The notes beneath the pieces were generated by a model that made no database searches, had not been told where the DNA came from, and was given only the letters and a program-made list of their open reading frames with translations. Of a DNA stretch of 64,000 nt, positions 1 through 64,000 are shown piece by piece. The position numbers and the translations under genes are program-made. The stretch is taken from positions 2,356,001 through 2,420,000 of the forward strand of contig NZ_CP154857.1 of assembly GCF_039614715.1 (NCBI RefSeq), written 5' to 3'. The stretch's first letter is position 1, and every line of letters starts with the position of its first letter. The DNA is from Microbacterium sp. AZCO (lineage in GTDB: Bacteria > Actinomycetota > Actinomycetes > Actinomycetales > Microbacteriaceae).

Positions 1-574
1 AGGCTGCGAAGGATGCCGCGACGACGGCGAGCAGCATCCCGAACAGTGCGCGGCGTGACCTGATCACGAGCCACGCGAGCGCGAGGAGTGCGGGCCAGAC
101 GAGGTAGAACTGCTCCTCGACGCCGAGCGACCAGTAGTGCTGGAAGAGCGACGGGTTGCTCGATTCGGCCAGGTAGTCGGTCTGGTCCATCGCGAAGAGG
201 TAGTTCGGCACGTAGAGCGCCGTCGCGATGGCACCCCGCCACACCTTCTCCATGAGCAGCGGCGGGTACCAGAGCAGGGCCGCGATGATCGACAGCACGA
301 GCACGAGGAAGGACGCGGGCAGGATGCGGCGAGCCCGGCGCGCATAGAACCTGCCGAAGCGTATGCGCCCGTCGCGCTCGAGACTCCCGAGCAGATGCGT
401 CGTGATGAGGAAGCCGGAGATGACGAAGAACACGTCGACTCCGACATAGCCTCCCGGGAGGAAGGGCAGGCCCGCGTGATACAGCACGACCGCCCCCACC
501 GCGATCGCGCGGAGTCCCTGGATGTCAGCGCGGAACCCGGAGGAGTCGGCCCCGTTCGCGGTGCGCTCTGCCAC
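1..574 (-). CDS. Acyltransferase 3 (OafA/YrhL) family membrane protein, C-terminus beyond the window
   Basis: Integral membrane acyltransferase that would transfer acyl groups to cell-surface glycans or lipids. The first 191 codons are visible. After a short polar N-terminus the protein reads DIQGLRAIAV, then YHAGLPFLPGGYVGVDVFFV and ISGFLIT, the diagnostic opening of this family, with the conserved His in the first segment. Later it shows YWSLGVEEQFYLVWP, also typical. Further hydrophobic segments follow and the gene runs off the left edge. I place the start at the GTG at 574. A TACACT box lies at 582-587, 7 nt upstream, and there is no Shine-Dalgarno sequence, which fits a leaderless message. 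Substrate cannot be told from sequence. Confidence 0.85.
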   Translation of the reverse strand, partial: MAERTANGADSSGFRADIQGLRAIAVGAVVLYHAGLPFLPGGYVGVDVFFVISGFLITTHLLGSLERDGRIRFGRFYARRARRILPASFLVLVLSIIAALLWYPPLLMEKVWRGAIATALYVPNYLFAMDQTDYLAESSNPSLFQHYWSLGVEEQFYLVWPALLALAWLVIRSRRALFGMLLAVVAASFAA

Positions 575-673
575 GTCCGTGAGTGTAGGCGGGGCGTCTG
601 AACCGGACAGGGGTCTTGACAGCTCGGTCGCCGAGCCTCTGGCGGGGCGCCCGGCGCGTCCCTATGGTCGAGG

Positions 674-1912
674 GTGGCACTGCTCCCCGCACTCGATCGG
701 ATCGATGAGATGCCCGCACCCCGCCGCACGATGTCGACCCTCGCGGGCTTCTGGGTCGTCGCGGCGAGCTTTACCACCGTCACGGCGTACGCGACGGTTC
801 CGACCCCGCTCTACCCCCTGTACCAGGCGCAGGACGGCTTTCCCGTCCCCGTCATCACGCTCATCTTCGCCGCGTTCGCGGTCGGCGTCGTGGTGAGCCT
901 CTTCCTCGTCGGGCACATCAGCGACTGGGTGGGGCGGCGTCGCATGATCCTCATCGCGGTGTCGGTGTCCGCCGTCTCGGCCGTGATCTTCCTGGTCTGG
1001 AACGCGGTCCCCGGGCTCATCGTCGCCCGCTTCGTCGACGGCGTGAGTGTGGGAACCCTCACCGCGGCCGCGACCACTCACCTCGCGGAGCTGCGCTCGC
1101 GCGCGCGGCCCGACGAGTCGCCGGCCTTCGCGGCGTCCGTCGCCGGCGCGGCGAATCTCGGCGGCCTCGCCCTAGGCCCGCTCATCGGCGGCCTGTTCGC
1201 CGAGTTCCTGCCCGATCCGCTGGAGCTCCCGCACGCACTCTTCCTCGCGCTGTTCGTCGCGGCGCTGCCCGTCCTGCGGAGCGTGCCCGAGACCGTCCTG
1301 ACTCCCGCGAGCCCGCCGGCGTATCGCCCGCAGCGCATCGCGCTTCCGTCCGCCTCACGATCGGCGTTCGCGGCTGCCGGCATCGGAGCGGCCGCCTCAT
1401 TCGCCCTCTTCGCGCTCTTCACATCCCTTGCCCCGACCTTCCTGCATGAGAGGTTCCGGGTCACGGATCACCTCGCCGACGGCGCGGCCGTCTTCGCCGT
1501 GTTCGGCGCCGCGGCTCTCGCCCAGCTCGTGCTCGCTCGGGTCGCGCAGCGCGTGCAGCTGACCATCGCGATCGCCTGCTTCGCCCTCGGCCTCGCATCC
1601 ATCGCGCTCGGGGCCGTCGTTCCGTCGCTCGCCCTCTTCCTCATCGGCGGGATCGTGGCGGGTGCGGGAGCGGGCATCATGTTCCGCTCGGGAATCGCGA
1701 CGGCGGCGACCGTCGCCGAGCCCGATCGCCGAGGCGAGACGCTCGCGCTCCTCTTCCTCATCGCCTATGTCGGGCTCGTCGTGCCCGTGCTGATCGTCGG
1801 GGTGAGCCTCGCGTTCGTTCCCGAGACGACGGTGCTGCTCGTCTTCTCGGCACTCGTCCTCGTCGCGACGATCGGCGCGGGCGTCGTCATGCGCCGCCGA
1901 GCCGCGGCCTGA
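674..1912 (+). CDS. Major facilitator superfamily (MFS) transporter
   Basis: Predicted 12-segment inner-membrane transporter of about 412 residues. The cytoplasmic loop after the second segment carries GHISDWVGRRR, the MFS motif A (GxxxDxxGRR). Strings of hydrophobic segments alternate with short charged loops throughout, and the C-terminus is a short basic tail. The substrate is unknown; an efflux role is the usual guess for such single MFS genes. Two starts are possible: GTG at 674, which stands 5 nt after a TATGGT box and would be leaderless, or ATG at 710, which would remove 12 residues. It is convergent with the GyrI-like gene, 4 nt away. Confidence 0.85.
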   Translation: MALLPALDRIDEMPAPRRTMSTLAGFWVVAASFTTVTAYATVPTPLYPLYQAQDGFPVPVITLIFAAFAVGVVVSLFLVGHISDWVGRRRMILIAVSVSAVSAVIFLVWNAVPGLIVARFVDGVSVGTLTAAATTHLAELRSRARPDESPAFAASVAGAANLGGLALGPLIGGLFAEFLPDPLELPHALFLALFVAALPVLRSVPETVLTPASPPAYRPQRIALPSASRSAFAAAGIGAAASFALFALFTSLAPTFLHERFRVTDHLADGAAVFAVFGAAALAQLVLARVAQRVQLTIAIACFALGLASIALGAVVPSLALFLIGGIVAGAGAGIMFRSGIATAATVAEPDRRGETLALLFLIAYVGLVVPVLIVGVSLAFVPETTVLLVFSALVLVATIGAGVVMRRRAAA

Positions 1913-1916
1913 CACC

Positions 1917-2525
1917 TCAGGCGTCGGCGACGGGCTGACGCAGGATCGTCCTGAGCTTCTCGGGCGCCGTGCGGCGGCGGTCGCTCAGGTAGACCTCGTG
2001 ATGGAGTCCCCGCATTCGCAACCCGGAGTCGGGGATGGCCCTCGTATGGAGCTCGTCGAGAACGGGCGCTTCGTCGTCGTACGAGCCGACATGCAGCGTC
2101 TGCACGCAGCGTCCCTCCGCGAGCGTGTCGAGGCGGACGCTGGAGAATGCGGATGCGTCGCCCCCCGTCGTCCGCACGCGTTCGAGGTGCTCGTCGGCGA
2201 TCCAGTCCGGGACGAGGTTGAGGAGCGTCCAGCTCCACAGCGACTTGTCCCGGGCACTCGTGAAGGCGGTCAGGTCGTCGGCCCACCAAAGACCTTCGAG
2301 CGGCATGACGACGTAGTCGCGGTCGAGCTCCCGCTTGCTCAGGAATTTCAGGCCGTAGGCGAGTCCGAACAGGGCAGAGACGGCATCGCCGTACCCCGCG
2401 GACGTGTTGGGGTCGCCGTGCCCATCGATCATCAGGTACCGGAGCCGCGGCACCTCCACGACGTCGAAGCGGCCGCGCCGGGCGCGGTACGACGGGATCT
2501 CCTTCTTCAGATCGATCTTGTCCAT
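1917..2525 (-). CDS. GyrI-like small-molecule-binding domain protein
   Basis: A 202-residue soluble protein resembling the stand-alone GyrI-like (SOUL/GyrI fold) proteins found across Actinobacteria and Firmicutes. The N-terminus begins MDKIDLKKEIPSY, followed by VPRLRYLMIDGHGDPN, the usual opening of this family. Members bind small molecules, often amphipathic toxins, and some hydrolyse ester substrates. The ATG at 2525 has a GGAGG Shine-Dalgarno 6 nt upstream and removes a spurious N-terminal extension in the same frame. It begins 13 nt after the amidase stop, so the two are probably cotranscribed. Ligand unknown. Confidence 0.75.
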   Translation of the reverse strand: MDKIDLKKEIPSYRARRGRFDVVEVPRLRYLMIDGHGDPNTSAGYGDAVSALFGLAYGLKFLSKRELDRDYVVMPLEGLWWADDLTAFTSARDKSLWSWTLLNLVPDWIADEHLERVRTTGGDASAFSSVRLDTLAEGRCVQTLHVGSYDDEAPVLDELHTRAIPDSGLRMRGLHHEVYLSDRRRTAPEKLRTILRQPVADA

Positions 2526-2538
2526 GTCGCCTCCGATG

Positions 2539-3912
2539 TCAGACGCCGGCCTCGACGGCGCCGGCCGCGACGAGCGCCAGCTCGTCGCCGTGGAGCGGGC
2601 CGATGAGCTGCACGCCGACGGGGAGTCCGCCACGGTCGGTCCCGGCCGGCACGGCGACGGCCGGCAGGCCGAGGAAGTTCACCGCGACGACGAGGCGCAG
2701 GTCTCGCCAGGCCGCGTCCGCGGCATCCTCTCCCCCGAGATCGAAGTCCGGCTCGGGAGTCCGGCGCGTCGACACGGGGCCGAGGATGACCGGTACGTCG
2801 GTCTGCAGGCGGCGCCACGCGGCCGCGATGACGGCGCGGCGCGCCCACGCCGAGGCGTACTCGGCGGCGGTCTCGAAGGGCCGCGCCGCGGCGGTACTGT
2901 CGCGCAGGAACGCGGTCGCCGAACGCCCGAGCGGCTCGGGCAGGCGGCCCGGTCCGAGCGTCAGCAGCATGTCGGTGCACGCGAGCCGACGCCAGAGGAT
3001 CGCGGCCTCCTCGAGCAGCGGCGGCTCGACCTCGACCACCTCCCAGCCCGCTGTCGCGAGCGCCGCGGCCGCACGATCCACTCCGTTCCGGATGTCATCG
3101 TCGACGCCCCACCCGAGCGGGTCGCGCACGACGCCGACGCGCCGGGGCGCGGCATCCATCGCCCGCACCGCGACCGAGACGGGATCGGAGGCATCCACCC
3201 CCTCGAGCACCGACAGCGCGAGGGCGAGATCGTCGACGGTGCGGGCGAGAGGGCCGTTGACCGAGAAATGCTGCAGCGTGAGCGCGACCGGCACGTCTCG
3301 CACGGCCGCGCGCGGCACTCGTCCGGCTGAGGGTCGCAGGCCGGCGATCCCCACCGCCGATGTCGGGAGTCGGATCGACCCGCCGAAGTCGTTGCCCAGC
3401 GCGAGCGCAGCCATGCCGGTCGCGACCGCGACGGCGTCGCCCCCGCTCGAGCCGTACACCGACCGGTCCGCGGCGAAGGGGTTGAGGGTGCGGCCGAAGA
3501 GGTCGTTGTCGGTGTCCCACCGCATCCCGAAGTCGGGCATGTTGCCGCGGCCGATCGGGATGGCGCCTGCCTCGCGCATCCGCCGCACGACTGTCGCGTC
3601 CGCGGCCGGGACCGCGTCGGCGAGGCCGCGCCAGCCCTGCGTCGTGGCCGACCAGGTCAGGTCGATGCTCTCCTTCACCGAGAACGGCACCCCCGCGAGA
3701 GGGCCCGGATCCTCGCCCCCGGCGACCGCCCGGTCGACGGCGTCGGCGAGAGCCCGAGCCCGGTCCGCGAAGATCACGGTCAAGGCGTTCAGCCGAGGGT
3801 TGGATGCCTCGATCCTCCGCAGGTGCGCGTCGACGACGTCTCGCGCGGGCAGCCGCCCGGCCCGCACCTCGGTCGCGAGCGCGCGGGCAGGCATCCCCTC
3901 GATCTCGGTCAC
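2539..3912 (-). CDS. Amidase signature family hydrolase
   Basis: Cytosolic amidase of 457 residues, about the family's usual size. The Ser-cisSer-Lys triad is readable: the Lys in FSVKESIDL (about residue 79) and the Gly/Ser-rich core YGSSGGDAVAVATG followed by NDFGGSIRLPTSAVGIAGLR and the basic GRVPR. These match the signature that includes the nucleophilic serine in GGSIR. The physiological substrate is not predictable, because the family spans GatA, aryl-acylamidases and nylon-oligomer hydrolases, and no gatB or gatC neighbour is present, so it is not the tRNA amidotransferase. The GTG start at 3912 is preceded by a purine-rich GGGGGA. The GyrI-like gene follows 13 nt downstream. Confidence 0.85.
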   Translation of the reverse strand: MTEIEGMPARALATEVRAGRLPARDVVDAHLRRIEASNPRLNALTVIFADRARALADAVDRAVAGGEDPGPLAGVPFSVKESIDLTWSATTQGWRGLADAVPAADATVVRRMREAGAIPIGRGNMPDFGMRWDTDNDLFGRTLNPFAADRSVYGSSGGDAVAVATGMAALALGNDFGGSIRLPTSAVGIAGLRPSAGRVPRAAVRDVPVALTLQHFSVNGPLARTVDDLALALSVLEGVDASDPVSVAVRAMDAAPRRVGVVRDPLGWGVDDDIRNGVDRAAAALATAGWEVVEVEPPLLEEAAILWRRLACTDMLLTLGPGRLPEPLGRSATAFLRDSTAAARPFETAAEYASAWARRAVIAAAWRRLQTDVPVILGPVSTRRTPEPDFDLGGEDAADAAWRDLRLVVAVNFLGLPAVAVPAGTDRGGLPVGVQLIGPLHGDELALVAAGAVEAGV

Positions 3913-3938
3913 TCCCCCACTCTCTCAGCCGACGTGGC

Positions 3939-4433
3939 TCACAGCGTGACGAGCGCGACGTCTCGAAGCACGCCGCCGTCGACGACCGCCGTCATCATCG
4001 TGTGGTGCGGCTGGCGGCGTCTGTCGGTGGGCGAGCCGGGATTGAGGAGGCGGATGCCGCCGGGCGACGTCGTGTCCCACGGGATGTGGCTGTGCCCGAA
4101 CACGAGCACGTCAGTGGCGGGGAAGGCGGCATCCATCCTCCGCTCCCGCCCCTGCGCCGCGCCCGTCTCGTGGACGACGGCGAACCGCAACCCCTCGATC
4201 TTCTCCCGCGCGACCTCGGGCAGGCGGGATCGGAGGTCGGGTCCGTCGTTGTTGCCGTAGACCCCGAGCACGTCGCCGTGCCGCTCGAGCTCGTCGAGGA
4301 CGGACGCCGCAACCCAGTCGCCCGCGTGCACGATGAGGTCGGCGGCGTCGGCAGCGCGCAGCACGGCGTCGGGCAGGCGGCGCGCGCGACCGGGGACGTG
4401 GGTGTCGCTGATGAGGAGCAGCCGCGTCGGCAT
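3939..4433 (-). CDS. Metallophosphoesterase, YfcE/MJ0936 type
   Basis: A 164-residue calcineurin-like phosphoesterase. All metal-ligand blocks are in order: ISDTH near residue 8 (D-x-H), HAGDW, GNND, and FGHSH near the C-terminus (G-H-x-H), followed by NPGSPTDRR, typical of the YfcE group. These enzymes hydrolyse phosphodiesters in vitro; cellular substrates are mostly unknown. The start at 4433 (MPTRLLLIS) lies 2 nt after the stop of the YcaQ-like gene, with no separate Shine-Dalgarno, so expression probably depends on translational coupling. It is the last gene of a run beginning with gnd. Confidence 0.88.
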   Translation of the reverse strand: MPTRLLLISDTHVPGRARRLPDAVLRAADAADLIVHAGDWVAASVLDELERHGDVLGVYGNNDGPDLRSRLPEVAREKIEGLRFAVVHETGAAQGRERRMDAAFPATDVLVFGHSHIPWDTTSPGGIRLLNPGSPTDRRRQPHHTMMTAVVDGGVLRDVALVTL

Positions 4434-4435
4434 CG

Positions 4436-5521
4436 TCAGGCCGATCCGACCACGGGCATCCCGAGCCATTCGCCCAGCTCGGCGATCTCGGCACGCACCA
4501 TCTCGTGCTCCTCGGGCTCGAAGGGCAGGAACTCGTGCACCGCCGTCACGCGGAGGTTCTCGCGCGCCTTGTCGACCTCGGCGTCGAGCATGCCGACGAA
4601 CCGGTCGCCGATCAGGATCGGGTGCGCGAAGTAGCCGTACACGCGCTGCGCCTTGGGCTTGAACTGCTCGAGCACGTACGTGAACTCGAACACCTCCTCG
4701 AGCCGGGGGCGATCGAAGAGCAGGCTGTCGTAGGGGTTGAGGAAGGCGACACGGCCGTCGGCGGAGTCGTCATCGAGGGCGGCGAGCGCCTCCGGATCGA
4801 CCCGCCACTTCGCCCGCGACCCCTCGACCGAGATGGGCTCGCCCGCCTCGCCGACGGGCGTCCAGGGGGACTTCTGCTTGGCGATCCCGGCGGACTGCAG
4901 ACGCCGCTCGTGCAGGAGCCGCTCGGCCTCGGCGTCGTCGTACTCGGGGAGGTCGGTCGGCCACACGCGCTCGGCGAGATCCCACACGCGGTGGCGGCCC
5001 TCGCGGCGTAGCACCGCGATCTCGCCGCGCCGGGCGAGCATCTCGAGCATCTGCGGCACCTGGTTGGATCCATACCAGCCGCTCTCGGTGTCGCGCGCCA
5101 CCTGTGCGGTGTCGGGGATCTGGCTCGCGAGGAGCGGCCCCTCTCCGGCGAGCCGCGCGAGCACGTCGGCGCGGAACCGCGTGTTCGCCTCGAGCCACTG
5201 CCGGCTGCGCTCGTGCCGCGGATGCCGACGCATCGACGGCCGCATCAGCGGCAGGATGCTCATCGGGCGGAACGTGCCGTCGAATTCGAACAGCAGCCGG
5301 TCGATCTCGACGGCCTTCTGCAGCTGCCCCGGCTCGTACGACCATCCGATCCTCGACCACGCCACGGTGTGCTCGCACGGCGCGATCGTCGCCGTCGGAT
5401 CGATCTTGATGTAACCGAGCTGCTCGGCGACCTCGACGACGTCACCCGGCCGGTCGGCGTCGAGCAGCTGCGCCCGCACGATGATGCGGCGCGCCTCGTC
5501 GCGCGTGAGGGTGCGGATCAC
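4436..5521 (-). CDS. YcaQ/AlkX-like winged-helix DNA glycosylase family protein (HTH_42)
   Basis: A 361-residue protein of the winged-helix family that includes E. coli YcaQ (AlkX) and Streptomyces AlkZ, DNA glycosylases that unhook interstrand crosslinks. The core AWSRIGWSYEP, the C-terminal NPYDSLLFDRPRL and the later QRVYGYFAHPILIG and GMLDAEVD are characteristic. Characterised YcaQ-type enzymes carry Gln-hydrophobic-Asp (Q-I-D in E. coli) in the N-terminal domain; here the matching residues at 39-41 are K-I-D, so the catalytic Gln appears to be Lys. The GTG start at 5521 overlaps the gnd stop by 4 nt (GTGA) and the phosphoesterase follows 2 nt downstream. Family membership is firm, activity uncertain. 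Confidence 0.82.
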   Translation of the reverse strand: MIRTLTRDEARRIIVRAQLLDADRPGDVVEVAEQLGYIKIDPTATIAPCEHTVAWSRIGWSYEPGQLQKAVEIDRLLFEFDGTFRPMSILPLMRPSMRRHPRHERSRQWLEANTRFRADVLARLAGEGPLLASQIPDTAQVARDTESGWYGSNQVPQMLEMLARRGEIAVLRREGRHRVWDLAERVWPTDLPEYDDAEAERLLHERRLQSAGIAKQKSPWTPVGEAGEPISVEGSRAKWRVDPEALAALDDDSADGRVAFLNPYDSLLFDRPRLEEVFEFTYVLEQFKPKAQRVYGYFAHPILIGDRFVGMLDAEVDKARENLRVTAVHEFLPFEPEEHEMVRAEIAELGEWLGMPVVGSA

Positions 5522-6666
5522 GACCCCGCGGACGACCCCGGCTGTCCGCCTGCCGACCGGCCGTCCGACTCGTGCGGTCCCGACTCCGACGACGTCTGCG
5601 ACTGGCCCGAGCTCGACGACTCGGACTTGCGGGCGCCCGCCTCGAGCACGTCGCCGGCGGGCAGCTCCTGGTGGCCGCCGAACTGCAGCCGCATCGCCGA
5701 CAGCACCTGGTTGGCGAAATGATCCTCGCCGCGGGAGGCGAACCGTTCGAACAGGGATGCCGCGAGCACGGGCGCTGGCACGCCGATGTCGACCGCCGCC
5801 TTGACCGTCCAGCGGCCCTCACCCGAGTCCGAGACCCGCCCGGCGAGGCCGTCGAGCGTGGGGTTGTCCTGCAGCGCGGCCGCGGTGAGGTCGAGCAGCC
5901 ACGAGGAGATCACCGACCCCCGCCGCCACAGCTCGGCGACCTTGGGCGTGTCGATCGTGAATTGGAAGAACTCCGGTTCTTCCAGCGGCGCGATCTCGGC
6001 CGAGTGCTCGGCCTCGCGCACGCCCGCGTCCGCGTGCTCGATGATGTTGAGCCCCTCGGCGAGCGAGGCCATGATGCCGTACTCGATGCCGTTGTGCACC
6101 ATCTTCACGAAGTGCCCCGACCCCGACGGGCCGCAGTGCAGGTAGCCGAGCTCCTCGGGCGCGAAGTCGCCCGTGCGGCCGGGCGTGCGCGGGATGTCGC
6201 CGTTGCCCGGCGCGATCGTGCGCAGCACGGGCTCGATGTGCGCGAACGCCTCGTCGGGCCCGCCGACCATGAGGCAGTAGCCGCGGTCCAGGCCGAAGAC
6301 GCCCCCGCTCGTGCCGACGTCGACGTAGTGGATGCCGGAGTCCTTGAGCTTCGCCGCGCGTCGCACGTCATCGCGGTAGTTGGAGTTGCCGCCGTCGATG
6401 ATGATGTCGCCCGCCTCGAGCACCTCCGCGAGCTGGTCGACGACCTTCCCCGTGAGCCCAGCGGGGATCATGAGCCACACGGCACGGGGCGCGTCGAGCT
6501 TCGATGCGAGGTCGGCGAGGTCGGATGCGCCGACGGCACCCTCGCCGGCCAGGCCCGCCACGGCATCCTGATTCACGTCGTAGACGACGCAGTCGTGACC
6601 GTCGCGCATGAGCCGCCTGACGATGTTGGCGCCCATCCGCCCGAGTCCCACCATTCCCAGCTGCAT
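5518..6666 (-). CDS. gnd: 6-phosphogluconate dehydrogenase (decarboxylating), short GndA-like form
   Basis: NAD(P)-dependent oxidative decarboxylation of 6-phosphogluconate to ribulose 5-phosphate. The N-terminus is a Rossmann fold, MQLGMVGLGRMG. Substrate-binding and catalytic blocks are present: DGGNSNYRDD, DVGTSGG, and GPSGSGHFVKMVHNGIEYG with the catalytic Lys. The C-terminal block GEGRWTVKAAVDIGVP is intact. At 382 residues it matches the shorter bacterial type rather than the roughly 470-residue Gnd. The last 40 or so residues are a Ser/Gly/Gln-rich disordered tail that adds nothing to the fold and probably varies between species. The ATG at 6666 has a GGGAGA Shine-Dalgarno; a longer open frame upstream is spurious. 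The YcaQ-like gene overlaps the 3' end by 4 nt. Confidence 0.92.
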   Translation of the reverse strand: MQLGMVGLGRMGANIVRRLMRDGHDCVVYDVNQDAVAGLAGEGAVGASDLADLASKLDAPRAVWLMIPAGLTGKVVDQLAEVLEAGDIIIDGGNSNYRDDVRRAAKLKDSGIHYVDVGTSGGVFGLDRGYCLMVGGPDEAFAHIEPVLRTIAPGNGDIPRTPGRTGDFAPEELGYLHCGPSGSGHFVKMVHNGIEYGIMASLAEGLNIIEHADAGVREAEHSAEIAPLEEPEFFQFTIDTPKVAELWRRGSVISSWLLDLTAAALQDNPTLDGLAGRVSDSGEGRWTVKAAVDIGVPAPVLAASLFERFASRGEDHFANQVLSAMRLQFGGHQELPAGDVLEAGARKSESSSSGQSQTSSESGPHESDGRSAGGQPGSSAGS

Positions 6667-6781
6667 TGCGTCTCCCTGTCTCGGATCCGATCGGCCGCAG
6701 GCTGGCGCCGGGCGGCTACCGTCGCAGTCTAGGCACCTGCGACGGCTTCGGCTCGGCCCTTGTCGTTCCCGCCGCCATCGC

Positions 6782-7549
6782 TTAGAACATCCACGGCTCG
6801 AGTCCGTCCATGCCGCCCTGCCGCGACGGGTCGGCGATGACGGCGGGAGGGATGCGGCGGCGCCGCAGGCGGCGCACGAAGACGTTGCGCATGACGCCCG
6901 CGACGCCCGTCGCGCCGACACGCACGCGCGTGAGCTCGCGCGCCCGCGGACCCGTCGGGATGTCGCGCGGCAGCGCGTTCGCCGCGACGATCCAGTCCGG
7001 CATCCCGAGCAGCCGGAGCACCTGGCGCAGGCGCTCGGATTCGAAGACGCTGTCGGGGTCGAGCTCGTCCTCGAGCAGCTCCGCGAGCTCCTCTCCGACC
7101 TCCGGCCGACCGGCGAGCTCGGCGAGGGCGTACGCCGATGCGCCGCCCACGGGCTCCGCGACGACATCCCTGTCGGCGTCGGGCTCGAGCGACGGGTCGC
7201 TGCAGTAGCGCCCGATCTCGTCGCCGCCCTGCCACCCGACGACGGCGAGCTGCCGGTCCCGTCGCACCTGCACCGCGACGACGGGCGCGAGGATGCGCCG
7301 GGCCAGCTCCGCGCCCACGTCGATCGCCCCTCGCCGCTCGCTCGCGACGACACCCGCGCCGCGGTCGCCGAGCAGCACGACCCAGCCATCCCGAGGAGGC
7401 ACGATCCACCCCGAGAAGCGGATGCCGCGCAGCACCTCCTCGACCGTCTCGCGCACGGCCTCGTCGCCGCGCACGAGGATCGCCCCGTACGAGTAGCCGT
7501 CCGGGCCGCCGGTCTCGCCGGCGCCGACGCCGACGGGAGGGATCGCCAT
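6782..7549 (-). CDS. Protein of unknown function, 255 residues
   Basis: I do not recognise this family. It is a soluble protein with a Gly-rich N-terminus and a central mixed region containing GWIVPPRDGWVVLLGDRGAG and VGWQGGDEIGRY. An acidic helical part follows (EELAELLEDELDPDS), then a motif LRLLGMPDWIVAANALPRDI and a basic C-terminal stretch VRRLRRRRIPP. There is no signal peptide or membrane segment. The ATG at 7549 begins 2 nt after the stop of the VOC gene, so the two are probably translated from one message. It looks genuine because codon third positions are strongly GC and the frame is uninterrupted. Confidence 0.7.
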   Translation of the reverse strand: MAIPPVGVGAGETGGPDGYSYGAILVRGDEAVRETVEEVLRGIRFSGWIVPPRDGWVVLLGDRGAGVVASERRGAIDVGAELARRILAPVVAVQVRRDRQLAVVGWQGGDEIGRYCSDPSLEPDADRDVVAEPVGGASAYALAELAGRPEVGEELAELLEDELDPDSVFESERLRQVLRLLGMPDWIVAANALPRDIPTGPRARELTRVRVGATGVAGVMRNVFVRRLRRRRIPPAVIADPSRQGGMDGLEPWMF

Positions 7550-7551
7550 CG

Positions 7552-7917
7552 TCAGCGGGCGTCTTCGATGAGATGCAGCTGCGTCCCATCGACGTCGATG
7601 AGGTAGCCGGCGCGCTGACCCCACTCCTGGAGGGCGATCGGGATGAGTCGAGGGATGCCGCGCTGCACCTCGGGCACGCCGCTCGCGCGGACGGCCGCGA
7701 AGAGCGCCTCGAGGTCGGCCACGCGGATGCTCGCCATGAACCAGCTGGCGTAGGGATCGTGTTCGGGCGCGAGGAAGAACTCCAGCTCGAGCGGCCCCCG
7801 CTGCAGGATGAGCCAGCCGCCGTCCCGGTAGGCGACCTCGAAGCCGAAGCCGCCGTAGAACTCCACAGTCGCGTCGAACGACCGCGACGGGAGGTTAGGC
7901 ACGGCGCGGTCAGCCAT
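7552..7917 (-). CDS. Bleomycin-resistance-like VOC (glyoxalase fold) protein
   Basis: A 121-residue single-unit vicinal-oxygen-chelate protein. It begins AVPNLPSRSFDATVEFYGGF, has LILQRGPLELEFF in the middle, and ends with GYLIDVDGTQLHLIE. This is the arrangement of bleomycin-binding proteins (BleO/Sh-ble type), which sequester glycopeptide drugs as dimers rather than catalyse a reaction. Whether this one binds a drug is not known; many chromosomal copies have no demonstrated role. The ATG at 7917 has a GGAG Shine-Dalgarno. It is followed after 2 nt by the 255-residue unknown gene. Confidence 0.82.
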   Translation of the reverse strand: MADRAVPNLPSRSFDATVEFYGGFGFEVAYRDGGWLILQRGPLELEFFLAPEHDPYASWFMASIRVADLEALFAAVRASGVPEVQRGIPRLIPIALQEWGQRAGYLIDVDGTQLHLIEDAR

Positions 7918-7938
7918 CGATCGCTCCGGCGGATCGTC

Positions 7939-8439
7939 TCATTGGAAATCCTCCGGCTCGACGTCGTCGAGGAACTTCTTGAACTCGTCGAGGCGCTCCG
8001 CCGCATTGCTCTCGGGCTCCGCGTCGGTCACGGCGTCGGGCATCCCCGCCTCCGACATGACGTCGTCGGCGACCCAGATGGAGGCGCCGACGCGCGACGC
8101 GAGGGCGACGGCATCCGACGGTCTCGCATCGACCCGCACCTGTCCGCCCGCGGTCGAGAGGGTGATCTCGGCGTAGAAGGTGCCGTCCTCGATCCGCGTC
8201 ACCTCGACCCGCAGCACCTCGGCGCCGAGCGTCTCGATCATCGAGCGCATGAGGTCGTGCGCGAGCGGTCGCGGCACGTCGGCGCCCTCGATCGCGATGA
8301 GGATCGACGTCGCCTCCTGCTGTCCGATCCAGATCGGCAGGATCGGCCCCGACCCGGGAAGCTCGTCGATGGGCTTCAGGAGGATGACGTGCTGGCTCGC
8401 CGCGTCGAGCGCGACTCCGGCGACCCTGACCTGAACCAT
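7939..8439 (-). CDS. Bifunctional nuclease (BFN, DUF151) family protein
   Basis: A 166-residue protein of the DUF151/BFN family, named for plant nucleases with RNase and DNase activity. The core reads VILLKPIDELPGSGPILPIW, then IGQQEATSILIAIEG, and later VDARPSDAVALASRVGASIW, the family's signature. The C-terminal 40 residues are acidic and probably flexible, with ERLDEFKKFLDDVEPEDF. In Actinobacteria this gene usually lies beside MerR/FHA regulators, but here it stands between a VOC gene and a divergent oxidoreductase. The ATG at 8439 has a strong GGAGGAGG Shine-Dalgarno. Function in bacteria is not established. Confidence 0.85.
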   Translation of the reverse strand: MVQVRVAGVALDAASQHVILLKPIDELPGSGPILPIWIGQQEATSILIAIEGADVPRPLAHDLMRSMIETLGAEVLRVEVTRIEDGTFYAEITLSTAGGQVRVDARPSDAVALASRVGASIWVADDVMSEAGMPDAVTDAEPESNAAERLDEFKKFLDDVEPEDFQ

Positions 8440-8559
8440 GTCGCCTCCTCCCGCCGGCGGGACCTCTCCTGCCATGGTAGGCACCAAGCAGCGCGCTCGG
8501 CGCGGAGTCGGCGCTGTATTCACCGGAATGGATGCTGCGCGGTTACCGTTGCAGTCACC

Positions 8560-9588
8560 GTGAAACGCTTCGGAACCCTGTCCTTCGGCCATTACGGCCC
8601 TCTCGGCGGCGGGCGTGAGCTCACCGCCCGCGACTCGATGCTGCAGGCGATCGACCTCGCCCAGGGCATGGACGACCTGGGCGTCAACGGCGTCTACTTC
8701 CGTGTACACCACTTCGCGCGGCAGCAGTCCTCGCCGATGCCGCTCCTCGCCGCCATCGCGGCGAAGACCGAGCGCATCGAGATGGGCACCGGCGTCATCG
8801 ACATGCGCTACGAGAACCCGCTCTACCTCGCCGAGGAAGCGGCATCCGTCGACCTGATCTCCGACGGCCGGCTCGCGCTCGGCGTGAGCCGGGGCTCACC
8901 CGAGTCGGTCGTGCGCGGGTACGAGGCCTTCGGCTACACCGGGTCGGAGGATCCCCGCGGAGCCGACGTCGCTCGCGATCACTTCTCGACCTTCCTGCGT
9001 GCGATCGAGGGCGAGGGCCTCGCCGAGCGCGACGCGCAGAGCCCCTTCGGCGGCGGGTCAGGGATGCAGCGCATCGAGCCGCACTCCCCCGGCCTGCGCT
9101 CGCGCGTCTGGTGGGGTGCGGGCAACCGCGACTCGGCCGAGTGGGCCGGGCGCGTGGGCGTAAACCTCATGTCATCGACGCTCCTGACCGAGGACCGCGG
9201 CCTCCCGTTCGACGTGCTGCAGGCCGAGCAGATCGACGCCTTCCGCGCCGCCTGGCGCGAGGCCAGGCACGCGGGCGAGCCGCGGGTCTCGGTGAGCCGA
9301 TCGATCTTCCCGCTGACGACCGCGGAGGACGAGTTCTACTTCGGCGGACGCCAGGACGGCGAGGGCGTCGGCTACATCGACGGCTTCCGCTCGACCTTCG
9401 GCAAGACCTACGCGGCGGCTCCCGACGTGCTCGTCGAGCAGCTCAAGGAGGATGCCGCGATCGCCGCGGCCGACACCCTGATGCTCACGATCCCGAGCCA
9501 GTTGGGCGTGGAGTTCAATCTCCGCATCGCCGAGGCCTTCGCGACGCACGTCGCCCCCGCGCTCGGCTGGGAGTCGACCCGCGCCTGA
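8560..9588 (+). CDS. LLM-class (luciferase-like) flavin-dependent oxidoreductase
   Basis: A 342-residue TIM-barrel flavoprotein using FMNH2 or F420. The luciferase-like signatures are present: DDLGVNGVYFRVHHF near residue 45, GTGVIDMRYENPLYLAEEAA, then LISDGRLALGVSRGSPE. Specific substrate unknown. The long open frame that precedes it is spurious. I choose the GTG at 8560 (reads MKRFGTLSFGHYG): no Shine-Dalgarno is visible, and a TACCGT box at 8544-8549 would give a leader of only a few nucleotides. The gene is divergent from the BFN gene and convergent with the DUF3054 gene. Confidence 0.85.
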   Translation: MKRFGTLSFGHYGPLGGGRELTARDSMLQAIDLAQGMDDLGVNGVYFRVHHFARQQSSPMPLLAAIAAKTERIEMGTGVIDMRYENPLYLAEEAASVDLISDGRLALGVSRGSPESVVRGYEAFGYTGSEDPRGADVARDHFSTFLRAIEGEGLAERDAQSPFGGGSGMQRIEPHSPGLRSRVWWGAGNRDSAEWAGRVGVNLMSSTLLTEDRGLPFDVLQAEQIDAFRAAWREARHAGEPRVSVSRSIFPLTTAEDEFYFGGRQDGEGVGYIDGFRSTFGKTYAAAPDVLVEQLKEDAAIAAADTLMLTIPSQLGVEFNLRIAEAFATHVAPALGWESTRA

Positions 9589-9597
9589 GAGCTGCGG

Positions 9598-9990
9598 TCA
9601 GCCGGCGCGACGGCGGCGGACAAAGGCTGCGATGCCCCGCCACCCGACGAGGAAGACGAACAGGACGACCCCGGCGACGATCACGAACGCCACGGCGACG
9701 CCCTGACCCGAGACGCCGCGGAGCAGCATCCCGCCCACGAGCGTCACCGCCCAGACGCCGAGACCCGTGCGCAGCGGCGCCATCGGCGCGCGCCATGCGA
9801 GCGTGATGAGCCAGCCGAGCGCGAGGCCCGCGAGGAACGGCCAGGCCGTGATCCAGAGCCCCGGCAGCACGGCCTCCTCGTGACTCGCGCGGCCGATCGC
9901 GGCGAAGACGACGACGAGGACGACGTCGATCGCGAGCGAGGTGACGACGGAGCGCGTCGAGACGGAGGCGGAGACGGGAGTGGATGCCAC
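9598..9990 (-). CDS. DUF3054 membrane protein
   Basis: A 130-residue membrane protein with four predicted transmembrane helices, matching the actinobacterial DUF3054 pattern. That pattern is IDVVLVVVFAAIGRASHEE in the first helix region, then PFLAGLALGWLITLAW, and a Gly-rich third helix with GGMLLRGVSGQGVAVAFVIV. The C-terminus ends in an Arg cluster, expected to be cytoplasmic. No biochemical function is known. The GTG start at 9990 lies exactly 6 nt after a TAGGCT box (9997-10002) and lacks a Shine-Dalgarno, consistent with a leaderless transcript. Confidence 0.85.
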   Translation of the reverse strand: MASTPVSASVSTRSVVTSLAIDVVLVVVFAAIGRASHEEAVLPGLWITAWPFLAGLALGWLITLAWRAPMAPLRTGLGVWAVTLVGGMLLRGVSGQGVAVAFVIVAGVVLFVFLVGWRGIAAFVRRRRAG

Positions 9991-10049
9991 GGCTCCAGCC
10001 TACGGAAGCGGCCCGAGGCGATCGCCCCGGGCCGCCTCCGTTAGACGGG

Positions 10050-11003
10050 TCAGACCGACGCGGGCGTCCACTCCGAGACGCGCGTGAGCTCGGCCACCTC
10101 GTCGGCGCTCAGCTCGACACGGCCGCCGTCGAGGAGGTCGGCGACCTGGTCGACACGGGACGCGCTCGCGATCGGCGCGACGACGGTGGGCTGGGCGCGC
10201 AGCCACGCGAGAGCCGTCGCGGCGACCGACACGCCGTGCGCCTCCCCGATGCGGGCGAGCGTGTCGACGATCGCGAGGCCCTGCTCCGTCGCGTATGCCG
10301 AGGCCGCCTGGGCGCGCGGCGAGGACTGGCCCGCGGCATCCGTCGACCGGTACTTGCCGGTCAGGAAGCCCTTCGCGAGTGAGAAGTACGGCACGAGCCC
10401 GAGGTGGAACTCCTGCGCGATCGGGATGATCGCCCCCTCCACCTCGTTGCGGTGCACGAGGTTGTAGTGCGGCTGGATCGCCACGGGGCTCGGGATGCCG
10501 AGGCTCCGCGCGATGTCGATCCATTCGCGGATGCGGGAGTCGGTGTAGTTCGAGACCGCGACGTGGCGCACGAGGCCGTCGCGCTGGAGCTCGCCGAAGG
10601 CGCGGACGGTCTCGGCGAGCTGCACCGACTCGTCGTCGAAGTGCGCGTAGTAGAGGTCGATCGTGTCGACGCCGAGACGGCGAAGGGATGCCTCGGCCGC
10701 GGCACGCACATTCGCCGCGGAGAGTCCCTTGAAGTCGGGATGCTGACTGACCTTCGTCGCCACGACCACGTTCTCGGGCTTCCGTGAGGCGAGCCACTCG
10801 CCGATGATCGTCTCACTCTCACCGCCCGAGTTGCCGGGCACCCACGCGCTGTACGAGTCGGCGGTGTCGATGAAGTCGCCGCCTCCCGCCACGAAGGCGT
10901 CGAGGATCGCGAACGACTCATCGCGGTCGGCCGTCCAGCCGAACACGTTGCCGCCGAGGCTCAGGGGGAAGACGTCGAGGTCACTGTTTCCGATACGGGT
11001 CAT
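10050..11003 (-). CDS. Aldo/keto reductase
   Basis: NADPH-dependent oxidoreductase with a (beta/alpha)8 barrel, 317 residues. The catalytic tetrad can be placed: Asp and Tyr in GGDFIDTADSYSAWVPG, Lys in VVVATKVSQHPD, and His in LYYAHFDDES. The C-terminal cofactor segment VVAPIASASRVDQV is also present. It resembles the YdbC/IolS-type group; the carbonyl substrate is unknown. The start is either ATG at 11003 or GTG two codons upstream (11009); neither has a clear Shine-Dalgarno. Confidence 0.9.
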   Translation of the reverse strand: MTRIGNSDLDVFPLSLGGNVFGWTADRDESFAILDAFVAGGGDFIDTADSYSAWVPGNSGGESETIIGEWLASRKPENVVVATKVSQHPDFKGLSAANVRAAAEASLRRLGVDTIDLYYAHFDDESVQLAETVRAFGELQRDGLVRHVAVSNYTDSRIREWIDIARSLGIPSPVAIQPHYNLVHRNEVEGAIIPIAQEFHLGLVPYFSLAKGFLTGKYRSTDAAGQSSPRAQAASAYATEQGLAIVDTLARIGEAHGVSVAATALAWLRAQPTVVAPIASASRVDQVADLLDGGRVELSADEVAELTRVSEWTPASV

Positions 11004-11076
11004 CTTCACGGCAACCCGCGCGGTGGCCCGCGGTATTCCGCCGCCGCGCCGACGATGACGGAAGATGACGCCGCTG

Positions 11077-11211
11077 CTACGCGTCCTCGGGCCCGCGGCC
11101 CGCGTCGAAGTTGCGGCGGTAGCGGGCGAGGGACTCCTCGAGCAGGTCGTCGGCGAGGAGCGCGACAAGGTCGGCGAGGGTGCCGACGCCGGGCAGCTGT
11201 GCCGTGATCAT
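11077..11211 (-). CDS. Small 44-residue protein overlapping the MBL-fold gene
   Basis: A 44-codon open frame: MITAQLPGVGTLADLVALLA, then an acidic helical part and a C-terminus DAGRGPEDA. The only reasons to call it a gene are its position and composition. Its ATG overlaps the TGA of the metallo-beta-lactamase gene as ATGA, the coupling used throughout this window, and it reads as an amphipathic helix with GC-rich third positions. No homologue is recognised. It might be a partner or regulator of the hydrolase, but that is inference. Confidence 0.45.
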   Translation of the reverse strand: MITAQLPGVGTLADLVALLADDLLEESLARYRRNFDAGRGPEDA

Positions 11212-11966
11212 GCCACTCCCGCATGCAGCGCGAGCCGCACCGCGCGGCGCAGGTCGCCCTCGTACGGCCGGCCGTGACCGGGGAGGGCGAGCAGCGCCTC
11301 GGTGTCGGCGAGCCGGTCGAGACTCAGGAGAGCCGTCGCGGCGTCCGCCGTCGCTGCCCGCGCGACCACGCGAGGCCCCGTGCGGCCCGTGTACGGGTCG
11401 AGCGTCACGAGCGCGTCGCCGGTGAAGAGGATCCCGCGGTCGGGCAGATGGAACCCGCAATGACCGTGGGTGTGCCCCGGCGACCAGATGGGCACGGGGT
11501 GCCCGGGCACGTCGAGGGGGCGATCCGGCGCGACGTCGAGTTCGGCGCGCGTTCCCTTGACGAACAGGGCCCCCGCGGCCGTCATCGCGGCGAGGTACGG
11601 AAGTCCGCCGGGATGGCGGAACGGATAGGGCCAGCGCGGCGACTCGTGGTCGTAGCGATAGGGATGCCGCACCAGGGCGGCATCCGCCGCGTGGATGTGC
11701 GCGGGCACGGCGTGGTCGTGCCGGAGCCGCTCGCTGAAGCCGACGTGATCGAAATGCCCGTGCGTGAGGATGACGGCGTCGATGTCGGACGGCCGGGCGC
11801 CGACGAGGCTGAGCGCGTCTTCGAGCAGCCGCCACATTCCCGGCAGACCCGCGTCGACGAGCGTGATGCCGTCGGGTGACGTGAGCAGATAGCAGTTCAC
11901 GCCAGCCCGATGCAGCCGATGAACCCCCTCGGCGACGACGGAGACGCCCTGCGGATCGCGTGCCAT
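11208..11966 (-). CDS. Metallo-beta-lactamase fold hydrolase
   Basis: A 252-residue zinc hydrolase. The ligand motifs are in order: THGHFDHVGF (H-x-H-x-D-H) near residue 68, SPGHTHGHCGF around 165, FTGDAL around 180, and LPGHG near 225. This matches stand-alone MBL-fold esterases and hydrolases. It is not a true class B beta-lactamase because no signal peptide is present. Substrate unknown. The ATG at 11966 has no obvious Shine-Dalgarno; a CACCCT sequence 6 nt upstream could be a weak -10. A 44-codon open frame overlaps its stop by 4 nt. Confidence 0.87.
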   Translation of the reverse strand: MARDPQGVSVVAEGVHRLHRAGVNCYLLTSPDGITLVDAGLPGMWRLLEDALSLVGARPSDIDAVILTHGHFDHVGFSERLRHDHAVPAHIHAADAALVRHPYRYDHESPRWPYPFRHPGGLPYLAAMTAAGALFVKGTRAELDVAPDRPLDVPGHPVPIWSPGHTHGHCGFHLPDRGILFTGDALVTLDPYTGRTGPRVVARAATADAATALLSLDRLADTEALLALPGHGRPYEGDLRRAVRLALHAGVA

Positions 11967-12080
11967 ATCGCCAGGGTGCGAGGGGTTCGGGATGCTGCAC
12001 CCGGGGCTTGCCCAGGGCGACCGCCGGTGCTACCGGAGTGGCAGAGCGGCCCGCCGCCCGCCGACGGCTACCGTGACGTC

Positions 12081-12431
12081 ATGCCCGTCAGCCGCACCCG
12101 CCGCGCTCGCGCACAGCGCCGGCGCGCGAAGCGGGTCGCGGCGGCCGACAACGACCTGACCACCGCCGAGTGGGCCTCGATCCGCGAGGCCTGGGCCGCG
12201 TGCGCCTACTGCGGTGCGACGGCGGTGCCGCTTCAGCGCGACTGCGTGCTGCCGATCTCGCGGGGCGGCCGCTACACGCTCGAGAACGTCGTCCCCGCGT
12301 GCCGGTCGTGCAACGCGAGCAAGTGCAACGACGAGGTGACCTCGTGGATGCGGCGACGCCGCCTGGACGAGCCGCGCTTCCTTCTGCGCCACCGCGAGGT
12401 CGTGCTGACGCTGCTCGCCGCGCGCGGCTGA
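12081..12431 (+). CDS. HNH-endonuclease-like protein with Cys at the first His position
   Basis: A 116-residue protein with a strongly basic N-terminus (RTRRARAQRRRAKR) followed by an HNH zinc-finger core. Cys pairs at 41/44 (CAYC) and 74/77 (CRSC) fit the structural zinc site, and the beta-beta-alpha core is DCVLPISRGGRYTLENVVPA, then CNASK. Most HNH proteins have Asp-His before the hydrophobic-Pro turn; here that His is Cys55, so nicking activity is doubtful or altered. The ATG at 12081 is exactly 6 nt after a TACCGT box (12069-12074), with no Shine-Dalgarno. A longer in-frame opening upstream is unlikely. Not linked to a phage or restriction locus. Confidence 0.78.
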   Translation: MPVSRTRRARAQRRRAKRVAAADNDLTTAEWASIREAWAACAYCGATAVPLQRDCVLPISRGGRYTLENVVPACRSCNASKCNDEVTSWMRRRRLDEPRFLLRHREVVLTLLAARG

Positions 12432-12483
12432 CCACGCGGCCGGGTGCACGGCGCCTCGCCGTGCGACCCTGTTCGGCCGCGAG

Positions 12484-12544
12484 CGCTGCTGTTTCCTGCG
12501 AGCGCGGCCCGCGATCGCTGGCGCGGTCGCAGGAAACAGCAGCG
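12484..12544. repeat. 18-bp perfect inverted repeat, possible two-way terminator
   Basis: Arms at 12484-12501 and 12527-12544 are exact reverse complements (CGCTGCTGTTTCCTGCGA on the left). They are separated by 25 bp that contain further GC-rich self-complementarity. It lies between the convergent HNH and SMP-30 genes, where a bidirectional terminator is expected. Neither arm is followed by a T-run, so it could instead be a repetitive extragenic palindrome. Confidence 0.7.
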
Positions 12545-12605
12545 GTGGGATGCCGGGGCGCCGACGGCGTCCCCGCCGGCGGTCGGTGGGGACCGGCTTC
12601 CAGGC

Positions 12606-13484
12606 TCAGCCGAGGCCGAACGCGTGCACGGGACGCCCGGTGCCGACACGGTCGAGGCGGAAGATCGCTCCGCTGAGCGGATGCCGGCCGAGGGCCTTGC
12701 GGCTGAGGCCCTCGCGGGCGCTCGCCGCGAAGAGCACGTCGAGGTCGGGCCCGCCGAAGGCGACGGACGTGACAGCCGGTGCGGGGAGGGGCGCAGCATC
12801 CATCTCCCGTCCTTCTGCGTCCCAGCACTGCACGATGCCCTCGCCGTACACGCCTCCCCAGAAGACCCCGTCGGCGTCGAGCGTGAGTCCGTCGGTGCTG
12901 CGGCCGACGAGGAACGGCTCGAGCGGGCCGACGGCGCCGTAGGGGCCGTACGCCGTGCGGTACACGGTCTCGTCCGAGGTGTCCGAGATGTACCAGGTGT
13001 CGCCGCCGGCGGACCAGTCCAGGCCGTTGGCGTTGTTGAAGCCGCCGGCGTAGACGCGGGCGGCGCCGTCGACGTCGACCGCGTAGACGCCGGCGTCGGA
13101 GTTCTGGGTGGTCTCGTCGATCGCGCCGACGACGAAGCGCCCGTACGGGTCGACTTTGCCGTCGTTGAACCTGATGCCCTGGTGCGCGTGCGGGATGTCG
13201 GCGAGGGTCCGCACGATCTGCCCGTCGGCGTCGAGCAGCACGATCCGCGACCGGAGCGCCGCGACATAGCCGCCGTCCGCCGCGGGCTGTACAGCGCTCA
13301 GGGGCGCGGGGAGCTCGACGACACGATCGTCCGAGCCGTCCTCGGCCCCGTCGAGCCGGCCGCGGTGAAGCGTGCCGCGCGGGATGTCGACCCACACGAG
13401 CTCGCCCGTGCGGTCGTCCCACCAGAGACCCTCCGGCACGCGCGCGTCGTCGCCGGTACGGAAGACGGTTGCCTCGATGTCCAT
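12606..13484 (-). CDS. SMP-30/gluconolactonase-like beta-propeller hydrolase
   Basis: A 292-residue six-bladed propeller of the SMP-30/Gluconolactonase/LRE family, which opens sugar lactones using a divalent metal. The metal ligands are readable: Glu in RVPEGLWWDD (about residue 18), Asn in IRFNDGKVDPYGR, Asn in NANGLDWSAGGD, and Asp in RSTDGLTLDADG. The protein is cytosolic. The ATG at 13484 stands 6 nt behind a TACCGT box (13491-13496), so the message is probably leaderless. No sugar-dehydrogenase partner adjoins it, so the lactone substrate is unknown. An 18-bp inverted repeat lies beyond its 3' end. Confidence 0.88.
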   Translation of the reverse strand: MDIEATVFRTGDDARVPEGLWWDDRTGELVWVDIPRGTLHRGRLDGAEDGSDDRVVELPAPLSAVQPAADGGYVAALRSRIVLLDADGQIVRTLADIPHAHQGIRFNDGKVDPYGRFVVGAIDETTQNSDAGVYAVDVDGAARVYAGGFNNANGLDWSAGGDTWYISDTSDETVYRTAYGPYGAVGPLEPFLVGRSTDGLTLDADGVFWGGVYGEGIVQCWDAEGREMDAAPLPAPAVTSVAFGGPDLDVLFAASAREGLSRKALGRHPLSGAIFRLDRVGTGRPVHAFGLG

Positions 13485-13562
13485 GCCGGGACGGTAGGGC
13501 CGCTCGTCGGCATGTGTGCGGGGGGTTGCGTGGAGCGCCGCGGCCCGTTACGCCCCGCGCGG

Positions 13563-14015
13563 CTAGGGGCGGGCGAGCTCGTCGGGCAGCAAGGAGAACG
13601 TGCGGGTGTGCGCCACGCGGGCGCTCTCCGCCATGTAGCCGACGAGGATCCCGGGCGCCGTCACGACCGTGGTCTCGTGCAGCACGGCGCCGCCGTTCTC
13701 GGCATCCTCCCCCGTCGTCGTGATGTCGAGCACGCACCCGGGTGCGGCCGGCACGCGGCCGCGGAGGGACGTCGGGGAGGTTCGCGTGATGTGCGCACGG
13801 TAGCGGAAGGTGTACGGGATCGGGCCCAGCTTCAGCCGGTCGATCACGAGCCATTCCCGCCAGTCGCCGTCGGCGCCGCGTCCCCATCCGACCAGCTCGG
13901 CCGACACCATGAAGGCGTGCAGGCCCCGGTGCCGGGAGAGCTCGGAGAGGAAGTCGATCGCCACGACAGGATCCGCGGGCACGGTCGTCGTCAGTTCGAA
14001 GCGTCGGGTCGCCAT
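13563..14015 (-). CDS. SRPBCC-like (START/polyketide-cyclase fold) protein
   Basis: A 150-residue protein whose opening RRFELTTTVPADPVVAIDFL followed by SELSRHRGLHAFM suggests the helix-grip fold of SRPBCC proteins. In that fold a hydrophobic cavity binds lipids or other small molecules. The middle is beta-rich (RYRAHITRTSPTSLRGRV) and the C-terminal helix contains ARVAHTRTFSLL. No active-site residues can be assigned. Start at ATG 14015; there is no clear Shine-Dalgarno. Its stop lies about 80 nt from the SMP-30 start and they may be cotranscribed. Fold assignment is by pattern only. Confidence 0.6.
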   Translation of the reverse strand: MATRRFELTTTVPADPVVAIDFLSELSRHRGLHAFMVSAELVGWGRGADGDWREWLVIDRLKLGPIPYTFRYRAHITRTSPTSLRGRVPAAPGCVLDITTTGEDAENGGAVLHETTVVTAPGILVGYMAESARVAHTRTFSLLPDELARP

Positions 14016-14173
14016 GGGGCCATCATGGCCTCGCCGCGACGCGCGCGCACCTGCGCTCTGAAGCGACGACCCGCACGGCCTACGCCCGGCGAGGGTGCCG
14101 TGTCAAGGGACGTGTCCGACGGGGCCTCCGTCCCTAGTTTCGGATCATCCCACCGAGCCGAAAGGAACCGACG

Positions 14174-14254
14174 ATGGCTCTCGCGCGCGACGTCATGACC
14201 CCCGGTCCGCAGTGCCTCGGGGAGCCCCGCACGATGGAGCAGATCTCGGAATGA
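14174..14254 (+). pseudogene. Truncated CBS-domain gene (26 codons left)
   Basis: The frame starting at the ATG at 14174 has a good Shine-Dalgarno (GAAAGGAA) and encodes MALARDVMTPGPQCLGEPRT followed by six residues and TGA. RDVMTPGPQC is the hallmark N-terminus of stand-alone actinobacterial CBS-pair proteins of about 140 residues, so more than 80% of the gene is missing. The stop codon overlaps the ATG of the next gene (ATGA), so the remnant may now act as a translated leader. It is either decay by deletion or a short coding leader; I favour decay. Confidence 0.7.
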
Positions 14255-14583
14255 ACACGATCGCGCACGCTCCGACGGACCCGACGCGGGTCGGCCTCCA
14301 GCCTGCGCTGCAGACCGCCCGCCGACGCCAGTGGCTCGTGCCGGCCGGTCTGCTCGCGGCGATCGCCGTCGGGATCTTCGCCCTCACGATCCCGCTCAAC
14401 CCCGCGATCTCGCTCACCGGGATCGTGCTCGACGTCCTCTTCTACGCCGCGATGCTCGTCTGCGCGGCCACCGTCCCGCAGCCGCGTGGGCGCAACCTCG
14501 CGTTCGCGTGGCTCATGGGTGGCCTGGCCGTGACGTCGGCGCTGCTGCTCCTTCTTCTCCTCGCCATCGAACAGATCACGTGA
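14251..14583 (+). CDS. Small membrane protein, three predicted helices
   Basis: A 110-residue membrane protein of unknown function. A polar N-terminus of about 28 residues with RRR leads into three hydrophobic segments: LVPAGLLAAIAVGIFAL, then GIVLDVLFYAAMLVCAAT, and a Leu-rich last helix with LLLLLLLAIEQ. It ends just after that helix. The ATG at 14251 overlaps the stop of the truncated CBS frame, and translation probably depends on ribosomes arriving from there, because no independent Shine-Dalgarno precedes it. The DUF2188 gene follows 13 nt downstream. Confidence 0.7.
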   Translation: MNTIAHAPTDPTRVGLQPALQTARRRQWLVPAGLLAAIAVGIFALTIPLNPAISLTGIVLDVLFYAAMLVCAATVPQPRGRNLAFAWLMGGLAVTSALLLLLLLAIEQIT

Positions 14584-14596
14584 TCGAAAGGAACGC

Positions 14597-14920
14597 ATGA
14601 GCGCGCGTGACGTCGAGACCTTCTCCAACCGTGGCCAATGGGTGATGCGGGTGGAGGACGAGCCATCCCTGTCGCAGAGCTTCGCGAGTCGCGATGAAGC
14701 CGTGGAGGCGGGCGAGCGCCTGGCCGAGCGGCTCGGCACGACCCATCGCGTGCGCGAGAGCGAGCCCGAAGGATCCATCACGGACGAACAGGATCGGGAT
14801 GCCGCCTCCGGCTCCACGACGGTTCCGGATGCCGCCCGACCGGCGCCCGACTCGCCCGACAGCCCGCTCCCGCCGACGACGGACGCCGACGGGATGCCCG
14901 TCGACAACCCCTCCGGCTGA
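14597..14920 (+). CDS. DUF2188-domain protein with disordered tail
   Basis: A 107-residue protein. The first 60 residues resemble DUF2188: RGQWVMRVEDEPSLSQSFAS followed by RDEAVEAGERLAERLG, a small alpha/beta unit that usually reads WxVxxxG...SxxFxTKxEA. The remaining 45 residues are rich in Asp, Pro and Ser and are probably disordered. No function is known for the family. The ATG at 14597 has a GAAAGGA Shine-Dalgarno, the same style as its neighbours on both sides, so 14174-15324 looks like one operon of small proteins. Confidence 0.72.
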   Translation: MSARDVETFSNRGQWVMRVEDEPSLSQSFASRDEAVEAGERLAERLGTTHRVRESEPEGSITDEQDRDAASGSTTVPDAARPAPDSPDSPLPPTTDADGMPVDNPSG

Positions 14921-14955
14921 GCGCCGCATCCTGCCCCGACGACGAAAGGACGACC

Positions 14956-15324
14956 ATGACGATGCCCGAGACCACTCCCCAGCCCGGCGACGACTCGCTC
15001 GGCGTGGACGAGGAGCTCCTCGACGACGACAGCCCCGAGGCGACCGAAGTCGTCTCCGATGACGACGCCACCGAGGGTGACGTGCTCGCCGACCAGGTGA
15101 CCGACGACGGCGTCGAGACGGACGAGTGGGGCGATCCCGTGACGGTCGCCGACCCCGAGATCCTCTCGGCCGACCCCGACGAGTACTCGGACACCCCGCA
15201 CATGGGCAGCGTGCCGCGCCTGCTCGGTGAGGACGAATACCAGCCTGACACGCAGGGCGAGGACCCGATCTACGCCGAGCTCGGCGAGGAGGGTCAGGGC
15301 GACCTCGCCCCGGAGGACGAATAG
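14956..15324 (+). CDS. Highly acidic small protein of unknown function
   Basis: A 122-residue, very acidic protein: about a third of residues are Asp or Glu, with stretches such as ELLDDDSPEATEVVSDDDAT and few hydrophobic blocks. The C-terminal half has more order-promoting sequence, for example DTPHMGSVPRLLGEDEYQ. It is probably an intrinsically disordered cytosolic protein; similar ones are common but uncharacterised in Microbacteriaceae. The start at 14956 has a GAAAGGACG Shine-Dalgarno. It is the last of three small forward genes. Confidence 0.7.
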   Translation: MTMPETTPQPGDDSLGVDEELLDDDSPEATEVVSDDDATEGDVLADQVTDDGVETDEWGDPVTVADPEILSADPDEYSDTPHMGSVPRLLGEDEYQPDTQGEDPIYAELGEEGQGDLAPEDE

Positions 15325-15451
15325 ACACCGACCGAACGCGGTACGACCCCGACCCGTCCACCGCCGCGAAGCGCGAAGTCGGCGCGCACAGCGGGACGAC
15401 GCACACGAGCACCCAGAGGCGCCCGGTGGACGGGTCCCTCTCCGCGCCGGC

Positions 15452-15577
15452 TCAGTTCATCGACCGGAAGACGACCCCGCTGAGGCGGTCTTCGGACTCC
15501 GCCGAGTCGCCCTCGCCGCACAGTGCCGCCTCCAGCCGCGACGGGTACTCCCGTCCGCATGTCGTGCACTCGATCAC
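15452..15577 (-). CDS. 41-residue Cys-rich (zinc-ribbon-like) small protein
   Basis: A short frame starting at GTG 15577: MIECTTCGREYPSRLEAALC followed by an acidic stretch GEGDSAESEDRLSG and VVFRSMN. A C-x2-C pair (residues 4 and 7) plus Cys20 resembles half a zinc ribbon, although a fourth ligand is not obvious. A purine-rich GAGGGGG lies about 7 nt before the GTG. The size, Cys spacing and Shine-Dalgarno argue that it is real. It is antisense to nothing and fills an otherwise empty gap. Confidence 0.6.
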   Translation of the reverse strand: MIECTTCGREYPSRLEAALCGEGDSAESEDRLSGVVFRSMN

Positions 15578-15792
15578 GCGCCACCCCCTCGGATACGCCG
15601 AAGGCCGCTCCTCGCATCGGGGCGCGACCTCTGAACGACGGTATCGAGGCCGATCACGTCGGCGATAGTGATGCGATCACAAGAGTTCGACCGTCGAGTG
15701 CAGTGATGCCGACAACCGCACGAGCTCGTCCTCACCCGCGGGGGACGACAGGACTTCTCGCGGGACGCGCCCGGATCGCTAGGCTCATCGGC

Positions 15793-16161
15793 ATGGCCAC
15801 CAAGAACTCCCGCACCGAAACCACTGCCTGGGAAGACGACGACCTCGGCAGCAAGTCCACCCTGTGGGGTTTCCTCGCGGGCCTCGTCGTCGCCGCGTTC
15901 ATCGCCGTGCCGCTGTCGGCCTCGTTCTCGTTCGCGACGCACCCGAACACCCAGCAGCTCTTCGCGGGGCGCCTCGCCAACGCCACGCAGGGCGGCTATG
16001 TGCTGTTCTGGTGGCTCGTGACGGCGCTGCTCGTGGCGCTGCCCTTCCTGGTGGGCTTCGCGGTCGCGAAGCTCTCGGGCCGCACGCTCGCGATCGTCGG
16101 CGCGATCATCGCGCTCCTCGTGATCGCGATCCTCATCGTGGGGCAGATGTTCGTCTTCTGA
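15793..16161 (+). CDS. Small membrane protein of unknown function
   Basis: A 122-residue membrane protein. A 24-residue acidic N-terminus (AWEDDDLGSKS) precedes three predicted helices: LWGFLAGLVVAAFIAVPLSA, GGYVLFWWLVTALLVALPFL, and a last one with AIVGAIIALLVIAILIVGQM. The loop between the first two contains HPNTQQLFAGRLANATQ. No family is recognised. The ATG at 15793 is 7 nt after a TAGGCT box (15780-15785) without a Shine-Dalgarno, so the transcript is probably leaderless. It converges on fdhD across a GC-rich hairpin. Confidence 0.7.
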   Translation: MATKNSRTETTAWEDDDLGSKSTLWGFLAGLVVAAFIAVPLSASFSFATHPNTQQLFAGRLANATQGGYVLFWWLVTALLVALPFLVGFAVAKLSGRTLAIVGAIIALLVIAILIVGQMFVF

Positions 16162-16172
16162 CGCGTCTTCCC

Positions 16173-16198
16173 GCCGCCGGCCGTCACACGCCGGCGGC
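16173..16198. terminator. Convergent GC hairpin between membrane gene and fdhD
   Basis: Nine-base arms GCCGCCGGC (16173-16181) and GCCGGCGGC (16190-16198) with an 8-nt loop. It sits just past the stop of the forward gene and overlaps the last codons of fdhD. There is no T-run, as is common in high-GC genomes. Confidence 0.5.
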
Positions 16199-17050
16199 CT
16201 CCGGCACGGCGATGCGGTCGGCACGCGAGTAGACGTTCATCGACTCGCCGCGCAGGAATCCGACGAGCGTCAGCCCCGAGGCGTCGGCGAGCTCGACGGC
16301 CAGCGACGACGGCGCGGAGACGGCTGCGAGCACGGGGATGCCGGCCATGACGGCCTTCTGCACGAGCTCGAAGCTCGCGCGGCCCGACACCTGCAGCACG
16401 GTTCCGCGCAGCGGAAGACGATCTTCGAGCACGGCCCAGCCGACGACCTTGTCGACGGCATTGTGTCGCCCGACGTCTTCCCGCAGCACGAGCAGCTCGC
16501 CCGAGGCGGCGTCGAAGAGAGCCGCCGCATGCAGGCCGCCCGTCTTGTCGAACACCGCCTGGTGCGCGCGGAGCTCGTCGGGCAGGCGGGCGAGAGCCGC
16601 GGCATCCATCCGCACCGCGTCGCCGGAGACGTCGTAAGCCGACACCGTCTCGACCGCATCGATCGACGCCTTGCCGCAGAGGCCGCACGAGCTGGTCGTA
16701 TAGAAGTTGCGGGTGATGTCGCTCGAGGGCGCGGGGACGCCCGGTGCGAGCGCGACGTCGAGCATGTTGTACGTGTTCTCGCCGCTCCCCGCGACCGCGC
16801 CACCGGTGCCGGGGCCGCCGCAGTGGATGGCCGTGCGGAACTCGTCTCCGCGCGAGATGACCCCTTCCGACACGAGGAAGCCGGCGGCGAGCTCGACATC
16901 GTGGCCGGGCGTGCGCATCGTGACCACGAGCGGCGCTCCCCCGACCCGGATCTCGAGCGGCTCTTCGACCGCGAGCGTGTCCGGGCGCCGGGTCTCGCCG
17001 ACCCCGAGCCGGATCTTGACGACCGGCTTCCGCGCCGTGATTCGTCCCAT
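16184..17050 (-). CDS. fdhD: FdhD, formate dehydrogenase sulfurtransferase
   Basis: A 288-residue protein that passes sulfur from a cysteine desulfurase to the molybdenum of bis-MGD formate dehydrogenases, a step needed for their activity. The conserved double-Cys loop is present as [13 protein letters not shown], along with [10 protein letters not shown] near the N-terminus, GFLVSEGVI, and [17 protein letters not shown]. The C-terminal half keeps [19 protein letters not shown]. The ATG at 17050 stands 6 nt after TACCCT (17057-17062), so it is probably leaderless with its own promoter. Its presence implies an FdhF-like client; the only one in the window is the molybdoenzyme at 35.6-38.0 kb. 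Confidence 0.94.
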
Positions 17051-17100
17051 GCCTTCAGGGTAAGCCCGCTGCGGAGCCGCGAGCCGGAGGGGCCGGGCGA

Positions 17101-18192
17101 TCAGCCGCCGATCGCGTTCATGCCGCGTGCGGGCTGCAGGAAGCCGGGGTCGTTGATCGCGTGACCCGGGAGTTTGCCGTGCACGCACGAGCGCAGCATC
17201 CCGTCGATCGCCGCATCGATCTCCGCGTCGCCAGCCGATCCCTCAGGCTGTCGAAGGCTCGGCAGCAGGTCGTACTCCGTCGTGGAGAAGAGGCAGTTGC
17301 GCAGCTGCCCGTCGGCGGTGAGACGCAGCCGGTCGCAGTCGCCGCAGAACGGCGCCGTCACGGAGGCGATCACTCCGACCGTCTGCGGGCCGCCGTCGAG
17401 CCGCCACCGCTCGGCCGGTGCTCCCCCGCGGCCCGGCACGGGGGTGAGGTGCCACCTGGTCGAGAGCTCGTCGAGGATCTCCTCCCGCGTGACCATCCGC
17501 GACCGGTCCCACGTGTGCCCGGCATCCAGCGGCATCTGCTCGATGAACCGCAGCTCGGCGTTGTGGTCGAGGGCGAACTGCACGAGGTCGATGAGCTCGT
17601 CCTCGTTCACATCGCGCATCGCGACCGCGTTGAGCTTGAGCGGGCGCAGTCCCGAGGCCGACGCCGCCGCGATCCCCGCCAGCACGTCGTCGAGCCGGTC
17701 GCGCCGCGTGAGGTCGCGGAACCGGTCGCGCCGCAGCGTGTCGAGCGAGATGTTCAGGCGCGCCAGCCCCGCATCGACGAGGCTCGGCAGCAGCTCCGGA
17801 AGCCGGATGCCGTTGGTCGTCATCGCCAGCTCGACGGGCCGGCCGTCCGGCCCCTGGATCACAGCGAGCCGGCGGACGACCTCGACGATGTCGCTGCGCA
17901 GCAGCGGCTCCCCGCCCGTGAGGCGGAACGTCGTGACGCCGTCGGCGGCGGCGACCCGCGCAATCCGCACGATCTCGTCGAGGGTCAGGATGCTCGACTT
18001 GGCCAGCCACTCGTTGCCCTGCTCGGGCATGCAGTACGTGCAGCGCAGCGAGCAGCGGTCCGTCAGCGAGACCCGCAGATCGCGGTGGACACGGCCGTGC
18101 GTGTCGACCAGCGGCTCGCCGGGCGATCCGGGCGCGAACTCGGCGGCCGCGCGGGGGCGCGGCATCCCGATCATCACCGGCACCGTGGTCAC
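17101..18192 (-). CDS. moaA: MoaA, GTP 3',8-cyclase (radical SAM)
   Basis: First enzyme of molybdopterin synthesis. It converts GTP to 3',8-cyclo-GTP, which MoaC rearranges to cPMP. It is 363 residues. The radical-SAM cluster motif is [18 protein letters not shown] (C-x3-C-x2-C), followed by [11 protein letters not shown]. The second Fe-S cluster site is [20 protein letters not shown], and the protein ends in GG (MNAIGG), which inserts into the active site in characterised MoaA. The GTG at 18192 is preceded by a weak AAGGGCG, with a TACGCT box about 20 nt further up. It is separated from the other moa genes by the cyd cluster. Confidence 0.95.
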
Positions 18193-18246
18193 GCGACGCG
18201 CCCTTCTGCCATTGATCCAGCGTAATCGCGTCCGGAGCAGCAGGCT

Positions 18247-18259
18247 GTGGTCAGACCAC
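18247..18259. promoter_or_regulatory. Perfect 13-bp palindrome resembling a GntR/FadR-type operator
   Basis: GTGGTCAGACCAC is an exact palindrome about a central A and contains TGGTCAGACCA, the kind of site (TGGTnnnACCA) bound by FadR-subfamily GntR regulators such as LldR and PdhR. It lies between divergent moaA and cydA, about 100 bp before the cydA start and 55 bp before moaA. No GntR gene is in the window. The regulator and its effector are inference. Confidence 0.5.
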
Positions 18260-18356
18260 TTATCTCGCCGTCGAGGTATTCGGCCCCGATCGTCTCGTGG
18301 CGGCGGTTCTTCGTGTGTACCGTGGGCCGCAACACGTCACTTGTGTGGAGGAACGC

Positions 18357-19802
18357 ATGGACTTGCTCGACCCCCTGCTGCTCGCCCGATGGCAGTTCGG
18401 TCTGACGACCCTCTACCACTTCCTCTTCGTTCCGCTCACGCTCGGCATGGCGCTCACGGTGTCGATCTTCCAGACGGCGTGGTTCCGCACCGCGAACGTG
18501 AAGTGGCTCCATCTCACGCGCTTCTTCGGCAAGATCTTCCTCATCAACTTCGCCATGGGCGTCGTGACGGGCATCGTGCAGGAGTTCCAGTTCGGCATGA
18601 ACTGGTCGTCGTACTCCCGGTTCGTCGGTGACGTGTTCGGGGCTCCCCTCGCGTTCGAGGGCCTCATGGCCTTCTTCTTCGAGGCGACCTTCATCGGCCT
18701 GTGGATCTTCGGGTGGGACAAGCTGCCCAAGGGCCTCCACCTCGCGAGCATCTGGATCGCGACCATCGGCGCCTGGTTCTCGGCGTACTTCATCCTCGCG
18801 GCGAACGCGTTCATGCAGAACCCGGTCGGCTACCAGATGTCCCAGGACGGCAACCGCGCCGAGATGAACGACTTCTTCGCCGTGCTGACGAATCCCGTCG
18901 CGCTCGCCGCCCTCCCCCACACGCTGTTCGCGGCGTTCATGATGACGGCCGGAGTGATCATCTCGATCTCGGCCTGGCAGCTCGCCCGCAAGCAGAACGT
19001 CGAGATGATGCGCTCGTCGCTCAAATACGGCCTGTGGGGCATGATCGTCGCCTTCGCCGGCGTCTTCCTCTCGGGCGATCAGCTGGGTCTCGTCATGGTC
19101 GAGACGCAGCCGATGAAGATGGCGGCCGCAGAGGCGATGTTCGACACCGCGTGCGGAGCGGATGCCTCGTTCTCGCTGTTCTCCATCGGAACGCCCGACG
19201 GCACGGGTGAGATCTGGTCGCTGCGGGTGCCGTACCTGCTCGCGCTCCTGTCGACCCACTCGCTCGACGGATGCGTCGAGGGCATCAACGACCTCAACGC
19301 CGAGTACACGACGACCCTCTTCCCCCAGTTCGCCGACCAGGTCGACGGCAACTTCGCACCGGTGCTGTGGGTGACGTACTGGGCCTTCCGCTGGATGATC
19401 GGCCTGGGCGCCGTCGCGGCGCTGACGGCGGTCGTCGGTCTCTGGCTCACGCGCAAGAACGCCAAACGCGAGGTTCCGCAGTGGGCCTGGAAGCTCGCCG
19501 TCTGGGCCTGGCCCGCCTCGCTCGGCGCGATCCTCGTCGGCTGGATCTTCACCGAGATGGGCCGCCAGCCGTGGATCGTCTTCAGCCTCATGCTGACGGA
19601 GGACGGCGTCTCCAAGAGCGTGCCGGGATGGACGGTGCTCATCTCGCTCCTGTCCTTCACGGCGATCTACGCGGCCCTCGCGGTCGTCGAGATCGGACTC
19701 ATCATGAAGACCGCCAAGAAGGGGCCCGATCCTCTTCCAGGGCCCGACGACCCGCATCCATCCGAACTGGCGCTCGAAGAGACGCCCACCACGGTCTACT
19801 GA
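18357..19802 (+). CDS. cydA: Cytochrome bd ubiquinol oxidase subunit I
   Basis: Heme-bearing subunit of the cytochrome bd quinol:O2 oxidoreductase, which keeps respiration going at low oxygen. It is 481 residues with about nine transmembrane helices. Family landmarks are LARWQFGLTTLYHFLFVPLT with the heme-ligand His, KIFLINFAMGVVTGIVQEFQ, FGMNWSSYSRFVGDVFG, and the GRQPW motif after the quinol loop. The region before GRQPW is short, which suggests the short Q-loop type. The ATG at 18357 has a GGAGGAA Shine-Dalgarno. An extended -10 (TGTGTACCGT, ending 18323) lies about 33 bp upstream. cydB, cydD and cydC follow in order. Confidence 0.96.
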   Translation: MDLLDPLLLARWQFGLTTLYHFLFVPLTLGMALTVSIFQTAWFRTANVKWLHLTRFFGKIFLINFAMGVVTGIVQEFQFGMNWSSYSRFVGDVFGAPLAFEGLMAFFFEATFIGLWIFGWDKLPKGLHLASIWIATIGAWFSAYFILAANAFMQNPVGYQMSQDGNRAEMNDFFAVLTNPVALAALPHTLFAAFMMTAGVIISISAWQLARKQNVEMMRSSLKYGLWGMIVAFAGVFLSGDQLGLVMVETQPMKMAAAEAMFDTACGADASFSLFSIGTPDGTGEIWSLRVPYLLALLSTHSLDGCVEGINDLNAEYTTTLFPQFADQVDGNFAPVLWVTYWAFRWMIGLGAVAALTAVVGLWLTRKNAKREVPQWAWKLAVWAWPASLGAILVGWIFTEMGRQPWIVFSLMLTEDGVSKSVPGWTVLISLLSFTAIYAALAVVEIGLIMKTAKKGPDPLPGPDDPHPSELALEETPTTVY

Positions 19803-19814
19803 GAGGAGCTCGCC

Positions 19815-20846
19815 ATGGATCTCGCATACCTCTGGTTCTTCATCGTCGGCTTCCTCTTCGTCGGCTACTTCGTGCTCGACGGCTTCGACTTCGGCGTCGG
19901 CATGTCACTGCCGTTCCTCGGCAAGGACGACATCAGCCGCCGCCAGATCATCAACACGATCGGACCCGTCTGGGATCTCAACGAGACGTGGATCATCGTC
20001 GCCGGCGCGTGCCTGTTCGCCGCCTTCCCCGAGTGGTACGCGACGCTCTTCAGCGGGTTCTACCTCGCCCTCCTGCTGATCCTCCTGGCGCTCATCCTGC
20101 GCGGCGTCTCGTTCGAGTACCGCCATCAGCGCGAGGGCCTGCGCTGGAAGAAGGGCTTCGACCGGATGATCGTCATCGGGTCTGCCGTCCCCGCGTTCCT
20201 CTGGGGCGTCGCCGTCGCCAACATCGTGCACGGCGTGCCGATCGACGCCGACCATGAGTTCACGGGATCACTCCTGACGCTGCTGAACCCGTACGCGCTC
20301 GTCGGCGGCCTCACGACCCTGCTCCTCTTCTTCACGCACGGCGTGTACTTCGTCGCGCTCAAGACCGACGGACAGGTGCACGACGACGCGCGCAGGCTGG
20401 CGCGGCGGAGCGGCATCCTCACCGTCATCGTCGCCGCGATCTTCCTGCTCTGGACGATCCTCAACGCCTTCTCGGCGGAGGCGCCGGCGGTGTGGCTCAC
20501 GGTGCTGCTCTCGGCGGTCGCGGCCGTCGCCCTCATCGGCTCTGTCGTCGCCAACACGCGGGACCGCGAGGGCTGGGCCTTCGGACTCGGCGCAGCGACC
20601 ATCGTGTCGGCCGTGCTGGCGCTGTGGTTCGCGCTCTTCCCGAACGTCATGCCCTCGACGACCGACCCCGCCTTCAGCCTCACGATCGAGAACGCCTCGA
20701 GCACCGACTACACGCTCACGATCATGAGCTGGGCGGCGCTCATCTTCCTTCCGCTCGTGCTGCTCTACCAGGGCTGGACGTACTGGATCTTCCGCAAGCG
20801 GGTCTCGCGCACGCGGATCGAGCGCGCGGCCGCGGTCGCCCACTGA
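19815..20846 (+). CDS. cydB: Cytochrome bd ubiquinol oxidase subunit II
   Basis: Partner subunit of CydA, 343 residues, eight or nine helices. Diagnostic sequence is FLFVGYFVLDGFDFGVGM at the N-terminus, then NTIGPVWDLNETWIIVAGA and AAFPEWYATLFSGFYLALL. The ATG at 19815 is 12 nt after the cydA stop, with a GAGAGGAG Shine-Dalgarno. A 9-bp GC hairpin lies 10 nt beyond the stop, so some transcripts may end before cydD. Confidence 0.95.
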   Translation: MDLAYLWFFIVGFLFVGYFVLDGFDFGVGMSLPFLGKDDISRRQIINTIGPVWDLNETWIIVAGACLFAAFPEWYATLFSGFYLALLLILLALILRGVSFEYRHQREGLRWKKGFDRMIVIGSAVPAFLWGVAVANIVHGVPIDADHEFTGSLLTLLNPYALVGGLTTLLLFFTHGVYFVALKTDGQVHDDARRLARRSGILTVIVAAIFLLWTILNAFSAEAPAVWLTVLLSAVAAVALIGSVVANTRDREGWAFGLGAATIVSAVLALWFALFPNVMPSTTDPAFSLTIENASSTDYTLTIMSWAALIFLPLVLLYQGWTYWIFRKRVSRTRIERAAAVAH

Positions 20847-20856
20847 TGAGCTTCTC

Positions 20857-20878
20857 GCCCCGCCGTCCGCGGCGGGGC
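20857..20878 (+). terminator. Hairpin between cydB and cydD
   Basis: Arms GCCCCGCCG (20857-20865) and CGGCGGGGC (20870-20878) with a 4-nt loop, starting 11 nt after the cydB stop. A TAGGCT box follows at 20886-20891, 9 nt before the cydD ATG, so cydDC could have its own start. It may be a partial terminator or an mRNA processing site. Confidence 0.5.
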
Positions 20879-20900
20879 CGCTGGGTAGGCTCGAACGCGG

Positions 20901-22628
20901 ATGACTGACACCCTTGACGCGGCCCCGCGGGCGAAGCGGACGCCGCCGGTCGATCCGCGGCTGCTGAGGTACGCGACCGCGTCGCGCGGATTCTTCGTCG
21001 CGATCGCGGCCATCGCCGTCGGCCAGACAGCCGTCATCGTCGCGTTCGCGTGGCTGCTCACCTCCGCCATCGTGAATGCGGTGGACGGGATGCCGCTCGC
21101 CGGCCTCGCGCCCACGCTCGGCCTGCTCGCCGCCGTCGTCGCACTCCGCGCGATGCTGCTGTGGGCGCGCGAGAGCGTGGCGGCGCGCGCGGCCGCCCGC
21201 GTGGAGGCGCAGCTGCGCGACAACCTCGTGACCGCCGTCGACGCGCTCGGGCCGGAGTGGCTCGGCGGGCGCAACTCCGCGCAGCTCGCCGTGACGGCGG
21301 GCCGGGGCCTGTCGGCGCTCGAGGCCTACTTCGGCCGCTACCTGCCGCAGCTCGTGCAGACCGTGATCGCGACGCCCGTCATCGTCGCCGTGATGTGGTG
21401 GCAGGACTGGATCTCCGGCCTCATCGTGCTCCTGACGCTGCCCCTCATCCCGCTCTTCATGGTGCTCATCGGTCTCGCCACCCGCGCGGTGCAGCAGCGC
21501 CAGTGGCGCACGCTCCACCATCTCGCTGCGCGCTTCGCCGACACCGTGCAGGGCCTCTCGACGCTCAAGGTCTTCGGACGGCAGCACCGGGCCGCGGCAT
21601 CCATCTCCTCCGTCACGGAGCGCTACCGCGGCGAGACCATGAAGGTCCTGCGCGTGTCGTTCCTCTCGGGGTTCGCGCTGGAGTTCCTCGCGTCGATCTC
21701 GGTCGCGATCGTCGCGGTGTCGATCGGCTTCCGCCTGCTCGACGGCTCGCTCGCGCTGATGATCGGGCTCTTCGTGCTGCTGCTCGCACCCGAGGCCTAT
21801 CTGCCGGTGCGGCAGGTCGGCGTGCAGTTCCACGCCGCTGCGGAGGGCGTTGCGGCGACGGACGACGTCTTCGCGGTGATGGATGCCGCCCGTCGGCGCG
21901 CCGCTGCGGCACGAACTCCGCAAGAACAGAGCTCCCCGACCCCGACACGCCGAGCGGCCGGCGCGGAAGGGCCCGATCATGAGGAGTTCGTGCACGGCGA
22001 CCTCGTGCTCGAGGGCGTCCGCGTCCGCCGCGGCGAGCGGCTCCTCGCCCCCGTCGACCTCGTCGCGCGCCCCGGCGAGGTCGTTCTGCTCGAGGGGCCG
22101 AGCGGATCGGGCAAGTCCAGCGTGCTCGCCGCGCTTCGCGGGGCAACGGCGTTCGAGGGTCGGGCGACCTTCGGCGGCCGGGATCTCGGCGCACTCGCGC
22201 CCTCGGACTGGCTCGCCTGGGCGGGTCAGCGGCCGGGCCTCGTCGCCGGACGCATCCGCGACAACGTCACCCTCGGCGACCCGTCGCCCGATTCGGCGCG
22301 GGTCGCGCGCGCGCTCGCGCTCGCGTGCGCCGGCGACCTCGACCCCGACCTCGAGCTCGGCGTACAGGGGGCCGGGCTGTCCGGCGGCCAGGCGCAGCGC
22401 GTCGCCGTCGCCCGCGCCTTGGCCCGCCACCTCGCCGGACGTGCGCCGCTGATCGCCCTCGACGAGCCGAGCTCCGCCCTGGATGCCGAGACCGAGGAGC
22501 GCCTCTGGCGGTCGGTCCGTGCCCTCGCCGATGCGGGCGCCGCCGTCGTGCTGGTGTCGCACCGCGTGAGCGCCCGAGCCATCGCCGACAGCGTGGTCCG
22601 GCTCGAGCCCGCCGAGGTGCTCGCATGA
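20901..22628 (+). CDS. cydD: ABC exporter subunit CydD (cytochrome bd assembly)
   Basis: Half of the heterodimeric CydDC ABC exporter, which moves thiols (glutathione or cysteine in E. coli) and is required to assemble cytochrome bd. It is 575 residues: an N-terminal six-helix domain (about 30-320), then a nucleotide-binding domain with Walker A EGPSGSGKSS, signature LSGGQAQRVAVARAL and Walker B LIALDEPSSALD. A polar linker around residues 335-355 (RTPQEQSSPTPTRRAAG) separates the domains. Which thiol is carried in actinobacteria is unknown. The ATG at 20901 follows a TAGGCT box by 9 nt. The stop overlaps cydC by 4 nt. Confidence 0.93.
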   Translation: MTDTLDAAPRAKRTPPVDPRLLRYATASRGFFVAIAAIAVGQTAVIVAFAWLLTSAIVNAVDGMPLAGLAPTLGLLAAVVALRAMLLWARESVAARAAARVEAQLRDNLVTAVDALGPEWLGGRNSAQLAVTAGRGLSALEAYFGRYLPQLVQTVIATPVIVAVMWWQDWISGLIVLLTLPLIPLFMVLIGLATRAVQQRQWRTLHHLAARFADTVQGLSTLKVFGRQHRAAASISSVTERYRGETMKVLRVSFLSGFALEFLASISVAIVAVSIGFRLLDGSLALMIGLFVLLLAPEAYLPVRQVGVQFHAAAEGVAATDDVFAVMDAARRRAAAARTPQEQSSPTPTRRAAGAEGPDHEEFVHGDLVLEGVRVRRGERLLAPVDLVARPGEVVLLEGPSGSGKSSVLAALRGATAFEGRATFGGRDLGALAPSDWLAWAGQRPGLVAGRIRDNVTLGDPSPDSARVARALALACAGDLDPDLELGVQGAGLSGGQAQRVAVARALARHLAGRAPLIALDEPSSALDAETEERLWRSVRALADAGAAVVLVSHRVSARAIADSVVRLEPAEVLA

Positions 22629-24301
22629 GCGCCCCGGCGCAGACGCCCGGCGCCGTGCTCCGGGGGGCGATGCCGCCGGCGCGGCGGTTCTGGCCGGGCG
22701 CGGCATCCGCATTCCTGTCTGAAGCCTCGGCAGTCGCCCTGCTCGCCGTGAGCGCGTGGCTCATCGTGCGGGCGAGCGAGCAGCCACTCGTGATGTACAT
22801 CTCGGCGGCCGTGGTCGGGGTGCGGCTCTTCGCCATCACGCGCGCCGTCTTCCGCTACACCGATCGCCTCGCGAGCCATGACGCGGCCCTGCGTCAACTG
22901 GCGCGCACGCGCACCGACCTCGTGCACCGGCTCATCCCGCTGGCCCCCGACGGACTCGCCCGCACCCGCCGCGGCTCGGTGCTCGGGGCGCTCGTCGACG
23001 ATGTCGACGACCTGCAGAACCTTCCGCTCCGGGTCGTGCAGCCCCTCGTCGCGTCGGCCGCCGTCGCGCTCGCCTCGGTCGTGCTCGTCGCCTTCGTCTC
23101 ATGGCCGGCGGCGCTGACGCTGCTCGCGTGCCTCGCGCTCGCGGGAATCGCGGCAACGCTGTGGGGCTGGGCGTCGGGCGCGCGCGCCGAACGGTCGGTC
23201 GCGCCCCTGCGCGCGCGCCTCGCCGACGCGATCCTCGACCATCTCGGCAGCCTCGACGTGCTCGTCGCGTTCGGAGCCGAGGACGAGAGCCGGCGGCGGA
23301 TCCGGGATGCCGACAGCGCGCTCCGCCAAGCCGTGACGCGCCGCTCGGCCTCGCAGGCCGGCACGGCGGCCGTCGTGTCGCTGCTCGCCGGGGTCGCGTC
23401 GATCGCCGCCGTTGCGGCATCCGCGCCTTCGGTCGCCGCGGGGGCGCTCACGGGACCCGCACTCGCCGTCGTCGTGCTCGTGCCGATGGCGGTCTTCGAG
23501 GTGTTCGCCGCCGTCCCGCTCGCGGCGTCGGCGTGGCGCCAGGTGCGCGCCTCGGCGGAGCGCATCGCTGACGCCCTTCCCGCCGACGTGCCGGAGGGCC
23601 TTCCCCACGAGCAGGTCCCGCCGACGGGCGACGCGTCCCCGCTCGGCGACGGGCTGCGGCTCCGAGGCGTCACGGCCCGGTGGCCGCACGCGGCCGGCGC
23701 GGCGCTCGACGGCATCGACCTCGACGTGCGTCCCGGCGAGCGGGTGCTCGTGGTGGGGTCGAGCGGTGCCGGCAAGACCACACTCGCGCACGTCCTCGTG
23801 CGCTTCCTCGACTGCGACGGCGAATACACGATCGGCGGCCGGCCTGCGCGCGACCTCGCGGGCGACGACGTGAGGCTGACGGTCGGGCTGTGCGAGCAGC
23901 ATCCCATGCTCTTCGACGAGGACATCCGCCAGAACCTCCTCTTCGCTCGGGACACCGCGACCGACGCCGAACTCCTCGCGGCGCTCGACCGCGTCGGCCT
24001 CGGCCCGTGGGTCGCGCAGCGCGGCGGACTCGACGCCCGGGTCGGCGAGCGCGGATCGCTCGTGTCCGGCGGCCAGGCGCAGCGCATCGCGCTCGCCCGT
24101 GCGCTGCTGCGCGGCTTCCCCGTGCTCGTGCTCGACGAGCCGACGGCGGGCGTCGATCCCGAGGCATCCGACGCCCTCCTCGCCGACCTGCTCGCGGCGG
24201 TCGGCGACGACCAGGCTGTCGTGCTTATCTCGCACGTGACGGTGCCGGAGGGACTCATCGACCGCGTCGTGCGCCTCGACCGCGGGCGGATCGTCGTCTG
24301 A
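22625..24301 (+). CDS. cydC: ABC exporter subunit CydC (cytochrome bd assembly)
   Basis: Second half of the CydDC exporter, 558 residues. Six hydrophobic segments occupy roughly residues 15-310, including SEASAVALLAVSAWLIVRAS. The nucleotide-binding domain has Walker A VVGSSGAGKTTLAHVLVRFL, signature LVSGGQAQRIALARALL and Walker B VLVLDEPTAGVD, followed by the H-loop LISHVT. The ATG at 22625 overlaps the cydD stop as ATGA; a much longer open frame upstream in this phase is a shadow. The order cydABDC is standard in Actinobacteria. Confidence 0.93.
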   Translation: MSAPAQTPGAVLRGAMPPARRFWPGAASAFLSEASAVALLAVSAWLIVRASEQPLVMYISAAVVGVRLFAITRAVFRYTDRLASHDAALRQLARTRTDLVHRLIPLAPDGLARTRRGSVLGALVDDVDDLQNLPLRVVQPLVASAAVALASVVLVAFVSWPAALTLLACLALAGIAATLWGWASGARAERSVAPLRARLADAILDHLGSLDVLVAFGAEDESRRRIRDADSALRQAVTRRSASQAGTAAVVSLLAGVASIAAVAASAPSVAAGALTGPALAVVVLVPMAVFEVFAAVPLAASAWRQVRASAERIADALPADVPEGLPHEQVPPTGDASPLGDGLRLRGVTARWPHAAGAALDGIDLDVRPGERVLVVGSSGAGKTTLAHVLVRFLDCDGEYTIGGRPARDLAGDDVRLTVGLCEQHPMLFDEDIRQNLLFARDTATDAELLAALDRVGLGPWVAQRGGLDARVGERGSLVSGGQAQRIALARALLRGFPVLVLDEPTAGVDPEASDALLADLLAAVGDDQAVVLISHVTVPEGLIDRVVRLDRGRIVV

Positions 24302-24327
24302 CTCTCCGGCGCCGCTAGCGTGGACGG

Positions 24328-24867
24328 ATGGACATCGTCGTGCGCACCGCGACGGGCGCGGATGCGGCGGCGATCGCGACGGTCCGCACCGAGACCTGGC
24401 GAGCCGCCTACGTGGGGCTCATCGACCAGGAGGTGCTCGACGAGCTCGACGCCGAGCGCGAGGCCGAGCGTCGCGCGACGCACTGGGACCAGAATCACGC
24501 CGACCCCCGCACGCACGAGTTCATCGCCGAGGTCGACGGCGAGCTCGCCGGATGGGCGGCGGTCGGGCCGTCCCGCGACTCCGACACCGGCAACGCCGGC
24601 GAGGTGTACGCCCTCTACGCGCTTCCGTCGTACTGGTCCACGGGCGTCGGGCACGCGCTCATGACGACCTGCGAGCGATTCCTGCGCGAGGCCGGCTTCC
24701 GTCGCGGCTACCTCTGGTATCTCGAGGGCAACGAGCGCGCGGAATCCTTCTACGAGCGCCACGGCTGGCTCGAAGACGGTGCGGCCAAGGTCGACGACCG
24801 GCTCGTCGGCGGCCGCGAGGCGCTCGCGCTGCGCGAGCGACGGCGCACGCGCGACCTCGTCGGCTAG
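24328..24867 (+). CDS. GNAT-family N-acetyltransferase
   Basis: A 179-residue acetyl-CoA-dependent acyltransferase. It opens MDIVVRTATGADAAAIATVR, then TWRAAYVGLIDQEVLDEL, a common start of single-domain GNATs. The acetyl-CoA loop region is YALYALPSYWSTGVGHALM (R/Q-x-x-G-x-G/A variant), and YLWYLEGNERAESFYERHGW is motif B. Substrate unknown. The ATG at 24328 is exactly 6 nt after a TAGCGT box (24316-24321) and lacks a Shine-Dalgarno, so it is probably leaderless. Its stop overlaps the stop of the convergent GNAT gene by 4 nt. Confidence 0.87.
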   Translation: MDIVVRTATGADAAAIATVRTETWRAAYVGLIDQEVLDELDAEREAERRATHWDQNHADPRTHEFIAEVDGELAGWAAVGPSRDSDTGNAGEVYALYALPSYWSTGVGHALMTTCERFLREAGFRRGYLWYLEGNERAESFYERHGWLEDGAAKVDDRLVGGREALALRERRRTRDLVG

Positions 24868-25460
24868 AGCGTCTTCGCGAAGGCCTGCACGCCGTCGTGG
24901 GACGGCAGCGGTTCGAACCCGAGACGGGGATAGAACGCCAGCGCCCCCTCGTTGCCGGAGGACGCGACCAGGTGCAGACCCGTCACCCCTCGCGCCCGCA
25001 GCGCGTCAGCGAGCGTGTCGATGAGCCGGCGACCCCAGCCCTGCCCCTGCAGCTCGGGCAGCAGGTCGATGTGCAGGTGCGCGGGGTAGCGCTGCGAGTA
25101 CGGCTCGGCACCGGGGCGTCGTCCGTAGGCATAGAGCAGGATGCCGTCCTGCCGCGACTCCTCGCTCGCGGGCTTCGGCCACCGCTCGCCGAACGCCGGC
25201 CACCACTCCCCCGCGAACCAGTCCTCGAAGGCGTCCGTGTCGGGCGCGGACACGATGTAGCCCACGACACGGCCGTCGTCGCTCTCGACGACAAAGGCGA
25301 GATCGGGATGCCGCGCCACGTAGGGCAGCACGAAGATCTCGGCCCAGATCGCATCGTCGTCGAGCACGCCCGTCGCGTCGGCGCCGTCGTCGGCGGTCTT
25401 GAGGCAGATGTCGGCGAGGGCCGGCTCGTCGCCGGGCCGGAAGGGGCGGATCCGCGTCAC
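24864..25460 (-). CDS. GNAT-family N-acetyltransferase
   Basis: A 198-residue GNAT enzyme, distinct from its convergent neighbour. It begins TRIRPFRPGDEPALADICLK, carries LHIDLLPELQGQGWGRRLID with the pyrophosphate-binding Q-x-x-G-x-G segment, and ends with LHLVASSGNEGALAFYPRLG and F. It resembles proteins acting on amino sugars or related small molecules, but the substrate cannot be assigned. The GTG at 25460 stands 6 nt after TAGACT (25467-25472) with no Shine-Dalgarno, so a leaderless message is likely. Confidence 0.85.
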   Translation of the reverse strand: MTRIRPFRPGDEPALADICLKTADDGADATGVLDDDAIWAEIFVLPYVARHPDLAFVVESDDGRVVGYIVSAPDTDAFEDWFAGEWWPAFGERWPKPASEESRQDGILLYAYGRRPGAEPYSQRYPAHLHIDLLPELQGQGWGRRLIDTLADALRARGVTGLHLVASSGNEGALAFYPRLGFEPLPSHDGVQAFAKTL

Positions 25461-25497
25461 GCGCCGAGTCTAGGACCGGCGGCCGACGGTGACCGCG

Positions 25498-26562
25498 TCA
25501 CGCGGGGATGAACCGCACCTCCTCGGGGGCGATGCTGAGCCTCACGAGGGTTCCGGGCGCGAGGCCCGCGGCCCGATCCGCCGTGATGTCGGCGGCGACG
25601 TCGGGCTCGGCCGTGCGCACGCGGACCCCCGCGGGCGTCTGCTCGAGTCTGACGACGGTCGCGGTCCACTCACCGGCGCGGGATGCGGCATCCCGAGCCG
25701 GACCGGCGGGCTCGAGGCGCACCGCACTCGGCGCGAACACGGCAGCCGAGGGGGCTCCGGCCGGCAGCGCTCCCGGGGCGAGGATCAGCTCCCCGCTCCG
25801 CCACCATCGGCCATCGGATGCCCCGAGAACCCGGTTCAGTCCCGACACCGACGCGACGAACCGGGACGCGGGCGCGGCAAGCACGTCGCGCACCCGACCG
25901 TGCTGGGTCACCGTGCCCGCCTCGAGCACGGTGAGCCGGTCGGCGACCGAGACGGCGTCGACCGCGTCGTGCGTCGCGACGACCGCCGTCGTGCCCGTCG
26001 CGATGAGCTGTTCGCGGAGCATCGCGCGGATGTCGGCCGCCGTCTCGACGTCGAGCGACGTGAGCGGCTCATCGAGGAGGAGGGCCGACGGCTCGGTCGC
26101 GAGAGCTCGCGCGACCGCCACGCGCTGCTGCTGTCCGCCGGAGAGCTGCGACGGCCGCCGATCGCCGACACCGGCGAGGCCGACCCTGCCCAGCCATTCG
26201 TCGGCCTGCGCCGCTGCCCGTGCCCGAGGGGCACCGCGCGCCCGCCGTCCGAACGCGACGTTCTCGCGCGCGCTCAGATGCGGGAAGAGCCGCGGGTCCT
26301 GCCCGAGCAGCACGACCCCGCGCTGCGACGGGGTGACGTGCACGCGGGGGCGGTGCGCAGCATCCAGTGTCCGCTCACCCAGCCGGATGCGACCCTCGTG
26401 GATCGGGACCAGGCCCGCGAGCGCGCCCAGCAGCGTCGACTTCCCCGCACCGCTCGGCCCCATGATCGCGACGACCTCGCCGGCATCGGCCGACACGACG
26501 GCGTCCAGATCGAAGCCGTGCCGGGCGACGACGATGCGCGCCTCGAGGCGTTCGCCGGTCAT
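25498..26562 (-). CDS. modC: Molybdate ABC transporter ATPase
   Basis: ATPase of the molybdate importer, 354 residues. It has Walker A MGPSGAGKSTLLGALAG, signature QLSGGQQQRVAVARALATEP, Walker B LLLDEPLTSLD and an H-loop with ATHDAVDA. The C-terminal 120 residues form a MOP/TOBE-like domain (VRLEQTPAGVRVRTAE), used by ModC proteins to bind oxyanion. The ATG at 26562 overlaps the modB stop as ATGA. Transcription runs from the regulator at 28.5 kb through modA and modB to this gene. Confidence 0.93.
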   Translation of the reverse strand: MTGERLEARIVVARHGFDLDAVVSADAGEVVAIMGPSGAGKSTLLGALAGLVPIHEGRIRLGERTLDAAHRPRVHVTPSQRGVVLLGQDPRLFPHLSARENVAFGRRARGAPRARAAAQADEWLGRVGLAGVGDRRPSQLSGGQQQRVAVARALATEPSALLLDEPLTSLDVETAADIRAMLREQLIATGTTAVVATHDAVDAVSVADRLTVLEAGTVTQHGRVRDVLAAPASRFVASVSGLNRVLGASDGRWWRSGELILAPGALPAGAPSAAVFAPSAVRLEPAGPARDAASRAGEWTATVVRLEQTPAGVRVRTAEPDVAADITADRAAGLAPGTLVRLSIAPEEVRFIPA

Positions 26563-27365
26563 CGCGGCGTCTCCGGCCGCCAGGCGCGCACGAGGAGCAG
26601 CACCGCGACGGCGGTCACGAGGAGCAGGAGCGAGAGCGCGACGGCGGTGCCCTGCGTGACGCCCGCGCCGTTGAACGCGGTGTAGATCGCCAGGGGCATC
26701 GTCTGCGTGACCCCGGGCGCGTTTCCCGCGAAGAGGGCGGTCGCGCCGAACTCGCCGATCGCCCGCGCGAAGCAGAGGATCACACCGGCGACGAGACCGG
26801 GCGCGGCGAGCGGCAGGGTGACGCGGCGCAGGATCGTCCACCGCCCCGCGCCGAGCGCCGCCGCCGTCTGCTCGTACGCGACACCCGTCGTGCGCAGCGC
26901 ACCCTCGACCGCGAGGACGAGGAACGGCAGCGCGACGAAGGTCTGAGCGAGCACGACCGCCGGCGTGGTGAACGGGAGATGGATGCCCCACTCCCCCAGC
27001 ACACCGCCGAGCCAGCTCGATCGGCCGAACAGGAAGAGCAGAGCGATGCCGCCGACCATGGGCGGCAGCACGAGCGGCACCGTGACGAGGGCGCGGAGGA
27101 TGCCGGCGGTCCGCGCCGAGCTGCGCGCGATGACGAGTGCGAGCGGAACCCCCAGCACGACGCAGACGAGCGTCGCGACGAGACCCGTCCCGAGCGACAG
27201 CAGCAGAGCAGAGATCGCTTCGGCCGAGGTCACGTCGGCCCACAGCGTCGACCACTCGACGCGCACGACGAGCGTCACGAGGGGAAGGACGAGCAGCGCG
27301 AGTCCGAGGATCGCCGGCAGCAGCAGGATCTGCGGGACGAAGCCCCTGCTCTCGCCGCGGCTCAC
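26559..27365 (-). CDS. modB: Molybdate ABC transporter permease
   Basis: Permease of ModABC, 268 residues, five or six helices. The ATPase-docking loop is ALGAGRWTILRRVTLPLAAP, followed by GLVAGVILCFARAIGEFGAT, the characteristic EAA loop and C-terminal helix of ModB/CysT-like permeases. PLVLPPMVGGIALL is also typical. I choose the GTG at 27365 because it overlaps the modA stop (GTGA); the frame is open much further upstream, but only as a shadow of modA and the regulator. Confidence 0.93.
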   Translation of the reverse strand: MSRGESRGFVPQILLLPAILGLALLVLPLVTLVVRVEWSTLWADVTSAEAISALLLSLGTGLVATLVCVVLGVPLALVIARSSARTAGILRALVTVPLVLPPMVGGIALLFLFGRSSWLGGVLGEWGIHLPFTTPAVVLAQTFVALPFLVLAVEGALRTTGVAYEQTAAALGAGRWTILRRVTLPLAAPGLVAGVILCFARAIGEFGATALFAGNAPGVTQTMPLAIYTAFNGAGVTQGTAVALSLLLLVTAVAVLLLVRAWRPETPR

Positions 27366-28150
27366 GGCGCTCCGAATCCCAACCCGGCGAGCACCCCCTG
27401 CCCCTGCGCGCCGAGGACGAACTGGGCGAACGCGGTTGCGGCGTCGGGGTTCGCGGCATCCTTCAGGGCGGCGATCGGATACTCGTTGACGACGTCGGAC
27501 GCACCTTCGGGCACGATCGACTCGACGTCGTTGCGCCCCTTCACGTCGGTGACGTAGACGAGTCCCGCATCCGCCTCGCCCGCCGCCACCTTCGTGAGTA
27601 CGGCGGTGACATTCTGCTCGTAGCTCGCGGGGGTCACGGTGAGCCCCGCGTTGGCGAGGAGCGTGCGGGATGCGGCACCGCACGGCACCTCGACGGCGCA
27701 GAGCACGACGGTGACGCTGTCGTCGGCGAGGTCGGCGAGGTTCTCCACCTCGCCGGGGTTGCCCGCGGGCGTCGCGATGACGAGCGTGTTGGTCGCGAAG
27801 GGCTCGGGGTCCGTCGCGAGACGGGCATCGACGACCTTCTGCATGTTCGCTTCGTCGGCGGAAGCGAAGACGTCGGCGCGCGCACCCTCGATGAGCTGCG
27901 TCGCGAGCGTGCTCGAGCCGTCGTAGACGATCGGCACGACGTGGACTGCGGGATGCGCCTTCTCGAACTCCGTCGCCAGCTCGTCGAAGGCCTTCTTCAG
28001 TGATGCGGCGGCGTAGATGGTGAGGTCGCCGGTCAGAGTGTCGGCGGGCGGGGTCGACGCCGAGGCCGCGGGCGGGGCCGCCGGCTGCGACGCGCATCCG
28101 CCCAGCACGGCGATGGATGCGAGCGCCAGGATCGCGGCGATCCTCTTCAC
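27362..28150 (-). CDS. modA: Molybdate-binding lipoprotein
   Basis: Periplasmic-side substrate-binding protein, 262 residues, anchored as a lipoprotein: a signal sequence KRIAAILALASIAVLGGCAS ends in the lipobox LGGC. The mature protein begins LTIYAAASLKKAFDELATEF, the standard ModA opening with the oxyanion-binding AASL. It continues with YDGSSTLATQLIEGARADVF, ASADEANM and EADAGLVYVTDV. The GTG at 28150 overlaps the regulator's stop (GTGA) and has an AAGGAGAG Shine-Dalgarno. Confidence 0.95.
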   Translation of the reverse strand: MKRIAAILALASIAVLGGCASQPAAPPAASASTPPADTLTGDLTIYAAASLKKAFDELATEFEKAHPAVHVVPIVYDGSSTLATQLIEGARADVFASADEANMQKVVDARLATDPEPFATNTLVIATPAGNPGEVENLADLADDSVTVVLCAVEVPCGAASRTLLANAGLTVTPASYEQNVTAVLTKVAAGEADAGLVYVTDVKGRNDVESIVPEGASDVVNEYPIAALKDAANPDAATAFAQFVLGAQGQGVLAGLGFGAP

Positions 28151-28545
28151 CGGCTCTCCTTCGGGGTCTCGACGATGACGTTCGTGGCCTTGACGACGGC
28201 GACGGCCAGAGAGCCGACCTCGAGCCCGAGATCGGCCACCGCCTCCGCCGAGAGCAGGGAGACGACGCGGTGCGGACCGGACTGGATGTCGATCTGCGCC
28301 ATGATCCCGTCGACCTGTACGCGAGTGACGAGGCCGACGAAACGGTTGCGCGCACTGGAGAGCACATCGGTCGGGTCGGATGCCGCGCGCGCGACCTCCA
28401 CCGCCCGCTCGGCGAGCGCGTCGCCGGGGATCTCGACCGGACTGGCATCCGTCGTCGGGAGGACGCCCTGATCGACCCAGCGCCGCACGGTGTCGTCGCT
28501 GACGCCCAGCAGGCGTGCCGCCTCCGCGATCTTGTAGCTCGGCAT
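28147..28545 (-). CDS. HTH and Mop (molbindin) domain regulator of molybdate uptake
   Basis: A 132-residue protein that fuses an excisionase/MerR-like helix-turn-helix (YKIAEAARLLGVSDDTVRRW) to a C-terminal Mop domain (NRFVGLVTRVQVDGIMAQID and ADLGLEVGSLAVAVVKATNV). Mop domains bind molybdate, so it is a plausible molybdate sensor controlling the mod operon, analogous to ModE but with a different DNA-binding domain. It is the first gene of the operon, coupled by GTGA to modA. The ATG at 28545 is 6 nt after a TACGGT box (28552-28557), so the operon transcript is probably leaderless. Confidence 0.85.
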   Translation of the reverse strand: MPSYKIAEAARLLGVSDDTVRRWVDQGVLPTTDASPVEIPGDALAERAVEVARAASDPTDVLSSARNRFVGLVTRVQVDGIMAQIDIQSGPHRVVSLLSAEAVADLGLEVGSLAVAVVKATNVIVETPKESR

Positions 28546-28677
28546 GGATCGACCGTACCACCGCATCTGCGCCGAATTCCTCGGCTTTTCACCGCGGATG
28601 CGGACCGCGTTCGCGAGCAGGTTGGACGGACGCTGTGGACCGGTCTTAGTGCTCCGGCGCGCCATTACCCTGGGGGC

Positions 28678-29787
28678 ATGGCCCTCCCGCCTCTGGTCGA
28701 GCCGGTCGCCGCGCTGAGCGTCGCCGAGCGCTCGCGCACGGCTCGGCACACGCGCCTCGCGGGCTTCGGCGACCTGGGTCAGCGCCGGCTCGCCGCCGCG
28801 CGCATCGCCGTGGTGGGAGCGGGTGGTCTCGGATCGCCGGTCGTGCTCGCCCTCGCGGCGGCGGGCGTCGGCGAGCTCGTCGTCATCGACGACGACACCG
28901 TCGAGCACTCCAACCTTCAGCGTCAGCTCCTGCACCGCCTCGACGACATCGGGGCTCCCAAGGTCGACAGCGCGGTCCGCGCCGCCGCCGGGCTGTCGCC
29001 GGAGACCGTCGTCCGTCCCGTGCGCGAGCAACTCACGCCCGACAATGCGACGCGTCTCCTCGCCGGCGCGCACCTCGTGATCGACGGCACCGACACCTTC
29101 GACACGCGGGAGGCCGTGGCATCCGCGTGCGAGGAGCTGGGTGTGCCGCTCGTCTGGGGAACGGTCCAGGCGTGGGATGCCCAGGTGACGGTGTTCTGGA
29201 ACCGCCCGCCCGCGGGCGTCGCCCCCGTCGCCCTTGCCGATCTCTACCCGCCCGGAAGCGTCGGCGACGTGCCGACGTGCTCGGCCGTCGGCGTGCTCGG
29301 GGTCCTGTGTCTCCAGGTCGGATCGCTCATGGCTACCGAGGCGATCAAGCTCGTGACGGGCATCGGCGAACCGCTCCTCGGGCGCGTGCTCGTGGTCGAC
29401 GGTCTGCGCGCCCGTCAGCATGAGGTGCCGCTCCGGGCGGCGCGCACGACGCCTTCTGCGTCGCCGACCCCCGCTGTGGAGGTTCCCTCCGTCGGTTCCG
29501 ACGCCCTCGACGGCGCGGTCGTCGTCGACGTGCGCGAAGCCGACGAGCTCGAGTCCGGCGTGATCGCCCGCTCGCGGCACCTGCCGCTCGGTGCGCTGCT
29601 CGACGACCCCACCGCACTGCTCGGCGCCGGACGCGTCGTCGTCGTGTGCCAGGCCGGCGTCCGCGCGCGGCGCGCGGCGCAGGCGCTTCGCGACGTCGGG
29701 ATCGACGCATCCGTCCTGACGGGCGGCATCGACGCATGGTCGGGCGAGCTCGAGGCGTGGACCGGCGCGACGCAGGTCACCGCGTGA
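28678..29787 (+). CDS. moeB: MoeB/ThiF-type adenylyltransferase with C-terminal rhodanese domain
   Basis: A 369-residue E1-like enzyme that adenylates the C-terminal Gly of MoaD (and possibly ThiS) and may supply sulfur through its rhodanese domain. The nucleotide fold has VVGAGGLGSPV, VIDDDTVEHSNLQRQLLH and VIDGTDTFDTR. The rhodanese domain (about 285-365) has VVVVCQAGVRARRAAQAL with the persulfide Cys. The zinc-binding C-x2-C pairs of classical MoeB are missing; the usual site reads GVAPVALADLYPP. Cys201 in TCSAVGVLG is kept. The ATG at 28678 is 6 nt after TACCCT (28666-28671). moeA overlaps by 4 nt. Confidence 0.88.
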   Translation: MALPPLVEPVAALSVAERSRTARHTRLAGFGDLGQRRLAAARIAVVGAGGLGSPVVLALAAAGVGELVVIDDDTVEHSNLQRQLLHRLDDIGAPKVDSAVRAAAGLSPETVVRPVREQLTPDNATRLLAGAHLVIDGTDTFDTREAVASACEELGVPLVWGTVQAWDAQVTVFWNRPPAGVAPVALADLYPPGSVGDVPTCSAVGVLGVLCLQVGSLMATEAIKLVTGIGEPLLGRVLVVDGLRARQHEVPLRAARTTPSASPTPAVEVPSVGSDALDGAVVVDVREADELESGVIARSRHLPLGALLDDPTALLGAGRVVVVCQAGVRARRAAQALRDVGIDASVLTGGIDAWSGELEAWTGATQVTA

Positions 29788-31025
29788 GCGGCGACGGACT
29801 GCGCGAGGTCGAGGAGCAGCAGGCGCTGATCCTGGCGCGCGTCTCGCCCGTCGAAGCCGTCACGGTTCCCGTGCCCGCGGCGCTCGGGCGCACGCTGCGC
29901 GAGCCCGTGCGCGCACTCGTCGACATCCCCGTCTTCGACAATTCGGCGATGGACGGGTTCGCCGTGCGCTTCGCGGACGTTCAGGATGCCGCGGCCCGCC
30001 CGGTCACGCTGCGGGTCGTCGCCGACCTCCCGGCCGGCACGAGCCTCGACCCCGCCCTCGGCCCCGGAGAGGCCGCCCGCATCATGACGGGCTCCCCCGT
30101 GCCGACGGAGGCCGACGCGATCGTGCCCTTCGAGGACACCGCGGGCGGCCTCGCCGACTCGCTCGGCTCGATCGTCGTGGTCGCGGCGCCTCGGGCCGTC
30201 GGCGCCCACATCCGCCGCCGCGGTGAGGACGCGGTCGTCGGTGACGAGGTCGTCGCTGTCGGCGTCCGCCTCGGACCCTTTCAGCTGGCCGCCGCCGCAG
30301 CGGCCGGCGTCGCGGACGTCGTCGTGTCGCGCGCGCCGCGGGTGGCGGTCGTGTCGACCGGCTCCGAGCTCGTGCCGCCCGGCAGCCCGCTCGCGCACGG
30401 CCAGATCCCGGAGTCGAACAGCGAGCTCCTGGCCGGACTCGTCGCGGAGACCGGGAGCGAGGTCGTGCTGCGGTCCACCGTGCCGGACGACGGCGACGGA
30501 CCGCTCCGCGCCGTCGCCGAGGCCGCCGCGCTCGGCGCCAACGCCATCGTCTTCACCGGCGGAGTCAGCGCCGGCGCCTACGAGCCGGTCAAGACGACGC
30601 TCGCGGGGGCCATGGAGTTCACGAAGGTCCGCATGCAGCCCGGCAAGCCGCAGGGCTTCGGCGTGACGGACGAGGGGATGCTGCTCTTCGGGCTGCCCGG
30701 CAATCCCGTCAGCGCCGCCGTCTCGTTCGATGTCTTCGTGCGTCCCGCACTCCTCGCGCTGCAGGGGCGCGCCGACCTGCACCGGCCGCTGCTGCGGCTG
30801 CCCGCCGCGACGGCCTGGCGCACGCCGCCGGGGCGCCGGCAGTACCTACCGGCGTCGATCGATCGCAGTGACCCCGCGCGCTGGACCGTGCGTCCCGCGA
30901 CCGGAGGCGGCTCCGGCTCGCACCTCGCGGGCGGGCTGGCGCGCGCCGAGGCGTACGCCGTCGTGCCCGCCGAGGCCGATGCGGTCGAGCCCGGTCAGCT
31001 CGTCGATGTCATGCTGATCTCATGA
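29784..31025 (+). CDS. moeA: MoeA, molybdopterin molybdenumtransferase
   Basis: Inserts molybdate into adenylated molybdopterin. It is 413 residues with the normal domain order: N-terminal SVEEQQALIL-like helix, IPVFDNSAMDGFAVR (conserved substrate loop), GEAARIMTGSPVPTEADAIV, the MPT-binding domain with VVSTGSELVPPG and FTGGVSAGAYE, then KVRMQPGKPQGFG and LLFGLPGNPVSAAVSF. The C-terminal barrel ends with PATGGGSGSHLAG. The GTG at 29784 overlaps the moeB stop as GTGA. moaC follows with an ATGA overlap. Confidence 0.95.
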   Translation: MSGDGLREVEEQQALILARVSPVEAVTVPVPAALGRTLREPVRALVDIPVFDNSAMDGFAVRFADVQDAAARPVTLRVVADLPAGTSLDPALGPGEAARIMTGSPVPTEADAIVPFEDTAGGLADSLGSIVVVAAPRAVGAHIRRRGEDAVVGDEVVAVGVRLGPFQLAAAAAAGVADVVVSRAPRVAVVSTGSELVPPGSPLAHGQIPESNSELLAGLVAETGSEVVLRSTVPDDGDGPLRAVAEAAALGANAIVFTGGVSAGAYEPVKTTLAGAMEFTKVRMQPGKPQGFGVTDEGMLLFGLPGNPVSAAVSFDVFVRPALLALQGRADLHRPLLRLPAATAWRTPPGRRQYLPASIDRSDPARWTVRPATGGGSGSHLAGGLARAEAYAVVPAEADAVEPGQLVDVMLIS

Positions 31026-31498
31026 GCTTCACGCACCTCGACGAGTCCGGCCGGGCCCGCATGGTCGATGTCACGGCGAAGCAGCCGACCGTCCGCGCCG
31101 CGACGGCGCGAGGCTTCGTCCGCTGCTCGCCCGAGGTCGTCGCCGCGCTCCGCGACGGCACCGTCCCGAAGGGCGATGTTCTCGCCGTCGCGCGGATCGC
31201 CGGCATCCAGGCCGCGAAGCGCACCCCCGACCTGCTCCCGCTCGCACACGTCATCGGGGTGCACGGCGCTGTCGTCGACCTCGCCGTCGTCGACGACGGC
31301 GTCGAGATCGAGGCGACGGTGCGCACCGCCGACCGCACGGGCGTCGAGATGGAAGCCCTCACCGCCGTATCGGTCGCCGCGCTCGCGATCGTCGACATGG
31401 TGAAGGGCCTCGACAAGAGCACGTCGATCGAGCATGTCCGCATCACGGCGAAGGAAGGCGGCCGCTCCGGCACCTGGACGCGGCCCGACGGGTCATGA
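31022..31498 (+). CDS. moaC: MoaC, cyclic pyranopterin monophosphate synthase
   Basis: Converts 3',8-cyclo-GTP from MoaA into cPMP. It is 158 residues, the standard length. It opens with SFTHLDESGRARMVDVTAKQ. The conserved core is KRTPDLLPLAHVIGVHGAVV (usual PLCHPI replaced by PLAHVI), then RTGVEMEALTAVSVAALAIV, DMVKGLDKSTSIEHVRITAK and GGRSG. The catalytic Lys residues in MVKGLDK and TAKEGG are kept. It overlaps moeA and mobA by 4 nt each. Confidence 0.95.
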   Translation: MSFTHLDESGRARMVDVTAKQPTVRAATARGFVRCSPEVVAALRDGTVPKGDVLAVARIAGIQAAKRTPDLLPLAHVIGVHGAVVDLAVVDDGVEIEATVRTADRTGVEMEALTAVSVAALAIVDMVKGLDKSTSIEHVRITAKEGGRSGTWTRPDGS

Positions 31499-32451
31499 CG
31501 GACGGGGCCGCCCGCACACCTGCGGCTGGGCCGTCGAGTGCGTCGAACGCCTGGGACGCCGACTCTTCGGTGGCGCGACCCGCCACGGCGTCTCGGCTGC
31601 AACAGGCCACCGGCTCGTCGCCGACGTCCGGGCCGATGTCCGGGCCGGCGTCCGGACCGATGTCCGTGCCAGCCTCCGGGCCTGCGTCCGGGCCGGCATC
31701 CGGGCCGACGTCAGGGCCGATGTCTGGGCCGACGTCCGGGCCTGCGTCCGGGCCGATGTCTGGGCCGACGTCCGGGCCGATGTCTGGGCCGGCGTCCGGG
31801 CCGGCCTCCGGGGCGACGTCCGGGCCGACCTTCGGCGCGATCCTCCTCGCGGGCGGCCGGGCATCGCGCGTGGGTGGCGCCGCGAAACCGCTCTTCGACG
31901 TCGGCGGCGAGACGCTCCTCGCGCGCGCCATCACGGCAGTCGCTGCCGCGAACGCGCACCCCATCGTTGTGGCCGCTCCCCCGCTCGTCAGCGGCATCGA
32001 TGCTGCCGCCCACCTCATCTGGGCGGGTGAAGACCCTCCGTTCGGAGGCCCGGTCGCGGGCGTCGTCGCGGCGTTCGCTCAGAACGAGGCGTGGGCGCCC
32101 GAGCCCGACTGGACGTTCCTCCTGGCATGCGACCTCCCACGTGTCGAAGCCGCCGTGGAGCGGCTGAGAACCGACATCCTGCTCCTCCCATCCGACACCG
32201 AAGGCATCTGCCTCGCCGACCCCTCGAGCAGGCCGCAGTGGCTCACCGGGGTGTACCGCACGCGGGCGCTGCGGGCCGCTGCGGCGGCGATGCCGGAGGC
32301 GGGACGCGACGCTCCCGTCCGCGAGCTCCTCGCCGAACTCGCGATCGCCGCGATCGCCGCGCCCGCGGACCTGACCGACGACGTCGACACGTGGGAGGAT
32401 CTCCACAGAGCCCGCGCCCGAGCAGGCGACGACGTCGAGGAGGAGTCATGA
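31495..32451 (+). CDS. mobA: MobA-type molybdenum cofactor guanylyltransferase with an SGPx-repeat N-terminus
   Basis: Attaches GMP to molybdopterin to make the MGD form needed by DMSO-reductase-family enzymes. The catalytic part starts near residue 113 with FGAILLAGGRASRVGGAAKP, and continues with GPVAGVVAAFAQ and TFLLACDLPRVEAAV. In front is a 112-residue extension not found in ordinary MobA. About 44 polar residues are followed by 17 tetrapeptide units (SGPM, SGPA, SGPT and variants) at residues 45-112. The ATG at 31495 overlaps moaC as ATGA, which supports the extension being translated. It is probably disordered. Confidence 0.85.
   Translation: MTDGAARTPAAGPSSASNAWDADSSVARPATASRLQQATGSSPTSGPMSGPASGPMSVPASGPASGPASGPTSGPMSGPTSGPASGPMSGPTSGPMSGPASGPASGATSGPTFGAILLAGGRASRVGGAAKPLFDVGGETLLARAITAVAAANAHPIVVAAPPLVSGIDAAAHLIWAGEDPPFGGPVAGVVAAFAQNEAWAPEPDWTFLLACDLPRVEAAVERLRTDILLLPSDTEGICLADPSSRPQWLTGVYRTRALRAAAAAMPEAGRDAPVRELLAELAIAAIAAPADLTDDVDTWEDLHRARARAGDDVEEES
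31627..31830 (+). repeat. 17 degenerate 12-bp tandem repeats within mobA
   Basis: Units of TCCGGGCCGATG and close variants (GCG, ACG at the last codon) are strung head to tail for about 204 bp, encoding SGPx. The units keep the frame, so gain or loss of units would alter domain length, not shift the reading frame. The opposite strand is also open across the repeat. Confidence 0.9.
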
Positions 32452-32717
32452 CCGAGGCATCCCGCACCCTTCCGCCCGAAGCGCTCGACGCCTGGGCCGC
32501 CGCTCTCACCGAGCGGTTCCAGCTCTCCGACGGCGACGTGCCGATCAGCCTCATCCTCGACCTCGCCCGTGATGTCGCCAACGGCGTCGCGCGCCCCGCC
32601 GCGCCGCTCAGCGCCTTCGTCGCGGGTCTCGTCGCGGGCCGCGCCGGCGGCAGCCAGTCCGACATCGAAGCGGCCGTGTCGGCCGTCACCGACCTCGCCC
32701 AGAGCTGGGAGGCCTGA
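32448..32717 (+). CDS. DUF6457 protein in the molybdenum cofactor operon
   Basis: An 89-residue helical protein typical of actinobacterial DUF6457: LPPEALDAWAAALTERFQLS, VPISLILDLARDVANGVARP and APLSAFVAGLVAGRAGGSQ. The family is nearly always found in molybdopterin operons, usually next to mobA, so a role in cofactor assembly or delivery is likely but unproven. The ATG at 32448 overlaps the mobA stop as ATGA, and moaD overlaps this gene's stop by 1 nt. Confidence 0.8.
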   Translation: MTEASRTLPPEALDAWAAALTERFQLSDGDVPISLILDLARDVANGVARPAAPLSAFVAGLVAGRAGGSQSDIEAAVSAVTDLAQSWEA

Positions 32718-32950
32718 TGGCGCGGGTGCGCTACTTCGCTGCGGCGGCCGAGGCCACCGGCCTCGAGGTCGAGGAGAGGCGCGAGACGACGCTCGGAGCG
32801 CTCCGCGCGGCCGTGGCCGCCGACCACCCCGGGCTCGGAGGCATCCTCCCCCGCTGCGCCGTGCTCGTGGACGGCGCCCGCGTCGACGACGACACCGCGC
32901 TCGCTGCGGACGAGCTCGTCGACGTGCTTCCGCCCTTCGCCGGCGGCTGA
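32717..32950 (+). CDS. moaD: MoaD, molybdopterin synthase sulfur-carrier subunit
   Basis: Small subunit of molybdopterin synthase, 77 residues, a ubiquitin-like beta-grasp. It opens ARVRYFAAAAEATGLEVEER, has the internal VLVDGARVDDDTAL strand, and ends DELVDVLPPFAGG with the essential C-terminal Gly-Gly that is adenylated by MoeB and thiocarboxylated. The start codon shares one base with the DUF6457 stop (TGATG). It is the last gene of the moeB-moeA-moaC-mobA-DUF6457-moaD operon. moaE lies convergently about 80 bp away. Confidence 0.93.
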   Translation: MARVRYFAAAAEATGLEVEERRETTLGALRAAVAADHPGLGGILPRCAVLVDGARVDDDTALAADELVDVLPPFAGG

Positions 32951-32958
32951 ACGCCGGC

Positions 32959-33010
32959 GGGTCGAGGTTCTGCGGGCCGACGGCATCCCGAAGCCGAGGA
33001 ACCCGACCCC
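32959..33010. terminator. Imperfect hairpin between convergent moaD and moaE
   Basis: GGGTCGAGGTTC (32959-32970) pairs with GAACCCGACCC (32999-33009) over 11 bp with one bulged A. The 28-nt loop has further weak pairing. Position between converging operons suggests a shared terminator. Confidence 0.45.
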
Positions 33011-33029
33011 GGCCGCACGGACCCCGTGG

Positions 33030-33458
33030 CTACCCGCCGAGTCCCTTCCACGCCGTCGTGCCGTCGGCCTCGACCTGGCGCTTCCACACGGGGAGATCCG
33101 TCTTGATCGTCTCGATGATGTCTCGGCACACGTCGAACGCCTCCGCCCTGTGCGAGGAGGCGACGACGATGATCACGGCGGCGTCGCCCACGGCCAGCCG
33201 GCCGATCCGGTGACTCACCGCGACGATCGCGCCCGATGATCCGATCGCGTCGGAGGCGATGCGTCGCAGCGTCGCCTCGGCGTCGGGATGCGACGTGTAC
33301 TCGAGCGCGACGACAGCGGTCGCGGCATCCGGATCATGATCCCGGACCCGGCCCACGAACATCGTGACGGCCCCGCTCGCCGCGTCGTCGACGGCCGCGA
33401 GGTGCGCGTCGAGGTCGAGGGGCTCGGCGCTGATCGCCGCAAGGCGGATGCCGCTCAT
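33030..33458 (-). CDS. moaE: MoaE, molybdopterin synthase catalytic subunit
   Basis: Large subunit of molybdopterin synthase, 142 residues, which adds two sulfurs from MoaD thiocarboxylate to cPMP. Characteristic sequence is GAVTMFVGRVRDHDPDAATA, VVALEYTSHPDAEATLRRIA, VSHRIGRLAVGDAAVIIVVA, then SSHRAEAFDVCRDIIETIKT and PVWKRQVEADGTTAWKG with the catalytic Lys. The ATG at 33458 overlaps the mogA stop as ATGA. Confidence 0.95.
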   Translation of the reverse strand: MSGIRLAAISAEPLDLDAHLAAVDDAASGAVTMFVGRVRDHDPDAATAVVALEYTSHPDAEATLRRIASDAIGSSGAIVAVSHRIGRLAVGDAAVIIVVASSHRAEAFDVCRDIIETIKTDLPVWKRQVEADGTTAWKGLGG

Positions 33459-33955
33459 GCGTGGTCACCTCCGCCGAGCTGGTCGATGACGTGGCGGGCG
33501 ACCGACAGCACGACCGGGATCCCGGATGCCACCGCCTTGGGCGATCCGGGAAGGTTGACGATGAGGGCTCCCTCGGTCACCCCCGGCACGGGGTCGACCA
33601 CCCCCGCACGGCCGCGCGAGAGCATCCCTCCCGGCGTCTCCAGTGCACCGAGGCGACGCAGCTCCTCTGCGATCCCGGGGACGTCGCGGGCGATCACCCG
33701 CGCACTCCCCTCGGGCGTCTCGTCGCGCAGGGCGACCCCGGTGCCGCCCGTCGTCACGACCAGGCGCGCACCTCCCGCGAGCACCGCCCAGAGCGCGCGC
33801 TCGACGCTGTCGGCGCCGTCGGGCACGACGATCGGCTCGTCGCACGAGAACCCGCCGCGCACGAGCTGGGACACCGCGGCCGGCCCCGCCGTGTCGGCGC
33901 GCTCACCCGCAGCCGACCGGTCGGACACCGTGATGACAGCCGCTCGGTAGGTCAC
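33455..33955 (-). CDS. mogA: MogA/MoaB-family molybdopterin adenylyltransferase
   Basis: Adenylates molybdopterin before MoeA inserts the metal. It is 166 residues, a single MoCF-biosynthesis domain: RAAVITVSDRSAAGERADTA, VVPDGADSVERAL, VVTTGGTGVALRDETPEG, and the C-terminal IVNLPGSPKAVASGIPVVL. The GTG start at 33955 overlaps the stop of the upstream NAD-epimerase gene as GTGA. A GGAGG lies only 1 nt before it, so ribosomes may arrive by coupling. moaE follows, also by overlap. Confidence 0.93.
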   Translation of the reverse strand: MTYRAAVITVSDRSAAGERADTAGPAAVSQLVRGGFSCDEPIVVPDGADSVERALWAVLAGGARLVVTTGGTGVALRDETPEGSARVIARDVPGIAEELRRLGALETPGGMLSRGRAGVVDPVPGVTEGALIVNLPGSPKAVASGIPVVLSVARHVIDQLGGGDHA

Positions 33956-35502
33956 GCCTCCAGCCTACGAGCCGAATCCCCCGCCTCCGCCGTCGCCGTG
34001 ATGCGATTGGCCATGCCGCGGAAGATGAAGCCGTGGAAGGGCAGCACCGCAAGCCAGTACAGCCGCCCCGCGAGCCCGAGCGGGAAGAAGACGGCCCGCT
34101 GGTCGTAGCGTGAGCCGCTGCCATCGGGGCTTGCGCGCAGCTCGAGCCACGCGAGCCCGGGCACCTTCATCTCAGCCCGCAGGCGAAGAAGACTTCCGGG
34201 CTCGATCGCCTCGACGCGCCAGAAGTCGAGGGCGTCGCCGACCTCGAGCCGCGAGCGGCTGCGGCGTCCTCGCGTCAGCCCGACCCCGCCGACGAGCTTG
34301 TCCATCCAGCCGCGCATCGCCCACAGCAGCGGCTGCGAATACCAGCCGTTGACGCCGCCGATCCCCTCGATCACGCGCCAGAGGCGCTCGGGGCTCGCGG
34401 GCGTGCGCGCCGTGCGCACGTCGGTGAAGACCGTCCGTCCGGCCCACTCGGGATCGCTCGGCAGCGGGTCGCTCGGCACGCCGAGCACCTCGGAATCACG
34501 CCAGCTCGTCTCGACGACGTCGGCCTCTTCCCGGCCGAGCGCCAGCGCGACGGCGCGACGATACGGCGTGAGGCCGTCGGCGGGCGGCGGGATGAGCGCG
34601 TCGACGTCGCGGTTCTTCACGATGCAGTCGTTCTGCAGCGACTCCACGAGAGGTCGGGCGATCGAGCGCGGGATCGGCGTCACAAGATTGACCCAGTGCG
34701 ACGCGAGCCGCGGCGTCAGCACGGGGAGCGCCGCGATCGGCCGCTGTGGAAGCCCCGCCTCGACGGCGTAGCCGTTCATCATCTGGCCGTAGCGCAGCAC
34801 GTCGGGACCGCCGATGTCGACGGCGCGATTGACGTCAGCCGGCACCCGTGCCGCGCCCAGCAGGTAGTGCATGACGTCGCGCACGGCGATCGGCTGGATG
34901 CGGTTGCGCACCCACTTCGGCGCCGGCATGTAGGGCAGCACCTCCGTGAGGTGCCGCACCATCTCGAACGAGGCCGAGCCCGACCCGATCACGACACCGG
35001 CCTGCAGCACGAGCGTCGGCACGCCGGACGCGAGCAGGATCTCGCCGACCTCGACCCGCGACCGCAGGTGCGGCGACAGCTCGGCGTCGTCGGGGTGCAG
35101 CCCCCCGAGGTACACGATGCGCGAGACACCGGCCTCGGCCGCCGCGGCCGCGATCGTCTGCGCCGCCCGGCGGTCGGCATCCTCGAACCCTCGTCCGGCC
35201 GCCATGGAGTGCACGAGGTAGTAGAGCACGTCGACGTCGCGCACGGCCCCCGCGACGGCACGAGGATCGGTGACGTCGCCGACCTCCGTCTCGACGCGCG
35301 ACGCCCAGTCGAACGTCGCGACGCGCGCCGCATCCCTGGCGAGCACGCGCACGCGGTACCCGGCGGCGAGGAGCCGCGGGACGAGGCGGCCGCCGATGTA
35401 TCCCGTCGCGCCGAGGACGAGCGCCCGCGGCGCAGCTCCGTCGGCACGCGTCACGGCACGAAGTTCGGGCTCCTGCCCCGTCGGCGAGGTGAGGTCGGTC
35501 AC
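33952..35502 (-). CDS. NAD(P)-binding epimerase-like protein with DUF2867 domain
   Basis: A 516-residue two-domain protein. The N-terminal Rossmann domain has LVLGATGYIGGRLVPRLLAA (G-x-x-G-x-x-G) and LYYLVHSMAAGRGFEDADRR, the atypical extended SDR of the YbjT/NmrA-like group. The C-terminal domain (about 340-500) is DUF2867, a START-like fold, ending with VFFPLGLAGRLYWLAVLPFH and F. Fusions like this are widespread and uncharacterised. The GTG at 35502 lies 6 nt after TAGCGT (35509-35514), leaderless style. It overlaps mogA by 4 nt, an unexplained link to molybdopterin synthesis. Confidence 0.85.
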   Translation of the reverse strand: MTDLTSPTGQEPELRAVTRADGAAPRALVLGATGYIGGRLVPRLLAAGYRVRVLARDAARVATFDWASRVETEVGDVTDPRAVAGAVRDVDVLYYLVHSMAAGRGFEDADRRAAQTIAAAAAEAGVSRIVYLGGLHPDDAELSPHLRSRVEVGEILLASGVPTLVLQAGVVIGSGSASFEMVRHLTEVLPYMPAPKWVRNRIQPIAVRDVMHYLLGAARVPADVNRAVDIGGPDVLRYGQMMNGYAVEAGLPQRPIAALPVLTPRLASHWVNLVTPIPRSIARPLVESLQNDCIVKNRDVDALIPPPADGLTPYRRAVALALGREEADVVETSWRDSEVLGVPSDPLPSDPEWAGRTVFTDVRTARTPASPERLWRVIEGIGGVNGWYSQPLLWAMRGWMDKLVGGVGLTRGRRSRSRLEVGDALDFWRVEAIEPGSLLRLRAEMKVPGLAWLELRASPDGSGSRYDQRAVFFPLGLAGRLYWLAVLPFHGFIFRGMANRITATAEAGDSARRLEA

Positions 35503-35606
35503 GTCACGACGCTATGCCGGGGAGGGATGCCGCGGCCAGGTCTTGCGCGGACCGCGTCGGCGTGCCACGAGGCCCGCCCCTCGACAGGCGCGGGAACCGG
35601 AAGAGG

Positions 35607-38042
35607 TCACCCCCGCCGCTCGAGCCGCACGACGACCGACTTCGACGTCGGGGTGCCGCTCACGTCGGCGACCGAGTCGAGGGGCACGAGCACGTTCGTC
35701 TCCGGGTAGTACGCTGCGGCGTTGCCGCGCGGCGTGCGATAGGCGACGACCCGGAACTCCTCGGCCCGACGCTCCTGCACGACGCCGTCGGGTCCGACCC
35801 ACTCCGACACGAGATCGACGATCTCGTCCTCCGCGAGGCCCAGCGTCTGGATGTCCTTCGCGTTCACGAGCACCACGCGGCGCCCACCGTGGATGCCCCG
35901 GTAGCGATCGTCCTTGCCGTAGATCGTCGTGTTGTACTGATCGTGCGAGCGCAGCGTCTGCAGCAGCAGCCGTCCCTTCGGGATGCGCGGGTACTCGAGC
36001 GAGTTGACCGTGAAGCGGGCCTTGCCGTCGGCCGTCGCGAAGGTGCGGGCATCCCGGGGTCCGTTCGGAAGGAACAGGGTGCCGCCCTTGTCGATGCGCT
36101 TCTCGTAGTCGTCGAAGCCGGGCACGACGTTCTGGATGTGGTGCCGGATCAACGCGTAGTCGGCTTCGAGCGCCGCCCAGTCGGCACGCGGAGCAGTGCG
36201 CGGATGCTCCGGCGCGGGCACCTGCGGCATCGCCGCCTCCTCGCGAGGCGACCGCTCGACCTGGTGGTGGTCGACGGCGGCGGCGTCGCGCACTCCGGTC
36301 CCGACCGGCGCCGGTTCAGGACCGTCCGTGCCGAAGACGAGCGCGCCCAGCCGCGCGACGATCGCGACCTCGCTCAGCAGCTCGTCAGAGGGCGGGGCGA
36401 GCCGGCCGCGCGACGAGTGCACGGCCCCCATGGAGTCCTCGACCGACACCCGCTGCTCGACGCCGCCGCGCTTGTCGCGGTCGGTGCGTCCGAGCGTGGG
36501 CAGGATGATCGCGCGCTTCCCCGTGACGACGTGCGAGCGGTTGAGCTTCGTCGACACCTGCACCGTGAGGTCGACGATGCGCATGCCTGCCTCGACGACG
36601 GCCGTGTCGGGGGTCGCCGAGATGAAGTTGCCGCCCATGCCCATGAAGAACCGCACCCGGCCGTCGCGCATCGCGCGGATCGATTCCACCGTGTCGAAGC
36701 CGTGCGCGCGGGGTGCCGAGAAGGCGAACTCCGCGTCCAGCGCGTCGAGGAACTTCGCGGACGGCTTCTCGTAGATGCCGACGGTGCGGTCCCCCTGCAC
36801 GTTCGAGTGCCCGCGCACGGGGCACACCCCGGCACCGCGGCGCCCGATGTTGCCCTGCAGCAGCAGGAGGTTCACGACGTCGCGCAGCATCGGCACCGAG
36901 TGCTTGTGCTGCGTCAGCCCCATCGCCCAGCAGACGATCGTCGCCTTCGACTCGCGCACCATCTCGCCGACGCGGCGCAGCGTCTTCTCGGGCAGGCCGG
37001 TCGCGGCGACGAGCTCGCGCCACGAGGCATCCCTCATCGCCTGCCGGTACGCCTCGAACCCGCTCGTGTGCTCCGCGATGAACGCCTGGTCGAGCACCGA
37101 TCCGGGCGCCGCCTCCTCCGCCTCCAGCAGGTGCTTGCCGATGGCCTGGAACAGCGCCTGGTCTCCGCCGAGGCGGATCTGGAGGAACGCGTCGGCGAGC
37201 TTCGTTCCGCCGAACGCGACGCCCCGGACGGTCTGCGGATTCTCGAACCGCATGAGTCCCGCCTCGGGCAGAGGATTGACGGCGATGATCGTCGCGCCGT
37301 TGCGCTTGGCCTTCTCGAGGGCCGACAGCATGCGGGGGTGGTTCGTGCCGGGGTTCTGTCCCGCGACGATGAGGAGGTCGGCCTCGTGGACGTCCTCGAT
37401 CGACACGGTGCCCTTGCCGATGCCGATCGTCTCGGTCAGGGCCGAGCCCGACGACTCGTGGCACATGTTCGAGCAGTCGGGGAGGTTGTTCGTCCCCACG
37501 CCTCGCACGAGCAGCTGGTACAGGAACGCGGCCTCGTTCGACGTGCGACCCGACGTGTAGAACACGGCCTCGTCGGGATCGTCGAGTCCGCGCAGCGCCG
37601 ACGCGATCTCGCGCAGCGCGCTGTCCCACGAGATCGGCCGGTAGTGGGTCGCGCCTTCCTCGAGGATCATCGGCTCGGTGAGGCGCCCCTGCTGGCCGAG
37701 CCACCAGTCGTCGTGCCCCTCCAGGTCGGCGACGGAGTGCTCCGCGAAGAACTCCCGGCCCACCCGCCGCAGCGTCGCCTCTTCCGCGACGGCCTTCGCG
37801 CCGTTCTCGCAGAACTCCGCGATGTGCCGCTTGTCCTCCTCGGGCCACGCGCAGCCGGGGCAGTCGAACCCGTCCTTCTGGTTGACCCGCAGGAGCGACT
37901 CGATGCTGCGCTTGGCACCCATCTGGTCGTACGAGATCTGCAGCGCGTGCAACACGGCGGGCACCCCGACGGCCACCTTCTTCGTGCCGGAGTGACGGAC
38001 CTTCGACTCGTCGATATCGGCGGTGGGGGCGCGCTTGGCCAT
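35607..38042 (-). CDS. FdhF/YdeP-family molybdopterin oxidoreductase
   Basis: An 811-residue member of the DMSO-reductase superfamily, probably carrying bis-MGD. Early sequence has DCPGCAWPEEDKRHIAEFCE, the YdeP-type Cys arrangement that replaces the usual 4Fe-4S motif. Later come FYTSGRTSNEAAFLYQLLVR, the likely Mo-site segment NLPDCSNMCHESSGSALTET, VAGQNPGTNHPRML and GNIGRRGAGVCPVRGHSNVQ. The C-terminal domain carries LLLQTLRSHDQYNTTIYG and RGNAAAYYPETN. An Ala/Pro/Glu-rich insertion lies near residues 575-615. Substrate unknown; YdeP is linked to acid resistance in E. coli. The ATG at 38042 has an AAGGA Shine-Dalgarno. Confidence 0.9.
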   Translation of the reverse strand: MAKRAPTADIDESKVRHSGTKKVAVGVPAVLHALQISYDQMGAKRSIESLLRVNQKDGFDCPGCAWPEEDKRHIAEFCENGAKAVAEEATLRRVGREFFAEHSVADLEGHDDWWLGQQGRLTEPMILEEGATHYRPISWDSALREIASALRGLDDPDEAVFYTSGRTSNEAAFLYQLLVRGVGTNNLPDCSNMCHESSGSALTETIGIGKGTVSIEDVHEADLLIVAGQNPGTNHPRMLSALEKAKRNGATIIAVNPLPEAGLMRFENPQTVRGVAFGGTKLADAFLQIRLGGDQALFQAIGKHLLEAEEAAPGSVLDQAFIAEHTSGFEAYRQAMRDASWRELVAATGLPEKTLRRVGEMVRESKATIVCWAMGLTQHKHSVPMLRDVVNLLLLQGNIGRRGAGVCPVRGHSNVQGDRTVGIYEKPSAKFLDALDAEFAFSAPRAHGFDTVESIRAMRDGRVRFFMGMGGNFISATPDTAVVEAGMRIVDLTVQVSTKLNRSHVVTGKRAIILPTLGRTDRDKRGGVEQRVSVEDSMGAVHSSRGRLAPPSDELLSEVAIVARLGALVFGTDGPEPAPVGTGVRDAAAVDHHQVERSPREEAAMPQVPAPEHPRTAPRADWAALEADYALIRHHIQNVVPGFDDYEKRIDKGGTLFLPNGPRDARTFATADGKARFTVNSLEYPRIPKGRLLLQTLRSHDQYNTTIYGKDDRYRGIHGGRRVVLVNAKDIQTLGLAEDEIVDLVSEWVGPDGVVQERRAEEFRVVAYRTPRGNAAAYYPETNVLVPLDSVADVSGTPTSKSVVVRLERRG

Positions 38043-38141
38043 GATGCATCCTTGCGTGGCGAAGGGCCGAGAACGGATGCCTCGGCCTCACTCCCATGCT
38101 AGGTCGGGGTCACCCCACGGGATCCGAAACCTCGCCTCGAG

Positions 38142-40112
38142 TCAGCGCCGCCCCGTGCCGAAGACCCCGCGGATGACGCTCGAGAGGATCGTCTGCGTCG
38201 ACTTGGAGTTGAGGATCGACTCCAGGGGCGATCTCTGCTGCGCCCGCGACGTCCGCGTCGTCCCCGACGTCTTCTTCAACAGCCGGTCGTACTCGGCCTG
38301 CGCCTTCTTCTCCGCGGCGGCCTGCTGCTTCTCGATCGCGGCCTGCTGCTTGGCGTACTCGGCATCCGCCTTCGCCTTTGCGAGCGCCGCCTCCTCCGCC
38401 GCCGCGGCTTCGGCCGCGGCGTTCATCTTCGCCGTGAGGATCTCGCGGGCGGACTGGGGGTCGACGGCCGTCCCGTACTTCGCGAGGAGTGGGGATGCCG
38501 CGACCGCCGCGTCGATCTGCGCGTCGGGCGTCGGCGACATGAGGCCCTGCGGAGCGCGCAGGCGCGTCCACGCGACGGGCGTCGGAGCGCCCTTCTCGCT
38601 CATCACGGTGACGATGGCCTCGCCCGTGCCGAGCTCCTGCAGCGTGCGCTCGAGGTCGTAGCCCGACTTCGGGTAGGTCCCTATCGTCGCGCGCAGGGCC
38701 TTCGCGTCGTCCGGCGTGAAGGCGCGCAGCGCGTGCTGCACGCGCGATCCGAGCTGGCCGAGCACGTCGCTCGGCACGTCCTTCGGCGTCTGCGTCACGA
38801 AGAAGACGCCGACGCCCTTCGACCGGATGAGCCGCACGGTCTGCACGATGGCGGCCGTGAAGTCCTTCGACGCGTCCTTGAAGAGGAGATGCGCCTCGTC
38901 GAAGAAGAACACGAGCTTCGGCTTGTCGAGATCGCCGACCTCGGGAAGCAGCTCGAACAGCTCCGCCAGCAGGTACATGAGGAACGTGGAGAACAGCGCC
39001 GGCTTGTCGGCGACGCCGGGAACCTCGAGCAGCGAGACGATGCCGCGCCCGTCCGGTGCCGTGCGCAGGAACTCGGTGACCTCGAACTCGGGCTCCCCGA
39101 AGAAGACGTCGGCTCCGGCGTCAGCGAAGGTGATGAGCTCGCGCAGGATGACGCCCGCGGTCGCGGCGGACAGCCCGCCGAGCGTCTTGAGCTCGGCCTT
39201 GCCCTGATCGCTGGTGAGGTAGGTGAGCACGGCGCGCAGGTCGGAGAGGTCGACGAGGGCGAGACCGTGCTCGTCGGCGTAGTGGAAGACGAGTCCGAGG
39301 CTCGACTCCTGCGTCTCGTTGAGGCCGAGCACCTTGCTGAGGAGCAGCGGCCCGAATCCGCTGACGGTCGCCCGCACCGGCACGCCCTTGCCGATGCCGC
39401 CGAGCGCGAAGTACTCCGTGGCGGATGCCTCGGGCTTCCAGTCCTGTCCGATGGCGGCCGTGCGCGCGAGCAACTTGTCGCTCGGCGCTCCGGGCGTCGC
39501 CACCCCCGACAGATCGCCCTTGATGTCGGCCGCGAAGACGGGCACGCCCTTCGCCGCGAGCTGCTCCGCGAGTCCCTGGAGCGTGCGGGTCTTCCCCGTG
39601 CCGGTCGCGCCGGCGACCAGGCCGTGGCGATTCATCATGCCGAGCGGGATGCGGATCTGCGCCTCGGGAACGGGCTCGCCGTTCACGAGTGCCCCGAGAT
39701 CGAGGGTCGCCGCCTCGAACGTGTACCCGGTGATGATCTGTTCCACCTGGGTCGCGTCGAGGGGCCCTGCTTCCGTCTGCGATGGTGCGGGTGAGGGAGC
39801 AGGAGCCTGAGCCGCAGGGGTGTCGGCGGGCGCTCCCGCGGGCCCTGACGCCGTGACACCCGGCGCCCGGTCGTCCTGGTCGGGCACGTCGCCTGCGGGT
39901 GTCGCCGGCTCCGCCGGCGCCCCGGTCGCCTGCTCCGAGGCACTGCTCCCCGCGACGCGGGCCTTCGCGGCAGCGGCTTCGGCGGCGGCGAGCGCCGCCT
40001 TCGCCTGCGCCGCCCTCAGCTGAGCCTCGGCCGCCTCGGCTTCCGCCCGCAGGCGTGCGAGTTCGGCTTCGGCGGCGGCGACGGCGGGATCTGCGGAAGC
40101 GGCATCGCTCAT
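38142..40112 (-). CDS. HerA-like (DUF853) P-loop ATPase
   Basis: A 656-residue protein of the DUF853/HerA-helicase-like family. The N-terminus (about 1-120) is an Ala/Glu coiled coil followed by a Pro/Ala-rich linker. The ATPase core has VAGATGTGKTRTLQGLAEQL (Walker A), ADIKGDLSG, and LVFFFDEAHLLFKDASKDFT (Walker B), then GVFFVTQTPKDVPSDVLGQL. The C-terminal third has another Ala/Lys/Gln coiled coil and a basic tail. In E. coli the relative YjgR is uncharacterised; HerA itself works with NurA in end resection, but no nurA is present. The ATG at 40112 is 6 nt after TAGGCT (40119-40124). Confidence 0.87.
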   Translation of the reverse strand: MSDAASADPAVAAAEAELARLRAEAEAAEAQLRAAQAKAALAAAEAAAAKARVAGSSASEQATGAPAEPATPAGDVPDQDDRAPGVTASGPAGAPADTPAAQAPAPSPAPSQTEAGPLDATQVEQIITGYTFEAATLDLGALVNGEPVPEAQIRIPLGMMNRHGLVAGATGTGKTRTLQGLAEQLAAKGVPVFAADIKGDLSGVATPGAPSDKLLARTAAIGQDWKPEASATEYFALGGIGKGVPVRATVSGFGPLLLSKVLGLNETQESSLGLVFHYADEHGLALVDLSDLRAVLTYLTSDQGKAELKTLGGLSAATAGVILRELITFADAGADVFFGEPEFEVTEFLRTAPDGRGIVSLLEVPGVADKPALFSTFLMYLLAELFELLPEVGDLDKPKLVFFFDEAHLLFKDASKDFTAAIVQTVRLIRSKGVGVFFVTQTPKDVPSDVLGQLGSRVQHALRAFTPDDAKALRATIGTYPKSGYDLERTLQELGTGEAIVTVMSEKGAPTPVAWTRLRAPQGLMSPTPDAQIDAAVAASPLLAKYGTAVDPQSAREILTAKMNAAAEAAAAEEAALAKAKADAEYAKQQAAIEKQQAAAEKKAQAEYDRLLKKTSGTTRTSRAQQRSPLESILNSKSTQTILSSVIRGVFGTGRR

Positions 40113-40216
40113 GGGCACAGCCTAGCGACGGGCTTGTCGCCCGGTCGCGGCCGGACACGAGAGCCCCGAGAGGCCATTTCAGGCGTCGACGGCGAGGAGA
40201 GAGGGTGCCGGGACCG

Positions 40217-40906
40217 TCACCCGCTCGTCTCCTTCTTCGGGATCGTGACGCGCTTCACCGGTTCACGGCGGACCAGCCCGATGAACGCCGCCGCGAGCAC
40301 GAGCGCGACACCGGCGCCGGCCATCGCGCCGCCGAGGGTGTCGCTGAGCCAGTGCGCGTGCAGGTACGTGCGGCTCAGCGCCATGAGGGCGATGTAGACG
40401 CCTCCGCCGATGAAGACGAGGAGACGGGGGAAGACGACGGCGACCGCCGCCGCGATCGTCGCGGCGTTCGCGACGTGGCCCGACGGGTACGAACCGTAGT
40501 CGGAGACCACCTGGATGTCTTCCGGTCGAGCGCGACCGAACGTGTGCTTGAGCAGCTGGACGAGGAGGGCCGACGCCGCCGAGGACGCCACGAAGTAGGC
40601 CGCGGACCAGGGTCGTCGGAGGAACACCAGGGTGAGGGTGACGGCGAGCGGCACGGCGAAGACGCCCACCCACCCGCCGCCGAGGAAGTTCATCACGAGC
40701 GAGAAGCTCAGCATGAACGACGAGGACCACGACAGGAGCAGGTCGTTCCACCAGACGTCGACGATGAAGGGCGGCGTCCCATGCAGCAGGATCCACGCGC
40801 CCAGCGCGGTGGACGCGGCGATCAGGGCGAGCCCGATGACGAGCAGGCGCCCACGGGGCAGGCGCGCCGTCTCTTGCCCTGTCGCTACCGCCTTGGTGTC
40901 CTCCAT
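40217..40906 (-). CDS. PAP2-family membrane phosphatase
   Basis: A 229-residue, six-helix lipid phosphatase of the type 2 phosphatidate/undecaprenyl-pyrophosphate family. The three active-site motifs are readable: KHTFGRARPED (K-x6-RP), YPSGHVANAATI (PSGH) and SRTYLHAHWLSDTLGG (S-R-x5-H-x3-D). Such enzymes dephosphorylate lipid phosphates on the outer face of the membrane. The particular lipid is unknown. The ATG at 40906 has a CACAAT sequence 6 nt upstream. It is divergent from the second cydA with 187 bp between the starts. Confidence 0.9.
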   Translation of the reverse strand: MEDTKAVATGQETARLPRGRLLVIGLALIAASTALGAWILLHGTPPFIVDVWWNDLLLSWSSSFMLSFSLVMNFLGGGWVGVFAVPLAVTLTLVFLRRPWSAAYFVASSAASALLVQLLKHTFGRARPEDIQVVSDYGSYPSGHVANAATIAAAVAVVFPRLLVFIGGGVYIALMALSRTYLHAHWLSDTLGGAMAGAGVALVLAAAFIGLVRREPVKRVTIPKKETSG

Positions 40907-41093
40907 CGCCCTATTGTGCGGCGATTCGGCCGGAGAGGGCGGGACTTGACAACGGGTTTCGCGGAGATCCGTTAACGCACTGTTTACGCACGGCGCTCAT
41001 CCCCGAGGGATGAATGCCCCGCGGGCACGCGCCCCGGGGTCTACCTTCGTGCTTGTCCGGCTCATCCACGTGTGACACGGGAGGGGGCAGAGC

Positions 41094-42503
41094 ATGGACG
41101 ATCTCGACCTCGCCAGGATCCAGTTCGCCTTCACCAGCATCTATCACTTCCTCTTCGTGCCGATGACGATCGGGATGTCGCTCCTCGTCGCGATCCTGCA
41201 CACGCGCTGGTTCCGCCGCGGGACGCCCGAGCTCCAGCGAGTGCTCCGCTTCTTCGGCGGCCTGATGCTCATCTCGGTCGCCGTCGGCGTCGTGACGGGC
41301 CTCGTTCAGGAGTTCCAGTTCGGCACCAACTGGTCGGCATACTCCCGCTTCGTCGGCGACGTCTTCGGCGCACCCCTCGCGATGGAGGGGCTCCTCGCCT
41401 TCTTCCTCGAGTCGACCTTCCTCGGGCTGTGGCTGTTCGGCTTCGGCGTCCTGCCGCGGACCGTGCACCTTGTGACGGCATGGATGATCCCGCTCGGCGC
41501 ATGCCTCTCCGCGCTTTTCATCATCGCTGCGAACTCGTGGATGCAGAACCCCGTCGGCTACTCGATCAACGAGCAGACGGGTCGCGCCGAGCTCACGTCG
41601 ATCGGCGATCTGTTCACGAACCGCGTGTTCGTGTGGAGCTACCTCCACGTGCTGCTCGTGGCGCTCATCTTCGGGGCCTGCCTCATGCTCGCCGTCTCGG
41701 CGTGGCAGCTGCGCCGCTCGCGCAACGTCGCGGAGTTCTCTTCGACCGCGAAGCTCTCGATCGTCGTGCTCTTCGTCGCCGCCCTGCTGCAGATGCACGT
41801 CGGCGGACAGCTGGGCATCAACGAGACCACGTATCAGCCCATGAAGATCGCGGCCGCCGAAGCCAACTGGGAGACGTGCCAGCCCTGCTCGTTCTCGATC
41901 CTGCAGATCGGCGGCTGGACGGCCGACGACCCGCCGACCAAGATCATCGAGGTGCCGCACCTGCTGTCGCTGCTGGCCACCGGCACGTGGGACGGCGAGG
42001 TGCAAGGCCTCACGCCGCTCAACGAGCAGTACCAGCAGCAGTACGGCGCGGGCGACTACATCCCGTCCGTCTTCATCCAGTACTGGTCCATGCGCGTCAT
42101 GGCCTACGGCGGCGCGCTGCTCGTGCTCTTCGCCGCGTGGGGTCTCTGGGCCATGTGGCGGCGGAAGATTCCGACATCCCGGGTCTTCCTGTGGGTCGCG
42201 AGCTGGATCATGATCACCCCGTTCTTCATGGCGACCGCGGGGTGGCTCCTCACCGAGAGCGGCCGCCAGCCGTGGATCGTGCAGGGCCTGATGCTCACGA
42301 AGGACGGCCTGTCCGGATCCGGCACTGCGGCGCAGATCATCCTGAGCCTCGTGATCGTCGTGAGCCTGTACCTCGGCATCGGGGTCGTCGCAGCGGTGCT
42401 CATGATCCGCCACGCCCGACGCGGCATCCCGGAATCCGTTCCCGACGGCGATGCGAGCGATCGCGCGCACGCCGACGACTCGACCCCGTCGCTGACGTAC
42501 TGA
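41094..42503 (+). CDS. cydA: Cytochrome bd-type oxidase subunit I, second copy
   Basis: A second CydA, 469 residues, clearly diverged from the copy at 18.4 kb. It keeps LARIQFAFTSIYHFLFVPMT with the heme-ligand His, GLVQEFQFGTNWSAYSRFVG, NSWMQNPVGYSINEQTGRAE, QPMKIAAAEANWETCQPCSF and ESGRQPW. A GGAGGGGG Shine-Dalgarno precedes the ATG at 41094. The upstream 180 bp carries a TTGACA at 40946-40951 and a short palindrome CATCCCCGAGGGATG, but no confident promoter. No second cydDC is nearby, so the copy probably relies on the CydDC at 20.9-24.3 kb. It may be cyanide-insensitive (CIO-like), which is a guess. Confidence 0.93.
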   Translation: MDDLDLARIQFAFTSIYHFLFVPMTIGMSLLVAILHTRWFRRGTPELQRVLRFFGGLMLISVAVGVVTGLVQEFQFGTNWSAYSRFVGDVFGAPLAMEGLLAFFLESTFLGLWLFGFGVLPRTVHLVTAWMIPLGACLSALFIIAANSWMQNPVGYSINEQTGRAELTSIGDLFTNRVFVWSYLHVLLVALIFGACLMLAVSAWQLRRSRNVAEFSSTAKLSIVVLFVAALLQMHVGGQLGINETTYQPMKIAAAEANWETCQPCSFSILQIGGWTADDPPTKIIEVPHLLSLLATGTWDGEVQGLTPLNEQYQQQYGAGDYIPSVFIQYWSMRVMAYGGALLVLFAAWGLWAMWRRKIPTSRVFLWVASWIMITPFFMATAGWLLTESGRQPWIVQGLMLTKDGLSGSGTAAQIILSLVIVVSLYLGIGVVAAVLMIRHARRGIPESVPDGDASDRAHADDSTPSLTY

Positions 42504-42515
42504 GAGGAGCCGACG

Positions 42516-43555
42516 ATGGAGCTTCAGACGTTCTGGTTCATCGCCGTCGCCTTCTTCTGGACGGGATTCTTCGTGCTGGAGGGCTTCGACTTCGGGGTGG
42601 GTGCGCTCCATCGGCTCATCGGTCGCGACGACGTCGAGCGGCGCGTCGTCATCAACACGATCGGGGCCTGGTGGGACGGCAACGAGGTGTGGCTCATCGT
42701 CGCGGTCGCGGCGATGTTCGCGGCCTTCCCCGGCTGGTACGCCACGTGGTTCTCGGCGCTGTACCTCCTCGTGTGGCTGCTGCTCGCGGCTCTCATCGTG
42801 CGCGGGGTCTCGTTCGAGTTCCGCGGCAAGTTCGAGGCCGCCCGGTGGCGATCGACGTGGAGCTGGACGCTCACGATCGGGTCGCTCGCCGCGCCCCTGC
42901 TCCTCGGCATCGGCCTCGGAGATCTCATCGCGGGACTGCCTATCGACGCCGACGGCGACTTCACCGGGTCGTTCGCGGATCTGCTCACCCCCTACGGGCT
43001 CGTGTTCGGCGTGACGCTCGTCACGCTGAGCCTCCTGCACGGGGCCGCCTTCCTCGGTCTCCGCACGACCGGCGCCGTGCTCTCGCGCTCCCGCACCCTC
43101 GCCCGCATCCTCGCGGTTCCCGCGACAGTGCTCGTCGTCGTCCTCATGGCCTGGACGGCCGTCCTGGCGCCGACCGGCGTGTGGGGCGTCGTCGCCGTCG
43201 TGGTGCCGGTCGCCGCCGCTGTCGTCGCCGCCGTCGCAGCGACGAGACGCCGGGCTCCGCGGCTCGTCTTCGCCGCGACCGCCGTCACGATCGGCGGCGT
43301 CGTCGCGGCGCTCTTCGCCCACCTGTATCCCACGCTGCTGGTCTCGAGCACCGACGCCGCGGCATCCCTCACCGTCGACGACGCGTCGTCGAGCGAGTAC
43401 TCGCTCCAGGTGATGACCGTGGTCGCACTCGTCGCGGTGCCGCTCGTCGTGGGGTACCAGGCGTGGAGCTACTACGTGTTCCGGCGACGCCTCGTCTCGC
43501 CCTCGGCCCCGCTCCCCCGCGGAGGTCCTGCCCGTCCGTCCGAAGGAGTCGTGAC

Positions 43556-43559
<4 letters not shown>
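42516..43559 (+). CDS. cydB: Cytochrome bd-type oxidase subunit II, second copy
   Basis: Second CydB, 347 residues, with eight or nine helices. It opens LQTFWFIAVAFFWTGFFVLE and GFDFGVGALHRLIG, then VVINTIGAWWDGNEVWLIVA, AAFPGWYATWFSALYLLVWL and GLGDLIAGLPIDADGDFTGS. The ATG at 42516 is 12 nt after cydA, the same spacing as in the first cyd locus. Unlike that locus, the stop overlaps the start of a GH63-like glycosidase gene (ATGA), so the two are translationally coupled. Confidence 0.93.
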
Positions 43560-46254
<2,695 letters not shown>

Positions 46255-46258
<4 letters not shown>

Positions 46259-47025
46259 CCCTCGAAGGAAAGGTCGCCATCGTCACGGGCGGCAACAGCG
46301 GCATCGGCAAGGCGATCGTGCTCGAGCTGGCGGCGCAGGGCGCCTCGGTCGTCATCGACTGGGTCACGCACCCCGAGGCGACCGATGAGCTGGAGCAGCA
46401 GCTCCACGCCCTCGGCGAGGACAAGGTCACGGGTGTCGAGGCCGACGTGAGCAAGGTCGACGACCTGAAGAAGCTGGTCGATGCCGCGGTCTCGGCGTTC
46501 GGTCGCCTCGACATCATGATCAACAACGCCGGCGTCGAGACCCGCACCGACGTGCTCTCGACGACGGAGCAGCAGTACGACTTCGTCCTCGACGTCAACC
46601 TCAAGAGCGCCTTCTTCGGCACGCAGCTCGCGGCGAAGCAGATGATCGCGCAGGGCGGCGGCGGCGCCATCATCAACATCAGCTCGGTGCACGAGGACTG
46701 GCCCATGCCCGGCAACACCGCCTACTGCCTGTCGAAGGGCGGCGCACGCATGCTGACCCGCACGGCCGGTCAGGAGCTCGGCCCGCACGGCATCCGGATC
46801 GTCAATGTCGGCCCGGGTGCGGTCGCGACCCCGATCAACACCTCGACGATGGCCGACCCCGAGAAGATGAAGACGCTCGACGCCGCCATCCCGCTCGGCC
46901 GCATGGCACAGCCCGAGGAGATCGCGAGCGTCGTGGCCTTTCTCGCCTCGGACGGCGGCGCCTACCTCAACGCGACGACCGTGTTCGTCGACGGCGGGCT
47001 CATGCACTCGAGCCCGGGTCTCTGA
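46255..47025 (+). CDS. Short-chain dehydrogenase, glucose 1-dehydrogenase-like
   Basis: A 256-residue classical SDR. It has the cofactor motif VTGGNSGIGKA, the NNAG structural motif (IMINNAGVETRTD), the catalytic Ser in NISSVHEDWP, and YCLSK (Y-x3-K). The C-terminal half matches glucose 1-dehydrogenases of the Bacillus type (AIPLGRMAQPEEIASVVAFL and VFVDGGLMHS). It would oxidise beta-glucose to gluconolactone with NAD(P). This fits with an upstream glucosidase in the same operon, but substrate specificity in SDRs is hard to call. The ATG at 46255 overlaps the glycosidase stop and has an AAAGGA Shine-Dalgarno. Confidence 0.88.
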
Positions 47026-47038
47026 CCCAGAGCCGATC

Positions 47039-47069
47039 GGCCCGGTCGCGTCATGGACGCGGCCGGGCC
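47039..47069. terminator. Strong hairpin after the cydAB-glycosidase-SDR operon
   Basis: Fourteen-base arms GGCCCGGTCGCGTC (47039-47052) and GACGCGGCCGGGCC (47056-47069) around a 3-nt loop, with one G-U pair. It lies 14 nt past the SDR stop and 55 nt beyond the convergent glgX stop, so it can serve both. Confidence 0.75.
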
Positions 47070-47123
47070 GTCGTCGTTCCGGCGGGGCCTCCGCGGCCCT
47101 CGCCGGAGCGACGACCGCGCGGC

Positions 47124-49208
47124 TCAGGCCCGTGCGACGAGGACGAACGACCGGGGTCCGACCGTGATCGACTCCGTGGCGATCGTCCCCGCGCGGGCGG
47201 GCTCGAAGCTGTCCGACTCGACCGTCACGGCATCGGCCCACGGCAGGGCGAAGTCGAGCGGCTCCCACCAGGCGTTGAGAAGCATCGCGACGTCGACATC
47301 CACAAGAGCCTCGCTGGCATCGTCGAGGTCGGGATCGAGCGCACCCGAGAGCACGAGTGCGACGCTCTTCGCGGCGCCGTCCGACCAGTCCCCCGCCGAC
47401 ATCGGGGCGCCGGAGGGGGTGAACCACCGCACCGCCTCGGGGTGCGAGGGGTAGCGCGTACGACGGAGCACGGGATGCCGGTGGCGCAGGCGCACGAGAT
47501 TCGCCGTGAATGCGTGGAGATCGGCGTCCGCACCAGCCCAGTCCCACCAGGTGACCTCGTCGTCGAGGCAGTAGGCGTTGTTGTTGCCCCTCTGCGTGCG
47601 GCCGATGTCGTCGCCGCCGAGCAGGAGCGGCACGCCGCGCGACAGCACGAGCGTCGACAGCATCGCCCGGCGCTGTCGCGCCCGCAGCGCAACGACGGTG
47701 GCATCGTCGGTCGGGCCCTCGACGCCGCAGTTCCACGATCGGTTGTCGTCCGTGCCGTCACGGTTGTCCTGGCCGTTCGCCTCGTTGTGCTTGCCGTCGT
47801 ACGAGACGAGGTCGGCCAGCGTGAACCCGTCGTGCACGGTCACGAGGTTGATGGAGGCATCCGGTCCCCGCGAATGGCGCGTGTAGAGGTCGGGCGAGCC
47901 GGTGATCCGCGCCGCGAGATCGGGCAGCAGGCCGTCGTGGCTGCGCCAGAAGTCGCGCACGGTGTCGCGGAAGCGCCCGTTCCACTCGCTCCATCCCGCC
48001 GGGAAGCGGCCCAGGTCGTAGCTGTCGCCCTGACCGACATCCCACGGCTCGGCGATGAGGATCACCTGCGCGAGCACGGGGTCCTGGGCGACGAGGTCGA
48101 AGAACGCTGAGAGGGCCGAGAACGATCCGTCGGCGCGGGCGAGGCTTGGCGCGAGGTCGAAGCGGAACCCATCGACGCCCATCTCGGTCACCCAGTACCG
48201 CAGCGAGTCCATCATGAGCCGCAGCGTGAAGGGTTCGCCCACGTTCAGCGAGTTGCCGCATCCCGTCGTGTCGACGTAGGTCGCGGGGTCGGACGGCGAC
48301 AGGCGGTAGTAGGTCTTGTTCGCGATGCCGCGGAAGGCGATCGTCGGACCGTCGGCGCCCGCCTCCGCGGTGTGGTTGTAGACGACGTCGAGGATGACCG
48401 AGAGACCGGCCGCATGGAGTGCGTCGACCATCGCGCGGAACTCGGCCACCTGGCCGCCGGGCCGGCCGGCGCGCACAGCGGCTGAGTATCCCGCGTGCGG
48501 CGCGAAGTAACCGATCGTGTTGTAGCCCCAGTAGTTCGTCAGGCCTGCCTCGACGAGGAACGCCTCCGGCACGCTCTGGTGCACGGGCAGCAGCTCCACC
48601 GCCGTCACGCCGAGCGACGTCAGGTGCGCGATCGCGGCCGGGTGGGCAAGCCCCGCGTACGTGCCGCGCAGATTCTCCGGAATGTCGGGATGCGTCGCCG
48701 TGAACCCCTTGACGTGCACCTCGTAGAGCACGGCGTCGGCGAGCGAGCGGCGTTCCGGCGCATCTGCGATCACCTCGCCGGCGGGCGGCAGCTCCTCCAC
48801 GACGATGCTGCGCGGCATCACCCCGGCCGAATCCTCGCCGTCAGGCCTCGTCGGGTTCGCCGCGTCGTGCCCGTAGGCGGCCGGAGTGAAGGTGACAGCT
48901 CCCCCGATCGCCCTCGCGTACGGATCGAGCAGCAGCTTGGCCGGGTTGAATCGCCGCCCTTCGGCGGGGTCCCAGTCGCCGTGCACGCGGTAGCCGTAGC
49001 GCTGCCCGGGCCCCACGCCGGTGACGAGCCCGTGCCAGATGCCGGCGTCGCGCGCGGGAAGCGCGATCCGCGACTCGGTGCCGTCGGGGTCGAACAGACA
49101 GAGGTCGACGGCTGTCGCCCTCGGCGCCGCGAGGGCGAAGTTGACGCCGTCGCTGGTCGCGCGGGCACCGAGCGGATAGGGACGACCGGGGCGAACCGTG
49201 ACCTGCAC
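47124..49208 (-). CDS. glgX: Glycogen debranching enzyme GlgX
   Basis: Isoamylase-type GH13 enzyme, 694 residues, that removes short alpha-1,6 branches left on glycogen by phosphorylase. An N-terminal CBM48-like domain (RPYPLGARATSDGVNFALAA) precedes the barrel. Active-site regions are VILDVVYNHTAEAG, GVDGFRFDLAPSLARADG with the nucleophile Asp, and VILIAEPWDVGQGDSYDLG with the acid/base Glu. FTLADLVSYDGKHNEANGQD is the GlgX signature. The GTG at 49208 lies 6 nt after TAGCCT (49215-49220), a leaderless style start. No other glycogen gene is in the window. Confidence 0.94.
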   Translation of the reverse strand: MQVTVRPGRPYPLGARATSDGVNFALAAPRATAVDLCLFDPDGTESRIALPARDAGIWHGLVTGVGPGQRYGYRVHGDWDPAEGRRFNPAKLLLDPYARAIGGAVTFTPAAYGHDAANPTRPDGEDSAGVMPRSIVVEELPPAGEVIADAPERRSLADAVLYEVHVKGFTATHPDIPENLRGTYAGLAHPAAIAHLTSLGVTAVELLPVHQSVPEAFLVEAGLTNYWGYNTIGYFAPHAGYSAAVRAGRPGGQVAEFRAMVDALHAAGLSVILDVVYNHTAEAGADGPTIAFRGIANKTYYRLSPSDPATYVDTTGCGNSLNVGEPFTLRLMMDSLRYWVTEMGVDGFRFDLAPSLARADGSFSALSAFFDLVAQDPVLAQVILIAEPWDVGQGDSYDLGRFPAGWSEWNGRFRDTVRDFWRSHDGLLPDLAARITGSPDLYTRHSRGPDASINLVTVHDGFTLADLVSYDGKHNEANGQDNRDGTDDNRSWNCGVEGPTDDATVVALRARQRRAMLSTLVLSRGVPLLLGGDDIGRTQRGNNNAYCLDDEVTWWDWAGADADLHAFTANLVRLRHRHPVLRRTRYPSHPEAVRWFTPSGAPMSAGDWSDGAAKSVALVLSGALDPDLDDASEALVDVDVAMLLNAWWEPLDFALPWADAVTVESDSFEPARAGTIATESITVGPRSFVLVARA

Positions 49209-49317
49209 GCAGCCAGGCTAGGGCGCCGCCCCGCCGCGCGCGAGGGCGCGTCCGGGGTCTGACGCCGACGTCACCGTGTGCGGGTGAGCCCCTGACCCGT
49301 CGGCTCGCGGTGTGTCG

Positions 49318-50733
49318 TCAGGGGGCGAGGCGCTCCACAGTCCGCGGTCGCACGACGAACCACAGCGACAGCACACCGACGATGGCGCACGCGACCATCA
49401 CCGAGGCCATCGTCGTCGGCGTGATGCCGGCGTCGCGGGCGATCCAGCCCACGAGCGGCGAGATGATGCCCGCCACGCCGAAGTTGGTCGCCCCGATGAT
49501 CGACTGCGCCGTGCCCGCCGCCTTGCCGTGGCGGTCGAGCGCGAGCACCTGGACGCAGGGGAACGTGAAGCCGCAGCCCGTCATGAAGAAGAACAGCGGC
49601 ACGATCGTGCCCCACAACCCGAAGCCGAGCTGGTCGAAGACGATGATGGCGGATGCCGCGACCACAAGCACCCCCGTCGACCACGCCATGACCCACTGCG
49701 GCCCGAAGCGCGCCGCGAGGCGCGACGCCGTCTGGACGCCGAGCACGACGCCGAGGGAGTTGACGGCGAAGAGCATGCCGTACTGCTGCGGGTCGAAGCC
49801 GTAGTCGAGCTGGAAGAGGAACGACGAGGACGACAGGTAGGAGAAGAGACCGCTGAAGGTCATGCCGCCGATGATCAGGACGCCGACGAAGACGCGGTCG
49901 CTGAAGACGCTGCGATACCGCTGCCAGACGGTCGTCGAGCCTCCCTCCGTGCGACGGGCCCGTGGACGCGTCTCGGGCAGGAAGATCGACGCCGAGATGA
50001 GCATGACGAAGCCGTAGACGGCCAGCACGACGAAGACGCCCCGCCACGGCATGACGAGCAGCAGCGCCGAGCCGAGGAGCGGCGCCAGCACAGGCGCGAC
50101 ACCCGACACGAGGGCGAGGCGCGAGAGCATCACGACGAGACGGCGTCCGCCGAACAGGTCGCGCACGATCGCGGCCGCGACGACGCCGCCCGCCGCGGCG
50201 CCCGCGCCCATCATGACGCGAGCGATCGACAGCGTCACGAGCGTCGGCGCGAGCGCTGCACAGATGCTCGCGACGACGTGCAGCGCCGTCACCGACAGGA
50301 GCGGGATGCGGCGGCCCACCTTGTCCGACAGCGGGCCGACGATCAGCTGGCCGAGGCCGAACCCGATCATCGTGCCGGTCAGCGTCAGCTGGATCGCGGC
50401 GGCCGTCGTGTTGAAATCGGCCTCGAGGACGGGGAACGCCGGCAGGTAGAGGTCGATCGTGAACGGGCCGAGGGCCGTCAGGGCCCCGAGCAGGATGATG
50501 TAGAGGATGCGGCGCCGGGCGGGGATGGAGTCCCCCGGGTGCAGCATGATGGGCGCGGTCGCCGGATTCGGTCCAAGTGTGCGGATCGCACCTGTGGACG
50601 ACGGCACGCGGATGCTGCCGGTCGCTGTGCGGTTCGCCTCGGGCCGAGCGGCCGTTGCCTGGGCGTCGGCGCGGAGGTCGGTGGAGTCGGTCTGCGGGGG
50701 TGTCTGCGTCGGGATGGAGGCGGTGTCGAGCAA
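49318..50733 (-). CDS. Bcr/CflA-family multidrug efflux MFS transporter
   Basis: Twelve-helix drug exporter of the DHA1 Bcr/CflA subfamily. The transport region begins RRRILYIILLGALTALGPFT and IDLYLPAFPVLEADFNT, the subfamily signature. It continues with GLGQLIVGPLSDKVGRRIPL (motif A) and MMGAGAAAGGVVAAAIVRDL. The open frame starts at a TTG (50733), giving a 62-residue polar N-terminus. An internal ATG at 50547 (MLHPGDSIPARRR) would remove it and give about 409 residues. Neither has a Shine-Dalgarno, so the 5' end is uncertain. Substrate unknown. Confidence 0.85.
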   Translation of the reverse strand: MLDTASIPTQTPPQTDSTDLRADAQATAARPEANRTATGSIRVPSSTGAIRTLGPNPATAPIMLHPGDSIPARRRILYIILLGALTALGPFTIDLYLPAFPVLEADFNTTAAAIQLTLTGTMIGFGLGQLIVGPLSDKVGRRIPLLSVTALHVVASICAALAPTLVTLSIARVMMGAGAAAGGVVAAAIVRDLFGGRRLVVMLSRLALVSGVAPVLAPLLGSALLLVMPWRGVFVVLAVYGFVMLISASIFLPETRPRARRTEGGSTTVWQRYRSVFSDRVFVGVLIIGGMTFSGLFSYLSSSSFLFQLDYGFDPQQYGMLFAVNSLGVVLGVQTASRLAARFGPQWVMAWSTGVLVVAASAIIVFDQLGFGLWGTIVPLFFFMTGCGFTFPCVQVLALDRHGKAAGTAQSIIGATNFGVAGIISPLVGWIARDAGITPTTMASVMVACAIVGVLSLWFVVRPRTVERLAP

Positions 50734-51026
50734 GGGCGGAATTCACTTCGGTGACGATGGGCGGCTGGGAGAAGGGACGCGTCGACACCGTCGGGCGGCT
50801 CAGGCGCAGAATGCGGAGTGCGGCGTTGCGGGAGCGAGAGTTGCGACGAGGGATCGATCCGAGATCCGAATCGATTCGAGACGACAATGATACCGGAAAC
50901 CGCTCGCCCGCGAAGAACGGTCTCTGTGCGGGTTCCCAGGCCTCGAAGCATGCACTCGAATAAGCTGAGGCCATTCCTGCACAGCAGCCCGACGCCCGTC
51001 GGCGGGCGCCCGAGCCGAGATCAGAC
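50734..51026. other. 293-bp divergent intergenic region
   Basis: No gene is supported here. It is less GC-rich than its surroundings, contains the palindrome GAATCGATTC (50868-50877) and a TAAGCT at about 50959-50964, and presumably holds promoters for the exporter (leftward) and the DUF3105 gene (rightward). No terminator or repeat is evident. Confidence 0.4.
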
Positions 51027-51743
51027 ATGACCCCGACAGCACCCGACGACAAGCGCACGAGCGGCAACCCCGCGACTCAGGCGAAGATCAACCAGTCCGT
51101 CAAGCAGCAGCGCGAGCAGAAGCGCCAGGAGAAGCTCGCCGAGTACCAGAAGCAGCTGGCGAAGCGGCGGCGCAGCAAGCTCGTCTGGTGGGTGGTCGGG
51201 TCGGCGGCAGCGGTCATCGTGATCGCCGCGATCGTGGCATCCATCGTCTTCGCCCCGAAGCCCGCGCCGACGTACCAGGCCGGCAGCAGCACGGGCGCCG
51301 AGATCGACGGCGTCGAGACGTTCCAGAACGTCGCCACGCACACGGAAGACCCGGTCACGTACGAGCAGACGCCCCCGGCCGGCGGCCCGCACAACCCCGT
51401 CTGGCTGAACTGCGGCGTCTACGACCAGCCTGTTCCCAACGAGAACGCCGTCCACGCGCTCGAGCACGGCGCCATCTGGGTCACCTACGACGCCGACAAG
51501 ATCAAGGGGGACGACCTGGCGAAGCTGAAGTCGTACCTGCCGTCGACCTACGCCGTCCTCTCGCCGTACAAGGGACTCGACTCGCCGTTCGTGCTGTCGG
51601 CGTGGAACCACCAGCTCAAGCTCGACTCGGTCGACGACCCGCGCATCACGGAGTTCTTCACCGAGTACTGGCGCAGCCAGAACGCGCCCGAGCCCACCGC
51701 GCTCTGCACGGGGGGCATCGACGCGCCGGGCAAGGTCTCCTGA
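51027..51743 (+). CDS. DUF3105 membrane-anchored protein
   Basis: A 238-residue single-pass protein. A basic, Gln/Lys-rich cytoplasmic N-terminus (about 1-50, EQKRQEKLAEYQKQLAKRRR) leads into one helix (VWWVVGSAAAVIVIAAIVAS). The extracytoplasmic DUF3105 domain is recognised by GGPHNPVWLNCGVYDQPVPN, HALEHGAIWVTYDAD and FVLSAWNHQLKLDSVDDPRI. It has two Cys that may form a disulfide. Function unknown. In Actinobacteria it usually precedes a DUF305 gene, as it does here, 5 nt from its stop to the next start. Confidence 0.9.
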   Translation: MTPTAPDDKRTSGNPATQAKINQSVKQQREQKRQEKLAEYQKQLAKRRRSKLVWWVVGSAAAVIVIAAIVASIVFAPKPAPTYQAGSSTGAEIDGVETFQNVATHTEDPVTYEQTPPAGGPHNPVWLNCGVYDQPVPNENAVHALEHGAIWVTYDADKIKGDDLAKLKSYLPSTYAVLSPYKGLDSPFVLSAWNHQLKLDSVDDPRITEFFTEYWRSQNAPEPTALCTGGIDAPGKVS

Positions 51744-51748
51744 CGTCC

Positions 51749-52444
51749 ATGAGCGATGCGGAGGCGGCCGAGACCGACGCGAGCCCCGCGCCGTCCCGCC
51801 CGCGGTGGTGGGTCTACGTGCTCGTCGCGGTCGGTGTCGCGGCCCTCGCCTTCGCGATCGGGCGATTCTCGACGTTCGGCACCTCCTCCGCCGTCACGCC
51901 GAACCCGGCCGACATCGGCTTCGCGCGTGACATGCAGGTTCATCACACGCAGGCCATCGAGATGGCGATGGACATCTACCGCAAGACCGACGACGAGGAA
52001 CTGCGCAGCCTCGCGTACGACATGGCGACGAGCCAGGCCGGCCAGCGCGGCGAGATGTACGACTGGCTGGTGCAGTGGGGCCTGCCGCAGTCGGGTGCGC
52101 CGCTCATGTCGTGGATGACGGATGCCGCGTCCGGCCACGCCGGACACGCCGGCGGCGCTGCGACCGGCACGCCGCAGACGGACGCCGAGCTCCGCGCGGC
52201 GATGGGCATGGCCACCGCAGACGAGATCGCGCAGCTGAACGCCGCGACAGGTGCCCAGGCCGACTGCCTGTTCCTCACACTCATGATCCGGCACCACCAG
52301 GGCGCGATCCCGATGGCGGACGCCGTGCTCGAGCTCGGGAGCGTTCCCCGCGTCCTCGCCGTCGCACAGAGCATGAAGCAGGGCCAGACCGCCGAGATCG
52401 ACGCCATGACCGCGATGGAGCAGCGCCTCGGCTGCACGCAGTGA
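51749..52444 (+). CDS. DUF305 protein, membrane-anchored, possible metal-binding
   Basis: A 231-residue protein with an N-terminal membrane anchor (WWVYVLVAVGVAALAFAIGR) and an extracytoplasmic four-helix DUF305 domain. Its two His pairs, ARDMQVHHTQAIEMAMDIY and LTLMIRHHQGAIPMADAVLE, form the family's ferritin-like metal site; relatives are linked to copper. A His/Gly-rich segment SGHAGHAGG lies in the middle. The ATG at 51749 follows the DUF3105 stop by 5 nt and has AAGG upstream. A run of tandem repeats follows the gene. Confidence 0.88.
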   Translation: MSDAEAAETDASPAPSRPRWWVYVLVAVGVAALAFAIGRFSTFGTSSAVTPNPADIGFARDMQVHHTQAIEMAMDIYRKTDDEELRSLAYDMATSQAGQRGEMYDWLVQWGLPQSGAPLMSWMTDAASGHAGHAGGAATGTPQTDAELRAAMGMATADEIAQLNAATGAQADCLFLTLMIRHHQGAIPMADAVLELGSVPRVLAVAQSMKQGQTAEIDAMTAMEQRLGCTQ

Positions 52445-52462
52445 GCGGCATCCCGAGCCGGC

Positions 52463-52561
52463 CCCGTCGGCGCGGCGAGCAGCATGCTGAACCGGCCCGT
52501 CGGCGCGGCGAGCAGCATCCCGAACCGTCCCGTCGGCGCGGCGAGCAGCATCCCGAACCGT
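52463..52561. repeat. Three 33-bp tandem repeats downstream of the DUF305 gene
   Basis: Units at 52463-52495, 52496-52528 and 52529-52561. The last two are identical and the first differs only at the end of its core. Partial units flank on both sides. The unit contains CGGCGCGGCGAGCAGCATCC followed by CGAACCGT. There are no spacers. The 33-bp length keeps frame, but no gene reads through. A 20-bp part of the unit, CGGCGAGCAGCATCCCGAAC, also occurs at 25-44 of the window, inside the acyltransferase gene. Confidence 0.85.
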
Positions 52562-52575
52562 CCCCTCGACGCATA

Positions 52576-52612
52576 AGAGAGGGCCGGCGCGCCCCCTGCG
52601 CCAGCCCTCTCT
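52576..52612. terminator. Bidirectional terminator between DUF305 and sugar permease genes
   Basis: Arms AGAGAGGGC (52576-52584) and GCCCTCTCT (52604-52612) with further inner pairing (GGCGC/GCGCC). It sits between converging genes. Confidence 0.75.
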
Positions 52613-52640
52613 CGTCGTGCGGCCTGCGGCCGCGTGGTCG

Positions 52641-53612
52641 TCAGCCCTTCGTCGCGCCCGCCATGAGGCCGCGGACGAAGAACCGCTGCAGTGCGAAGAA
52701 CACGATGAGCGGCGTGATGATCGTGAGGAACGTGCCGGCGGCCTGCAGGTACCACTGGTTGCCCCACGTTCCCGACAGTCCCGCCAGCGACTGCGTCATG
52801 GGCAGCGATGTCGGTGGAGCGAAGATCGTGGCGACGAGCAGGTCGTTCCACACCCAGATGAACTCCAGCACCGCGAACGAGGCGAGTGCGGGCGTCGCGA
52901 GAGGCAGGACGATCCGGAAGAACATCTGACCATGACCCGCCCCGTCGACGCGCGCCGCCTCGATGACCTCGCTCGGGATCTCCGAGATGAAGTTGTGGAG
53001 CAGGAACACCGCGAGCGGCATCGCGAAGATCGTGTGGGCGATCCACACCGTCGCGAAGCTGTGATCGATGTCGCGCAGCTCGAGGCCCGGGAAGATCTGC
53101 ACGCCGTTGATCGTGAGACCTCGCGAGAAGAGGCTCAGCAGCGGGATGAGCGCCATCTGGATCGGCACGATCTGCATCGCGAACACCGCGATGAACAGGA
53201 GGTTCTTGCCCTTGAAGTCGATCCACGCGAAGGCGTAGGCCATGAGCGAGGCGACCGCGAGGGCGAAGAACACGACAGGGATGGCGATCGCGAGGGAGTT
53301 GAGGAACGACTCCCCCAGCGTCAGCGTCGTGCCGCCCGACGTAAGCGCGAGCTGGTAGTTCTCGGTCGTGAAGCTCGGGTTGGTGAAGACCGTCCACCAG
53401 CCCGTCGTCTGCGCGTCGGCCGCGGGGCGGAACGACGTGACCAGGAGACCGAAGGTGGGGATCGTCCAGAAGATGGCGATCGCGAGGGCCGCGATCGTCG
53501 CTCCCTTGGAGGAGAGCCGCCTCCGCGCCATCTCCTCGTACTTGCGCGTGTCCCGCGCGACCTTGCGCGCCGAGCGTCCGTCGACGACGGGCTCGATCAC
53601 CTCGATAGTCAT
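52641..53612 (-). CDS. Sugar ABC transporter permease, MalG type (CUT1)
   Basis: Second permease of a carbohydrate importer, 323 residues, six helices after a 45-residue cytoplasmic N-terminus. The EAA loop is SEVIEAARVDGAGHGQMFFR, then IVLPLATPALASFAVLEFIW, as in MalG, AglG and relatives. GLLVTSFRPAADAQTTGWW near the N-terminus is also typical of this group. The ATG at 53612 overlaps the MalF-type stop (ATGA) and has a GGGAG Shine-Dalgarno. No ATPase gene is in the locus; such importers commonly share an MsiK-type ATPase made elsewhere. Confidence 0.93.
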   Translation of the reverse strand: MTIEVIEPVVDGRSARKVARDTRKYEEMARRRLSSKGATIAALAIAIFWTIPTFGLLVTSFRPAADAQTTGWWTVFTNPSFTTENYQLALTSGGTTLTLGESFLNSLAIAIPVVFFALAVASLMAYAFAWIDFKGKNLLFIAVFAMQIVPIQMALIPLLSLFSRGLTINGVQIFPGLELRDIDHSFATVWIAHTIFAMPLAVFLLHNFISEIPSEVIEAARVDGAGHGQMFFRIVLPLATPALASFAVLEFIWVWNDLLVATIFAPPTSLPMTQSLAGLSGTWGNQWYLQAAGTFLTIITPLIVFFALQRFFVRGLMAGATKG

Positions 53613-54967
53613 CGGATCTCCCTCTGCTTCCGGATCTGGATCACGTTGAACACGATGATCGGGATGACGAGGATGAACAGGAGCACGGCGAGCGCCGCCG
53701 CGTGCCCGTAGCTCTGGAACCTCTGCTGCTGGTTGACCATCTCGAACGCGAGCACGGTGGAGTTCGAGCGCCCGCCGGTCATGACGGCTACGACGTCGTA
53801 GATCTTCAGGGCGCCGATGGCGATCGTCGTCAGCACGACGACGATGGAGGGACGAATGCCGGGAAGCGTGACGTTGCGGAACCGCTGCCAGGCGTTGGTG
53901 CCGTCGAGGGCCGCAGCCTCCATCTGCTCCGGCGGAACAGCCTTGATCGCCGCCGAGAGGATGACCATGGCGAGGCCCGTCTGGCTCCAGATGAACACCG
54001 CCATGATGAAGAAGGTGTTCCACAGCGGCGTGAGCGACAGCCACGACACCGGCTCACCGCCGAACGCCACCACGATGGCGTTGAAGATGCCGATCTGCTC
54101 ACCCTGCCGGTAGTCGTACTGGAGCTCCCAGATGATGCCGGCGCCGACGAACGAGATCGCGAACGTCATGAAGATGAGGATCTTCAGCACCTTCTCGCCG
54201 CGCGCCCGGTCGATGAAGACGGCGCAGGCGAGACCGATGATCGTTGAGACGACGGGCGCGAACAGCACCCAGAGGATCGTGTTGATGATCGACCAGAAGC
54301 CCGTCGGGTTCGTGAAGGCCCAGACGTAGTTGTCCCAGCCCACGAACGTCTTGCCCGTCTTGTCGAAGAACGACTGGATGAAGGTCGCGATCGCCGGGTA
54401 GACGAGCCCCATCAGCAGCAGGATCGAGGCGGGCGCCATGAACAGCACGAGCTGGAAGAGATACCCCGCGCCCGCTCGCGCACGATAGTCGGCATAGAAG
54501 AGGATGCCGCCGAGGATGACGGCGATCGCCAGGACGTAGAGGACCGCGCCCTGGTAGGGCCGCAGCATCATGAACGCGACGATCGGGATGATGAAGCAGG
54601 CCGCCAGCCGGAGCCAGAAGTACCCTCGTCCCGCGCGCGGTGCGTACTCGATGAGCAGGAGCAGCACCCCGACCACGATCCCGAAGACGATGAGCACGAT
54701 CGGGATCTGCACGATCGGGCCCTGGCTCCCGATCCACTGGAAGAAGCTGTTGAACGAGAAGCCCAGCGAGGTGGGCAGCGCGCCCTCCGTGGGCGGCCTC
54801 GTCACCATGAAGAAGAACAGCGCCAGCGCGACGATGAACGCGAGCGCCACGACGAGCCTCGTCGTCCGCGCCCGCCGCGCGTAGTGCACCTCGCGCTCCG
54901 CGGCATCCATCGCCTCTTTGTCAGGCGGGAGTGACGTGGCGTCCTGCACCTTTGTCGTATCGGTCAT
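53609..54967 (-). CDS. Sugar ABC transporter permease, MalF type (CUT1)
   Basis: First permease, 452 residues, longer than the usual 300 because of extra N-terminal helices. Hydrophobic segments at about 35-60, 90-115, 130-155 and 155-175 precede the conserved six-helix part, which begins FQLVLFMAPASILLLMGLVY. The EAA loop is EQMEAAALDGTNAWQRFRNV, then TLPGIRPSIVVVLTTIAIGA. This extended architecture fits alpha-glucoside (AglF-like) importers. The ATG at 54967 has a GGAGGG Shine-Dalgarno; an upstream in-frame ATG is less likely. Confidence 0.92.
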   Translation of the reverse strand: MTDTTKVQDATSLPPDKEAMDAAEREVHYARRARTTRLVVALAFIVALALFFFMVTRPPTEGALPTSLGFSFNSFFQWIGSQGPIVQIPIVLIVFGIVVGVLLLLIEYAPRAGRGYFWLRLAACFIIPIVAFMMLRPYQGAVLYVLAIAVILGGILFYADYRARAGAGYLFQLVLFMAPASILLLMGLVYPAIATFIQSFFDKTGKTFVGWDNYVWAFTNPTGFWSIINTILWVLFAPVVSTIIGLACAVFIDRARGEKVLKILIFMTFAISFVGAGIIWELQYDYRQGEQIGIFNAIVVAFGGEPVSWLSLTPLWNTFFIMAVFIWSQTGLAMVILSAAIKAVPPEQMEAAALDGTNAWQRFRNVTLPGIRPSIVVVLTTIAIGALKIYDVVAVMTGGRSNSTVLAFEMVNQQQRFQSYGHAAALAVLLFILVIPIIVFNVIQIRKQREIR

Positions 54968-55034
54968 GTGAGCCCTCCGAATGCTTCTTCGCAACCGGAT
55001 CGATCGCGATCAACCAGAGACGTCTTGTGGTGGT

Positions 55035-55072
55035 GCGGTGGAGCCGCCCGTTCTCACGGGCGACTCCACCGC
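55035..55072 (-). terminator. Hairpin between the binding-protein and permease genes
   Basis: GCGGTGGAG (55035-55043) pairs with CTCCACCGC (55064-55072), with an inner CCGCCCG/CGGGCG pairing. It lies just downstream of the binding-protein stop. It probably stabilises or ends a fraction of the message, so that the binding protein is made in excess over the permeases. Confidence 0.7.
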
Positions 55073-55083
55073 GCCGACTGCTG

Positions 55084-56415
55084 TCAGTTCTCGTAGCCGG
55101 CCTGGATGTCGCTCAGGACCTCCGAGGTGTCCTTGCCGTCGATCCAGTCGACCATGCCGCGCCAGAACGATCCCGAGCCCACCGTCGCGGGCATCAGGTC
55201 GGACGCGTCGAAGCGGACCGTCGTGTTGGCGTCCTGGACGAGCTTCATGGCGTCCTGCAGGAACGGGCTCGATGCGTTCATCGGGTCAGCCCCCTGGTTC
55301 GCCGAGATGACGCCGCCCAGCCCGACACGCGTGTCGGCGAACTCCGGGGTGGACATGTACTCGAGAACCTTCTGCGTGGCCTCGTCGTCGGAGAATCCGG
55401 CGACGTACTCGCCGCCGACCTCGATCGCCTGCGCGTCGCCCGCCTTGAACCCGGGGAGCACGAAGGCGTAGACGTCGCCGTCGGGCGCCACGGTCGGCGC
55501 CGTGCCGTCCTTCGTCTTGACGTCGAGGAAGTTCGACGACAGGAACGACGCCTGGTGGGTCAGCGCGCAGTCGCCGCTCGCGACCGGAGCCGCGACGTTC
55601 GCGAAGGCCGTCGAGTTGATGCTCGCGACGTCGCCGAAGCTCGCGTTGACGTAGTCGGGGTTCTTGAGGATCTCGCCGACGTGGTCGAAGGCGTCCTTGA
55701 TCGGCTGGTCGGTGAACTTGACCTCGTTCGCGACCCACTGGTCGTAGACGTCGGGACCGGAGTTGCGCAGCACCAGGTCTTCGACCCAGTCCGTGCCCGG
55801 CCACCCGGATGCGTCACCGGACTCGAAGCCCGCGCACCACGGGGCCTTGCCCGTCTTCTCGCGGATGGTCTTCGTGAGCGTGATGAGCTCATCCCACGTG
55901 GTGGGCACCTGGACGCCCCACTCCTGGAACGCCTTGGGCGAGTACCAGACGTAGCCCTTGACGTTCGCGAGCATCGGCGCCGAGTAGAACGTGTCGTCGA
56001 CCGTGCCGTACGTCTTCCAGTCCTTGGACCAGTACTTGTCGACGTTCGCCTCGACGGCGGACGACCCCGGCTTGACCTCGCCGGTGCCCACGAGCGACTT
56101 CAGCAGACCGGGCTGCGGGACGATCGCGATGTCGGGCGCGCTGCCGCCGGCGACCTTCGTGACGATGTTGCCCTCGAACGACTTGTCGCCGGTGTACTGG
56201 ACCTTGATGCCGGTGTCCTTCGTGAACTGGTCGAAGGACTGCTGCAGCAGATCGGCCTCGCTGCCTGTGATGCCGCCCGAGATGCGCACGGTCTTGCTCG
56301 AGGCGTCTGTCGATCCGGTGTCACCGCCCTCGGTACACGCGACGAGCCCGAGACCCGCGATCGCCAGGACGCTCAGCCCGGCCACGAGCCGGCGCGGCCT
56401 TGAACCTGCACTCAT
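55084..56415 (-). CDS. Sugar ABC transporter substrate-binding lipoprotein
   Basis: A 443-residue family 1 solute-binding protein. The signal RRLVAGLSVLAIAGLGLVAC ends in a lipobox with the lipidated Cys. Mature sequence includes LLQQSFDQFTKDTGIKVQYT, DIAIVPQPGLL, YSPKAFQEWGVQVPTTWDEL, and WCAGFESGDASGWPGTDWVE, the last typical of alpha-glucoside binding proteins (AglE-like). The ATG at 56415 has a GAGGAGG Shine-Dalgarno. A promoter and LacI operator sit 55-100 bp upstream. It is the first gene of the importer operon. Confidence 0.93.
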   Translation of the reverse strand: MSAGSRPRRLVAGLSVLAIAGLGLVACTEGGDTGSTDASSKTVRISGGITGSEADLLQQSFDQFTKDTGIKVQYTGDKSFEGNIVTKVAGGSAPDIAIVPQPGLLKSLVGTGEVKPGSSAVEANVDKYWSKDWKTYGTVDDTFYSAPMLANVKGYVWYSPKAFQEWGVQVPTTWDELITLTKTIREKTGKAPWCAGFESGDASGWPGTDWVEDLVLRNSGPDVYDQWVANEVKFTDQPIKDAFDHVGEILKNPDYVNASFGDVASINSTAFANVAAPVASGDCALTHQASFLSSNFLDVKTKDGTAPTVAPDGDVYAFVLPGFKAGDAQAIEVGGEYVAGFSDDEATQKVLEYMSTPEFADTRVGLGGVISANQGADPMNASSPFLQDAMKLVQDANTTVRFDASDLMPATVGSGSFWRGMVDWIDGKDTSEVLSDIQAGYEN

Positions 56416-56469
56416 TACTGCCTCCTCATTCGCGACTCGGCACGACGCCGATGTCACATGTGATGATCA

Positions 56470-56481
56470 GGAACCGATTCC
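56470..56481. promoter_or_regulatory. LacI-family operator O1 over the importer transcription start
   Basis: GGAACCGATTCC is a near-perfect palindrome (the two central bases differ from the dyad). It lies just downstream of the importer -10 box, where a bound repressor would block initiation. It matches the second site at 56593-56604. Confidence 0.75.
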
Positions 56482-56487
56482 AGACAC

Positions 56488-56516
56488 ACGCTAGGGGACG
56501 CCGTAGTCCTGCACAA
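56488..56516 (-). promoter_or_regulatory. Promoter of the sugar importer operon
   Basis: Read on the minus strand: -35 TTGTGC (56516-56511), 17-bp spacer, -10 TAGCGT (56493-56488). The LacI operator begins 7 bp downstream and the start codon is about 70 bp away. The spacing is textbook. Confidence 0.7.
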
Positions 56517-56592
56517 TCGGTCGAAGGTCACGAACCCGTAACCCCACGCGAGAAGTGTGGCAACGGATCGCCGTTCACGCAATGATGGCCCG

Positions 56593-56604
56593 GGAACCGG
56601 TTCC
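56593..56604. promoter_or_regulatory. LacI-family operator O2 upstream of the repressor gene
   Basis: GGAACCGGTTCC is a perfect 12-bp palindrome, 51 bp before the lacI-type start. It and O1 share GGAACCGNTTCC and could be bridged by one tetramer (123 bp apart) or allow autoregulation. Confidence 0.75.
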
Positions 56605-56654
56605 AGCACAGAGTCCCTGTGTGCAGCGGATGCGCACGCACGAGGAGGTGAAGG

Positions 56655-57695
56655 ATGGTCGGTATCGCCGACGTCGCACGGGCCGCCGGAGTGTCCAAGG
56701 CGACCGCGAGCCGTGCGTTGACCGGCAGCGGCTACGTGTCCGACGGCACGCGCGAGCGCGTCCTCGAGACCGCGGCATCCCTCGGCTACGTGGCCTCCAC
56801 CGCTGCGGTGAGCCTCGCGACCGGCAGGACGCAGAACGTCGGCGTCGTGATGCCGTACATCAGCCGCTGGTTCTTCGCGGAGGTGCTGGAGGGGATCCAG
56901 GATTCGCTCCTCCGGCACGGCTACGACCTCACCCTCTACGACGCGCGGCCCGGCACCGACGGCCGCCGGCGCGTCTTCGACGACTTCCTCGCCCGGCAGC
57001 GCTTCGACGGCCTCATCGCCGTCGGGCTCGAGCCGAGCGACCACGAGCTGGAGCGCCTCATCGCCGTCGGACGCCCGGTCGTGAGCGTCGTGGGCGCCAG
57101 CAGCGAGACGAGCACGATCGCCCTCGACGACATCCACGCCGCGCGCCGCGCGACCGAGCACCTGATCGAGCTGGGACACACGCGGATCGCCTTCCTCGGC
57201 GGAGGCGGCAGCCACTGGGCGCACGTCGACCACACCCGGCTCCTGGGGTACGAGCAGACGATGGAGGCCGCCGGCCTCGCGCCGATGCACGTCTCCTCAC
57301 CCGTCTCGCTGCCCGGCGGCTACGCCGCGGCGGTCGACCTCCTCGGGGATGCCCGTCGCCGCCCCACCGGGATCGTCGGGACGTGCGACGAGGTGGCGAT
57401 CGGGGCGGTCATCGCCGCGCGCCGGCTGGGCCTGCCCGTGCCCAGCTCCCTCAGCGTCGTCGGCATCGACAACCACGAGTACGCCGACATGTTCTCGCTG
57501 ACCACGCTGGAGCAGCAGCCGCACGCGCAGGGCATCCAGGCGGCCGAGATGCTGCTGCGCCAACTGCGCGAGCCCGACACGCCCGTCATCGAGCTGCGCC
57601 TGCACGCGACGCTGATCGTGCGCAACTCCACCGCTCCCCCGGCGGGCGTCCCCTCGGCCGCGGTGGGAGCGGCCGGATCCGCGGCGCTCGGCTGA
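56655..57695 (+). CDS. LacI-family transcriptional regulator
   Basis: A 346-residue repressor. The helix-turn-helix and hinge are GIADVARAAGVSKATASRAL followed by TGSGYVSDGTRERVLETAAS. The effector domain is periplasmic-binding-protein-like, with NVGVVMPYISRWFFAEVLEG, HLIELGHTRIAFLGGGG and GTCDEVAIGAVIAARRLGLP. The final 20 residues are Ala/Pro/Gly-rich. It is divergent from the importer, with palindromic operators between them, so it very likely represses the importer and itself, with a sugar as inducer. The ATG at 56655 has a GAGGAGGTGAAGG Shine-Dalgarno. The 3' end is the first unit of a degenerate repeat run. Confidence 0.92.
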   Translation: MVGIADVARAAGVSKATASRALTGSGYVSDGTRERVLETAASLGYVASTAAVSLATGRTQNVGVVMPYISRWFFAEVLEGIQDSLLRHGYDLTLYDARPGTDGRRRVFDDFLARQRFDGLIAVGLEPSDHELERLIAVGRPVVSVVGASSETSTIALDDIHAARRATEHLIELGHTRIAFLGGGGSHWAHVDHTRLLGYEQTMEAAGLAPMHVSSPVSLPGGYAAAVDLLGDARRRPTGIVGTCDEVAIGAVIAARRLGLPVPSSLSVVGIDNHEYADMFSLTTLEQQPHAQGIQAAEMLLRQLREPDTPVIELRLHATLIVRNSTAPPAGVPSAAVGAAGSAALG

Positions 57696-57865
57696 GGAGC
57701 GGCATCCTTGCCGGCGCTCGGCTGAGGCGCGGCATCACTGCCCGGCGCTCGGCTGAGGAGCTGCATCCCTCCCCGACCCTGGGCGCAGGAGAGGCGCAAG
57801 GCCCCGTGCTCGGCCGCGGAGCGGCATCCCTCCCCGGCCCTCGGCCGCGGAGCGGCATCCCTCAC
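57683..57865. repeat. Degenerate tandem repeats starting in the lacI-type stop region
   Basis: About five imperfect copies of GGCGCTCGGCTGAGGAGCGG followed by CATCC and a short C-rich joint, at roughly 57683, 57713, 57744, 57809 and 57840. The first copy contains the last codons and TGA of the regulator gene. The later two read CTCGGCCGCGGAGCGGCATC. Confidence 0.7.
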
Positions 57866-57874
57866 CGACATGCA

Positions 57875-57908
57875 CGAAGCCCCGGGAACCGAGGTTCCCG
57901 GGGCTTCG
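57875..57908 (-). terminator. rplL terminator
   Basis: A perfect 15-bp hairpin (57875-57889 with 57894-57908; arm CGAAGCCCCGGGAAC, 4-nt loop) begins 18 nt beyond the rplL stop. Confidence 0.8.
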
Positions 57909-57926
57909 CGAGCGAAGAGCGCTCGA

Positions 57927-58316
57927 TTACTTGAGGGTAACCGTGGCGCCGGCCTCCTGAAGGGCCGCCTGAGCCTTCTCGGCGGTCTCCTTGTTGGCGC
58001 CCTCGAGGACGGCCTTGGGAGCACCGTCGACGACGGCCTTGGCCTCGCCGAGGCCGAGCGAGGTGAGCTCGCGGACGACCTTGATGACCTGGATCTTCTT
58101 GTCGCCGGCGGCCTCGAGGATGACGTCGAAGGAGTCCTTCTCCTCAACCTCTTCGGCGGGGGCGCCACCGGCCGGCGCGCCAGCGGCGGCAACGGCGACG
58201 GGGGCGGCGGCGGTGACGTCGAAGGTCTCCTCGAACGCCTTGACGAACTCGCTGAGCTCGATGAGCGTGAGCTCCTTGAACGCGTCGAGCAGCTCCTCAG
58301 TGCTGAGCTTTGCCAT
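57927..58316 (-). CDS. rplL: 50S ribosomal protein L7/L12
   Basis: Stalk protein of the large ribosomal subunit that recruits translation factors, 129 residues. The N-terminal dimerisation domain begins [20 protein letters not shown]. An Ala/Gly-rich hinge (about 38-58) follows, then the C-terminal domain [20 protein letters not shown] and [20 protein letters not shown] with the factor-binding face. It ends EAGATVTLK. The ATG at 58316 has an AAGGAGA Shine-Dalgarno. It lies 39 nt after rplJ, as in most bacteria. Confidence 0.98.
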
Positions 58317-58355
58317 TTCTGTCTCCTTGTGTGGGGTTGTTCAGCCGCGCCCGAT

Positions 58356-58871
58356 TCAGGCAGCGGACTCCTGCTTCTCGCGCAGCGCGTCGACCGTGCG
58401 AACGGCCTTCGACGGAAGCGCAGTGAAGACGTATGCCGCCTTGGTCAGCGAGGCCTTCATCGCACCGGCGAGCTTCGCCAGCAGGACTTCACGGCTCTCG
58501 AGATCGGCGAGCTTGTTCACCTCTTCAGCGGTCAGGGGGTTTCCGTCGAAGAAACCGCCCTTCACGACGAGAAGAGGGTGTGCCTTGGCGAAGGCACGCA
58601 GGCCCTTCGCGACGGCGACCGGGTCGCCGTGCACGAACGCGATGGCCGACGGACCCTTGAGGTCGTCGTCCAGCGCCGTGATCCCCGCGTTGTTCGCGGC
58701 GATCTTGGTCAGCGTGTTCTTCACCACGGCGTATTCCGCGTCCTGACGGATGCTGTTGCGCAGCTCCTTGAGCTGGGCAACCGTCAGACCGCGGTACTCG
58801 GTCAGCAGAACGGCGGTCGAGTCCTCGAAGTTCTTCGTGAGCTCGGCGACCGATGCTTCCTTCTGCGCCAT
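58356..58871 (-). CDS. rplJ: 50S ribosomal protein L10
   Basis: Base of the L7/L12 stalk, 171 residues. The N-terminal half carries [36 protein letters not shown] and [18 protein letters not shown], the rRNA-binding part. The C-terminal Ala-rich helix binds L12 dimers. L10 usually represses its own operon by binding the mRNA leader. The ATG at 58871 has an AAGGAGTGG Shine-Dalgarno; the upstream in-frame codons belong to the leader. Confidence 0.97.
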
Positions 58872-59087
58872 GGCCACTCCTTGTGTGTATGAGACGCACC
58901 GCGATGGCGGGGCGCCGGCCGAGGCATCCAGTTCCCCCTGAGAATGAGAAAAGCTCCGGCGCAAGCGCACGGAGCTTCATTCCCGGATCCGGGAGTTTCG
59001 TTCGTACACCTGCGCGGGCCCCTGCATTCGCAGAGCTTCGATCTCGGTGCGCTCGCGCGCACGTCGATGACCGGCGGTCTTCGGCTT
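58872..59087 (-). ncRNA. Putative L10 leader of the rplJL mRNA
   Basis: From the predicted promoter to the rplJ start is a leader of about 215 nt, expected for the autoregulatory L10-L12 binding region. It contains a hairpin AAGCTCCG/CGGAGCTT (58951-58958 and 58970-58977) which, read on the minus strand, is followed by a T-rich stretch and so could act as an attenuator. The assignment rests on position and size; I cannot confirm the full conserved fold. Confidence 0.5.
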
Positions 59088-59093
59088 GGTCCT

Positions 59094-59122
59094 ACTCTAC
59101 CCGACGCCCGGGCCCTCCCCAA
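59094..59122 (-). promoter_or_regulatory. Promoter of rplJL
   Basis: On the minus strand: -35 TTGGGG (59122-59117), 17-bp spacer, -10 TAGAGT (59099-59094). Confidence 0.6.
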
Positions 59123-59168
59123 ATCGGCCCACTTCCCTGCGTCGCGGTGGTCCCCCTCGTCGTTTCCT

Positions 59169-59251
59169 GTCCATAGCCCGTGCTCTCGCCGAAAGCCCAC
59201 GTTCCGAACGGGTCGGATCATGGGCGCTCGGCGAGAGCACGGGCTATGGAC
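59169..59251. repeat. 83-bp palindromic element, copy 1
   Basis: Perfect 22-bp inverted arms, starting GTCCATAGCCCGTGCTCTCG (59169-59190) and mirrored at 59230-59251. Pairing continues for 9 more bases with two mismatches around a 21-nt loop. It lies just beyond the 3' end of the AbiEi-like gene and about 70 bp upstream of the rplJL promoter. A second copy in the same orientation is at 60420-60502. Confidence 0.9.
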
Positions 59252-59295
59252 GGTAAAGGCGGGCGTCACGAGCATGGGAGATCTCGGGGTGCGGT

Positions 59296-60282
59296 TCAGG
59301 AAGGGAGAGGGATGCCGAAACTGAGCAGTCTCGCTGCGAGTGCGTTCGGCGACGCGATGTGGGCGTCCTCGACCCGCACGAGTCGCTTCTGGGTTCGCCC
59401 GCGAATCCAATCCTCCCGGCGCTTCTCATCGAGCAGCACGTCCGCGAGCGGCTTTCCTGAGCGAAGCGCCTCGTCGAGATACTTCGCATACCCGTCGAAC
59501 TCGAGAAGTGTCCTCATCTCCTCGAGTTCGAGGTCGACGCGATACTCACCACCGGACGGCGCCGGCACGACGACCTGAAGACCGAAGCGCGTGAATCCCA
59601 GACGGGCCAACTGCAGTCGGGTCACACTCTCACCAGGGAGGTCGGCTCGGCCGTCAGCGAAACGGATCACCTCGATCGCTTGTCGAACGCCACGCAGCCC
59701 GGCGCCTCGTGCCGCCCGATCGAGCATCCGCTCCCGCCAGCCCTCCGCGGCCACCGTGTCGTAGGACGTGCCGCGCATCGCGACCTTCCGCAGCGCGGCA
59801 TCAGCGAAGGCGACTGCGGCCTCGCGGCTCAGGGACCGGGCGATATCGAAGGTCGTCCGCTCCAACGTCGTGCACCGGATGCCATCGAGAACGGTCAGGT
59901 CTTCGTCGGGAAGGGCATCACGGTGCCTGGCGAGACCCGATCGGCTGGAGGCGCGAGTGCCTTGCGGCAGAGTCACGTGCACTGCTCCGGGCGAGTGTCG
60001 GTAGAGAGGCATCCTGTGGAGCACCCCGGCCGATTCGTATGCGGCCGCTGCCTCACCGTCTCGCATCTCGGACGCCGCGGCGTTCACCTCGAGGAGATGT
60101 CGGGACTCGGGCCAAAGATCGAGCCAGAAGGACTCCTCGACATAGCGATTGCGCTGAACGCGCCTGATTCGCGCCGAGGAGAGCGCCCGACCGATGTCGC
60201 GGGGCCTCCATCCCTCCCTCAGAAGTTGAGCTCGCGTTCGCATGGCGGCGAGTGCTTCGTCGGAGGAGATGTGGCGCGCCAT
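59296..60282 (-). CDS. AbiEi-like antitoxin-domain protein with PD-(D/E)XK (DUF559-like) C-terminus
   Basis: A 328-residue protein. The N-terminal 60 residues form a winged-helix like that of AbiEi antitoxins (ALAAMRTRAQLLREGWRPRD, then ARIRRVQRNRYV). The middle is alpha/beta, with TTLERTTFDIARSLSREAAV. The C-terminal part (about 246-310) has VDLELEEMRTLLEFDGYAKY and later EKRREDWIRGRT, the D...E-x-D...K pattern of Vsr/DUF559-like restriction-endonuclease folds. No AbiEii-type toxin gene is nearby. It is common but uncharacterised in Microbacteriaceae. The ATG at 60282 lacks a Shine-Dalgarno. It is bracketed by two 83-bp palindromes. Confidence 0.75.
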   Translation of the reverse strand: MARHISSDEALAAMRTRAQLLREGWRPRDIGRALSSARIRRVQRNRYVEESFWLDLWPESRHLLEVNAAASEMRDGEAAAAYESAGVLHRMPLYRHSPGAVHVTLPQGTRASSRSGLARHRDALPDEDLTVLDGIRCTTLERTTFDIARSLSREAAVAFADAALRKVAMRGTSYDTVAAEGWRERMLDRAARGAGLRGVRQAIEVIRFADGRADLPGESVTRLQLARLGFTRFGLQVVVPAPSGGEYRVDLELEEMRTLLEFDGYAKYLDEALRSGKPLADVLLDEKRREDWIRGRTQKRLVRVEDAHIASPNALAARLLSFGIPLPS

Positions 60283-60419
60283 CCGGCGAGAGTCTCACCG
60301 CTCGTTCGCCCGAAAAGTGCTCGCCTGCAGATCGGGGGACTTCTCCGCGCGCACCTTCACTGTGGAGGCGCGGATGAACCCTGGCCGAGACCCGCCCACT
60401 GTGGACGGCCCCGTTCGCT

Positions 60420-60502
60420 GTCCATAGCCCGTGCTCTCGCCGAAAGCCCATGTTATGAACCGGTCAGATCGTGGGCGCTCGGTGAGAGCACGGGCTATGG
60501 AC
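60420..60502. repeat. 83-bp palindromic element, copy 2
   Basis: Arms at 60420-60441 and 60481-60502 form a 22-bp stem with one G-U pair. Compared with copy 1, the left 31 bases are identical and the right 31 differ at one base. The 21-base loop differs at six. Length is the same, 83 bp. It lies 137 bp upstream of the AbiEi-like start. Confidence 0.9.
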
Positions 60503-60554
60503 GCGGGAACCGGCTGGCGAGGGGAGAGGAGAGGGGAGGGAGGGGATGCCGGGG

Positions 60555-61190
60555 TCAGGCGCGGGAGGGGATGATGTCCACCTTGTGGCCGGCGGCGTCC
60601 GAGAGGGTCCACCAGCGCGGGGCGTGAGTGTCGTCGGCGAGCGTGCCGCCGGCGGCGAGGGCGGCGGCGACCCTGCCCTCCGCCTCCTCGCGCGGCACGA
60701 TGATGTCGAGGTGAGAGCGGCCGCGGAGCGGCTTGTCGATCCGCTGCACCCAGATGAGCGGGCCGCGCCCCGCCGGGTCGCGCAGCTCGAGGTCGCTGAT
60801 CGCCTCGTAGCCGGTGACGGTCTGCCAGAACGGCAGGATCTGAGCCGGGTCCTCCGCAGCGACCGCGATCATGAGGCACTGCGGCGTCGTGCCGTCGACC
60901 TCGACACCCGCCTCGCGCGCGGCCGTCGAGATCCGCTGCGCCAGGTCGACGTCCTTGCGGGTCAGCCCGTGCGCCGAATGCGTGATGAGGTGCACGCTGA
61001 TGTGCCCGTACCGCACATCGACGTCGGGGTGGTGGTTCGCCGCCTCGGCCAGCTCGGCGATCGCCGCGAACAGGCGTGCGCCGGTGGCGAAGTCGCCCGT
61101 CGAGTAGGTGATGTGCGCGCCGTTCGCGCCCGCGCGCCAGCCCTCGGCGCCGACCGCGGCGCGGAACTCCTCTGCGCTGATCGTCTCCAT
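60555..61190 (-). CDS. Fusion of a pterin carbinolamine dehydratase domain and a VOC domain
   Basis: A 211-residue protein. The N-terminal 90 residues are a pterin-4a-carbinolamine dehydratase-like domain: FAAIAELAEAANHHPDVDVR and YGHISVHLITHSAHGLTRKD, with the two catalytic His. The C-terminal part (about 100-211) is a glyoxalase-like VOC unit: CLMIAVAAEDPAQILPFWQT through SHLDIIVPREEAEGRVAAAL. This fusion occurs in Actinobacteria, but its role is not established, and no aromatic amino-acid hydroxylase is nearby. The ATG at 61190 stands 6 nt after CAGAGT. Confidence 0.85.
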   Translation of the reverse strand: METISAEEFRAAVGAEGWRAGANGAHITYSTGDFATGARLFAAIAELAEAANHHPDVDVRYGHISVHLITHSAHGLTRKDVDLAQRISTAAREAGVEVDGTTPQCLMIAVAAEDPAQILPFWQTVTGYEAISDLELRDPAGRGPLIWVQRIDKPLRGRSHLDIIVPREEAEGRVAAALAAGGTLADDTHAPRWWTLSDAAGHKVDIIPSRA

Positions 61191-61282
61191 GCGCCGACTC
61201 TGCCACTCTCCCCGCCGAGCGCAAGCCCGAACCGGGCGTGGCTGACCCTCGCACGTCGGCGACGCGGCGTACGGTGGAGGAC

Positions 61283-61936
61283 GTGACCCCCGAACTCGCC
61301 GCCCGCATCGTCGCGGACTCCCGCGACCGGGTCGCGTGGGTGCGGGCGCGGTCGCGCGGCATCACGGCGACGGATGTCGCGACGCTCACGTCGAGCAACG
61401 CGATCCGGCGCGCGGCTGACGCGAAGCTCATGGGCTCGGGCTTCTCGGGCAACGCCTACACCGCCCACGGCCGCCTGCGCGAGCCGGAGATCGCCCGGTG
61501 GGTGGCCGCGACGCACGGCATCCAGCCCTCGACCGCCCTCTTCCACGCCGTCGTCGAGAAGCGCCACCTCGCGACGCCGGACGGCATCGGCGTCGACGCC
61601 TCGGGCCGCGTGATCCTCGCGGAGATCAAGACCACCAACAAGGAGTGGCGCAGCATCCCTCGCTCCTACCTGCGCCAGGTGTGGTGGCAGCAGCACGTCC
61701 TCGGGGCCGAGCGCACGCTCGTCGCGTGGGAGATGCACAACGGCTTCGTGCCGGTCGGCGACGAGCCGCAGTGCGCGTGGGTCGAGCGCGACGAAGTCGA
61801 GATCGGCAAGCTCGTCCGGCTCGCGACGGCGCTCATCGACGAGCTGCACCGACGCCACCTGGCCGGAAAGGCGACGGCGACCCGGCCCGCGGAGCAGCCT
61901 CGCCAGCCGTTCCGCGCGCTCGCCCTCGCCGACTGA
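61283..61936 (+). CDS. YqaJ-like viral recombinase family nuclease
   Basis: A 217-residue PD-(D/E)XK nuclease resembling phage lambda-exonuclease/YqaJ. The family features are RARSRGITATDVATL near the N-terminus, YTAHGRLREPEIARW (G-R-x-x-E), ATPDGIGVD with the metal-binding Asp, and ILAEIKTTNKEW (E-x-K). The domain is usually found in phage recombination modules, but here it is single, without a recT or other phage gene. It may act in chromosomal DNA repair. I choose the GTG at 61283: a TACGGT box is 7 nt upstream and GGAGG lies between. The ATG at 61238 is an alternative. Confidence 0.83.
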   Translation: MTPELAARIVADSRDRVAWVRARSRGITATDVATLTSSNAIRRAADAKLMGSGFSGNAYTAHGRLREPEIARWVAATHGIQPSTALFHAVVEKRHLATPDGIGVDASGRVILAEIKTTNKEWRSIPRSYLRQVWWQQHVLGAERTLVAWEMHNGFVPVGDEPQCAWVERDEVEIGKLVRLATALIDELHRRHLAGKATATRPAEQPRQPFRALALAD

Positions 61937-61951
61937 CAGCGAGCGGGCTGC

Positions 61952-62454
61952 TCAGCGCAGGGTCGTGATCGTGCGCGCCTCGGCGTTCCAGACGCGCAGA
62001 CCGGTCGCCTCGCCCATGAGGTTGGCGGCTTTGACGGTCCGCAGCGCAACGGCGAGACGCATCGCCGTCAGGCCGCGCGCGAGCGTCACGTGGGTGTCCA
62101 CCGGTCGACGCCGGTGTTGGAATAGTGCGGTTCGGGATGCCCCGCCACACGAGCGACCTCCCGGTGGACCTCCAGCAGCGCCGAGCTCACGACGACGTGA
62201 CGCGCGAGGACGAAGCGGTCGCGGTGGCCGAGCAGGAGCGTGCCGTTGAGCTCGACCGGCAGCGGCAGCAGCTCGGCGATCTCGGTGAAGGCGCTCGGCT
62301 CGAGGCGGTCGCGCACGGCGAGGGTGATGTGCGGGCGATTGCTCGGTGAGGGATTGCGTCCGGAGCTGGGCAGGTCGGCGGCGAGGAGGCGATCCCAGTC
62401 CTCGCGAACGGATGCCTCGGTGGAGGCATCCATCACGAGCTCGACGCTGAACAT
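61952..62454 (-). pseudogene. 2'-5' RNA ligase-like (2H phosphoesterase) gene with a frameshift
   Basis: From ATG 62454 the frame encodes FSVELVMDASTEASVREDWD and SNRPHITLAVRDRLEP, with the first H-x-T motif, and stops at TGA shortly after DRWTPT. One base shift inside a C-run (GGG at 62092-62094 on the + strand) lets the other frame continue PHVTLARGLTAMRLAVALRT to the stop at 61952, restoring the second H-x-T motif. With that base the protein would be about 167 residues, the normal 2H size. It is a real frameshift or a sequencing error in a homopolymer. Confidence 0.8.
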
Positions 62455-62494
62455 GCCCACATCCTCGCGCTGAATCCAACGCCCGAGGGAATAG

Positions 62495-62554
62495 TTGACA
62501 CAAGTCAACGATTGACCATATAGTTGACTCTTCTCAACTGTTGACCTTCGTCAA
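62495..62554 (+). promoter_or_regulatory. Promoter with three TTGA-type palindromic operators
   Basis: A near-consensus promoter, TTGACA (62495-62500), 18-bp spacer, TATAGT (62519-62524), precedes the efflux gene. Superimposed are three dyads: TTGACACAAGTCAA (62495-62508), AGTTGACTCTTCTCAACT (62522-62539) and TTGACCTTCGTCAA (62541-62554). A lone TTGAC is at 62512. This is the pattern of a MarR- or TetR-type repressor site. The regulator gene is not in the window. Confidence 0.75.
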
Positions 62555-62610
62555 CCATCTTCGCGCCATCGTCGCCGCGCCCCCTCCACCCATCGATCCG
62601 AAGGATCTGC

Positions 62611-64000
62611 ATGTCCGCTGTCTCCTCCCCCGCGCCGAGCGCGGTCGAGAGCGCTCCGCGCCCCGCGCGCGAAGTGCTTCCGGCGCTCTCCGGCCTCCTT
62701 CTCGGCATGTTCGTGTCGATGCTGGCGTCGACGGTCGTCTCGACGTCGCTGCCGGTCATCATCCACGACCTCGACGGCAACCAGACCGCGTTCACGTGGG
62801 TCGTCACCGCGACGCTCCTCACGACCGCCATCTCGACCCCGGTCTGGGGCAAGCTCGCCGACCTCGTCAACCGGAAGCTGCTCATCCAGCTCGCCATCGC
62901 GATCTTCGTCCTCGCCACCGCGGCGGCGGGCTTCTCGCAGTCGCCGGAGATGCTCATCGCCTTCCGCGCGGTGCAGGGCATCGGCGCCGGCGGCCTCGCC
63001 GCCCTCAGCCAGGTGATCATGGCCGACATCATCAGCCCGCGTGAGCGCGGCCGCTACATGGGCCTCTTCGGCGCCGTGATGGCCGTCGCCACCATCGGCG
63101 GACCGCTCCTCGGCGGCGTCATCACCGACACCTGGGGCTGGCGCTGGAACTTCTTCGTCGCCCTCCCCTTCGCGGTGCTCGCGCTCATCATCCTGCAGCG
63201 CACGCTGCACCTGCCGGCGCGCGCGAAGCGGAAGGTGCACATCGACTACGTCGGCATCGTGCTGCTCTCGGTCGCCGTGTCGCTCCTGCTCATCTGGGTC
63301 ACGCTCGCCGGCGACTCGTTCGACTGGTGGAGCGCCGAGACGATCCTCATGGTCGGCGGCGCGATCGTCGCGACGGCCCTCTTCATCGTCGTCGAGCTGC
63401 GCTCGAAGGAGCCGCTCATCCCGCTCGGCCTGTTCCGCAACCGCACCTTCACGCTCGCCGTCATCGCGTCGATCGCGACCGGCATCGCGATGTTCGGCGC
63501 CTCGGTGTTCCTCAGCCAGTACATGCAGCTCGCTCGCGGCGCCACGCCGACCGAGGCCGGCCTCATGACGATCCCGATGATCGCGGGCCTGCTGCTGTCG
63601 TCGATCGGCGTCGGGGCGCTCATCACGCGCTTCGGCCAGTGGAAGCCCTACCTGATCGTCGGCTCGGTGTTCCTCATCGCGGGCTCGTACCTGCTGTCGA
63701 CGATCCACTACGACACGAACTTCGCGCTCGTCTCGGTCTACATGTTCCTGCTCGGCGCGGGCGTCGGCATGACGATGCAGAACCTCGTGCTCGTCGTGCA
63801 GAACACATCGAAGCCGACCGAGATCGGCGTCGCGAGCTCGGGCGTCACGTTCTTCCGCAGCCTCGGCGGCACGATCGGCGTCTCGGTCATGGGCGCGGCG
63901 CTCGCCACGAGCGTCACGAACCTCGTCTCCGACGCGAAGGACGACCTCACCGCGGCCATCATGAGCCTCGGCGCCAAGGGCGCGGAGATCGCGCAGCAGC
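62611..64000 (+). CDS. DHA2-family MFS multidrug efflux transporter, C-terminus beyond the window
   Basis: The first 463 codons of a 14-helix drug:H+ antiporter. The transport part opens LPALSGLLLGMFVSMLASTV and VSTSLPVIIHDLDGNQTAFT, followed by WVVTATLLTTAISTPVWGKL (motif A region with GKLADLVNRK) and FRAVQGIGAGGLAALSQVIM (motif B/C). It resembles EmrB/MdfA-like DHA2 pumps of Actinobacteria, which often export antibiotics. It runs off the right edge. The ATG at 62611 has a GAAGGA Shine-Dalgarno. The promoter region with palindromes suggests drug-responsive repression. Confidence 0.9.
   Translation, partial: MSAVSSPAPSAVESAPRPAREVLPALSGLLLGMFVSMLASTVVSTSLPVIIHDLDGNQTAFTWVVTATLLTTAISTPVWGKLADLVNRKLLIQLAIAIFVLATAAAGFSQSPEMLIAFRAVQGIGAGGLAALSQVIMADIISPRERGRYMGLFGAVMAVATIGGPLLGGVITDTWGWRWNFFVALPFAVLALIILQRTLHLPARAKRKVHIDYVGIVLLSVAVSLLLIWVTLAGDSFDWWSAETILMVGGAIVATALFIVVELRSKEPLIPLGLFRNRTFTLAVIASIATGIAMFGASVFLSQYMQLARGATPTEAGLMTIPMIAGLLLSSIGVGALITRFGQWKPYLIVGSVFLIAGSYLLSTIHYDTNFALVSVYMFLLGAGVGMTMQNLVLVVQNTSKPTEIGVASSGVTFFRSLGGTIGVSVMGAALATSVTNLVSDAKDDLTAAIMSLGAKGAEIAQQ

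Follow-up and report, generated by a model that had tools for sequence, protein, structure and literature searches.

The window (the whole 64,000-nucleotide stretch of DNA analyzed here) holds a gene for an AbiEi-type protein that is bracketed by two 83-bp palindromes, between a gene that we take to be rplJ and another that is presumably a VOC gene (Table 1). Each palindrome consists of four copies of a motif of about 14 bp in the order > > < <, and we refer to it as a tetrad. Tetrad 1 starts 44 bp beyond the 3' end of the gene, and tetrad 2 lies 137 bp upstream of its start. According to a coding-score gene caller, the tetrads enclose this gene alone, with no further gene between them, and the neighbors vary between species.

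Table 1. Positions of the tetrad-gene-tetrad unit and its neighbors in the window
Feature	Position	Strand	Remarks
rplJ (presumed)	58356..58871	(-)	Outside the tetrad-gene-tetrad unit
Tetrad 1 (83-bp palindrome, 3' flank of gene)	59169..59251	.	Tetrad score 36+25
Tetrad 1 motif copies	59169-59182, 59188-59201, 59219-59232, 59238-59251	(+), (+), (-), (-)	
AbiEi-type protein (winged helix and core) with probable Vsr-like/PD-(D/E)XK-like C-terminal domain	59296..60282	(-)	328 aa
Tetrad 2 (83-bp palindrome, 5' flank of gene)	60420..60502	.	Tetrad score 34+26
Tetrad 2 motif copies	60420-60433, 60439-60452, 60470-60483, 60489-60502	(+), (+), (-), (-)	
Neighbor gene (presumed VOC)	60555..61190	(-)	Outside the tetrad-gene-tetrad unit

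The palindromes had been noticed in an earlier, sequence-only reading of the window, and their coordinates are confirmed here, as is, by recount, the identity of 76 of 83 positions between the two copies. The mismatches fall at element positions 32, 36, 37, 42, 47, 52, and 64, and it is correct, as that reading had it, that six of the seven lie in the 21-nt middle and that the one stem change turns a G-C pair into a G-U pair. The two copies had also been described as having the same orientation; since the element is palindromic, this means no more than that they fit better one way (92%) than the other (86 to 87%). The 24-nt arm has four matches in the window at three mismatches or fewer, against none in each of 100 shuffles; the observation is not due to chance.

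An AbiEi-type protein with a nuclease-like C-terminal domain

Residues 15 to 167 of the window protein match AbiEi models (PADLOC AbiEi, E = 4.5e-14). The protein itself has no significant Pfam match, Pfam AbiEi_4 is matched weakly by 12 of 29 relatives, and Pfam and NCBIfam searches leave the gene family without an assigned function. A sequence search gave no PDB match for the window protein, and no known transposase or recombinase domain was found. In the C-terminal part, residues D250, E261, D263, K267, E286, and K287 are invariant across 29 alignment rows. The family profile aligns with distant members over columns 31 to 331 of 350 (hhalign probability 100); among 30 such members, four match MTES_1575 and three match DUF559, all weakly, and the C-terminal domain of one family member (L073) matches PF18741 (E = 3.1e-6, under the curated cutoff). 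These relatives and weak profile matches support a C-terminal domain in the window protein that is probably Vsr-like. The earlier proposal that the gene joins an AbiEi winged helix to a PD-(D/E)XK-like domain is accordingly borne out directly in its first half, while its second half is reached by way of relatives and weak profiles.

The relatives of the window protein are under purifying selection, with dN/dS values of 0.10 to 0.30 in 25 pairs of relatives of more than 60% identity, several of which have saturated dS; the pairs are drawn from relatives other than the window gene and L123, the latter having an in-frame stop. In-frame stops in L123 (G041) and in G080:C1:376214 suggest that decayed family members exist. 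A codon-usage gene caller recognized just 189 of the 328 codons of the window gene (score 29), which suggests that its codon usage is atypical for the host genome.

Gene and palindromes occur together in other genomes

Of 99 Microbacterium genomes sampled, 86 have the gene family. Related element copies turned up in Microbacterium yannicii and M. ureisolvens in a pattern scan, and a model of the host element (R1) has matches in 118 of 295 genus genomes, in a scan with strict filters that scored up to 15 candidates per genome. At the 30 loci of the best homologs, R1 (E up to 0.05) matched beside the gene in 23 cases, 12 of them with matches on either side; the remaining seven carry palindromes that are of different sequence by eye, and we therefore adopted a score that is independent of sequence. 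Ungapped palindromes forming 27 or more of 41 pairs were found in the 5' flanks of 41 of 75 and the 3' flanks of 39 of 74 family genes (both flanks in 24, any flank in 56 of 75), compared with 0 of 596 shuffled flanks and with 2 of 126 and 7 of 132 flanks of other genes. On the 5' side, 31 of the 41 strong palindromes sit 92 to 141 bp before the gene start, and on the 3' side 32 of the 39 lie within 61 bp of the stop codon.

When pairs and internal repeat are combined into a tetrad score, a threshold of at least 48 is reached in 51 of 75 5' flanks and 49 of 74 3' flanks (both flanks in 39 of 75, any flank in 61 of 75), against 8 of 274 5' and 10 of 321 3' flanks of other genes, a control that is biased upward since its loci include some fetched for holding an element. 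The 75 genus genes comprise the 30 best homologs, 20 of mid and 20 of low identity (hand-chosen), two host paralogs, and three genes (L074, L086, and L099) that were found through their elements and inflate the count; leaving them out, some flank reaches the tetrad score in 58 of 72 genes. In 14 of the 75, host paralog 2 included, neither flank does. Tetrads thus stand beside family genes much more often than beside others, and the earlier idea that gene and palindrome pair belong together, whether as a cassette, a REPIN-like pair, or a set of binding sites, is supported in other genomes against both real genes and shuffled sequence.

The gene-tetrad pattern is weaker outside the genus. Homologs (E ≤ 1e-8) are present in 78 of 149 sampled genomes of the order, five of these 78 being from the host's genus, and among the 26 best-scoring loci fetched, 12 reach the tetrad score in some flank, two of them in both, and 14 in neither (L178 to L180 repeat genus genes and are left out of these counts). 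At least 20 9-mers are shared by 15 of 25 flank pairs in the order, compared with 13 of 212 control pairs. A search of plasmids gave two distant Tsukamurella matches, and a search of phages gave none.

A four-motif plan with gene-specific motifs

Among 96 palindromes from the genus and the order that were picked by symmetry alone, we observe a direct repeat in each arm at a shift of 19 only, with an identity of 0.588 at this shift, compared with 0.284 (standard deviation, 0.006) in shuffled sequence and 0.25 to 0.31 at the other shifts from 5 to 29; the best shift among 14 to 22 is 19 in 86 of the 96. The common plan, 82 to 83 bp long, consists of a motif, a second motif 19 bp on, a center, and the mirror image. 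Many motifs start approximately with GCCGAG and then diverge, as judged by eye.

Motifs differ between genes and match between the two flanks of one gene. The two 300-bp flanks of a gene share a median of 28 9-mers (n = 73), versus 4 for flanks of different genes and 6 for flank pairs of nonfamily genes (n = 212), and for 37 of 73 genes in the genus and 17 of 25 in the order, no other flank matches the 5' flank as well as the 3' flank of the same gene does. The 5' and 3' tetrads of one gene have a mean identity of 0.711, against 0.612 for same-side tetrads of the nearest relative (several low 5'/3' identities look like register slips), and they are the more alike of the two comparisons in 28 of the 39 genes with both tetrads. 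Motif similarity tracks protein similarity weakly (Mantel rho = 0.113 and 0.125), indicating that motifs turn over fast, and these correlations, computed without L123, single out no domain as responsible for motif choice.

Copies in the host genome

In the host genome, a single contig of 4.23 Mb, the window-type element occupies 19 places at full or nearly full length, with one half copy at 4174603. The tetrads beside the window gene are two of the 19, and the other 17 are not adjacent to it. The sequence-only reading had held that many copies with no preference for such genes, together with relatives lacking both gene and repeats and showing no sign of insertion, would speak for chance; with 17 of 19 copies away from the gene and the association real all the same, this test proves too simple. 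The 19 copies align almost gap-free, and all are intergenic and no more than 114 bp from the 3' end of a gene, with seven in convergent gaps, 12 in tandem gaps, and none in divergent gaps (gene positions from our own ORF caller). Host paralog 1 has an element type of its own at seven places, namely, its two flanks and five further ones, and host paralog 2 is accompanied on its upstream and downstream sides by a different repeated motif. Searches of the host DNA with two element types listed palindrome copies and, at high E-values, short partial matches.

The dispersed copies match the resident gene. For window-type copies, the flanks of the matching gene rank first among 75 in 14 of 16 cases and second in the other two, the comparison covering 16 of the 17 dispersed copies; for paralog-1-type copies, they rank first in five of five. 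In other genomes, the own gene is among the top 3 of 75 in seven of eight informative cases (two of the first places are tied), the exception being G070 with rank 38; of 29 loci in this comparison, five adjoin a family gene and 15 come without a fetched gene locus. L080, whose element lies at a contig edge and yielded an empty string, was dropped.

The earlier reading took the conserved stems as a sign of selection for the hairpin, and this is not upheld in the host family. Hairpins of −48.0 to −76.3 kcal/mol are predicted for 18 host copies, and 86.1% of the 19-copy alignment is paired in the proper register. There is no interarm covariation among the 19 copies, variable stem columns pairing no more often than with shuffled partners (columns 26/58 in 7 of 19 copies, versus 9.6 expected; columns 17/67 in 8 of 19, versus 9.9 expected), which indicates that in the host it is arm sequence, rather than base pairing itself, that is kept. 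Each arm is a version in its own right of a single 41-nt consensus, and the letters tolerated are largely alike, position for position. From gene to gene, the sequence changes but the dyad is retained. A test for a REP-like hairpin within the arm gave two column pairs at P values of 0.011 and 0.015, uncorrected. By eye, we observe no clear target-site duplication in the 30-bp flanks and no evident T run after the stem. An Rfam search gave three matches, all under the gathering score, which were taken as chance.

Presence, absence, and place of the unit

Sites without the unit, which the earlier reading had proposed to look for in related strains, exist. Across eight fetched neighborhoods, we observe the unit at different places: it adjoins rplJ in G145, G043, and G112, as in the host; it lies between VOC and yqaJ in G083 (with one tetrad over the threshold and the other detected by model R1 alone), between yqaJ and MFS in G080, and before MFS in G077, where no yqaJ was found; and in G010 and G060 the presumed VOC gene is followed directly by rplJ (267 and 311 bp apart), with no family gene and no palindrome. 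In the 1.5 kb before rplJ of 30 genomes, hand-picked from those outside the 30 best homolog loci, both gene and tetrad are lacking in 26, both are present in G002 (the gene was known there beforehand), and G003 has a gene remnant with tetrads. Solo tetrads with no family gene lie 262 bp (L253, G014) and 278 bp (L257, G018) before rplJ and are possibly leftovers or target sites.

rplJ is within the fetched stretch of 24 of the 75 loci (the host and 23 others). In a gene tree built without L123 and L073, a single supported clade of 20 genes holds 15 of the 24 rplJ-site genes, the other nine lying elsewhere, suggesting that the unit at rplJ is partly inherited and may have been gained on more than one occasion. 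A tree test of site labels set the 24 rplJ-site genes against just four infA-site genes (45 rows uncounted) and so says little about clustering. At L049 (G074), the family gene adjoins rplJ in the opposite orientation, with rplJ on the 5' side of the gene, as if the unit had been inverted.

The dispersed host copy at 1061811 is a lineage-specific gain: in a comparison with the 29 best-scoring relatives of 119 genomes, it is missing in the 28 with a readable gap (the gene order of L232 being unreadable), 13 of which keep both genes no more than 54 bp apart. For the copy at 3530443, the fetched stretch still has both genes in just 3 of 29 relatives, with a best palindrome there of 26 pairs or none, which lends weak support to a lineage-specific gain.

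Comparison with known systems

The nearest known system by behavior is the REPtron (REPIN-RAYT), for which the cited portions of the literature describe a single gene flanked by palindromic repeats, dispersed extragenic nonautonomous copies, and different genes of one genome each with their own repeat class (PMC3116915, PMC3733652). Here, too, partner genes are flanked by the repeat in genus loci, and extragenic copies of one class are dispersed over 19 and 7 host places for the two types. The enzyme is different, combining AbiEi with a probable Vsr-like domain, and so is the element, with four motif copies at 19-bp spacing. A RAYT as partner enzyme was not found, PF01797 (Y1/HUH tyrosine transposase, RAYT) being absent from the host at E ≤ 0.001 and the control being detected in 5 of 14 genomes, and a GTAG or CGTC end is found in 0 of 19 host copies, at either end and on either strand. 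Given the lack of a RAYT and of such ends, and the different plan, the window system is not a member of the REPtrons; it would be an analogue by its way of working if the mechanistic steps proposed below hold.

With the AbiE type IV toxin-antitoxin systems the window protein shares the AbiEi winged helix and core domain, and AbiEi proteins bind inverted repeats beside their own gene, according to the part of the source cited (PMC7319586). Unlike these, the window protein has a nuclease-like C-terminal extension, and its repeats stand on both sides of the gene and are dispersed. As to the AbiEii (DUF1814) gene that adjoins AbiEi in such systems, the coding-score caller places the window gene alone between the tetrads. 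The Vsr-like REase domain MTES_1575 was described from a protein of Microbacterium testaceum, with flanking palindromes going unmentioned in the cited part of that description (PMC3710099); likeness to MTES_1575/DUF559 lies in the PF18741 match of L073, itself under the curated cutoff. MITEs and TIRtrons resemble the present elements in being short, dispersed, and inverted-repeat in structure, and in a gene flanked by repeats, but here the whole element is four motifs, no target-site duplication is seen by eye, and no transposase was found, PF01797 being the sole family searched. If the unit were a homing cassette, set into its own recognition site, the two solo tetrads among the 30 genomes examined before rplJ could be such sites, or else leftovers. 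In the titles and abstract beginnings listed by searches of the open-license literature, we found no description of palindromes paired with AbiEi/DUF559 genes. We found no described repeat/enzyme pair that has this enzyme or this element plan.

Proposed explanation and alternatives

The gene with its palindromes has the appearance of a mobile or self-copying DNA system of a sort not described before, and we consider it rather probable that the gene and the two palindromes form one selfish or domesticated DNA unit, REPtron-like with a different enzyme. The AbiEi-type winged helix would bind the motif of about 14 bp that is present four times per palindrome, and the Vsr-like nuclease domain would nick or cut at the palindrome. 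Repair or strand transfer could then copy the palindrome into new extragenic sites and also relocate the whole tetrad-gene-tetrad unit, and the same process would hold the copies within a genome uniform as motifs diverge from species to species. Rv2827c binds four repeats, and a protein binding the four motifs of a tetrad would not be far removed from it; the nuclease-like domain, the copies without a gene, motifs that change in concert, and a unit that shifts its place suggest that binding may lead to cutting and copying. We infer from these features that the AbiEi-nuclease would bind, cut, and mobilize the elements in trans.

Published AbiEi proteins are autoregulators that bind inverted repeats in promoters, and part of the pattern could be regulation; in the cited part of that work, two 23-bp inverted repeats upstream of the gene are bound by S. 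agalactiae AbiEi and four by Rv2827c (PMC7319586). On such a reading, the 5' tetrad would serve the AbiEi-like protein for repression of its own gene and the dispersed tetrads would let it repress a regulon, with no mobility, and the position of 31 of 41 strong 5' palindromes at 92 to 141 bp before the start agrees with it. We regard this as unlikely for the system as a whole, since a tetrad of equal quality often stands directly past the stop codon, 0 of 19 host copies are in a divergent gap and each has the 3' end of a gene within 114 bp, where the gene is absent the tetrads mostly are as well, and copy 1061811 is a lineage-specific gain (3530443 being the weaker case). The 3' location of all 19 host copies and their predicted folding energies would suit bidirectional terminators or insulators, the flanking hairpins shielding the gene and the dispersed copies serving as spare terminators. 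A hairpin has no need of a direct repeat at exactly 19 bp in each arm, and the motif is gene-specific, interarm covariation is lacking in the host family, and no T run is evident by eye after the stem, so that a purely terminating role seems quite improbable. An operator or terminator role may nevertheless exist beside a mobility function.

The palindromes could instead be MITEs of an unrelated transposase, with the nuclease gene just traveling between two of them; dispersed copies without the gene in the host, and the solo tetrads before rplJ in G014 and G018, are what this would produce. We give such a passenger role little credence, as each motif type is tied to its own family member both across species and within one genome, the host searches with two element types listed palindrome copies and, at high E-values, short partial matches, and the host has no Y1 transposase (PF01797, the sole transposase family searched). 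That a common repeat should stand beside members of a common gene family by chance, as one might argue from the 17 of 19 host copies away from the gene, has next to no probability and is already contradicted by the other-gene and shuffle controls, the 19-bp repeat period, and the matching of flanks.

Returning to the unit as a mobile or self-copying system, we see about an even chance that AbiEi-nucleases are a further, unrelated enzyme lineage that owns, disperses, and homogenizes palindromic DNA, beside transposases and RAYTs, with specificities that can be read from genomes across the order. On this view, the recognition motif that a gene currently uses would be present in four copies per side, so that the specificity of many natural variants would be readable from the genome. 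If this is true, a widespread gene family would have as its partner a large, so far unrecorded class of genomic palindromes. It would offer a natural protein-to-DNA-motif code in which one protein has its motif up to eight times alongside and would account for repeats in high-GC genomes; it would also provide another test, evolved independently, of the persistence of REPIN-like pairings of repeat and enzyme.

Elements are in places found side by side. On the host chromosome near 18600 (L063:6100-6181), a palindrome of a further sequence type adjoins a window-type copy in a convergent gap, and at 2148055-2148232 (L105, L106) two tetrads of the paralog-1 type follow one another in tandem at a distance of about 100 bp. 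Direct arrays of the arm motif lie beside the cassette in L276 (G145) and beside the gene remnant in L244 (G003), as if tetrads also decayed into, or arose from, tandem arrays.
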